Source: a virus
Strand: one strand, 5' to 3'
DNA: 31,196 nt
Virus record (IMG/VR): IMGVR_UViG_3300043773_001994
Location: 1-31,196 of that record
The notes below the pieces were generated by a model, which was not told the DNA's origin, made no database searches, and saw nothing but the letters and a program-made list of their open reading frames with translations. This document shows, one piece after another, positions 1 through 31,196 of the stretch. The position numbers and the translations under genes were made by a program. Each line of letters opens with the position of its first letter. The first letter of the stretch is position 1.

Positions 1-441
1 GCCACCAAAGTGAAACGCAACACCGAGAAACTGGACGAGGGCATCCGGGGCGTGCAGGCGGACATCGTCAAAGGCCGCAACCTCGCGCATCACATGGCCA
101 AGACGGGCACCGCAACGCCGACGCAGCTCAAACAAAACGCCGACGCATGGGAAGCCGTGAGCATCAAGAACCTGTTTCTCGAAGCCGCCGCGCAAAACGC
201 GATGATCGACGCCACTGACCTGCAAGTCATGGCCGACCGCGCCGCCGCTGAATCCGCCCTGCTCAAAGCCGACGCCGAAAAGGCTGATGCTACCGCTCTC
301 GCCCTCCAGCAGGAACTTGCCAAGCAGGCTCCCGACGCCGCCCGTGGCCGCGCCGTCAAGCACGGCCTCTGGCTGCTGCTCGGCATCGGCGTCCTCTACC
401 TCGCCATCCGCTTCATCCTCCCGCTCGTGAAACCGCTATGA
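1..441 (+). CDS. Hypothetical phage membrane-anchored protein (5' end may be outside window)
   Basis: The reading frame is open from base 1. The first possible start inside the window is GTG at 10, but the frame also reads Ala-Thr-Lys before it, so the true ATG probably lies just upstream. The product is mostly charged, Ala-rich helix with likely coiled coil over residues 1-110, followed by one hydrophobic segment near the C-terminus (about residues 118-138) and a short basic tail, so it looks like a tail-anchored membrane protein. Its stop overlaps the next start (ATGA at 438-441). Position before other small membrane proteins and an endolysin suggests a role in lysis or at the envelope. I do not recognise the family. 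Confidence 0.6.
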   Translation, partial: ATKVKRNTEKLDEGIRGVQADIVKGRNLAHHMAKTGTATPTQLKQNADAWEAVSIKNLFLEAAAQNAMIDATDLQVMADRAAAESALLKADAEKADATALALQQELAKQAPDAARGRAVKHGLWLLLGIGVLYLAIRFILPLVKPL

Positions 442-572
442 ACCCAATCGACCAACTCATTGCGGACTTGCTGGAAATCCTCAAAACCGCCTCCAACGAG
501 CGCACCATGCCTGCGCCAGCGAAACCAAACAAACCCTATGACGCACGCGAGCATGAATCGTTTTACCCATAG
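438..572 (+). CDS. Small hypothetical protein, 44 aa
   Basis: The start ATG overlaps the stop of the preceding gene (ATGA), which suggests translational coupling. The product has an amphipathic N-terminal helix (about residues 4-17) and a polar, Pro/Lys-rich C-terminus with no membrane segment. No family recognised. Support comes from the stop-start overlap and from its place in a tight run of small genes ahead of the endolysin. Confidence 0.5.
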   Translation: MNPIDQLIADLLEILKTASNERTMPAPAKPNKPYDAREHESFYP

Positions 573-578
573 CCTGCC

Positions 579-704
579 ATGAACCCTAACGACCCCTTCA
601 ACGACGACAACCCCCGCGATCTGCTCGACTGGGCACTGTCCGCCGTCGCGCTCATCACCCTGATCGCCCTCGCCTATCTCATCACCGCCAACATCCCATT
701 ATGA
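579..704 (+). CDS. Small single-span membrane protein, 41 aa
   Basis: The product starts with an Asn/Asp-rich polar stretch (residues 1-15) followed by one strong hydrophobic helix (about 18-39) ending at the C-terminus. It starts 6 bp after the previous stop, and its own stop overlaps the next ATG in an ATGA junction (701-704). A short acidic N-terminus plus one membrane span, just before another membrane protein and the endolysin, is what one expects of a holin or other lysis accessory protein. The role is inferred from context. Confidence 0.5.
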   Translation: MNPNDPFNDDNPRDLLDWALSAVALITLIALAYLITANIPL

Positions 705-1036
705 AAAACACCCTGAAGGCCATCGGCCACTATCTCGTCAACAAGACCGCCTCGCTCATCGTGCTCGCGGTCTCCATCGCGTTCTATCTCATCATCCCGT
801 CCGGCTGGAGTTTTGTCGAGCTGGCCTACACCGCCGTCACCGTGCTGGGCGTCATCACCCTCGCGCCAATCCTGCGCCTGTTGGTGTTCGCGGAGGCAGC
901 GTTTTATGCGGAGTCGGGAGCATTAAATGCGGACATCGCCGCAGGCAAGTTCACCCCCGCGCTCTGCCACTACTGGTTTGCCACCGCTGTCTGCTACCTC
1001 GCACCTCTTGCCTGCATCGCGGGGATAAGTAAGTGA
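701..1036 (+). CDS. Putative holin-like membrane protein, 111 aa
   Basis: Three hydrophobic segments are visible, at about residues 14-33, 38-66 and 88-108. The N-terminus is basic and amphipathic. The gene is coupled by ATGA to the small membrane protein before it and ends 25 bp before the signal-peptide-bearing endolysin. A small multi-span protein directly upstream of an endolysin is the usual position of a holin. I do not recognise a specific holin family, so this is a context call. Confidence 0.5.
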   Translation: MKNTLKAIGHYLVNKTASLIVLAVSIAFYLIIPSGWSFVELAYTAVTVLGVITLAPILRLLVFAEAAFYAESGALNADIAAGKFTPALCHYWFATAVCYLAPLACIAGISK

Positions 1037-1061
1037 GCGCAACACGTCGCGCAAACATGTT

Positions 1062-1658
1062 ATGAAAACGCTGTTTTTGTTACTCGTCCCAGTAATCTGT
1101 TCGGCCCAGCCCGCAGGCCACGCGGCGTTGAACGCATCACGGTATAGGACTGCCACCATTCCGAAGCACAGGCTCCATGAGGTGCAAACCATCGTGGCAA
1201 GGATCGAGCGCAACAAGGCTCGCTACGAGGCCGTGAGCGCGTCCACGGGGGTTCCGGCTCATGTCATCGCCAGTTTGCACAATATGGAGGCAGGGGGGTC
1301 GTTTCTGCTTCATCTCCACGAAGGCAGCTCGCTCAAGTGGCGCACCAAGTATGTGCCGAAAGGCCGCCCGCTCGACGGCACCCCGCCGTTCACTTGGGAA
1401 TACTCGGCGAAGGACGCCTTATTCTACGATAAGATGCACCTCAAGCAGTGGTCGGATCTCGGCGCGAGCCTGAATGCCTGCGAGGATTACAACGGCAGCG
1501 GCTACCGCCGTTACCATCCCGAGACGCCGACTCCGTATCTCTACGCGGCCACTTCGGTCGAACGACCGGGAAAATACGTCTCTGATGGCAAATGGTCCCC
1601 CACCGCCCGCAGCAAGCAGGTCGGCATCGCGGCGTTGTGGAAGCTCATGGGAAAGTGA
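1062..1658 (+). CDS. Secreted phage endolysin, lysozyme-family muramidase
   Basis: The 198-aa product resembles the phage 'lysozyme family protein' group that cleaves peptidoglycan glycan strands. Residues 1-22 look like a Sec signal peptide (Met-Lys, hydrophobic core, small residues), so export may not need a holin pore, or it could act as a signal-arrest endolysin. The core shows the family's His-Asn-Met-Glu motif (residues 73-76), in which Glu76 is the likely catalytic acid, followed by a Leu-His motif, a Gly-Thr-Pro-Pro-Phe-Thr-Trp block, a Tyr-Asn-Gly-Ser-Gly-Tyr-Arg stretch and a C-terminal 'Lys-Tyr-Val-Ser-Asp-Gly-Lys' block. All are typical of this family. It closes the lysis cassette. 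Confidence 0.82.
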   Translation: MKTLFLLLVPVICSAQPAGHAALNASRYRTATIPKHRLHEVQTIVARIERNKARYEAVSASTGVPAHVIASLHNMEAGGSFLLHLHEGSSLKWRTKYVPKGRPLDGTPPFTWEYSAKDALFYDKMHLKQWSDLGASLNACEDYNGSGYRRYHPETPTPYLYAATSVERPGKYVSDGKWSPTARSKQVGIAALWKLMGK

Positions 1659-1671
1659 CGACTTCCCCCAC

Positions 1672-1691
1672 TTTCGCCAATAAAAGCGAAA
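1672..1691. promoter_or_regulatory. Inverted repeat with TTTCGCCAA motif upstream of the capsid genes
   Basis: TTTCGC (1672-1677) and GCGAAA (1686-1691) form a perfect inverted repeat around an AT-rich 8-nt spacer, in the 84-bp gap between the endolysin and the scaffold-like gene. The 10-mer CTTTCGCCAA (1671-1680) recurs exactly, on the other strand, just upstream of the repressor gene (12290-12299), and nine of its bases recur before the capsid gene (2861-2869). It could be an operator or activator site for late genes, or a small hairpin. Confidence 0.4.
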
Positions 1692-1742
1692 TCGTGAATC
1701 CCGCCACTCCCGCTCCACCTTTTCTCTTCTACTCTCTCGTCC

Positions 1743-2852
1743 ATGCCAGTCATGGACCCACCCGCTGCAGGTGAACAACCGCAGCTTCAGAACCAGACAG
1801 TGCCCGCAGGAGGCGAACAGCCCCAACGGCAGGAACCCGCCGACTTCACCGCTTCTATCGACGCGATGAACAACGCAACGGAAATCGGAGATCTGCTATT
1901 CGGCAGAACCCCCGAGACTCCAGCCGACGCCGAGCCAGCCGGCACAGCGTCTGGTGACACCACAAACACGCAGGCCGAGACCGGATCCACCGCAGACACC
2001 CCCGCAGGCGAACAGCCGCAGGAATCCGCCGAGGACACGGACCCACCGCCCGCAGAGACCCCGCAAGCGCACAATCTGGATCGGATCTCCCTGAGATCCC
2101 TGCACCCGGACGACCGCCTGCTTGTCGCCCAAGCCAAGGACATGGTGCGCGAAGGAAAAGCGCCCCGTCTGGCAGATGCCATCAAAATGCTCACCGAATC
2201 GGGAGCAGGCATGCCGGAACCATCCCCGCAGCCCACCGCCCAAGCACAGGAAACCCCGCAGCCAGAGAATACGCCCGCAAGGCAGCCAGCACCCGTATCC
2301 GAGTCAGACGCCGATGTGACCGCTCTCACTGACCAAGTCGCCGCTCTTCGCGCCCAGCGCAAGGCCGCCGTCGAGGACTTTGATCGACCCACCGAACTCG
2401 AACTCACCGCCCAAATCGAAGATGCCGTCGCCGCTCTGGCACAAGCAAAGTCGCAGGCGGCCATCCGCAGCAGGGAATCCACCATCCAAGACCAGGCCAT
2501 CAACGCCGTCATCGAGGATATCTATGTGGACCACCCCCAATCGGAAGACCCCACCAGCTTCTTCAGCTACCGCCTCACCCAAGAAGTGTCGGCCTACGAA
2601 AAAGCATACGGATCCATCCGCAATCACCCAAGCCAACTCAAAGCACTCGCCGCGAAAGTAGCCCAAGAGATCGCGCCCGCTCCAGCCGCCAAGCCCCAGT
2701 CTCCAGCACCCGCCCCGAAACAGAACGCCCGCCCACTCGGCTCTAGCGTCCCAGGATCGGCCAGCGCCGTGCGCCCGTCACCAGACAACATCCAAAGGCT
2801 CATCGAAACCGCTAACGAAGATACCCTCCGCGCCGCCCTTTTCGGGGCCTAA
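1743..2852 (+). CDS. Putative capsid scaffold protein
   Basis: The 369-aa protein is very rich in Pro, Ala, Glu, Gln and Thr and is strongly acidic in its first ~115 residues. A segment predicted to be helical follows (about 118-150), then a second Pro-rich linker, a long charged helix likely to form coiled coil (about 190-255), and a basic Pro-Ala-rich tail. Low complexity, acidity and coiled coil directly upstream of a major capsid gene are the usual signs of a scaffolding protein, which guides procapsid assembly and then leaves. No protease domain is visible. A second in-frame ATG at 1752 is an alternative start. Function is inferred from composition and position. Confidence 0.6.
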   Translation: MPVMDPPAAGEQPQLQNQTVPAGGEQPQRQEPADFTASIDAMNNATEIGDLLFGRTPETPADAEPAGTASGDTTNTQAETGSTADTPAGEQPQESAEDTDPPPAETPQAHNLDRISLRSLHPDDRLLVAQAKDMVREGKAPRLADAIKMLTESGAGMPEPSPQPTAQAQETPQPENTPARQPAPVSESDADVTALTDQVAALRAQRKAAVEDFDRPTELELTAQIEDAVAALAQAKSQAAIRSRESTIQDQAINAVIEDIYVDHPQSEDPTSFFSYRLTQEVSAYEKAYGSIRNHPSQLKALAAKVAQEIAPAPAAKPQSPAPAPKQNARPLGSSVPGSASAVRPSPDNIQRLIETANEDTLRAALFGA

Positions 2853-2860
2853 ACGGCCAT

Positions 2861-2869
2861 TTTCGCCAA
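2861..2869. promoter_or_regulatory. TTTCGCCAA motif upstream of the major capsid gene
   Basis: The 58-bp gap before the capsid gene contains TTTCGCCAA followed by AGCG, matching the motif at 1672 and, in reverse, the one upstream of the repressor gene. It may be a regulatory site that raises or controls capsid expression. No convincing -10/-35 pair is visible. Confidence 0.3.
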
Positions 2870-2910
2870 AGCGGGCACAACCGCAAGAAATCTACTAACT
2901 ACCTACTACC

Positions 2911-4494
2911 ATGGCCAACGAAACACTCATCAACTATCAGACGCTCGCCCAAGCCACCGCAATGGACGCGAACGTGAAAGCGCAACTCTGGGCACGCTAC
3001 CTCGAAATCGGCTCCAAGGCACATGATGCCTTCTCCGCCTTCGAGTCCGAGCAACCACGCATCCCCCTCGCCAACGCTGGCAAGGCTGGCATCTTCTGCC
3101 GCCGCCGCGAGCTCAAGGCACAGGGTGGCGACAAGGTCCACTTCACCGTCATCTCCGCTCCCGGCGGTCCTGGCTCCATCGGTGAACGCAGCCTCAAGGG
3201 CTCGGAATCCAAGTCCAAGTTCAAGACCTACTCGGTCACCGTGGATTGGCACCGCGATGCCGTCGCCTTCACCAAGAAGCAAATCGCTTTCATGGCCACC
3301 GGCAACGTCCTCGAGGAAACCACCGCCGAGTTGCTCAAACTCAAAATGGGCCTCTGGAAACAGAACGACATGATGGTCGGACTCATCCACCGCGGCGTGG
3401 GTAACACCTACCGCCCCAACGGCAAAACCTCCCGCAACGCCATCACCAAGACCGACACCCTGTCGATGTCTCTGGCCGTCGCTGCCAAGGCCCGCCTCAA
3501 CACCATGGGTGCCAAACCCATCTCCCACACCATGGGAGAAAATGGTGACCACATCAACGGCTACCTCCTCTTCGCCTCGGAATACGCATACCTCGATATC
3601 CGCAACGATAGCGGCTATCAGAATGCCATCCGTGACGGCGGAACTCGTGGCGAAGGCAACCCGCTCTTCACCGGCAAGCTGGTGAAATGGCAAGGTCAGA
3701 ACTTCTACGAGCACATCGTCACAGACCAAGACTGGGATGACTACGTCGGATCGCCGATCCAGCCGAAGGCCATCATGACTGCCAACTTGGCCGAGGACAC
3801 CGGCAATGACTTCCAGTTCCACGCCGGCAGCGCCGTGGGTGACTGCAAGCTCAAAGGCTCGTCCACCAACACCACCAGCCTCTACTTCCAACACTTCCCA
3901 GGATTCCGTTACGAATTCACGGAAGATGACAAGTTGGGCGCGGACTCCACCGTTTACTACGCGTGGGCTGTCAATCCAGATGGCACCATCTGCTTCCTGT
4001 CTTACACCGGCTCCACCGGCAACACGGGTAATCAGATCACCATCACCAACATCCTGAGCGCCGCCGCCGGAACCTCCACTCTCGGAGCCACCACGGTCGG
4101 CAGCCTCTACCTCGGTGTTGGAGGATCGCTGGCAGTCAACGGAACCACCCGCGTGCTCACCGCAGGCGGCACCCCCACCCTGCCAACCGACATCGCCAGC
4201 TACACCCTGGTCGATGGAGTCAAATCCGGCGCCGTGATCATCCCCGCGAACGCGAAGGGTGTCCCCATCGGCTACGGCTTCATCTTCGGTGCCCACGCTG
4301 CCTGCCGCGCCTATGGCTCGGTGCAGATGAACGGCATCGAACAGGAGGACGACTACTCCTTCATCAAGGGCAAAGGTTACGAAATGGTGTATGGCCAAGC
4401 GCCTACGATCAACACCAACGGCGTGACCAACGGCTACCTGCTCCTCGAGTTCGCCATCGAACACGAAGGCTACCCAGTGCCGAGCCTCGCGTAA
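2911..4494 (+). CDS. Major capsid protein, N4-gp56-like
   Basis: The 527-aa protein resembles the N4-gp56 / DUF4043 family of HK97-fold major capsid proteins. Family-like features are the N-terminal 'Leu-Trp-Ala-Arg-Tyr-Leu' segment, the early 'Gly-Asp-Lys-Val-His-Phe' stretch (about residues 73-80), and the Trp-His-Arg-Asp-Ala-Val block (about 112-117) that leads into a long helix. Residues ~330-420 form a Gly/Thr/Ser-rich insertion that may be a decoration-like beta domain. The start (CTACC-ATG-GCC) has no Shine-Dalgarno and fits the ACC-ATG pattern. It follows the scaffold-like gene and is followed by a stable hairpin, as expected for a very highly expressed gene. Confidence 0.85.
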   Translation: MANETLINYQTLAQATAMDANVKAQLWARYLEIGSKAHDAFSAFESEQPRIPLANAGKAGIFCRRRELKAQGGDKVHFTVISAPGGPGSIGERSLKGSESKSKFKTYSVTVDWHRDAVAFTKKQIAFMATGNVLEETTAELLKLKMGLWKQNDMMVGLIHRGVGNTYRPNGKTSRNAITKTDTLSMSLAVAAKARLNTMGAKPISHTMGENGDHINGYLLFASEYAYLDIRNDSGYQNAIRDGGTRGEGNPLFTGKLVKWQGQNFYEHIVTDQDWDDYVGSPIQPKAIMTANLAEDTGNDFQFHAGSAVGDCKLKGSSTNTTSLYFQHFPGFRYEFTEDDKLGADSTVYYAWAVNPDGTICFLSYTGSTGNTGNQITITNILSAAAGTSTLGATTVGSLYLGVGGSLAVNGTTRVLTAGGTPTLPTDIASYTLVDGVKSGAVIIPANAKGVPIGYGFIFGAHAACRAYGSVQMNGIEQEDDYSFIKGKGYEMVYGQAPTINTNGVTNGYLLLEFAIEHEGYPVPSLA

Positions 4495-4518
4495 GCGAAC
4501 GCCGCCCCTGAGAAACAC

Positions 4519-4561
4519 GGGCGGGCTGGTCTTCTTCATGGTGTCTTAGACCGGCCCGCCC
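4519..4561 (+). terminator. Stable hairpin after the capsid gene (attenuating terminator or structured RNA)
   Basis: A 13-bp GC-rich stem (4519-4531 with 4549-4561, one G-U pair) encloses a 17-nt loop and is followed by a C/T-rich tail rather than a pure T run. It sits 24 bp after the capsid stop and 25 bp before the next start. This fits partial termination or 3'-end protection of capsid mRNA. It shares GGGCGGGC and GTCTTAG-R-C-Y-GG with the element at 18668-18737, so it may belong to a dedicated RNA element family. Confidence 0.6.
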
Positions 4562-4585
4562 CCTTTCCTTTTCCAAACCATACCC

Positions 4586-4966
4586 ATGAACTACCCACAC
4601 CTCGTCACCCAAGAATGGCTGGATTCCCAGCGCAAACCCGAAGACCAGCGCATCGTGCGCCTCGAGCTCTCCGGCTGTTACAACGCCCGCCCGGTCCCCG
4701 TCGCTGGCTCCAAGAACAAGCGCTACGTCTTCCTCCACGATAACGCGACGAGTTGCCATGCCCTTGTCATCCCGGAATCCGTCTGGATGGCCGATGACGC
4801 CGCCATGGCCCGTGACCTGATGCGCTCCACCGCCCACTCCTACACGCTGGTGGCGCTCATCCTCCCGATTTCCAAACCCGCCAAAGCCGCACCCAAACCG
4901 CTGCCCAAAGCCGCCCCATCCAAAAAATCCGCCGAAGACGCCGCCATGGCTGTGCTGGCGGGATAA
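4586..4966 (+). CDS. Hypothetical protein between capsid and adaptor genes, 126 aa
   Basis: Residues 1-90 look like a compact alpha/beta domain. A Pro/Ala/Lys-rich linker and a short Ala-rich helix follow (about 95-126). It could be a minor head or head-completion protein given its position directly after the capsid gene, but I recognise no family. The start (TACCC-ATG) has no Shine-Dalgarno. Confidence 0.6.
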   Translation: MNYPHLVTQEWLDSQRKPEDQRIVRLELSGCYNARPVPVAGSKNKRYVFLHDNATSCHALVIPESVWMADDAAMARDLMRSTAHSYTLVALILPISKPAKAAPKPLPKAAPSKKSAEDAAMAVLAG

Positions 4967-4978
4967 CCTGCCACCACC

Positions 4979-5923
4979 ATGACCCTCGGAGACCTCATCG
5001 CCCGCCTGCTCACCCACTTCTCACCCGAGGAGCGCGAACTCCCGGATGATGCCTCCTACCCAGGCCGCACGGAATCCTGCATCGCCGCCATCAACGCGGC
5101 CTTGCAGTTCCTCTTTGCCAGCCAAGCCCCATGGACCCGCCGCGCCACCCACGGCTTCATCCTGCACGCGCCAGTCACCACCACCGTCACCGCCACCTAC
5201 GACAGCACCACGGTCACCTTTGCGGCATGGCAAGACTGGTTTGAAGGTTGTGCCTGCAAGATCACCGGAGCCAGCACCGAGAACCGCATCCGCGGCGTCG
5301 ATGAAGACACTGGCGTCATCACCCTGGATCTCCCGCACGATGGTACCACCGGCAGCGCCAGCATCGCCATCTACCACGACAGCTACACCCTGCCCATCGA
5401 GATCGGGGAAGTCCTCTCCCCCGTGCTCGTCAAAGGCGGCGGACTCCTCGCCCCCGTCCCCTCCGTCAACCACCTTCCCGGCAACACCGTCGAAGGCTGG
5501 GAAGACTACGGCATGGAAAACCGCACGCTCGGCTGGCCATCCATCCCACAAATATCCGCCACCACCGGCACCCCGCTGCGCTACTGCGTGGATCCCCACC
5601 AGCACACGCCCTACAGCACCCCGCGCTTCCGCCTGCGCTTCTTCCCCGCTCCATCCTCCGCCGGCATGATGGAGGCCCGCGTCCGCTACGCCGTCCCAGT
5701 CTATTCCGTCGCTTCAGACGGCAACGGCCACCTCCCCATCCCCCACGGCTACGCGGAAAGCATCCTCGTCCCCGTCGCCGAGAAACACCTCACCCGTTCT
5801 CCCTTCTTCATCAACACCGCCGCCCGCCAAGGCATCGAGGACGCCTACGCCCAGTCCCTCTCCATGCTGCGCTCCATCAACCCCCAGTCCGCCCCCGGCA
5901 AGCACATCCGGTCGGCATACTAA
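4979..5923 (+). CDS. Putative head-tail adaptor (podophage tail-tubular-A-like)
   Basis: The 314-aa product combines an N-terminal helical region containing a 'Cys-Ile-Ala-Ala-Ile-Asn-Ala-Ala-Leu' helix with a central beta module reading Thr-Val-Thr-Phe, Ile-Thr-Gly, Val-Ile-Thr-Leu and Ser-Ile-Ala-Ile-Tyr-His-Asp-Ser-Tyr-Thr-Leu-Pro (about 70-145). That beta module resembles the one common in podophage adaptor (T7 gp11-like) proteins. The C-terminal third is beta-rich and ends in a helix. Placement after the capsid gene and before the fibre supports a neck or adaptor role. The match is by pattern only; a generic minor structural protein is the alternative. Confidence 0.5.
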   Translation: MTLGDLIARLLTHFSPEERELPDDASYPGRTESCIAAINAALQFLFASQAPWTRRATHGFILHAPVTTTVTATYDSTTVTFAAWQDWFEGCACKITGASTENRIRGVDEDTGVITLDLPHDGTTGSASIAIYHDSYTLPIEIGEVLSPVLVKGGGLLAPVPSVNHLPGNTVEGWEDYGMENRTLGWPSIPQISATTGTPLRYCVDPHQHTPYSTPRFRLRFFPAPSSAGMMEARVRYAVPVYSVASDGNGHLPIPHGYAESILVPVAEKHLTRSPFFINTAARQGIEDAYAQSLSMLRSINPQSAPGKHIRSAY

Positions 5924-5929
5924 TCCGCC

Positions 5930-8900
5930 ATGGCCTCCTCCACACCATTCCGCCCAGTCACCACCATCCAGGAGCCAGGCCTCCTCGGGATGCCGCGCAC
6001 CTACACCTCCCAGCGCGAGGTCGCCGCAGAGACCGGCGCACCCGCACGCGGCAGCGTCCTCGGCAATGTCCTCGGCACCCAGTTTGCCACCCACATCGTG
6101 CTGGACGCCTCCATCCAGCCCAAGGACGGCAAGCGCATCCTCGTCGTCTCCCACTGCTCCGCCCCCGCCTGGGCCATCCTCCTCGGCAGCGATGACCGCC
6201 AGGAAGGCCGTGGCGAGCACCTCTACTCCCAACAGGTCGTCCCCACCCCCTCGCAAGCCACCATCGATGCGGACCACCTGAGCACCTACCAGCCCATCGA
6301 TGAATCCAAAACCCTCAAGCGCACCAAGATTCCGCGCAAGAAAAAGACCGATGGCACCTACGAGTCCGGCTACCCAAAACAACAGGTCAAATCCATCGGC
6401 GTCGATGATCTCACACCCCAGAAATTCAAGATCCAGACCACCATCGTAGAGACCTCCACCACCGAGACCCTCGCCGCTGCGGACGTCAACAACATCCCCA
6501 CCCCCGCCACCCCCACCGGAGATCAAGCCAAGATCGTCCACCAGAAGCTCAACGACGATCAATACAAGAAAACCGTCACCGAGGAAATCATCGTGGAGAA
6601 TGCCTCTCCCCTCCTCGGCGAGGAATACGGAGACCTCGTCACCAAGACCACCAGCGAACTCCTCGTCCCGGATGACACCCTCGCCGATACCGGACTCGCC
6701 GTCCTCTCCTCCACCGTCGAGCCCATCGGCAACGGCAAGAGCGTCAAGACCACCAAGACCGTCAAAGGCGGCGCATGGCCCGATCCGGTCGAGCAGGAGA
6801 TTGTCTCCGACGCCACCAAGCAGCCGCCCGCCCGCTACTTGCGCGACCTAATCCGCACCACGGTGAAGAAGATGGTGAGCGCCGTGGGATCAAGCACCCT
6901 CACCGGGAATCAAGTGGCGAAGTCCTACAAGCGCGAGACCCCCGACCGCGTGGCAGAGACCGTCACCACCGAGGAACTCAACCTCACACTCACCGCCATC
7001 GACTCGGGCGTGCAGCAGAAGCCGTTCGTCACGATCACCGAGGTGATGACCCCCGGCCCGGCGAAGGTGCTGCCGACCAACCGCAGCGGATCGGCCAAGT
7101 TGGTGTATGAGCAGGGCACCAACCAGATTTGGGAGAACACCGAGGAGGTCGCCGTCGCCCGCGAAGGTCCGGCAGGAAGCGACAAGGAAGCGAAGCCGTT
7201 TGTCTCCATCCAGACTGACAAGAGATACGCCACCGATCCGACCATCAACACCACATCGGGCAGCGCCAATCTCATTTTCAACGACGGCACCGTGCAAGCC
7301 TATGAGGTGAGCGAAGTCACCGCCACTGCCAAGCTCGGCGCGGCGGGCACGGCGACCGACCAGAAGCCGTTCGTCACGCTCCAGACCGTCAAGACCTACG
7401 AGGCGACGGACAACCTCGGGGCGGGTGAGGTCGGCTCGACCAACAAGATCTACGACGACGGCACCACCGAGGTGTATGAGAAGAGCGTGGTGAACGCCAC
7501 GGCCCGCGAGGGGCTGAAAGGCGTCGAGACCAGCGCCCAGCAATGGGGTGCCATCAAAAGCACCACCAACTACACCGCCGACTCAACCGCGCCAGCCGGA
7601 GGGAGCGTCCAGATCGTCTTCGCGCAGGGCACCACCACGGTGTATGAGCAAACCACTACGGACCCGACCGTATCCGGCAGCAGCACGGACGTCGATCCAC
7701 AGCAATGGGGCAAGATCACGTGGAATGGCAGTTACTCCTCCTCTTCCAGCGGTGATAAATCGCGGCAGGTTTGGAGCAACGGTGTCGATTCGGTGTTCCT
7801 CAACGAGACGGCGTCTCTTTCGATCAGCGGCGGCAGCACGGATGTTGACCCACAACAGTGGGGTAAGATCACGTGGAACGGTAATTATTCCTCCTCTTCC
7901 AGTGGTGATAAATCGCGGCAAGTCTATTCCGGACCGGGAGGATCGGTGTTCCTCAACGAGATCGCTTCGGTCGCTCCGAGCGGCGGCACCTTGGAGAAAG
8001 ACAGTGCTGCTTGGGGATCAGTCACATGGAACGGCAGTTACTCCTCCTCTTCCAGTGGCGACAAGTCGCGGCAAGTTTATTCCGGACCGGGCGGCAACGT
8101 CTATCTTAACGAGATCGCTTCGGTCGCACCGAGCGGCGGCACCTTGGAGAAAGACAGCGCTGCTTGGGGATCCGTCACATGGAACGGCAATTACTCGGGA
8201 AGCCCGTCCGGCGACCGCTACAAGCAGGTCGCGAACATCGGCGGCAATTCCGTTTACCTCAACGAGACCGCTTCGGTCGCTCCGAGCGGCGGCAGCAAGG
8301 AGGTGGACCCGAACGCTTGGGGCTCCATCACGTGGAACGGCACATTTTCCAGCGCCTCCGGCGGCACCCGCAGCCAGAAGGTGGCGCAGGTTGGCCCCAC
8401 CTCGGTTTACAAGAACGAGACGCCTGTGCTGTCAGTGGCGGGCGGCAGCTTCACCTCGGCGCAGGAGAAGCACCCGCTCTACACCACGGTGGAGACCAGC
8501 AGTTTTGCCACGACATCAATACTCGGCCAAGGGGACTCGCGTTCCAAACAGGTGTTCGCGCTCGGCGCGGAGCGGGTATTCGAGAATATCAGCCGCGTGG
8601 TCACCAGCACGGGCACCCGGACCTACGGCACCATGGTGAAGTTCACGGCTCCGTCTGTTCTTCTCAGCATGAAAAGAACAGACCTGATGCGAAGGGACGG
8701 AGGGATTGACGCCATTTGGAACCCGGTGATCGAGGAAGGATTCGAGGGTTTTCTCCCTGCTCAAGTGACCGAGAAATACTCGGATAACGGAGGTTTTTCG
8801 GGTGGATCAGTTATCAACTTTGGACCAACCCCGATAAAAATCGCAACCCCTTTTGGGAATGTAAGCATTGGCCCGACGCTTCATGGGGCGATCAATCTGG

Positions 8901-9067
8901 TTTGGTCGCTTTCAAATGATAGGACTTACTATAATAATTCCGATCAGATCCTCATTCCTGCCACGCGATACGCAACATGGAGGGGGGTAGGCCGCGTGCT
9001 GGTGGGTTACGAAACGCAGCCGCATCTTTCGGGATTCATCACCCGCGAAATTCACATCACGTTATGA
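5930..9067 (+). CDS. Large repetitive tail fibre / tail protein, 1045 aa
   Basis: Residues 1-~120 look like a folded attachment domain and ~120-300 form a charged beta/linker region. Three diverged repeats then start with Lys-Pro-Phe-Val (residues 364, 422 and 479, about 57 aa apart). A transitional copy follows (Gln-Gln-Trp-Gly, Trp at 539), then five near-identical 51-aa units (about 588-842) and a more distant copy (about 846-890). The C-terminal ~150 residues are unique and end in a beta-rich segment. Such repeats suit a long trimeric fibre shaft with a receptor-binding tip. The coding strand is strongly C-rich up to about 6840 and balanced after it, which suggests a recombinant gene. The stop overlaps the next start (ATGA). 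Confidence 0.72.
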   Translation: MASSTPFRPVTTIQEPGLLGMPRTYTSQREVAAETGAPARGSVLGNVLGTQFATHIVLDASIQPKDGKRILVVSHCSAPAWAILLGSDDRQEGRGEHLYSQQVVPTPSQATIDADHLSTYQPIDESKTLKRTKIPRKKKTDGTYESGYPKQQVKSIGVDDLTPQKFKIQTTIVETSTTETLAAADVNNIPTPATPTGDQAKIVHQKLNDDQYKKTVTEEIIVENASPLLGEEYGDLVTKTTSELLVPDDTLADTGLAVLSSTVEPIGNGKSVKTTKTVKGGAWPDPVEQEIVSDATKQPPARYLRDLIRTTVKKMVSAVGSSTLTGNQVAKSYKRETPDRVAETVTTEELNLTLTAIDSGVQQKPFVTITEVMTPGPAKVLPTNRSGSAKLVYEQGTNQIWENTEEVAVAREGPAGSDKEAKPFVSIQTDKRYATDPTINTTSGSANLIFNDGTVQAYEVSEVTATAKLGAAGTATDQKPFVTLQTVKTYEATDNLGAGEVGSTNKIYDDGTTEVYEKSVVNATAREGLKGVETSAQQWGAIKSTTNYTADSTAPAGGSVQIVFAQGTTTVYEQTTTDPTVSGSSTDVDPQQWGKITWNGSYSSSSSGDKSRQVWSNGVDSVFLNETASLSISGGSTDVDPQQWGKITWNGNYSSSSSGDKSRQVYSGPGGSVFLNEIASVAPSGGTLEKDSAAWGSVTWNGSYSSSSSGDKSRQVYSGPGGNVYLNEIASVAPSGGTLEKDSAAWGSVTWNGNYSGSPSGDRYKQVANIGGNSVYLNETASVAPSGGSKEVDPNAWGSITWNGTFSSASGGTRSQKVAQVGPTSVYKNETPVLSVAGGSFTSAQEKHPLYTTVETSSFATTSILGQGDSRSKQVFALGAERVFENISRVVTSTGTRTYGTMVKFTAPSVLLSMKRTDLMRRDGGIDAIWNPVIEEGFEGFLPAQVTEKYSDNGGFSGGSVINFGPTPIKIATPFGNVSIGPTLHGAINLVWSLSNDRTYYNNSDQILIPATRYATWRGVGRVLVGYETQPHLSGFITREIHITL
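7691..8455 (+). repeat. Five in-frame tandem repeats of 153 bp in the tail fibre gene
   Basis: The Trp-Asn-Gly codon block recurs at 7721, 7874, 8027, 8180 and 8333, exactly 153 bp (51 codons) apart. Each unit carries Trp-Gly-x-Ile/Val-Thr-Trp-Asn-Gly, a Ser/Gly-rich turn, Arg-Gln-Val or a similar strand, an Asn-Glu-Thr/Ile strand and a Ser-Gly-Gly-Ser/Thr spacer. Units 1-2 and units 3-4 are most alike at DNA level, which points to recent duplication. Copy number may vary by recombination. Confidence 0.92.
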
Positions 9068-10050
9068 GCATTTACAGCGACATGACCGACGAAGACTCCC
9101 GAATGGAGGTGAGGCCCGCCTTCGAGCCGAGGGACTGGTCGTGTAAATACAACGACACTTTTGTCGAGGTCGAGTCCCGCCCTCCCCGGTGGGAGGACCG
9201 CTTCGGCAACGGCGGGCAAGTCGCGCCGATACACCCATGGGAGTGCGTCCTTGGATTCGTGGGGGACGTGAATAACATCTACGTCCACTCCGGCAGAGTG
9301 ATTGAGGACAACGTGGTCAAGTTCGAGCCTCCCGGCGCGAAGTTCGATCTAATCTTCCCCGCCACAGTGGTGTTCATCAAGTTCACCTACGACGCCGCAG
9401 GGGATCTGCTCAACGCCGAGGTGGACGCGAAGGCGTTCATCCCAGCGGATACGGCAACAACGATCCACTGGATCATCGCTGAAGCAGTCATAGCCAAGAA
9501 CTCTCGCAAGGACGCCTACGTCGAAAGCTTTACGCAGCGCCTGTTCGAGGATGTCCGCTTGGGCGAAGGCGGAGCGGGCGCATCTGGCGACCACATGTGG
9601 AAGGTCACCAGCAGCGGGCCTGCCGGGGGCGTCTCCCCCAACGCCACCTACAGCGTGGCGGGCGGCGTCGCGGTCATTCAGGGCACCCGCGTGACCGTCG
9701 CCGCCAAGCCCAATCTGGCCGCCTCGGGCGGAACGGGTTTCGTCGTGCTGAAGGTGACGCGGAACTCCGCCTCCCGCGTCTATGACCCCGGCAACATACC
9801 CGTCATCGAGTTTTACACGACCGTTCCGCCCAGCACCTACGCGGCGGAATACACCGTGCTCGCCGAGACGCTGGCGGTCACCGTCCCCGCAGATCCGGCT
9901 CCCGGTCCGCCGACCTACCGCCACGACATCACCCAGTGCCGCCGTGATGAGATTTGCAGCTATGAGCTGCTGATTGTCGCCAACGGCGAGTTCGCCCTGC
10001 TGCCGGTGCAGGCCAACAGCCGCAACAGCTACGCCCCGCCATTGCCATGA
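9064..10050 (+). CDS. Hypothetical tail-associated protein, 328 aa
   Basis: The ATG at 9064 is chosen because it overlaps the fibre gene's stop (ATGA); the frame stays open further upstream, but that would overlap the fibre gene by about 90 bp. The product starts with an acidic stretch and has mixed alpha/beta content to ~170. A Gly/Ser/Ala-rich beta region follows (~170-300) with 'Gly-Gly-x-Ala-Val-Ile-Gln-Gly-Thr-Arg-Val-Thr-Val', and a Cys-containing tail. No family recognised. Location between fibre-type genes suggests a virion or fibre-tip accessory protein. Confidence 0.6.
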   Translation: MSIYSDMTDEDSRMEVRPAFEPRDWSCKYNDTFVEVESRPPRWEDRFGNGGQVAPIHPWECVLGFVGDVNNIYVHSGRVIEDNVVKFEPPGAKFDLIFPATVVFIKFTYDAAGDLLNAEVDAKAFIPADTATTIHWIIAEAVIAKNSRKDAYVESFTQRLFEDVRLGEGGAGASGDHMWKVTSSGPAGGVSPNATYSVAGGVAVIQGTRVTVAAKPNLAASGGTGFVVLKVTRNSASRVYDPGNIPVIEFYTTVPPSTYAAEYTVLAETLAVTVPADPAPGPPTYRHDITQCRRDEICSYELLIVANGEFALLPVQANSRNSYAPPLP

Positions 10051-10919
10051 GCGCCGGAGTTTTCACCGCCGACCTGAGATTTACCTTTGTCGACAAAACG
10101 GCAGGCGAGGTTGGCGACGGCACGGCATTTCCGATGGAAGTTACGTGGGCTCAAATCGCGGAGATATTCTACCGCGTCAAAGACGCTCAGTTTGCGGGCG
10201 GCAGCGCGAAATGGAAAACAACAGTATATGACGTTGATTTTTCAGAGATCAGCGCCCCTACGACCGCTCCAACAAACAGGCGGCTTGATATAAGCGCATC
10301 GACCTATCAGCAACGCGGTTATTGCAAGCTCGGCGGCGACGATTACAACGGCGCGACATACAACGCCGGAACCGGCAGCTATTACAGCGACATCGCGGCG
10401 AGCGAGTATGGCATCTGGCGTGACGCGTGGAAGACTCCCCACATCGACGCCTTTTCTTTCGAGCAGGATGACTTTAACGGCACCCAGTCTAGCAATTCGC
10501 AATGGTGGGGGACGTCTGACGTTGGCGTTGGTGTAAAAGCGGAAGTGAAGCGCGGGGACAGCGTGGCGGTCGTAAAACGCGATACGGCTGACGGGCTTTT
10601 CGCTGCAACCAACAAGTTCTATCTGGAGATTGAAATGCTTTGGACCGATTACTACCCGGTGCAATATTTCGGGGGGACCAATATCCATGACGACGGCTAC
10701 GGCAACGATTGGAGCGCATACGCGAAACCTCTTACAGACTGCCAATACATCCTGCGACTCGAAAGCGGCGACGCTACTTGCCAAGTCTATTTCGCCGCCG
10801 ACGCATGGTCAGAGGAATCCGGAACCCATTTCATCCATGAGGCTACCGAATGGTGGCCCTACGCCAAGGAAGCGCCGCCCGTCGCCGTGTGGGATGTCCT
10901 TACCGGGGCCAAGCTGTAA
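10047..10919 (+). CDS. Hypothetical tail-associated protein, 290 aa
   Basis: The start is coupled to the previous stop by ATGA. The protein is rich in Tyr, Trp, Asp and Gly, with a beta-strand-like N-terminus and a central Gly-Asp-Asp-Tyr-Asn-Gly-Ala-Thr-Tyr-Asn stretch. This composition is common in phage receptor-binding and carbohydrate-contacting proteins. Coding GC is visibly lower and less C-biased than in capsid-side genes, in line with an exchanged host-range module. No catalytic motif identified. Confidence 0.6.
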   Translation: MSAGVFTADLRFTFVDKTAGEVGDGTAFPMEVTWAQIAEIFYRVKDAQFAGGSAKWKTTVYDVDFSEISAPTTAPTNRRLDISASTYQQRGYCKLGGDDYNGATYNAGTGSYYSDIAASEYGIWRDAWKTPHIDAFSFEQDDFNGTQSSNSQWWGTSDVGVGVKAEVKRGDSVAVVKRDTADGLFAATNKFYLEIEMLWTDYYPVQYFGGTNIHDDGYGNDWSAYAKPLTDCQYILRLESGDATCQVYFAADAWSEESGTHFIHEATEWWPYAKEAPPVAVWDVLTGAKL

Positions 10920-10986
10920 TTTCCTCCTTGTAAATCTCTCCTGAATATACACCATCCCAAACAACAACCCCTGACAAACCACCACC

Positions 10987-11571
10987 ATGGCCTTCGACCC
11001 CGCACCCAAAGGTTTCTTCGGAAACGGCTACGCCCTCAGCTCCAGTGAGATCAAGCTCCCCACCAGTGACTTCGCCGACATCACCATCGGCACCTTCACC
11101 GTGGACGGCACCACCTCCACCGTGACCACCTCGGTCGCGCACAACCTCAAGGTTGGCGACAAGGTGGCGATCAGCTCCGGCACCACCCTGCCCGCGCCGT
11201 TCACCGCCGCCGACCACTACGTCATCAGCGTGCCGCTGAGCACCACCGTCACCCTCGCGCTCACCCGCAACGGCACGGCCATCGTCTCCACCGACACGGG
11301 CACGGGCACCCACACCATCAAGGCGTTGGCCCCGTTGCAGGAAGTCACCGACGTAGAGGGCCACGCCACCACGGGCGACTACCGCGCCGTGATCCACGGC
11401 CTGATGGAGCTGCTGTTCAACAAATACAACAACACCCCCACCGCCGACCGCCCGACCGGAGTGACCGTGGCCAAGTCCACCAGCCCCAACGTCAGCACTG
11501 GCATCGACACCCAATACTACACCGTCACCGTCAAGACCATCTCCAGCGGTTCCGAAGTGGTCGCCGAATAA
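10987..11571 (+). CDS. Virion-associated protein with a tail-fibre-type beta module, 194 aa
   Basis: Residues ~45-110 carry a pattern (His-Asn-Leu-Lys-Val-Gly-Asp-Lys-Val, then Leu-Pro-Ala-Pro-Phe, Tyr-Val-Ile-Ser-Val and Gly-Thr-Gly-Thr-His) that recurs in many phage tail and baseplate accessory proteins. The remainder includes a helix (Ile-His-Gly-Leu-Met-Glu-Leu-Leu-Phe-Asn-Lys-Tyr-Asn) and a C-terminal beta strand. The C-rich coding strand matches the capsid region again. The start is ACC-ATG-G with no Shine-Dalgarno. The 67 bp upstream hold no clear terminator or promoter. Confidence 0.62.
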   Translation: MAFDPAPKGFFGNGYALSSSEIKLPTSDFADITIGTFTVDGTTSTVTTSVAHNLKVGDKVAISSGTTLPAPFTAADHYVISVPLSTTVTLALTRNGTAIVSTDTGTGTHTIKALAPLQEVTDVEGHATTGDYRAVIHGLMELLFNKYNNTPTADRPTGVTVAKSTSPNVSTGIDTQYYTVTVKTISSGSEVVAE

Positions 11572-11576
11572 CCCCT

Positions 11577-11843
11577 ATGGACCCGCAACCCAAAGAGTTC
11601 GACCGCAGCCCCGAGTTCTTCGTCGCCGAGATCGCCCACCAGTGGGTGTCCTCTATCGACCGCAAGGCCGGAGGCGACATCACCATCAACAAGAAGCAGG
11701 ACATCGACCCCGAGAAGGGCGTGTTCTTCGACATCTTGGAGATCCGCATTGGCCGTCAGATGGAGCGTGTCGCACAAGACGTGAAGCCCGCCGAGTTGGA
11801 GCCGCTGCCAGCCATTCCTGCGGCCTCAGCCCTTCCAGCCTAA
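11577..11843 (+). CDS. Small hypothetical protein, 88 aa
   Basis: It starts 5 bp after the preceding stop, so is probably co-transcribed with the structural genes. It is acidic in its first 20 residues, mixed in the middle and ends in a Pro/Ala-rich tail. Its last 18 bp overlap the end of the leftward repressor gene, so the two transcripts collide. No family recognised. Confidence 0.55.
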   Translation: MDPQPKEFDRSPEFFVAEIAHQWVSSIDRKAGGDITINKKQDIDPEKGVFFDILEIRIGRQMERVAQDVKPAELEPLPAIPAASALPA

Positions 11844-12269
11844 CGCCTTCGCCGTCTGCTGCACCATCAGACGCACCGCATGGTTCTCCAGCGCCAACCG
11901 GCCCATCCACTCCAGGCACCCTCGCAGTTGGTCATCCAGCCCGAGGTCGGCGTCCAAACGCTTCGTTTCCAATACTGGATCCTGCGCCCCACGCACCACC
12001 ACCTGCCCACGCACGCATGGCGGAGTCAAATCCAGCAGATATGCCTCCAGCAACCGCGCACGGCTTTCCTTGCTCAGAACCTTCATGATCCGATCCAGCA
12101 CATCCACACGAGGATATCGGTGAGTCGACAGATAATGCCCCAGCGTTCCGCCTGGCACCTTGCATTGCCGAGACATCTCTGACATGTTGCCGTCGAAATC
12201 ATCCGCAATCACATTGCGCAACTCTGCCATAAACCGTGTGCCTATCACCTTCGCTCGCTTCGTGCTCAT
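11826..12269 (-). CDS. HTH transcriptional repressor (CI/Xre-like), leftward
   Basis: The 147-aa product has a helix-turn-helix at about residues 28-55 (Met-Ser-Glu-Met-Ser-Arg-Gln-Cys-Lys-Val-Pro-Gly-Gly-Thr-Leu-Gly-His-Tyr-Leu) followed by a helical C-terminal part, and no recognisable LexA-type peptidase domain. It is transcribed away from the integrase with attP between them, a usual arrangement for a lysogeny repressor. Its upstream region holds a TCTTG-N9-CAAGA dyad, 18 bp before the start. Alternatives are an antirepressor-type or late-gene regulator. Exact targets are unknown. Confidence 0.72.
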   Translation of the reverse strand: MSTKRAKVIGTRFMAELRNVIADDFDGNMSEMSRQCKVPGGTLGHYLSTHRYPRVDVLDRIMKVLSKESRARLLEAYLLDLTPPCVRGQVVVRGAQDPVLETKRLDADLGLDDQLRGCLEWMGRLALENHAVRLMVQQTAKALGWKG

Positions 12270-12287
12270 GCCCCATCATTCGCTCAC

Positions 12288-12306
12288 TCTTGGCGAAAGC
12301 GCAAGA
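12288..12306. promoter_or_regulatory. Candidate repressor operator dyad
   Basis: TCTTG (12288-12292) and CAAGA (12302-12306) are perfect inverted half-sites separated by 9 nt, just upstream of the leftward repressor start. The dyad overlaps a TTGGCGAAAG stretch that is the reverse complement of the motif at 1671-1680. Autoregulation is the simplest reading. Confidence 0.45.
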
Positions 12307-12314
12307 CCTTTTAA

Positions 12315-12334
12315 TGCCCACCCGAGTGCCCACC
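12315..12334. promoter_or_regulatory. Left (P) arm-type integrase sites
   Basis: Two exact TGCCCACC copies at 12315-12322 and 12327-12334, 12 bp apart, lie about 100 bp left of the tRNA-derived core. Three further exact copies lie on its right. This matches attP sites of tyrosine integrases with an N-terminal arm-binding domain. Confidence 0.62.
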
Positions 12335-12425
12335 TACCCCCCTAAAACAGGCACCAAACACCCCCTGCCCCATGCGAAAAACCAACGCAAACTCAAGGAA
12401 ACCACCAATTCTCGCACTTACTACA

Positions 12426-12473
12426 GGACTCTTAATCAATTGGTCCTTGGTTCGAATCCAAGCCGGGGTACTA
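12426..12473 (+). other. attP: attP core: 3' part of a tRNA-Lys-like gene
   Basis: The stretch contains an anticodon-loop-like CTCTTAA (CTT anticodon), then a perfect T-arm (CTTGG-TTCGAAT-CCAAG at 12446-12462), a 3' acceptor strand CCGGGGT (12463-12469) and discriminator A (12470). The matching 5' half is absent: no ACCCCGG lies at the expected distance and the left anticodon stem does not pair. It is therefore a tRNA fragment of the kind carried by phages that integrate into tRNA genes and restore their 3' end. Arm-type repeats on both sides and the adjacent integrase support attP. Confidence 0.82.
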
Positions 12474-12510
12474 CTCCCACAAGGGTTTCAGTGAAAAGCC
12501 TAACACGAAG

Positions 12511-12557
12511 TGCCCACCGCAAATGCCCACCAACTCAAAAATTGCCCCTTGCCCACC
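12511..12557. promoter_or_regulatory. Right (P') arm-type integrase sites
   Basis: Three exact TGCCCACC copies lie at 12511-12518, 12524-12531 and 12550-12557, between the core and the integrase start. The first pair mirrors the spacing of the left pair (13 versus 12 bp). They also argue that the integrase does not start at the upstream ATG inside this repeat. Confidence 0.62.
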
Positions 12558-12584
12558 TGGCACTCTCAAGCGAACGGTTCCCTC

Positions 12585-13622
12585 ATGACATGGACCAAGA
12601 TCGCTGAGAACCTCGTCCGCCACCCCAGTGGAACGATCTACCTCCGCGCCAAGGTGAGCGGGAAGAAGATCCGCCAAAGCCTCAACACGACCGACCTGCG
12701 CCAAGCCAAGCGCAAACGGGACTCGACTCTGGAAGACCTCCGCCACGCCGCATCCCTCGCCGGCGAAAACATCGAATCCCTGGCCGACGCCCTCGCGCTG
12801 GAAAAATCCCTCACCCTCGGCAAACCGAAGATCAAGCAAGCCACCAAGGACTACTACGAGCACCTGTTCCTGAAGTTGTCAGAATCCCTACCCGGCCACA
12901 AGAACCCAGCCACATGGTCCCCGGAGGACGCCCGCAAGTGGTGGTCCATCCACTGCAAGAGCAACACTGCCGCCATGCACGCCAATACGGCCCTCGCCAT
13001 CGTCAAGCGCATGATGAAGCTCGTCATCGAGCGAGGCATCCGCCGCGACGATCCCACCAAGGACATCAAACGCCTGAAGGTGCCCAAGACCCGCATCGAT
13101 GACCTCCCCACCCCGGAACAGATGTATCTGCTCATCCGCACCATCCGTGCCTCAAAACGCCCGCACAGCCAGGAGTCCGCCGACATGGTCGCCTTCCTCG
13201 CGTGGAGCGGGCTGCGCATCTCCGAGCTGCAAACCATGCGCTGGGAAGACATCGCCGAGCCGTGGATCACCATCACCGGCGGAGAAAAGGGCACGAAGAA
13301 CAACGAGGTCCGACAAGTGCCACTCAATGACCACCTGCGCATCCTGCTGGCCGTCCGCCGCTGGGAAGGGGCACATGGTCCCATCTTCCACATCCTCACG
13401 CCCAGGCTGGCACTGGACGCCGCCTGCAAGCGCGCTGGCATCCGCCACATGCGCATCCACGACCTCCGCCACTGGTTCACCAGCCACTGCATCGAGAAGG
13501 GCATCGATGTCGTCACGCTGGCCACATGGCTCGGGCACAAGGATGGCGGAAAAACCCTGCTGGCCACCTACGCCCACCACCAGAAACTCCACAGCCTTTC
13601 CAGCGCAGATAAGTTGAATTGA
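12585..13622 (+). CDS. int: Tyrosine site-specific recombinase (phage integrase)
   Basis: The 345-aa protein integrates and excises the phage at the adjacent attP. Residues ~8-55 form a basic arm-binding-like domain, ~85-165 a SAM-like core-binding domain and ~175-345 the catalytic domain. The catalytic set is visible: Arg211 (Ser-Gly-Leu-Arg), Lys238, His292-x-x-Arg295, His318 (Leu-Gly-His-Lys) and nucleophile Tyr329. The ATG at 12585 is preferred because the protein then opens with the usual arm-domain start; the in-frame ATG at 12510 lies at the edge of an arm-site repeat and adds 25 residues unlike the family. It is transcribed away from attP. Confidence 0.93.
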   Translation: MTWTKIAENLVRHPSGTIYLRAKVSGKKIRQSLNTTDLRQAKRKRDSTLEDLRHAASLAGENIESLADALALEKSLTLGKPKIKQATKDYYEHLFLKLSESLPGHKNPATWSPEDARKWWSIHCKSNTAAMHANTALAIVKRMMKLVIERGIRRDDPTKDIKRLKVPKTRIDDLPTPEQMYLLIRTIRASKRPHSQESADMVAFLAWSGLRISELQTMRWEDIAEPWITITGGEKGTKNNEVRQVPLNDHLRILLAVRRWEGAHGPIFHILTPRLALDAACKRAGIRHMRIHDLRHWFTSHCIEKGIDVVTLATWLGHKDGGKTLLATYAHHQKLHSLSSADKLN

Positions 13623-13656
13623 CTGCCGCCCACAATGAGCGCATGCTAACAGCACC

Positions 13657-14019
13657 ATGAAAACAATTCTCATCGCCGTCTTTGCCTCCTTCCTGCTTTC
13701 TCTGCCTATCGTCGCGCAGCCCATTACTGCGGACACCATCCTCACCGAGCCACCGCCTGACGGAACCCGTCTGACAAGCCGGCAACACTGCGCGGTCAAA
13801 AACATGTATCTTACCAGACTATGGGCACTCGTGCAATCCAAAGAAGTGACTCTTGATGCATACATGAACTACTTCAGGCATCAGGACTTACTGATGGAGC
13901 AAAAATACGGCAAGCCTTACTTCGTCAAGCAACGCTCCTACTTCCCCAGCCACGAGGCCATGCTGCAAGGCCAGATCCTCGATGAGCTCCAGAAGCACAA
14001 CCACCACCACGGACGTTGA
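13657..14019 (+). CDS. Small secreted protein, possible lysogenic-conversion 'moron', 120 aa
   Basis: Residues 1-21 form a clear signal peptide (Met-Lys, hydrophobic core, Val-Ala-Gln). The mature part has one Cys, a helical middle and a His-rich C-terminus (Asn-His-His-His). It lies 34 bp after the integrase and is closed by an intrinsic terminator. A secreted protein beside int, outside the replication and virion modules, is a typical place for a gene expressed from the prophage. No family recognised; envelope modification or superinfection exclusion are guesses. Confidence 0.6.
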   Translation: MKTILIAVFASFLLSLPIVAQPITADTILTEPPPDGTRLTSRQHCAVKNMYLTRLWALVQSKEVTLDAYMNYFRHQDLLMEQKYGKPYFVKQRSYFPSHEAMLQGQILDELQKHNHHHGR

Positions 14020-14041
14020 TCCGCCAGCATCATCAACCATC

Positions 14042-14070
14042 AGGCCGAGGTTTGCCCCTCGGCCTTTTTT
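14042..14070 (+). terminator. Intrinsic terminator after the integrase/secreted-protein unit
   Basis: GGCCGAGG (14043-14050) pairs perfectly with CCTCGGCC (14057-14064) around a 6-nt loop, directly followed by six T. It ends rightward transcription before the leftward RHH gene. Confidence 0.88.
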
Positions 14071-14089
14071 GTGCACCACTCGCACGGCT

Positions 14090-14374
14090 TTACGCCTTGC
14101 GCTTACGAGTAGCGCTGGTCGCACCAATAGCAGGGGAAGAAAGGTAAGACTTTGGCGCCTCCAAGGATTGGAGACTCGGGGAAGTCGGAAGCGCCGCAGT
14201 CTTTAACGCATCTACAGCGTCCATTTCGTTAAGCATGCGCTCCAAGTGAAAAGCGCACCAGTTCGCCATGGGGCGCTTCTCCTTAGAGGCGGCCGCCCTA
14301 ATCCTTTCCTTCAGCTCTTTGGACATGGATACGCCAAGCATATCCGAATCCGACGCTCTGTCGTGACTCCTCAT
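14090..14374 (-). CDS. Ribbon-helix-helix (Arc/MetJ-like) repressor, leftward
   Basis: The start at 14374 gives 94 aa; the frame is open to 14503 but the extra 43 residues would run over the divergent promoter and its operators. Residues ~9-47 have the RHH pattern: a short strand (Met-Leu-Gly-Val-Ser-Met), then two amphipathic helices (Lys-Glu-Leu-Lys-Glu-Arg-Ile-Arg-Ala-Ala-Ala and Met-Ala-Asn-Trp-Cys-Ala-Phe-His-Leu-Glu-Arg). The tail is Ser/Pro-rich and ends Arg-Lys-Arg-Lys-Ala. It is divergent from a second RHH gene, with two near-identical operator-like sites between them. Probably a phage control protein, akin in arrangement to the P22 Arc/Mnt pair. Confidence 0.68.
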   Translation of the reverse strand: MRSHDRASDSDMLGVSMSKELKERIRAAASKEKRPMANWCAFHLERMLNEMDAVDALKTAALPTSPSLQSLEAPKSYLSSPAIGATSATRKRKA

Positions 14375-14393
14375 ACGGTGATTCTTAGCTCCG

Positions 14394-14403
14394 CGTTTAA
14401 CGG
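14394..14403. promoter_or_regulatory. Operator copy 1 (CGTTTAACGG) in the divergent RHH region
   Basis: CGTTTAACGG contains the dyad CGTT-T-AACG and repeats exactly 55 bp downstream. It lies 20 bp upstream of the leftward RHH start, where a weak leftward promoter may straddle it (TTTGTT, 17 bp, TAAGAA). A short dyad of this type fits RHH dimer binding. Confidence 0.55.
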
Positions 14404-14438
14404 GAACAAACTTTTTTTTAATTTCAGCAAAATACTGC

Positions 14439-14466
14439 TTGCACGCTCCGTTTAACGGCATACAAC
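14439..14466 (+). promoter_or_regulatory. Candidate rightward early promoter with operator in the spacer
   Basis: TTGCAC (14439-14444) and TACAAC (14461-14466) are separated by 16 bp and lie just before the rightward RHH gene. The spacer holds CCGTT-T-AACGG (14448-14458), operator copy 2, so a bound RHH protein would block RNA polymerase. Read by eye only. Confidence 0.5.
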
Positions 14467-14473
14467 GGAACAC

Positions 14474-14665
14474 ATGCCCGACGACGAAGATCAAGACACC
14501 CAAACCATTCTTGCTGCCCGCATTCCTGAATCCCTCCGCTCCCGCATCCGCGAAGCCGCAAAACGTGAGGAGAGATCAGAGAGTGCATTTGTCCGGTTTC
14601 ACCTTGGACGGATCGCTGACGCCACTCTGGCAGGGGAAACAAACGAAAAGGAAATCGACCAATGA
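14474..14665 (+). CDS. Ribbon-helix-helix protein, first gene of the early operon, 63 aa
   Basis: An acidic N-terminus (residues 1-8) precedes a strand (Thr-Ile-Leu-Ala-Ala-Arg-Ile) and two helices (Glu-Ser-Leu-Arg-Ser-Arg-Ile-Arg-Glu-Ala-Ala and Ser-Ala-Phe-Val-Arg-Phe-His-Leu), the standard Arc/MetJ layout. Its helix pattern resembles that of the divergent RHH protein, so the two may be paralogues. It lies directly behind the operator-bearing promoter and is coupled by ATGA to the next gene, so it probably controls its own operon in a Cro-like way. Confidence 0.65.
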   Translation: MPDDEDQDTQTILAARIPESLRSRIREAAKREERSESAFVRFHLGRIADATLAGETNEKEIDQ

Positions 14666-14895
14666 TCCTCCTCACCGACGACCAGATCGACCTCATCGCC
14701 GAGCGCATCGCCGCCAAGCTGCGCATCGCCGAGAAGAAGACCTACACGCTCAAGGAGGCGGCAGCAGCCCTCAACCTGAGCGTCTGGACCGTCCGCCGCC
14801 TCATGAGTGACGGACGCCTCCGCACCATCCCCGGCACCGCCAAGATCATCTTCCCATCCTCAGAAATCGACAAACTACTCACCCATGGACGCTAA
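14662..14895 (+). CDS. MerR/excisionase-type HTH protein, 77 aa
   Basis: Residues ~25-75 show the 'HTH_17' excisionase pattern: Tyr-Thr-Leu-Lys-Glu-Ala-Ala-Ala-Ala-Leu-Asn-Leu-Ser, then Trp-Thr-Val-Arg-Arg-Leu-Met, a short wing with Gly-Arg-Leu, and Ile-Phe-Pro-Ser-Ser-Glu-Ile-Asp-Lys-Leu. Such proteins act as excisionases that bend attP/attL DNA or as small regulators. The N-terminal 24 residues form a separate helix. ATGA-coupled to the RHH gene. Either Xis or a transcription factor; distance from int (about 1 kb) leaves this open. Confidence 0.65.
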   Translation: MILLTDDQIDLIAERIAAKLRIAEKKTYTLKEAAAALNLSVWTVRRLMSDGRLRTIPGTAKIIFPSSEIDKLLTHGR

Positions 14896-15040
14896 CCCAC
14901 CCTCGACCGACGACCGCAAGAAGATCGCGGCACTCCTCATCATTTACCTCGCCGCCCTCCAGAACGGCCCCGGCCTCGAAGACGGCATATGGAACGCCGC
15001 CGAGGAAATGAAAAACCGCCTCACTCAAGAACTTGTATGA
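14885..15040 (+). CDS. Small hypothetical protein, 51 aa
   Basis: The ATG at 14885 overlaps the preceding gene by 11 bp and fits the CCC-ATG context; the frame is open further upstream, but that would lie deep in the HTH gene. The product is helical and acidic with a short hydrophobic helix (Ile-Ala-Ala-Leu-Leu-Ile-Ile-Tyr-Leu-Ala-Ala-Leu). The stop overlaps the next ATG. No family recognised. Confidence 0.5.
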   Translation: MDANPPSTDDRKKIAALLIIYLAALQNGPGLEDGIWNAAEEMKNRLTQELV

Positions 15041-15294
15041 ACGCCGCCGTCGTCTACGCCGAAGCCTTCCTCGCCAAGCACCCGCGCATCAAGATCGATG
15101 CCGCAGAGCTCATCGGCTACGAACTCCTCTCCGCCGACGTCGCCCCAGAAGACACCATCGGACGCCTCGCCATCGTCAGCATGATCGTTGACTGCAGCGG
15201 AAAATACGGCCGCGCCATTCCCTACCACCTCGCAGAAGCCCCCACCGGCAACCTCACCGTCTGGGTCTTGCCCTTTGAACCTTTACTCCAATGA
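15037..15294 (+). CDS. Small hypothetical protein, 85 aa
   Basis: The start at 15037 overlaps the previous stop in ATGA, and its own stop overlaps the next start the same way (15291-15294), so it sits in a coupled chain. The product is mixed alpha/beta with no motif I recognise. Confidence 0.52.
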   Translation: MNAAVVYAEAFLAKHPRIKIDAAELIGYELLSADVAPEDTIGRLAIVSMIVDCSGKYGRAIPYHLAEAPTGNLTVWVLPFEPLLQ

Positions 15295-15689
15295 AAACCA
15301 ACCAACTACTGGCCATCGCCAGAACCGCCGCCGACAACCTCGTGAAACTCATCGAGGAAAACCAAGAGGAAATCCTGCGCGACATCGCCGCAGTTTCCGA
15401 AGAAGCCCAAAACCAGGAGGCCGACAAGATCGTCTTCAGTCTCGCCCACGCCATCAAAATCAACATCACCGGCAAAGCCCTCACCGACAGCCTGAGCTGG
15501 AGCGTGAAGAAGAAGTTGGAAACCACCCAGGCCTTGCCGGATCCCGATCAACCAGAACTGCCAGGATTGGCAAAAGCGGTGAAGGGATTCCAAGGCACCC
15601 TCAAGGGCGCAGGAGCCTCGGTGGTGATCGGATTCGGCGACAAGAACGTCGAGATCACCAAGGACAGCATCAAAGCCACCAAGAAGTAA
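15291..15689 (+). CDS. Hypothetical phage early protein, 132 aa
   Basis: The N-terminal ~50 residues are acidic and helical, likely coiled coil. The middle has alternating hydrophobic residues (Lys-Ile-Val-Phe-Ser-Leu-Ala-His-Ala-Ile-Lys-Ile-Asn-Ile), and the C-terminal half ends in a beta hairpin and a Lys-rich tail. Proteins of this look occur near phage recombination genes, but I assign no function. ATGA-coupled to the gene upstream. Confidence 0.55.
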   Translation: MKTNQLLAIARTAADNLVKLIEENQEEILRDIAAVSEEAQNQEADKIVFSLAHAIKINITGKALTDSLSWSVKKKLETTQALPDPDQPELPGLAKAVKGFQGTLKGAGASVVIGFGDKNVEITKDSIKATKK

Positions 15690-15695
15690 GACGCC

Positions 15696-15902
15696 ATGAA
15701 TACCTCGCTGCGCAAAACATCAATTGATTTCAGCCACCGAACGATGACTCAGATCAAAGCAGGGCCACCAAAGCCGCCAACCGCCCCATACCAACCCGGC
15801 ATGTATTTTCCCAAAGCTGCCCCCTCCGCAATTTCCGAAAGAGAACTCAACGAGGCCAGACAACAAGTCGCCCGATATTTCCGCAAACAACAGACACCAT
15901 GA
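15696..15902 (+). CDS. Small hypothetical protein, 68 aa
   Basis: The product is basic with a Pro-rich middle and a helical C-terminus (Glu-Arg-Glu-Leu-Asn-Glu-Ala-Arg-Gln-Gln-Val-Ala-Arg-Tyr). It ends Thr-Pro with the stop inside the next gene's ACC-ATG-A start. An internal ATG (residue 17) is an alternative start. No function assigned. Confidence 0.5.
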   Translation: MNTSLRKTSIDFSHRTMTQIKAGPPKPPTAPYQPGMYFPKAAPSAISERELNEARQQVARYFRKQQTP

Positions 15903-16945
15903 GCACCGCACTAGCCACACAAAACACCTCCATCAAGGCCCACGCGCCGGAGGAGAAATACTTCACCGAGGAGCAGATGAAGCTGCTCTCCGACCACATC
16001 ATGAAGGGGTCGAGCCCCATCGAACTGCAATACTTCGGCGAAGTCTGCAAACGAGTAGGCCTCGACCCCTTCAAGAAGCAGATCCACGCCGTCCAGCGCT
16101 GGAGCAACGAGGCTAAGCGCATGGTCTGGAGCTACCAGACCGGTATCGACGGATACGTCGCCATCGCTCACCGTGGTGGCCTTTGCGCCGGCATCGAGGA
16201 CGTGAAGTTCTTGCCCGCCGACGAAAGCACCCCAAACCCGATCAAGGCGACCTGCACGGTCTGGAAGATCGTCGGCGGCCAACGCGTGCCTTTCACCGCA
16301 TCCGCCCGCTGGGATGAATACGTGCAATGCACGAAAGATGGAGCACCCAACAGCATGTGGCGCAAAATGCCTTACGGACAATTGGGCAAATGTGCAAAAT
16401 CGTTGGCTTTGCGCATGGCATTCCCCGAGGAAATCGGAGGCATCCTCACGGACGTCGAAATGGAGCAAGCCGACAGCGAAGCCCCACGAGGCGAGCATGT
16501 AAAAGGCCGCCCAGTCGCAGCCTTCGATTTGGAAAGCCGCCCCTTCGAACAGCCAGTAGCCGCACCAGCACCGGCGCTGCCACAGACACCGGAACCCGTA
16601 GAGATCCCCATCGAAGCGGAAGTGGTCCAAATGCTCGCCGTCCCCGCCGCCGTAGCCGATCATACCCACGGCAAGTGGAAAGCCATCCACGGCACCATCA
16701 AGGGCAAAGAACTCGCCGCAGCACGAGAAGCGGCGCTGAACCAAGACGACCCGAAGATCGCCTACTCCGCCTGCGCGTCCATCTACGACGAGATCCAAGC
16801 CCGCCTTTCCTCTAAGAGCAAGAGCGAGGCTGACTTTGCGGAAGACGCCGCCAAGGCCATCCCCGAGATAGGATTCCCCGCCGACCTCTGGGCGCTTCCC
16901 GCTCAATACATGGCCATCCTCGCCCTCGCAAAATCCCTGAAATAA
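15899..16945 (+). CDS. bet: Single-strand annealing protein, RecT/Bet family
   Basis: The 348-aa protein should bind single-stranded DNA and anneal complementary strands in the cytoplasm. Family blocks are visible in order: Lys-Arg-Val-Gly-Leu-Asp-Pro-Phe-Lys-Lys-Gln-Ile (about 51-62), a Gly-Ile-Asp-Gly-Tyr block (about 82-86), a Thr-Cys-Thr-Val-Trp-Lys beta block, Phe-Thr-Ala-Ser-Ala-Arg-Trp-Asp-Glu-Tyr (about 132-141), and Lys-Met-Pro-Tyr-Gly-Gln-Leu-Gly-Lys-Cys-Ala with Arg-Met-Ala-Phe-Pro (about 156-176). The C-terminal ~150 residues form a linker and an extra domain. It pairs functionally with the RecE-like nuclease at 19773 and with SSB. Confidence 0.9.
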   Translation: MSTALATQNTSIKAHAPEEKYFTEEQMKLLSDHIMKGSSPIELQYFGEVCKRVGLDPFKKQIHAVQRWSNEAKRMVWSYQTGIDGYVAIAHRGGLCAGIEDVKFLPADESTPNPIKATCTVWKIVGGQRVPFTASARWDEYVQCTKDGAPNSMWRKMPYGQLGKCAKSLALRMAFPEEIGGILTDVEMEQADSEAPRGEHVKGRPVAAFDLESRPFEQPVAAPAPALPQTPEPVEIPIEAEVVQMLAVPAAVADHTHGKWKAIHGTIKGKELAAAREAALNQDDPKIAYSACASIYDEIQARLSSKSKSEADFAEDAAKAIPEIGFPADLWALPAQYMAILALAKSLK

Positions 16946-16950
16946 ACACC

Positions 16951-17142
16951 ATGAGAATCCTAAAACAGATCCGCGAATTGTTGACCGGCAAAAAAGACGA
17001 TCAAAAACCAAGTCCCCAGCAGGAAGCTGAAATGCACCGAGTTTCCCGCCGCCTGCGCAAATACCCTCGCCTCAAAGGCTGCCCAAACCCCTATGCCCAC
17101 CGCATGGCCATCTGGCGCTACCGCAAGGGCATTTCTCAGTAA
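16951..17142 (+). CDS. Small basic hypothetical protein, 63 aa
   Basis: The product is strongly basic, with an N-terminal amphipathic helix and a C-terminal Arg/Tyr-rich stretch (Arg-Arg-Leu-Arg-Lys-Tyr), so nucleic-acid binding is possible. It starts 5 bp after the Bet stop in ACC-ATG-A context. No family recognised. Confidence 0.5.
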   Translation: MRILKQIRELLTGKKDDQKPSPQQEAEMHRVSRRLRKYPRLKGCPNPYAHRMAIWRYRKGISQ

Positions 17143-17164
17143 TCTCCCCAAACCAAACACCACC

Positions 17165-17260
17165 ATGCCAGCGAAACCAAAAACAGCAGCCAAGCCCATG
17201 CCTAAAGCAAACCCATTTGCCAAAGGCGCGAAACCCAAGGGCGGCAAGAAAGGCCGCTAA
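17165..17260 (+). CDS. Tiny Lys/Pro/Gly-rich protein, 31 aa
   Basis: It starts in ACCACC-ATG context and is followed 17 bp later by a weak terminator hairpin. The product is almost only Lys, Pro, Ala and Gly with repeated Ala-Lys-Pro units, like a histone-tail-type DNA-binding peptide. Short, so coding status is uncertain, but the start context and gene spacing fit the operon. Confidence 0.42.
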   Translation: MPAKPKTAAKPMPKANPFAKGAKPKGGKKGR

Positions 17261-17277
17261 GATAACACCCGGCGGGT

Positions 17278-17307
17278 TTCCGGTCCCGACGCCAAAACCG
17301 GAATTTT
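17278..17307 (+). terminator. Weak intrinsic terminator within the early operon
   Basis: TTCCGGT (17278-17284) pairs with ACCGGAA (17297-17303) around a 12-nt loop, followed by TTTT (17304-17307). Probably lowers expression of the downstream ATPase gene rather than ending the operon. Confidence 0.5.
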
Positions 17308-17335
17308 CCAACAAACAGAAAGACACCATAGAATC

Positions 17336-18655
17336 ATGAAACTTATCCGCCTCGAAGCCCTCGACTTCAAACGCCTCTCCGCCGTCGCCATCGACGCCGA
17401 CACCCAAAACCCCATCGTCCTCACCGGCGACAACGGCCAGGGCAAGACCTCCGTCCTCGACGCCATCATGTGGGCACTCACCCGCAGCGGGGTGGAACAA
17501 CCCATCCGCAACGGCGCCGAAAGCACCACGGTCGCCCTGACGCTCTCAGACGGAGCCACGCGCACCTACACTGTCAAACGCAAGCAAAAGGGCAGCAACG
17601 CCTACCTCGACGTCAGCAGCGAAGACGGCAGCAAGATGCCATCCCCGCAGAAGTTCCTCGACGCCATGATCGGCAACCTCGCCTTTGACCCCGAGGCCTT
17701 CACCCGCCTCAAGCCGAAGGAGCAAGCCGACGCCCTGCGCATCGCCGTGGGCCTCGACACCAACGACCTCGATCAAGCGCACAAAACCGCCTTCGCCCAG
17801 CGCACCGAGGCCAACCGCGGCAAGGACAACGCCGAGAAGCTCTACAAGGCCTGTCCGGTTGTCGGTGGAGCGCCACGCGAGAAACAATCCGCCGCCGGCC
17901 TCATCACCGACCGCGACAAGCTCAACGCAGAGATCCGCACCACCGAGGCCGCCATCGAGCTGCTGGAGGACACCCAGGAAAGCATCGTCGCCCAGCACGA
18001 GCGCATCGCCACACTGGAAGCCCAGCTCCAGCAGGCGCAAAGCTACCTCGCCAAGCTCCAGCAAGACGAGCAGCAGCAGACAGAAAGCGTGAACCTACGC
18101 AAAGCCGCCACCGCCGAACACCAAGACAAGGTGAACGCCATCGACGCCGCACTTGCCAACCTCGACGCCGCCAACTCCGAAGCCGACGCCCACAACCGCG
18201 CCCTCACGGATCGCGCCTCCAAGGAGGAAGCCTACCGCGCCGCCCTCAAGCGCAGCACCGACCTCGACGCCGAAGTGAAGCGCATCCTCGCCGAGAAGGA
18301 AGCCCGCATCGCCGCGGCAAACTTCCCGGTCCCCGGCCTCACCATCGAGGACGACGTGGTAAGAGTCAACGACGTGCCATTCAGCGACCTCAACACCGCC
18401 GAGCGCATCAAGGTCTCGACTTTGATCGCCATGGCGCAGAACCCCCAACTTAAGGTGATCTTTGTCCGCGAAGGAGCGCTGGTCTCACGCGCCAACCTTG
18501 CGGTTTTGACGGAGCTTGCGAAACAGCACGAGATGCAGATCTTCATCGAGAAGTTCAGCGAAGAACCCGAGGAAGACAGCATCCACATCTGCGACGGCCA
18601 CATCACCCATGTGAACGGAGAAGCCGCGCCAGCACAACAACTCCAACTGGTCTAA
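17336..18655 (+). CDS. SMC/RecF-like coiled-coil ATPase
   Basis: The 439-aa protein opens with an ABC-type ATPase lobe. Walker A is Gly-Asp-Asn-Gly-Gln-Gly-Lys-Thr-Ser (31-39). A coiled coil covers about 155-335, and the C-terminal lobe carries a signature-like Phe-Ser-Asp-Leu-Asn-Thr-Ala-Glu-Arg (359-367) in place of Leu-Ser-Gly-Gly. The expected Walker B site reads Val-Ile-Phe-Val-Arg-Glu-Gly (384-390), so Glu389 or a neighbour would have to replace the usual Asp-Glu. No Cys-x-x-Cys zinc hook and no partner Mre11-type nuclease gene are present. Between Bet and the RecE-like nuclease, it likely assists end processing or DNA bridging. Much shorter than true SMC or SbcC proteins. Confidence 0.78.
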   Translation: MKLIRLEALDFKRLSAVAIDADTQNPIVLTGDNGQGKTSVLDAIMWALTRSGVEQPIRNGAESTTVALTLSDGATRTYTVKRKQKGSNAYLDVSSEDGSKMPSPQKFLDAMIGNLAFDPEAFTRLKPKEQADALRIAVGLDTNDLDQAHKTAFAQRTEANRGKDNAEKLYKACPVVGGAPREKQSAAGLITDRDKLNAEIRTTEAAIELLEDTQESIVAQHERIATLEAQLQQAQSYLAKLQQDEQQQTESVNLRKAATAEHQDKVNAIDAALANLDAANSEADAHNRALTDRASKEEAYRAALKRSTDLDAEVKRILAEKEARIAAANFPVPGLTIEDDVVRVNDVPFSDLNTAERIKVSTLIAMAQNPQLKVIFVREGALVSRANLAVLTELAKQHEMQIFIEKFSEEPEEDSIHICDGHITHVNGEAAPAQQLQLV

Positions 18656-18667
18656 ACCCAAACCAAC

Positions 18668-18737
18668 GAAGTGGGGCGGGCACGCCTTTAATGAGGACCG
18701 CTACCTGAGAGTCTTAGGCTGGACATCGCCCCACTTC
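18668..18737 (+). ncRNA. Structured RNA element upstream of the RNA ligase gene
   Basis: An 11-bp outer stem (18668-18678 with 18727-18737) encloses smaller helices: GCCT/AGGC (18684-18687 with 18716-18719) and an AGGAC/GTCTT helix (18694-18698 with 18711-18715). The element ends 19 bp before the next ATG and begins 12 bp after the ATPase stop. No T run follows. It shares GGGCGGGC and GTCTTAG-R-C-Y-GG with the hairpin at 4519-4561. Could be a terminator-like processing element, a cis-regulator of the ligase gene, or a small RNA. Confidence 0.48.
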
Positions 18738-18756
18738 ACCAACCCCACCCAAAACC

Positions 18757-19449
18757 ATGACACCAGAATTCAAACCATTCCCGAAAATCCCACGCCTGTC
18801 CCGCGAGTGCATCGTGACCGAGAAAATCGACGGCACCAACGCCAGTATTTTGATCATTGAAAAAGACAAACCATGCCCGCCGACCATCAACGGCCTAGTC
18901 ATGAGTTCTTATGGTCACGTTTTTATAAATGCAGATGGAACCCAGAAATGCACCTACATCCTCGCCGGTAGCCGCAACCGTTGGATCACCCCGGCAAACG
19001 ATAACCACAGCTTCGCCATATGGGTTCGAGAAAACGGCGGCGAACTCATCAAACTTGGCCCCGGCCATCACTTCGGGGAATGGTGGGGCAGCGGCATCCA
19101 GCGTGGCTACGGCCTCACGAAAGGAGAGAAGCGATTCAGTCTCTTTAATGTCTCCCGCTGGCACCTGCACGGCACCGAACCACAACGAATCATCACTGCC
19201 GACCCGCGCATCGAGAAGTGGACTGAAAAGTTGCCACCATGCGTCGGACTGGTCCCTGTGCTTTATCGCGGGTTTTTTGACACAACCCGTGTTGAGACAC
19301 AACTCGCAATCCTAGCCAAGAACGGATCGGTGGCAGCTCCAGGATACATGAATCCCGAAGGAGTGGTCGTCTATCACGCCGCTGGCAACGTCAGCTTCAA
19401 AAAGACCATTTACAAAGACTCCGAACCAAAAACCAATCATAAACCATGA
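18757..19449 (+). CDS. RNA ligase family protein (nucleotidyltransferase fold)
   Basis: The 230-aa product carries the covalent nucleotidyltransferase motifs in order: motif I Glu-Lys-Ile-Asp-Gly-Thr-Asn (Lys23 is the AMP acceptor), an Arg-containing Gly-Ser-Arg-Asn-Arg-Trp (71-76), motif III-like Phe-Gly-Glu-Trp-Trp-Gly (106-111), Arg-Phe-Ser-Leu-Phe-Asn-Val (126-132), motif IV Pro-Glu-Gly-Val-Val-Val (Glu201) and motif V Phe-Lys-Lys-Thr (214-217). It lacks the OB domain of DNA ligases, and its length suits compact phage RNA ligases (Rnl2/DRB0094-type). It should seal nicked RNA, perhaps tRNAs cut by a host defence nuclease. The stop overlaps the next start, ACC-ATGA. Confidence 0.83.
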   Translation: MTPEFKPFPKIPRLSRECIVTEKIDGTNASILIIEKDKPCPPTINGLVMSSYGHVFINADGTQKCTYILAGSRNRWITPANDNHSFAIWVRENGGELIKLGPGHHFGEWWGSGIQRGYGLTKGEKRFSLFNVSRWHLHGTEPQRIITADPRIEKWTEKLPPCVGLVPVLYRGFFDTTRVETQLAILAKNGSVAAPGYMNPEGVVVYHAAGNVSFKKTIYKDSEPKTNHKP

Positions 19450-19640
19450 CACCATGCTCACGCTGCGCATCCACCTCACCCAACTCCTCCTGCTTTGTGT
19501 GTGCGGAGCCGGAACAGGAAGAAAAACCCTACGACGACTGCGACGATGACAACGGGCACGACGACTACCTCGAACGCATCCTAGACCGCGCCGACCGCTT
19601 CTACACTGAACAAAAAGACCGCGAATTTGAAAGACCATGA
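19446..19640 (+). CDS. Small Cys-rich acidic protein, 64 aa
   Basis: Four Cys lie in the first 20 residues (Cys-Ser-Arg-Cys, then Cys-Phe-Val-Cys), forming a plausible zinc-binding knuckle. A very acidic, helical C-terminus follows. It is ATGA-coupled on both sides, directly after the RNA ligase. A co-regulated partner or adaptor is possible; no family recognised. Confidence 0.55.
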   Translation: MTPCSRCASTSPNSSCFVCAEPEQEEKPYDDCDDDNGHDDYLERILDRADRFYTEQKDREFERP

Positions 19641-19768
19641 AATTCCGCCTGCGCTACTACCTCGGCAAAATCTGCAAATTCCTCGGAATCTGCCGCGACT
19701 GCCGCTCGTCCCTCAACTTCACCAAATACGGCCAAGGCATCTGCCCGAACTGCCGCAAACGCTACTAA
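19637..19768 (+). CDS. Zinc-ribbon microprotein, 43 aa
   Basis: The product is very basic. Cys-Arg-Asp-Cys (19-22) and Cys-Pro-Asn-Cys (36-39) form a standard zinc-ribbon pair. ATG overlaps the previous stop. Basic zinc ribbons of this size often bind RNA or DNA or a polymerase; the target is unknown. Confidence 0.6.
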   Translation: MKFRLRYYLGKICKFLGICRDCRSSLNFTKYGQGICPNCRKRY

Positions 19769-19772
19769 CACC

Positions 19773-20594
19773 ATGAAACCACAATACCAATCAGGCCTGT
19801 CGTTCAGGCACTATCGTGAAATAGGCAAGGACCAACCCATCCTCACCGTCAACGCCTCGCTGTTGAAGAAACCCACGCCACTCCACGCCAAGCACGCAAT
19901 GGACGACGATGACGGCGCATCCGAAGCCCTGAGCATCGGTGACGCCCTCCACAAAGCGGTGCTCGAACCGGACGCCTTCGACAACCACTTCGATGACTTC
20001 TACATGTTCAGCCCCACAAATGGACTCGACACCAAGGCCGCCATCGAGTGCCGCATCATGAACCCCGGCAAGATCCTGCTCTCCCCGGAGCACGTGGACA
20101 AAATCAAGGCCATGCGGGACGCAGTCTATCGCCACAACCTCGCCGCCCACCTGCTGGAAAAATGCGACCAACGCGAACTCTCCGGCGTGGCGGCCGACAA
20201 AGACCTCGGCATCATCCGCAAGATCCGCATCGACGCCTGCCAGGGCATCGGCACCCCCGGCGAGGAATGGAGCCCTTACCTCGTGGACATCAAGACCACG
20301 CGCAACATCGTCCACTTCCAGCGGGACATCCGCGACTATGCCTACGACATCCAAGCCGCCTATTATCTGGATACCGACGCTATGATCACCGGCAAGCCCC
20401 GCCCCAACTTTATCTTCATCGCCGTGTCCAACGTGCCGCCCTACTGTGCCAGAGTTTACGCCCTCGTCCCCGAGCAGATCGACAAGGCGAGGGATATCTA
20501 CAAGAGGAGACTCGCCGCACTGGCTACCGCCTTCCTCGAACGACGGTGGGATGCCTGGGATCATGAAATGGAACCCATCGCAATCGCGCTTTAA
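19773..20594 (+). CDS. RecE-like PD-(D/E)XK exonuclease
   Basis: The 273-aa protein looks like the PDDEXK nuclease of the RecE / exonuclease VIII type that makes single strands for Bet. Visible landmarks are Ser-Ile-Gly-Asp-Ala-Leu-His-Lys-Ala-Val-Leu-Glu-Pro (54-66), Glu135, Arg-Lys-Ile-Arg-Ile-Asp (149-154, Asp154), the core Leu-Val-Asp-Ile-Lys-Thr-Thr (Asp172, Lys174) and Tyr-Ala-Tyr-Asp-Ile-Gln-Ala-Ala-Tyr-Tyr (189-198). It matches only the C-terminal nuclease part of long RecE proteins, as usual in phages. It lies four genes after Bet and directly before SSB. Confidence 0.85.
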   Translation: MKPQYQSGLSFRHYREIGKDQPILTVNASLLKKPTPLHAKHAMDDDDGASEALSIGDALHKAVLEPDAFDNHFDDFYMFSPTNGLDTKAAIECRIMNPGKILLSPEHVDKIKAMRDAVYRHNLAAHLLEKCDQRELSGVAADKDLGIIRKIRIDACQGIGTPGEEWSPYLVDIKTTRNIVHFQRDIRDYAYDIQAAYYLDTDAMITGKPRPNFIFIAVSNVPPYCARVYALVPEQIDKARDIYKRRLAALATAFLERRWDAWDHEMEPIAIAL

Positions 20595-20629
20595 ATCACC
20601 ACAAACGCCACCACAACCAAAACAGCAAC

Positions 20630-21037
20630 ATGAACTCAGTCAACATCATCGGCCGCCTCGGGCGGGATCCAGAACTCCGCTATACCCCTGCCGGCAAATC
20701 CGTCTGCGAACTTAACCTCGCCGTCGACTACGGATACGGGGAGAACAAGAAAACCGCATGGCTCGGCGTTGTCCTTTGGGAGAAAACCGCCGAGATCGCC
20801 GCCCAGCACCTGCGCAAGGGCGACCAGTGCGGAATCTCCGGCTTTCTCTGCCAGGACACATGGGACGACAAGGAAACAGGCAAGAAGCAGACCAAGACCA
20901 AGATCACCGCAGAGCGCCTGCACTTCACTGGTGGAAAAAAGGAGGACCAATCCGAGCGACCCGCAGCGCAGGAAAGAACAAGCGCCCCAAATCCAGCCGC
21001 CCAACAGAACGACGAGGATGACGAAATCCCATTTTAA
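20630..21037 (+). CDS. ssb: Single-stranded DNA-binding protein
   Basis: The 135-aa product begins Met-Asn-Ser-Val-Asn-Ile-Ile-Gly-Arg-Leu-Gly-Arg-Asp-Pro-Glu-Leu-Arg, a classic SSB OB-fold start. The body includes Trp-Leu-Gly-Val-Val-Leu-Trp and the Leu-Arg-Lys-Gly-Asp strand. A disordered linker follows (~105-128), and the acidic tip Asp-Asp-Glu-Ile-Pro-Phe recruits partner proteins. Slightly shorter than host SSB. It protects single strands made by the exonuclease and at forks. Confidence 0.95.
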   Translation: MNSVNIIGRLGRDPELRYTPAGKSVCELNLAVDYGYGENKKTAWLGVVLWEKTAEIAAQHLRKGDQCGISGFLCQDTWDDKETGKKQTKTKITAERLHFTGGKKEDQSERPAAQERTSAPNPAAQQNDEDDEIPF

Positions 21038-21043
21038 CCCACC

Positions 21044-21352
21044 ATGAGCAAGCGCACCAAAAAAGAATCCCTGCTCGCCACCCTCAACGAGGTCTTCGGG
21101 CCAACCACTATGCTGCCTTCATACTCCCCGATGGAAGCAGCGCAATTCATCTCCGCATCCGACGACGCGCCGGAAACGCCACCAGGAAGCGCACAACTCC
21201 CCCGATGCCAAGACACCGGCAAAGTCTGCTACCCCAGCAAGAAGATAGCCTCCGAAGTCACCCGCAGAGTTCAGAAGAAGCGCAACACCTTCCTCCGCGT
21301 CTATTTCTGCGACCACTGCAAACACCACCACCTCACCAGCAAGAAACCATGA
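21044..21352 (+). CDS. Small zinc-finger-like protein, 102 aa
   Basis: The N-terminal ~50 residues are low in motif content. The C-terminal half has a pattern seen in short phage and bacterial proteins: Cys..Thr-Gly-Lys-Val-Cys-Tyr-Pro-Ser, a basic helix, then Phe-Cys-Asp-His-Cys-Lys-His-His-His-Leu. This is a likely zinc-binding fold. It ends Lys-Lys-Pro with its stop inside the next ACC-ATGA start. Function unknown. Confidence 0.6.
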   Translation: MSKRTKKESLLATLNEVFGPTTMLPSYSPMEAAQFISASDDAPETPPGSAQLPRCQDTGKVCYPSKKIASEVTRRVQKKRNTFLRVYFCDHCKHHHLTSKKP

Positions 21353-21552
21353 ACGAACCCGGACCCTGCGTCGTGCGCACAGAGCGCGACGGCAAAATCA
21401 AAATACTATCCTGCCCTGAAACCGCACTGGTTTCCCGAGAAATCCTCGAAGGGCACATCGTCATCATTAACGCCTCCATTGACCTCAAAAACGCCAAAGG
21501 CAGACACCACTCCGAAATCGCAGCCAAAGCACTTTTTTCCCTACTTCCATGA
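21349..21552 (+). CDS. Small hypothetical protein, 67 aa
   Basis: The start at 21349 overlaps the preceding stop (ACC-ATGA), and its stop overlaps the RusA start (CC-ATGA). The frame is open further upstream but that would sit inside the zinc-finger gene. Mixed beta/alpha product, no motif recognised. Confidence 0.52.
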   Translation: MNEPGPCVVRTERDGKIKILSCPETALVSREILEGHIVIINASIDLKNAKGRHHSEIAAKALFSLLP

Positions 21553-21989
21553 ACCAAACACCAAGCAACTCATTCTTCGTCTCCGGAACACCCGGCACCG
21601 CAGGATCTAAAAAATTCGTCGGCATGTCCAAAGCAGGCCGAGGCATCATCATCGACTCATCAGGCAAGAAAGGAAAGGACTGGCGCAATCTGGTCGCGTC
21701 CACAGCACAGGAAGCCTTTCACGGGCGCGAGCCTTTCGCGGGACCACTCTCCCTCACCGTCAAGTTCGTGATGCCTCGCAGGAAAGGCGATCTGCGACCA
21801 GACGGAACCCCGAGGCCATCCGCCCCCGTTTTCCACACCACCAAGCCAGACGCCACCAAGATGCTACGCGCAGTGGAAGATGCCATCACGGGCATCGGGT
21901 GGAAAGACGACGCACAAATCGCCTGCCAAATCGTCTCAAAAATATACGGCGAAAAACCAGGAGCTCTCATCACCATCAACCTCATTTAA
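21549..21989 (+). CDS. rusA: RusA-like Holliday junction resolvase
   Basis: The 146-aa product carries the RusA core: Lys-Pro-Asp-Ala-Thr-Lys (Asp101), Val-Glu-Asp-Ala-Ile-Thr-Gly (Asp111) and Trp-Lys-Asp-Asp-Ala-Gln-Ile (Asp120, Asp121), the acidic residues that hold catalytic metal. An extended N-terminal strand region precedes it. The enzyme should cut branched DNA made by Bet/RecE recombination and clear replication intermediates before packaging. ATGA-coupled to the gene before it. Confidence 0.88.
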   Translation: MNQTPSNSFFVSGTPGTAGSKKFVGMSKAGRGIIIDSSGKKGKDWRNLVASTAQEAFHGREPFAGPLSLTVKFVMPRRKGDLRPDGTPRPSAPVFHTTKPDATKMLRAVEDAITGIGWKDDAQIACQIVSKIYGEKPGALITINLI

Positions 21990-21993
21990 AACC

Positions 21994-22257
21994 ATGATCT
22001 TCGACTTCGACAACCCGCCCTTCGCCCCAGACCCCTGCTGTGAGGGCTGTGGCAAACCTTGGATCAAGCACGACGGCATCTCCCGCGTCTGCAAGGACAA
22101 CCAGAATCTCCTGCTGGTCCTGAAAGCCACCGCCATCCAGCTCGAATGCACCACTCGCTCCCTGCTGCAGGTCATTGCCGCACAGGAAGGATCACCAGAA
22201 ACGCCAAATCATCCGAATCCGAACATTTCTGACTTGCTGGATGGATTGGAACCGTAA
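21994..22257 (+). CDS. Small hypothetical protein with Cys motif, 87 aa
   Basis: The start at 21994 (AAACC-ATG) is chosen because the upstream extension would overlap RusA. Cys-Cys-Glu-Gly-Cys-Gly-Lys-Pro-Trp near the N-terminus with a later Arg-Val-Cys may bind zinc. A helical middle and polar C-terminus follow. It is the last gene before a very strong terminator. Confidence 0.52.
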   Translation: MIFDFDNPPFAPDPCCEGCGKPWIKHDGISRVCKDNQNLLLVLKATAIQLECTTRSLLQVIAAQEGSPETPNHPNPNISDLLDGLEP

Positions 22258-22327
22258 AGATGCGCCCGCCGAAAGGCCGCGCTGAGAACGCGAAACATCT
22301 GACGATCATGAAAACAGATTCACACCC

Positions 22328-22404
22328 AAGCCCTCGGGCTGCCTGCCAAGCCGACATGATTGTCAGTCGGATTTCTCACTTGGCAGGTGGCCCGAGGGCT
22401 TTTT
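22328..22404 (+). terminator. Strong compound terminator before the replication genes
   Basis: A 23-bp continuous stem (22328-22350 with 22379-22401, two G-U pairs) encloses a second hairpin (CCGAC 22351-22355 / GTCGG 22366-22370) and leads into TTTT (22401-22404). It separates the recombination genes from the initiator/helicase genes 26 bp downstream, so the latter may have a promoter of their own or rely on antitermination. The length and nested hairpin are unusual. Confidence 0.75.
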
Positions 22405-22429
22405 CACGCCAACAACCCACACACTGACT

Positions 22430-23254
22430 ATGGCTGACGATTGGATCAAAATCCGCACCGATTTATACGAGGATCAAGATGTCCTACAAATGTCCGACAT
22501 TTTAGGGACAGATGATGCGACAACAGTCGGACTTCTTGTCCGATTCTGGTCTTGGGCAGACAAACAAACCATCGACGGAAGCGGCATTAGAATCACAAAA
22601 ACACGAGTTGATGCGCTCACCGGACGCCCAGGATTCGCCGCCTCGCTCATACAAGTCGGATGGCTTGAAGGCGAAGACGGAAACTTGCAACTCCCTAATT
22701 TCCAACGACATAACGGAGCCTCCGCTAAGGCCCGAGCATTGGAATCTGAGGCCAAACGCCTACGCAGAAGCGAGCAAAAAACGTCCGACAGATTGTCCGA
22801 CAAATGTCCGACAAAAACGATTCAAAATGTCAGACCAGAGAAGAGAAGAGAAGAGAATATAATACCCCCTACCCCCAAAGGGGGAATTGGGCAGGCGCAG
22901 GATTTCTTCCAACCAGCCTCAGAGCCAGCCGAGTCAACCAAGAGACTCCGCAGATTGACCCAAGCTCAAAAGCAACGACTCAAGCATCCGATCATCACCC
23001 CGGCCATGCAGCGCATCGGATCGTGGTTCAACCGCCAGCCGGAAACGAAATGGTCCATCGCTGAATTCGAGGCGCTCCAAGACGCCAACCCGACCGACAA
23101 GGAAATCGCCGGAATGGAAACCTACTACCTCGCGGAGATCCCCACCGACAAAGATCACCGCCGCACCGCCCTCGTCACCCTCCTCAACAACTGGTCCACC
23201 GACCTCGACCGCGCTCGCCGCCACTACCGCGAGACCATCTCCCAAGCCTCATGA
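22430..23254 (+). CDS. Replication initiator / replisome organiser
   Basis: The 274-aa product has an N-terminal winged-helix-like domain typical of phage replication organisers (Trp-Ile-Lys-Ile-Arg-Thr-Asp-Leu, then Val-Gly-Leu-Leu-Val-Arg-Phe-Trp-Ser-Trp-Ala and Leu-Gln-Leu-Pro-Asn-Phe-Gln-Arg-His-Asn, within residues 1-100). A charged, low-complexity linker follows (~100-165), then a helical C-terminal domain (~185-274) with Trp-Ser-Ile-Ala-Glu-Phe-Glu-Ala-Leu. It is ATGA-coupled to DnaB, as in lambda O-P-type arrangements. The linker DNA carries clustered TGTCCGACA repeats and a purine-rich/AT-rich stretch, so the origin is probably inside the gene. Codon use in its first half is AT-richer than in its neighbours. 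Confidence 0.78.
   Translation: MADDWIKIRTDLYEDQDVLQMSDILGTDDATTVGLLVRFWSWADKQTIDGSGIRITKTRVDALTGRPGFAASLIQVGWLEGEDGNLQLPNFQRHNGASAKARALESEAKRLRRSEQKTSDRLSDKCPTKTIQNVRPEKRREENIIPPTPKGGIGQAQDFFQPASEPAESTKRLRRLTQAQKQRLKHPIITPAMQRIGSWFNRQPETKWSIAEFEALQDANPTDKEIAGMETYYLAEIPTDKDHRRTALVTLLNNWSTDLDRARRHYRETISQAS
22480..22860. other. ori: Candidate replication origin inside the initiator gene
   Basis: Repeats of TGTCCGACA cluster here: TGTCCTACA at 22480-22488, TGTCCGACA at 22491-22499, TGTCCGATT at 22537-22545, then CGTCCGACA at 22782, TGTCCGACA at 22794 and 22805, and TGTCAGACC at 22828. The dense group is followed by repeated GAGAA and an ATATAATA stretch (about 22838-22864) that could melt. Iterons and an AT-rich unwinding region inside the initiator gene match the lambda-type origin plan. 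Confidence 0.58.
22782..22836 (+). repeat. Iteron-like direct repeats
   Basis: CGTCCGACA (22782-22790), TGTCCGACA (22794-22802), TGTCCGACA (22805-22813) and TGTCAGACC (22828-22836), spaced 12, 11 and 23 bp, roughly on one helical face. They encode a low-complexity linker of the initiator, so the DNA motif rather than the protein may be under selection. Confidence 0.62.
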
Positions 23255-24657
23255 ACCCAGAAGACGACATCACCCGCCCTCTCCCCCACGCCGTAGGCCC
23301 AGAGAAGTCCATCCTCTCCTCGATGCTGCAAGACCCGCAGGAATTCATCCCGGCCGCCATCGAAACCGGATTCTCAGCCGAAACCCTCTACCTCCCAGCA
23401 CACAGAACACTGTTCACCGCACTTCTCAACCTCCACGAAGCCGGCCAACCACTCGAACTCGTCGGACTCGTCCAGCACCTCCTCGACAACGGCAAGCTCG
23501 AGGCCTGCGGCGGCGCCTCCTCCGTTTACGAACTCTACACCTACGCCGCCAGCCCCGGCCATTTCCACTACCACCTCGGCATGGTGAAGGAGAAATTCAC
23601 CCTCCGATCCATGATCGCGGCCGCAAACGCCATCGTGCAGGATGCTTACGACTCACCAGAGGCGGTTTCCGCTTCCCTGGACGCAGCAGAGCGGGCGATC
23701 TTGGCGATTCGGGACCACAGTGCCACAAACGCCACAAACGGCGTCAGGGATGCCATTTCTGACGTCATCTCGGAAATGCAAAAACAGATCGCCGGAGAAA
23801 AGCCCATCCTCGGCATCGAAACCGGCTACCCGGACCTCGACCGCAAGACCTCCGGCCTCAAGCCAGGAGAGCTCATCATCATCGCCGCCAGACCCTCTGT
23901 AGGCAAATCCGCCCTCATGATGAACATCGTAGAGCACGTGGTCCTCAACCAAGAACTTCCGGCCGCCGTATTCTCCTGCGAGATGTCCACCCAAGCGCTC
24001 ATGAAGCGATCCATCGGCGGCACCGCCCGATTTGCATGGCAAACCCTCAATGAGGGCCACAACCCCAACAAAGGCGAACTCCAGCGCATCCAAAGCGCCG
24101 CCATGCGCCTCTCCAAAGCCCCCCTTTACATCGACGACACCCCCGGCATCACCATCACCGCCCTCCGCGCCAAAGCCAGGCGACTCCACCGCAGCCACGG
24201 CATCCAGCTCATCGCCGTGGACTACCTCCAGCTCCTCAAATCCTCCAGCAGGCAAGCCGACAACTCCAGAGAGCGCGAGGTCGCCGAGATTTCCGCCGGA
24301 CTGAAAGCCCTCGCCAAGGAACTCCACCTCCCCGTCATCGTCCTCGCCCAGCTCAACCGCGACTCCGAGAAGCGCACCGGAAAAGGCAAAGGCCGCCCAA
24401 AAATGTCCGATCTCCGCGAATCCGGCGCCATCGAGCAGGATGCGGACATCATCGGTCTGCTTTCCCGCGAGGCCTACTCCGCGGACACCCAGGATGACCG
24501 CGACAACGCCGCCGGAGCAGCCTGCCTCGACATCGCCAAAAACAGAACCGGAGCCACCGGCTCTGTCTACCTAACATTCATCCCCGAAATCGTCCGATTT
24601 GAACCAGGATCCAAGCCCGAACACCAAGAATCCAAATCACGCCAACCCGACTTCTAA
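23251..24657 (+). CDS. dnaB: Replicative DNA helicase, DnaB family
   Basis: The 468-aa helicase has a DnaB N-terminal helical domain (~10-115) and a RecA-type C-terminal domain (~180-450). Motifs: Ala-Arg-Pro-Ser-Val-Gly-Lys-Ser-Ala (Walker A, 213-221), Phe-Ser-Cys-Glu-Met-Ser (Glu244), Leu-Ile-Ala-Val-Asp-Tyr-Leu-Gln-Leu-Leu (Walker B, Asp324) and Val-Leu-Ala-Gln-Leu-Asn-Arg-Asp (sensor/Q region). It unwinds DNA at the phage fork and is loaded by the initiator encoded directly upstream (ATGA overlap). The last ~20 residues are polar. Confidence 0.95.
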   Translation: MNPEDDITRPLPHAVGPEKSILSSMLQDPQEFIPAAIETGFSAETLYLPAHRTLFTALLNLHEAGQPLELVGLVQHLLDNGKLEACGGASSVYELYTYAASPGHFHYHLGMVKEKFTLRSMIAAANAIVQDAYDSPEAVSASLDAAERAILAIRDHSATNATNGVRDAISDVISEMQKQIAGEKPILGIETGYPDLDRKTSGLKPGELIIIAARPSVGKSALMMNIVEHVVLNQELPAAVFSCEMSTQALMKRSIGGTARFAWQTLNEGHNPNKGELQRIQSAAMRLSKAPLYIDDTPGITITALRAKARRLHRSHGIQLIAVDYLQLLKSSSRQADNSREREVAEISAGLKALAKELHLPVIVLAQLNRDSEKRTGKGKGRPKMSDLRESGAIEQDADIIGLLSREAYSADTQDDRDNAAGAACLDIAKNRTGATGSVYLTFIPEIVRFEPGSKPEHQESKSRQPDF

Positions 24658-24663
24658 ACCACC

Positions 24664-25074
24664 ATGCAACACAAACCAAAACCACCGCAGGAAATCTCCC
24701 CCAACCACTGGATCGAGCCGCCCATCTACGCCATGTCCGGCACCAACGTCCCTCAGCACGTCCGAGACGCCAACCTCGAGGCCGCCAAGCAGATCAACGC
24801 CGAAAAAGAGGAGTTCATCCGCTCCTGCATCGACACGCTGCCCACCGACATCGTCCACCCCGAGAAATTCCGCCTCACCCTCCGCAACGACACATCACCC
24901 ATCCTCATCATCCCGTCCCACCACCACCCGGACGACAAAAAGCAGAAAGGCCACCTCCGCCACACCGGCCACACCCTCACCTTCTTCTACGACGAATCAT
25001 GGCTCGGAACCATGACCATCGAATACAACGAAGGCCGCATCAAAATCGACACCACCACCCGCAATGATAACTGA
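24664..25074 (+). CDS. Hypothetical phage protein, 136 aa
   Basis: It starts 6 bp after DnaB in ACC-ACC-ATG context. The N-terminus is Pro-rich; a helix (Val-Arg-Asp-Ala-Asn-Leu-Glu-Ala-Ala-Lys-Gln) and a beta-rich C-terminal half (Leu-Thr-Phe-Phe-Tyr-Asp..Met-Thr-Ile-Glu-Tyr) follow, with a His-rich loop. The 3' end overlaps the next gene by 11 bp. No family recognised. Confidence 0.58.
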   Translation: MQHKPKPPQEISPNHWIEPPIYAMSGTNVPQHVRDANLEAAKQINAEKEEFIRSCIDTLPTDIVHPEKFRLTLRNDTSPILIIPSHHHPDDKKQKGHLRHTGHTLTFFYDESWLGTMTIEYNEGRIKIDTTTRNDN

Positions 25075-25390
25075 AACCAAAAAGAAGAAAGCCGACGCCA
25101 TCCTCCAATGCGCCCACGCCATCGCCGAATTCTACGGCACAACCGCCGAAAAACTGCTCTCCGCCACCGCTTACCGAGGACGGAATATTCAGAATGCGAG
25201 AACAGTGTTTGCCTACCACCTCCACGACTGCGGCATCAGCATCGCCAGTATCGCGGGGATGCTCACGCGGTCGATCCATTCAACCGAAGAGAGGGTCAGG
25301 CAAGGCTCCATCTTCCTCATGGGAAAAGACCGCGACATGATCGAAAATCTGCCAAGAATCCCTTTAACCCTCAACATTTCCAGAGCATGA
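25064..25390 (+). CDS. DnaA domain-IV-like HTH protein, 108 aa
   Basis: Residues ~36-85 read like the duplex-DNA-binding domain IV of DnaA: Arg-Gly-Arg-Asn-Ile-Gln-Asn-Ala-Arg-Thr-Val-Phe-Ala-Tyr-His-Leu, Ile-Ser-Ile-Ala-Ser-Ile-Ala-Gly-Met-Leu, then Arg-Ser-Ile-His-Ser-Thr-Glu-Glu. There is no AAA+ domain. It may bind the phage origin, compete with host DnaA, or regulate transcription. The match is by pattern, so moderate confidence. Confidence 0.55.
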   Translation: MITETKKKKADAILQCAHAIAEFYGTTAEKLLSATAYRGRNIQNARTVFAYHLHDCGISIASIAGMLTRSIHSTEERVRQGSIFLMGKDRDMIENLPRIPLTLNISRA

Positions 25391-25617
25391 ATAATCAAAA
25401 ACAGCCATTCACCACCGGAAACCCACGAGTCCTCGTAGATACCAACACGGAGGACTTAGGGAACGGCATTGAAATCCAAACGCTGAGACTCCAAAGGGCG
25501 CAACCAGTGGGAACGCCCCTCCCCACAATCATGGAATGGCTTGAGGCAGCGAAAGAAGCGGTATCTTCTTCTACGAACGTCCAAGGCCAGACGACCCCAA
25601 CGGCCCCGAAGCCCTAA
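25387..25617 (+). CDS. Small hypothetical protein, 76 aa
   Basis: The ATG at 25387 overlaps the preceding stop (ATGA); the frame is open well upstream inside the previous gene. The product is mostly polar, Thr/Pro-rich at both ends with one helix (Met-Glu-Trp-Leu-Glu-Ala-Ala-Lys-Glu-Ala-Val). No function assigned. Confidence 0.5.
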   Translation: MNNQKQPFTTGNPRVLVDTNTEDLGNGIEIQTLRLQRAQPVGTPLPTIMEWLEAAKEAVSSSTNVQGQTTPTAPKP

Positions 25618-25627
25618 ATCTCCGCAT

Positions 25628-25945
25628 ATGAAAAAACTACCATCGAAGCCAAAACGCCCCGCAAACAAGAAAGCTAGTGGGGGTCGATCTGCGCCGACTT
25701 ATTCTGGCTCTTGCGTCATTGACCTGTGGGAGTTTGTCCGCTTCCCACGCTCCATGATGAGCATGAACCCAGTGCTTGCCATCGCCGCCAAGCATGGATG
25801 CCCCGCCGATGGCGTGCTTTATCCGAAGCCTGTCGCTGGAATACGCTACACCCGAATCAACCACGCCGACGGCACAATCCAACTCCGCTGGGATTCTTGC
25901 CAGAACGCCGATGTGGAGGCATCCCCACCCGATAAAACTTTATGA
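25628..25945 (+). CDS. Hypothetical protein, 105 aa
   Basis: A Lys/Pro-rich N-terminus (residues 1-20) precedes a compact domain with Trp-Glu-Phe-Val-Arg-Phe-Pro-Arg and a beta hairpin near Ile-Gln-Leu-Arg-Trp-Asp-Ser. The start at 25628 (CAT-ATG-AAA) is chosen over an upstream ATG inside the previous gene. The stop overlaps the next ATG. Unknown function. Confidence 0.5.
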   Translation: MKKLPSKPKRPANKKASGGRSAPTYSGSCVIDLWEFVRFPRSMMSMNPVLAIAAKHGCPADGVLYPKPVAGIRYTRINHADGTIQLRWDSCQNADVEASPPDKTL

Positions 25946-26244
25946 ACACGAACGATACCCAGCCACCATCCGACTCCACCGAAGCCAACAGGGCCGCTGG
26001 TGGGGATTGTCCTCGCACGCCTTGTTGTGCATCTTTGATTGTCCACGATCCCGCAGATCTGCCGAAATGCGACGGCGAAATCCTCGTTGCTCTTTGGGGC
26101 GCGAATGAATGGGAAATCGTCAATGTCCGCGAGAACGTCAATGGGCCATTAACGGCGGAGTACAAAAGCACGGGGGATCTCGCTGACCCAAGCGAATGGC
26201 AATGGTGGGCGGATCTCCACTGCATGATTCTGCACAACGCATAA
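25942..26244 (+). CDS. Hypothetical protein, 100 aa
   Basis: ATGA-coupled to the gene before. A polar Pro/Ser-rich start with three Cys (~23-29) is followed by a Trp-rich domain (Ala-Leu-Trp-Gly-Ala-Asn-Glu-Trp-Glu-Ile-Val and Glu-Trp-Gln-Trp-Trp-Ala-Asp). It ends 4 bp before the methyltransferase start. No family recognised. Confidence 0.52.
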   Translation: MNTNDTQPPSDSTEANRAAGGDCPRTPCCASLIVHDPADLPKCDGEILVALWGANEWEIVNVRENVNGPLTAEYKSTGDLADPSEWQWWADLHCMILHNA

Positions 26245-26248
26245 GCTC

Positions 26249-27181
26249 ATGGATGCCGACCAATTAACGCTCAAACTCGCGCAGGATGCTCCTCGGCATT
26301 CCATGCAGCGTCTTGTTGTCCCTCTTCGTGTTCTTGTGGCTTGCGAGTCATCGGGAACCGTGCGGGATGCCCTCAACGCCTTGGGACACATAGCCACATC
26401 CTGCGATATGCTGGAAACGGAAACTCCCGGCGATCACTACACCGGGGACGTTCGGGACATCCTCGCCAACGGTTGGGATCTCATCATCGCTCATCCGCCA
26501 TGCACCTTCCTGAACGTCGCGGCAGCGTGGGCATTCTCTGACCCGGACTATGATAAGTTCCCCGGCGTGGGGTATCATCAGAAAGTGAAGCCTGGAACGC
26601 TGGTGGGCAGAGCCCGCCGCGAAGCGCAGACCGAGGCCCTGGACTTCGTGAGGCTATTCATGGACGCGGACTGCCCGCGCATCGCCATCGAGAATCCTGT
26701 CGGCGCGATATCCAGCAACATCCGCAAGGCCGATCAATACGTCCACCCGCACCAGTTCGGGGATGATGCGAGCAAGACCACCGGGCTATGGCTGAAAGGT
26801 CTGCCAAAGCTCCAGCCAACCGCAAATGTCCCTCCCCGGATGGTGGACGGAAAGCCCCGCTGGGCGAACCAATGCGACAACGGCCAGAACAAGCTAACGC
26901 CCTCGCCTGACCGCTGGCGGGAACGCTCCAAGACGTATCAGGGAATCGCGGACGCGATGGCTCTGCAATGGGGCGGTGACACCGGATGGCGGCGCGTGAG
27001 CTTCGCGGGTGACTGCGACGGCTATGATGATGAAACCGGGGAGCTAGGCGACACCTGCTCAATCTGCCGGATGGACTACAATGACGGATGCGAATGCCCA
27101 GGGCCGACCCAAGACGGCATGGAATACGAGACGTTCCACGGCGTGCTGATGGCGCGTCCAATTCTTGGGGACAACAGGTAG
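26249..27181 (+). CDS. DNA (cytosine-5)-methyltransferase-like protein
   Basis: The 310-aa protein has a Rossmann-type start (Leu-Arg-Val-Leu-Val-Ala-Cys-Glu-Ser-Ser-Gly, 26-36), motif IV His-Pro-Pro-Cys (82-85, catalytic Cys85) and motif VI Ile-Glu-Asn-Pro (147-150). These are C5-methyltransferase signatures, though the motif I lead-in differs from the classic Phe-x-Gly-x-Gly and the protein is shorter than typical Dcm enzymes, with little room for a target-recognition domain. A Cys-rich stretch near the C-terminus (about 273-291) may bind zinc. No restriction partner lies nearby, so self-protection or expression control is likely. An in-frame ATG at residue 19 is an alternative start. Confidence 0.75.
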   Translation: MDADQLTLKLAQDAPRHSMQRLVVPLRVLVACESSGTVRDALNALGHIATSCDMLETETPGDHYTGDVRDILANGWDLIIAHPPCTFLNVAAAWAFSDPDYDKFPGVGYHQKVKPGTLVGRARREAQTEALDFVRLFMDADCPRIAIENPVGAISSNIRKADQYVHPHQFGDDASKTTGLWLKGLPKLQPTANVPPRMVDGKPRWANQCDNGQNKLTPSPDRWRERSKTYQGIADAMALQWGGDTGWRRVSFAGDCDGYDDETGELGDTCSICRMDYNDGCECPGPTQDGMEYETFHGVLMARPILGDNR

Positions 27182-27237
27182 ATAACCCACCCGTGCCAAG
27201 GTAGCGATTTCAACCTAGACGACACAACTCACACACC

Positions 27238-27666
27238 ATGAACCCTTACCTAAACGACCTGATGGCATTCGCCGACCTCCTCGCCGCATGCAACGTCATC
27301 CACGAAGAAGCCGTCCATGACTCCGATGACTACGACGGCGGAGCCACTATGGACCGCATCGCCATCGCTCACGAAAGACTGAAAGAGGAGGAGCCAAAAC
27401 CGCTCAGTGAACGACTCGATCCTATCATGCTCAAAGAAATCATCCGTGTTTCAAAAGGACGCTACGGCAAGGAGGATATCGATCATTTAGCGGAATCATT
27501 GCTCGAAAAAAAGCGCCAACTCAATACTGAGAGAGACCTGTCCGACAAGCTCGCTAAAGCACTTCTGCAAGCCATCGCATACAACGAAGGAAACAGCAGA
27601 AAACACGCCGAGGTAATCCACGAGATGAAAACCACCTGGAACATATGGGAATGCGCACGCCGATAA
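27238..27666 (+). CDS. Hypothetical phage protein, 142 aa
   Basis: An acidic helical N-terminus is followed by a charged, likely coiled-coil middle and C-terminus (about 80-135). It is the last rightward gene of the early operon and ends only 2 bp before the end of the leftward terminase gene, leaving no room for a bidirectional terminator. The start is ACC-ATG. No family recognised. Confidence 0.55.
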   Translation: MNPYLNDLMAFADLLAACNVIHEEAVHDSDDYDGGATMDRIAIAHERLKEEEPKPLSERLDPIMLKEIIRVSKGRYGKEDIDHLAESLLEKKRQLNTERDLSDKLAKALLQAIAYNEGNSRKHAEVIHEMKTTWNIWECARR

Positions 27667-27668
27667 GG

Positions 27669-29462
27669 CTACCACCCCCGCCCAACGCTCCCTACCCTCT
27701 TCCAGTCATCCCAATCCGCCGGCTTCCTGCGCCGACGCATCACTCTCCGATACTCGCTCGCCGATGACATAGACGCCCAGGACATCGCCGCCGACATCAC
27801 ATCGTCATCGTGCTCCCCGCCACGAGCCTCCTCGCGCCCGTTCTTCCCAACCACAAACATCTTCAGCTCGTGGATCAAATCCTTGCACCCGATGTCCAAC
27901 ACCCCCTCACGGATCGCAACCGCCAACGCGTCCACCGCCTGACGCCGCTGCTCCGCATCCTTCAGTTTCCACCCATACTGCATCACCTCCGTCCCAACAC
28001 GCGCTGACGGAACCTTCCGCATATACAACGGAACGCCCATCTCCTTGCACCGGTCCACAATGTGAATCCCCATGTTCACCTCGATCACCACCGTCGCGCC
28101 GCCGTAATACTTCGACAGCCGCAGAATGTGCCCCGCCACCTCGTCGCCGTCCCCGAAGAACGGCCCACGCACACGCGCAACCAACCGCGTCCGATGCTCG
28201 ATCCCCGTCGATGGATCAAAATACCCCTGACGCCACACCAGCACCGAAGTCCGGTCTGGATTCCGCCCCGTCGTCTGGTCCTCCCCCGTCGCAGGATCGC
28301 AACCAAGCAAATACCGGCACCCCTCCCGCGGCTCCTCCCAAACCATGATATCCCCACCCCCGTCACTCCGCGAACTCCACGTCACAATCCCGTTGTCCAG
28401 CATCACCAAGTGACCCGTCAACGCGCCCATCCCGCTTGCACGCTTCTCCATCAGCATCAACGACTCCACATCAAACCGAGGACGCCCAGAAACCGCAAAG
28501 CACCGAACCTCATCCTCCGGGTAGTATTCATCAAACAGATCCTCACTCCCGCCACACTCCGTCCGAATCATATCCCGACGCCACGCCAACTGCTCCCACG
28601 AGATCCCCTTATCCAACAACAAAACCTCACGCTCACTGATCGACCGCTCCATCTCAACCTTCTCACGCTCACGCAGCACATCCTTCCGGCAGTGCTCCGA
28701 AAACTCATACCACGCCGCAAACACTTTGATCCACACAACACCAGCATCCTCCCCGCTCGCTCGCCTCTCTAAAAACTCATCCACCGTCACCCCCTTCTGC
28801 CAAGTCTCGTAAAACCACCCGTTCGCCCCCTCCGGCGTACTCTCCGAAATCACCACGCTCTTCCCCTTTGAAATCGACGGCAACACCGCCGCCATCACAC
28901 GCTTGTCATTCTTCACCCCAGTCTTCGGCCACTTCGCTGTTTCCGAAGCATGGAAAGCCGTCCGCGTATCACCAATCCCCGCCTTCCAGTTCTCCGCAGA
29001 ATCAATCTCCCACCGCGTCCCATTTGTCCACGTCAACCCCATCGACGAATCCTTCAGCTGACGGATCCCCCACGGAAACGCATCCACCTGCCCGTAATCC
29101 CGAACCTTCATCATCAACTTCTGCGAATTCCCAGCCTTGTCGCTGATCGTGATCCCGTTCGTCCGCCACCGCATCCCATGGTGATACACAATATGCGAGG
29201 CAAACGTCGAACACCCCACCTGCCGCGGCTTACACACAATCATCCGGCAAGGAGCTCCCACCGCCATGCAAACCTCGTAAACCTCACTCATCCGCAACTG
29301 CAAAATGTTCGGCGTCGGACGAATCGCCTCGTTGTCCTTGTTCTGAATCCGAACACACGTCGCAAAATGCACCGCAGGACTCCCCAACGCCATCTCCCCC
29401 AAATCCCGGTCACTCTTCCCAACCATACTATCCCGAAACCGGTCAACCAATGTGTCGCTCAT
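27669..29462 (-). CDS. terL: Terminase large subunit, leftward
   Basis: The 597-aa packaging motor has an N-terminal ATPase with a deviant Walker A, Lys-Pro-Arg-Gln-Val-Gly-Cys-Ser-Thr (78-86), a Walker-B-like His-Ala-Ser-Glu-Thr-Ala-Lys-Trp (171-178, Glu174) and a coupling motif Glu-Ser-Thr-Pro-Glu-Gly (207-212). The RNase-H-like nuclease shows Leu-Gly-Cys-Asp-Pro (Asp389), Val-Ile-Glu-Val-Asn (Glu461) and His-Asp-Asp-Asp-Val (551-555). It is on the opposite strand to all capsid and replication genes and converges with the early operon. Its partner TerS lies upstream on the same strand but 589 bp away, which is unusual. Confidence 0.92.
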   Translation of the reverse strand: MSDTLVDRFRDSMVGKSDRDLGEMALGSPAVHFATCVRIQNKDNEAIRPTPNILQLRMSEVYEVCMAVGAPCRMIVCKPRQVGCSTFASHIVYHHGMRWRTNGITISDKAGNSQKLMMKVRDYGQVDAFPWGIRQLKDSSMGLTWTNGTRWEIDSAENWKAGIGDTRTAFHASETAKWPKTGVKNDKRVMAAVLPSISKGKSVVISESTPEGANGWFYETWQKGVTVDEFLERRASGEDAGVVWIKVFAAWYEFSEHCRKDVLREREKVEMERSISEREVLLLDKGISWEQLAWRRDMIRTECGGSEDLFDEYYPEDEVRCFAVSGRPRFDVESLMLMEKRASGMGALTGHLVMLDNGIVTWSSRSDGGGDIMVWEEPREGCRYLLGCDPATGEDQTTGRNPDRTSVLVWRQGYFDPSTGIEHRTRLVARVRGPFFGDGDEVAGHILRLSKYYGGATVVIEVNMGIHIVDRCKEMGVPLYMRKVPSARVGTEVMQYGWKLKDAEQRRQAVDALAVAIREGVLDIGCKDLIHELKMFVVGKNGREEARGGEHDDDVMSAAMSWASMSSASEYRRVMRRRRKPADWDDWKRVGSVGRGW

Positions 29463-29595
29463 TCCGCAACACCTACATCACAAACACCTCACACAAAAGT
29501 GGCGCACTCCCCCTCCTTCCCCATCACAAATCCCAAAACATTTTCAGGAAAAAAATTTTCCACCACTTTTCCTATCTCAGATCCGAATCTTTTTA

Positions 29596-29605
29596 CCCCC
29601 CCCCC
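29596..29605. repeat. Homopolymer of ten C
   Basis: An uninterrupted C10 run, followed by GCCC, about 135 bp upstream of terL. Such runs are prone to replication slippage and sequencing error. Confidence 0.95.
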
Positions 29606-29828
29606 GCCCTTCTTGGCGTGTTTTTTGAAAGCAAGACTCGCCTCCAGCATGGTGGGGAGGGGTAGCGTAAAGGGTGATGGGACCCAAAAGGGGGGTCGGG
29701 GGTGGGTAGCCGGTGCCGGTGCCCTGCCTGGCCACGCAGCACGGCGCAGCGCCCAGTACGCAGCACGAGCGGCAGCACACGCCCCGCTCAACGATCTAAG
29801 CACCACACAGCACGCACCGAGCGATGAA

Positions 29829-29845
29829 CCGGTAGAGTCTACCGG
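29829..29845. promoter_or_regulatory. Perfect 17-bp dyad CCGGTAGA-G-TCTACCGG
   Basis: Eight-bp half-sites mirror each other perfectly around one central base, in the non-coding region between terS and terL. It could be an operator, a terminase or recombinase binding site, or a small hairpin. Confidence 0.6.
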
Positions 29846-30051
29846 GTGGCCAAGCACGCGCACCGAAGCACGCAACGCCCACCCATAGCCATGCACGGGC
29901 ACAGCGTCAAGAGGCGCATGAACAGGCGGTGAACACCCCACATGTAGTGGTAGGCGTAGCGCACTAACCAACATTACTGCCAACGCAGCGTTTAGCCCTA
30001 CTGCTTGCAAGGATCTGGACTCCGCTTTATGGCTGTTGTAACAAGTACAAG

Positions 30052-30795
30052 CTATTCAGCAGGGGAGGAGGAGCCACCCCCGAGCACCGAGCCCTCCACC
30101 GGAACCGAGCGCAGCTTGATGCCACGAGCAACCCCACCAGCAGCAGACAACGCCGGATCGCCGGCCGCACCGTTGAGCGCCCGAACTTTGTCGAGACGGT
30201 CGATAAGCAGGGGAGAGACAACACGGACCTCGCGCCCGACATCCTCGAGGGAGAAGCCAGCCGGCATCGCGTCTTCAGGCTTAATGCCATGCAGCTCGGC
30301 CAGCGCCTTGCCGGCCGCCACAACCACAGCACCATAGGCCGCAGCCTCGCCAAGCAAGCCTTGAGCGCCCTCCATCACGCGCCGGTAATGCTTGTCCAGG
30401 TAGCCGCGCACGGCTTCCCGGTGAGCTTCAGGCGTGGCCTTCCCACCGGAGACTTCCCGAGCCACGCAGGCCCAGACAGAAGCGGTGTGTTTGTAGGACC
30501 GACCAAGGATTTTCGCGCACTGGCGCAGGTTTTTGCCCTCGAAGCAATGAAGCTGGATAACGCGCTCCCGCAGCGCCCAGCCGCGAACACGCAACACCTC
30601 GGTGCCGGCACGAAGGAACCGGCCCTGCCCCTTGGAGGCTGGCTTAGGAGCAGGCAGAACATGGGTAGGCACAAAGTCAACCCCAGGGCACGGGCCAGGC
30701 TCGGCCGAAATGAAATCAGGCACGGCACAGGCGGATTTTAGGGCACCACCAACGGCTGGACTAGGCGAGGATGAGGAAGCGGAGGCAAGCGGCAT
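30052..30795 (-). CDS. terS: Putative terminase small subunit, leftward
   Basis: The 247-aa product has a disordered Pro/Ser/Ala-rich N-terminus (~1-60). A helix-turn-helix follows (about 74-112: Leu-Arg-Glu-Arg-Val-Ile-Gln-Leu, Leu-Arg-Gln-Cys-Ala-Lys-Ile-Leu, Ser-Tyr-Lys-His-Thr-Ala), then a helical oligomerisation-like region (~118-170) and a Ser/Gly-rich tail. DNA-binding HTH plus helical core upstream of terL on the same strand fits TerS, which recognises the packaging site. Identification rests on position and domain layout. Confidence 0.6.
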   Translation of the reverse strand: MPLASASSSSPSPAVGGALKSACAVPDFISAEPGPCPGVDFVPTHVLPAPKPASKGQGRFLRAGTEVLRVRGWALRERVIQLHCFEGKNLRQCAKILGRSYKHTASVWACVAREVSGGKATPEAHREAVRGYLDKHYRRVMEGAQGLLGEAAAYGAVVVAAGKALAELHGIKPEDAMPAGFSLEDVGREVRVVSPLLIDRLDKVRALNGAAGDPALSAAGGVARGIKLRSVPVEGSVLGGGSSSPAE

Positions 30796-31196
30796 GCGTC
30801 AGACCTTGGCAAGGAGACAGCAGGAAAGCAAGCGGCGGGAAAGGTAGCGCAGCAGCACGAGGATCGACCAGGGCAAGGCGATAGCCAATAGGGCAGGGGA
30901 GACACCCACCGGAGGAGGAGAGACGCCCTACGGGCTCATAGGGGAAGCGGAGGGAGAAGGAGAGGGAGATGCTATACGGGAGAAAGATAAGGCGGTTTTT
31001 GATTAGAAAGCGATTAGAAATTAACAGAAAGCGCGTGTGGCCCTAGTGTCCGTAAGGGAAAAGAAATACGAAATCTTTTTGCAAATAAAGCTGGATAAAG
31101 GGAGGAGCCAAGCCATAGTAGGGCCGTAAGCAGCGCACGACGCGCCGCACGAGACCAAGCCCCACACGACCATGAGAACACAAGCCTGCTACTACA
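30796..31196. other. Gene-free purine-rich region at the right end, upstream of terS
   Basis: No ORF of note. The + strand is strongly G/A-rich up to about 30990, then becomes AT-rich with two exact GATTAGAAA copies (31001-31009, 31012-31020) and AGAAAGCG repeats (31005-31012, 31026-31033). This AT-rich island is a plausible leftward promoter/operator region for terS-terL; on the minus strand a TTTCTG-N17-TCTAAT pair can be drawn but is weak. A second AT-rich patch lies around 31060-31100. Confidence 0.45.

Follow-up and report, generated by a model that had tools for sequence, protein, structure and literature searches.

Five direct octamer repeats around a tRNA-Lys(CTT) core form a probable attP site in an uncultivated temperate tailed phage

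The attachment site of phage lambda is not a tRNA gene. In mycobacteriophage Pixie (Cluster K3), the attP core is 47 bp of tRNA-Lys sequence, two arm sites stand to its left and three to its right, all of them direct, and int is adjacent (PMC3203893). In Oenococcus oeni prophages tRNA 3' cores lie between two and three direct repeats that were proposed to be integrase arm sites (PMC8074189). Here we analyse a locus at positions 12315-12557 of a 31,196-bp virus record, the whole of which is hereafter called the window. We read it, with a probability of about 0.93, as the attP of a temperate tailed phage in which octamer repeats are the arm sites of the integrase and a tRNA-Lys(CTT) gene is the target. 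The architecture is already known, and the window site is a fresh but ordinary example of it, nearly the same as that of Pixie, with which it has in common the tRNA-Lys core, the left pair, the three direct right sites and the adjacent int. Pixie differs by a sixth, inverted site and belongs to another phage group with a mycobacterial host, the two being likened by architecture and not by sequence. The Oenococcus oeni prophages are alike in their tRNA 3' core with 2 + 3 direct repeats, but these repeats are others (e.g. TTTGCCACA) and, in the described case, the identity block falls short of the anticodon loop. Lambda is comparable in its heterobivalent integrase class and in having arm sites on both arms, and its integrase is the top fold match of the window integrase (1z1g); however, IHF, Xis and Fis sites are mapped in lambda (PMC4880445), while none were identified in the window.

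The gene content of the window is that of a temperate tailed phage, with genes for capsid (PF13252), RecT, DnaB helicase, terminase and tyrosine integrase. The record continues across the putative attP into phage genes on either side and so appears to represent the unintegrated form of the phage. A search of a phage collection with the first 25 kb of the window gave no close DNA match. In a probable tail protein of 1045 aa (5930-9067), a motif of the type DPQQWGKITWNGSYSSSSSGDKSRQV is repeated several times in near-identical form, at about 7550-8600.

The octamer TGCCCACC is present in five exact copies, all on the + strand, within 243 bp of intergenic DNA between a leftward helix-turn-helix (HTH)-like gene (11826-12269) and the rightward integrase gene. 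An exact-copy scan confirmed the earlier description of two copies to the left and three to the right of a tRNA fragment. The two left (P) arm sites are located at 12315-12322 (reading AATGCCCACC with its flank, 12313-12322) and 12327-12334, and the three right (P') arm sites at 12511-12518, 12524-12531 and 12550-12557. The start-to-start spacing is 12 nt on the left and 13 nt in the first right pair, as had been claimed for the paired copies (12-13 bp), and the third right copy follows after a further 26 nt (2 x 13). No one-mismatch copy was found near the five on either strand. Over the whole window and on both strands the octamer occurs 8 times, compared to 1.67 expected from dinucleotide shuffles, and this count was reached in none of 100 shuffled windows. 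A motif-blind search for any 7-mer pair at 10-14 nt recurring as a pair 100-300 nt away returned the octamer locus as the sole match in 31 kb and gave no match in 200 dinucleotide-shuffled windows, indicating that the arrangement is not due to chance. This test was preferred to one based on how often the most frequent 8-mer occurs when intergenic DNA is shuffled (at least five copies in 88 of 20,000 shuffles), since the latter also counts overlapping homopolymer runs. A literature search combining the octamer with integrase found no attP paper among titles and abstracts.

Between the two groups of octamers lies the 3' half of a tRNA, with the anticodon loop CTCTTAA (12429-12435), the T arm CTTGG/TTCGAAT/CCAAG, the acceptor strand CCGGGGT and the discriminator A. 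In keeping with this being a fragment, ARAGORN detected no complete tRNA anywhere in the window. A search of viral contigs with the T arm and acceptor strand gave two records. One of them, L005, is a virus record in which a complete tRNA-Lys(CTT) borders another integrated element and precedes a different integrase. This tRNA is identical to the window over 46 of 46 positions (12427-12472, + strand), a stretch that starts two bases ahead of the anticodon loop and ends two bases beyond the discriminator, and grafting the window core onto its 5' half regenerated a tRNA-Lys(CTT) recognized by ARAGORN. The exact core announced by the earlier note thus exists, with limits slightly inside the 12426-12473 first given, and the match bears out tRNA-Lys(CTT) as the target. 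The predicted acceptor stem found no support: the one complete tRNA in which this core was found begins with GCCTCGG instead of ACCCCGG and forms two G.U pairs with CCGGGGT. Beside the L005 integrase, which is unrelated to that of the window phage, two copies of GTGACAAA spaced by 11 nt (211-229, reverse complement) form a separate arm-like pair; the tRNA-Lys(CTT) end is a common target of different elements. The second record, L004, has 33 bp of the same tRNA end in common with the window and adjoins yet another integrase-like gene. Since identity with the L005 tRNA begins two bases upstream of it, the anticodon loop is probably where crossover takes place, as a 7-bp overlap region at 12429-12435. 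The window site would fit the 'anticodon-centred' crossover class defined in Islander (PMC4383910).

The gene to the right of the octamers (12585-13622, + strand) encodes a tyrosine integrase of 345 aa (PF00589, E=7e-19; phrog_1 integrase, E=2.7e-42), with the full R-K-H-R-H-Y catalytic set at R211, K235/K238, H292, R295, H318 and Y329. Its start is most likely the ATG at 12585, 27 nt past the last octamer; an alternative GTG upstream, at 12510, would overlap the right arm. In the fold search the alignment to the lambda integrase tetramer spans the full length of lambda Int. About residues 1-60 form a predicted arm-binding domain, in which strands and a helix are modelled between residues 10 and 43 with a pLDDT under 50.

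The left arm could be compared with that of an integrated relative, L006, whose integrase side lies off its contig. Its capsid protein is 82% identical to that of the window phage, and its similarity to the window extends over the capsid region and the HTH gene (81% identical). This phage homology stops just past two copies of AATGCCCACC, 12 nt apart, which are the same two sites as in the window. Beyond them, an unrelated spacer of 94 bp leads to a tRNA-Thr(TGT) 3' half, read by eye from its anticodon loop, T arm and acceptor end, and then to different DNA, presumably of the host or of another element. An integrated prophage is predicted to have this order of parts at its P-arm end. The anticodon loop TTTGTAA, at 19295, occupies the position equivalent to CTCTTAA in the window; from octamer start to loop, the distances are exactly 114 and 102 nt in either phage. 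The 94-nt spacer is nevertheless only 33% identical between the two, which is chance level (the 95th percentile of shuffles being 35%). A fixed distance from octamers to crossover without conservation of the spacer points to a requirement of an integrase-DNA complex. The earlier note had counted an integrated relative with a different crossover against its reading; L006, with its tRNA-Thr, is such a relative, yet it supports the octamers as arm sites, because they keep their register while the target differs. The fragment end is represented here by tRNA-Thr, and a complete tRNA-Lys at the int end was seen only in the unrelated element L005. Downstream of the tRNA-Thr fragment, at about 19453-19475, L006 has a further repeat pair, TTGGGCAACTGATTGGGCAACT, which looks like arm sites belonging to a second element in that tRNA-Thr.

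Similar arrangements with other octamers were found beside int in other phages. Repeat pairs flank a probable core in three of the eight annotated integrase regions examined, those of the Lactobacillus phages LF1 (TGGTGCAC) and JNU_P11 (GCGGTCA) and of the Streptococcus phage JX01 (TTGGGGC). Scanning viral contigs for the octamer pair itself gave five matches. One (L031) is L006 again; three (L029, L030 and L032) are set in unrelated sequence and appear to be chance matches. In the fifth, L028, two TGCCCACC pairs (12 and 11 nt) stand 162 nt apart at 6834-7014, beside a distant integrase, in what looks like the attP of a Lactobacillus-like phage. All four of these sites resemble that of the window in having direct-repeat pairs 11-12 nt apart, with the pairs separated by 160-190 nt, and all four integrases are distantly related to the window's; LF1, JNU_P11 and JX01 differ from it in the octamer. 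Common descent of the octamer in L028 and the window was rejected: identity between the two integrases is only about 25%, other repeats accompany the integrases that are closer to that of L028, and with attP sites so numerous an occasional exact coincidence is to be expected. The shared octamer is thus most likely a convergence.

The HTH-like gene bordering the P arm is divergent from int (- strand) and may encode a repressor or a directionality factor. A family search with it gave no match, its structure model is helical and of low confidence, nothing matched this model in a fold search, and searches of viral contigs with the gene found nothing beyond L006. Could the octamers be operators, through which the HTH protein represses its own gene and int, around a tRNA core that is still the true attP core? 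The right-hand copies do occupy the expected place of the int promoter, and L006 conserves the octamers along with the HTH gene. However, the repeats are direct, non-palindromic and placed on both sides of the core, and their constant register to the crossover would not be expected of operators of the HTH gene. A better operator candidate is a 16-bp box upstream of that gene (12290-12305, - strand), CTTGCGCTTTCGCCAA (TTGGCGAAAGCGCAAG on the + strand), which is identical in L006 and occurs there twice, upstream of the HTH gene (19145) and upstream of an SNF2-type helicase gene (419). This box may serve the HTH regulator as an operator or as a shared promoter element; it is distinct from the octamers, whose distance to it shifts by 11 nt between the window and L006. 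Together with the pairs of pairs that unrelated phages carry beside int with other octamers, these observations make operators an improbable explanation.

Sites for excisionase often take the form of direct repeats close to the P arm. The octamers might be sites of this directionality factor, or common to Int and Xis; neither a xis gene nor excisionase sites were identified in the window. Such sites are, however, usually confined to one arm, whereas the octamers flank the core on both sides like the arm-type sites of lambda, Pixie and Oenococcus, and we regard this explanation as very improbable, more so than operators. The arm-site reading of the octamers is the one that we retain, on the grounds of the 46/46 core shared with a real tRNA and of the octamer pair recurring at the prophage-host junction of L006 at an equal distance from the crossover. 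The site had also been called a complete attP. That word goes too far. The core and the direct repeats on both sides are present, but no convincing IHF site accompanies them: matches in the window all have two mismatches, with no clear site in the spacer, while L006 has one match with one mismatch.

The anatomy of the site, the identity of its core with a real tRNA gene, the junction register of L006 and the class of the integrase are read directly from sequence. From these, integration may be pictured as follows. The N-terminal domain of the lambda-type integrase would bind the octamers, two on the P arm and three on P', while its core-binding and catalytic domains would engage the tRNA-Lys sequence at the anticodon arm. 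A bend in the DNA between arm and core sites, roughly 100 nt long, would bring these together. Strands would then be exchanged across the 7-bp anticodon loop of a tRNA-Lys(CTT) gene in the presumed host. The identical phage copy would replace the 3' part of the tRNA and, because it is identical, the gene would stay functional, next to int; the displaced 3' fragment would come to lie at the opposite end, next to the P arm and the HTH gene.

We also looked for the host. Scanning a genome collection with the integrase returned solely a 23%-identical Peptoniphilus integrase, and tRNAs from relatives of that genome showed only ordinary tRNA similarity to the core. The search for a complete tRNA-Lys carrying the core, proposed in the earlier note, thus succeeded in a virus record (L005) and not in a host genome: none with both this tRNA and this prophage was found in the scan with the integrase, nor was an integrated copy of the window phage itself seen.

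The locus supplies an attP-integrase pair that can be tested, from a phage group without cultivated members. Between the window phage and L006, the left arm sites would have been kept, at exactly the same distance from the crossover, while the tRNA target switched between Lys and Thr. This suggests, tentatively and with rather less than even confidence on our part, that target specificity is swapped as a cassette comprising the core, and probably the catalytic domain of the integrase, with the arm-binding domain unchanged. With arm sites and geometry fixed and the tRNA target changed, the two phages offer a natural comparison that may be useful for finding which domain of the integrase sets the target.
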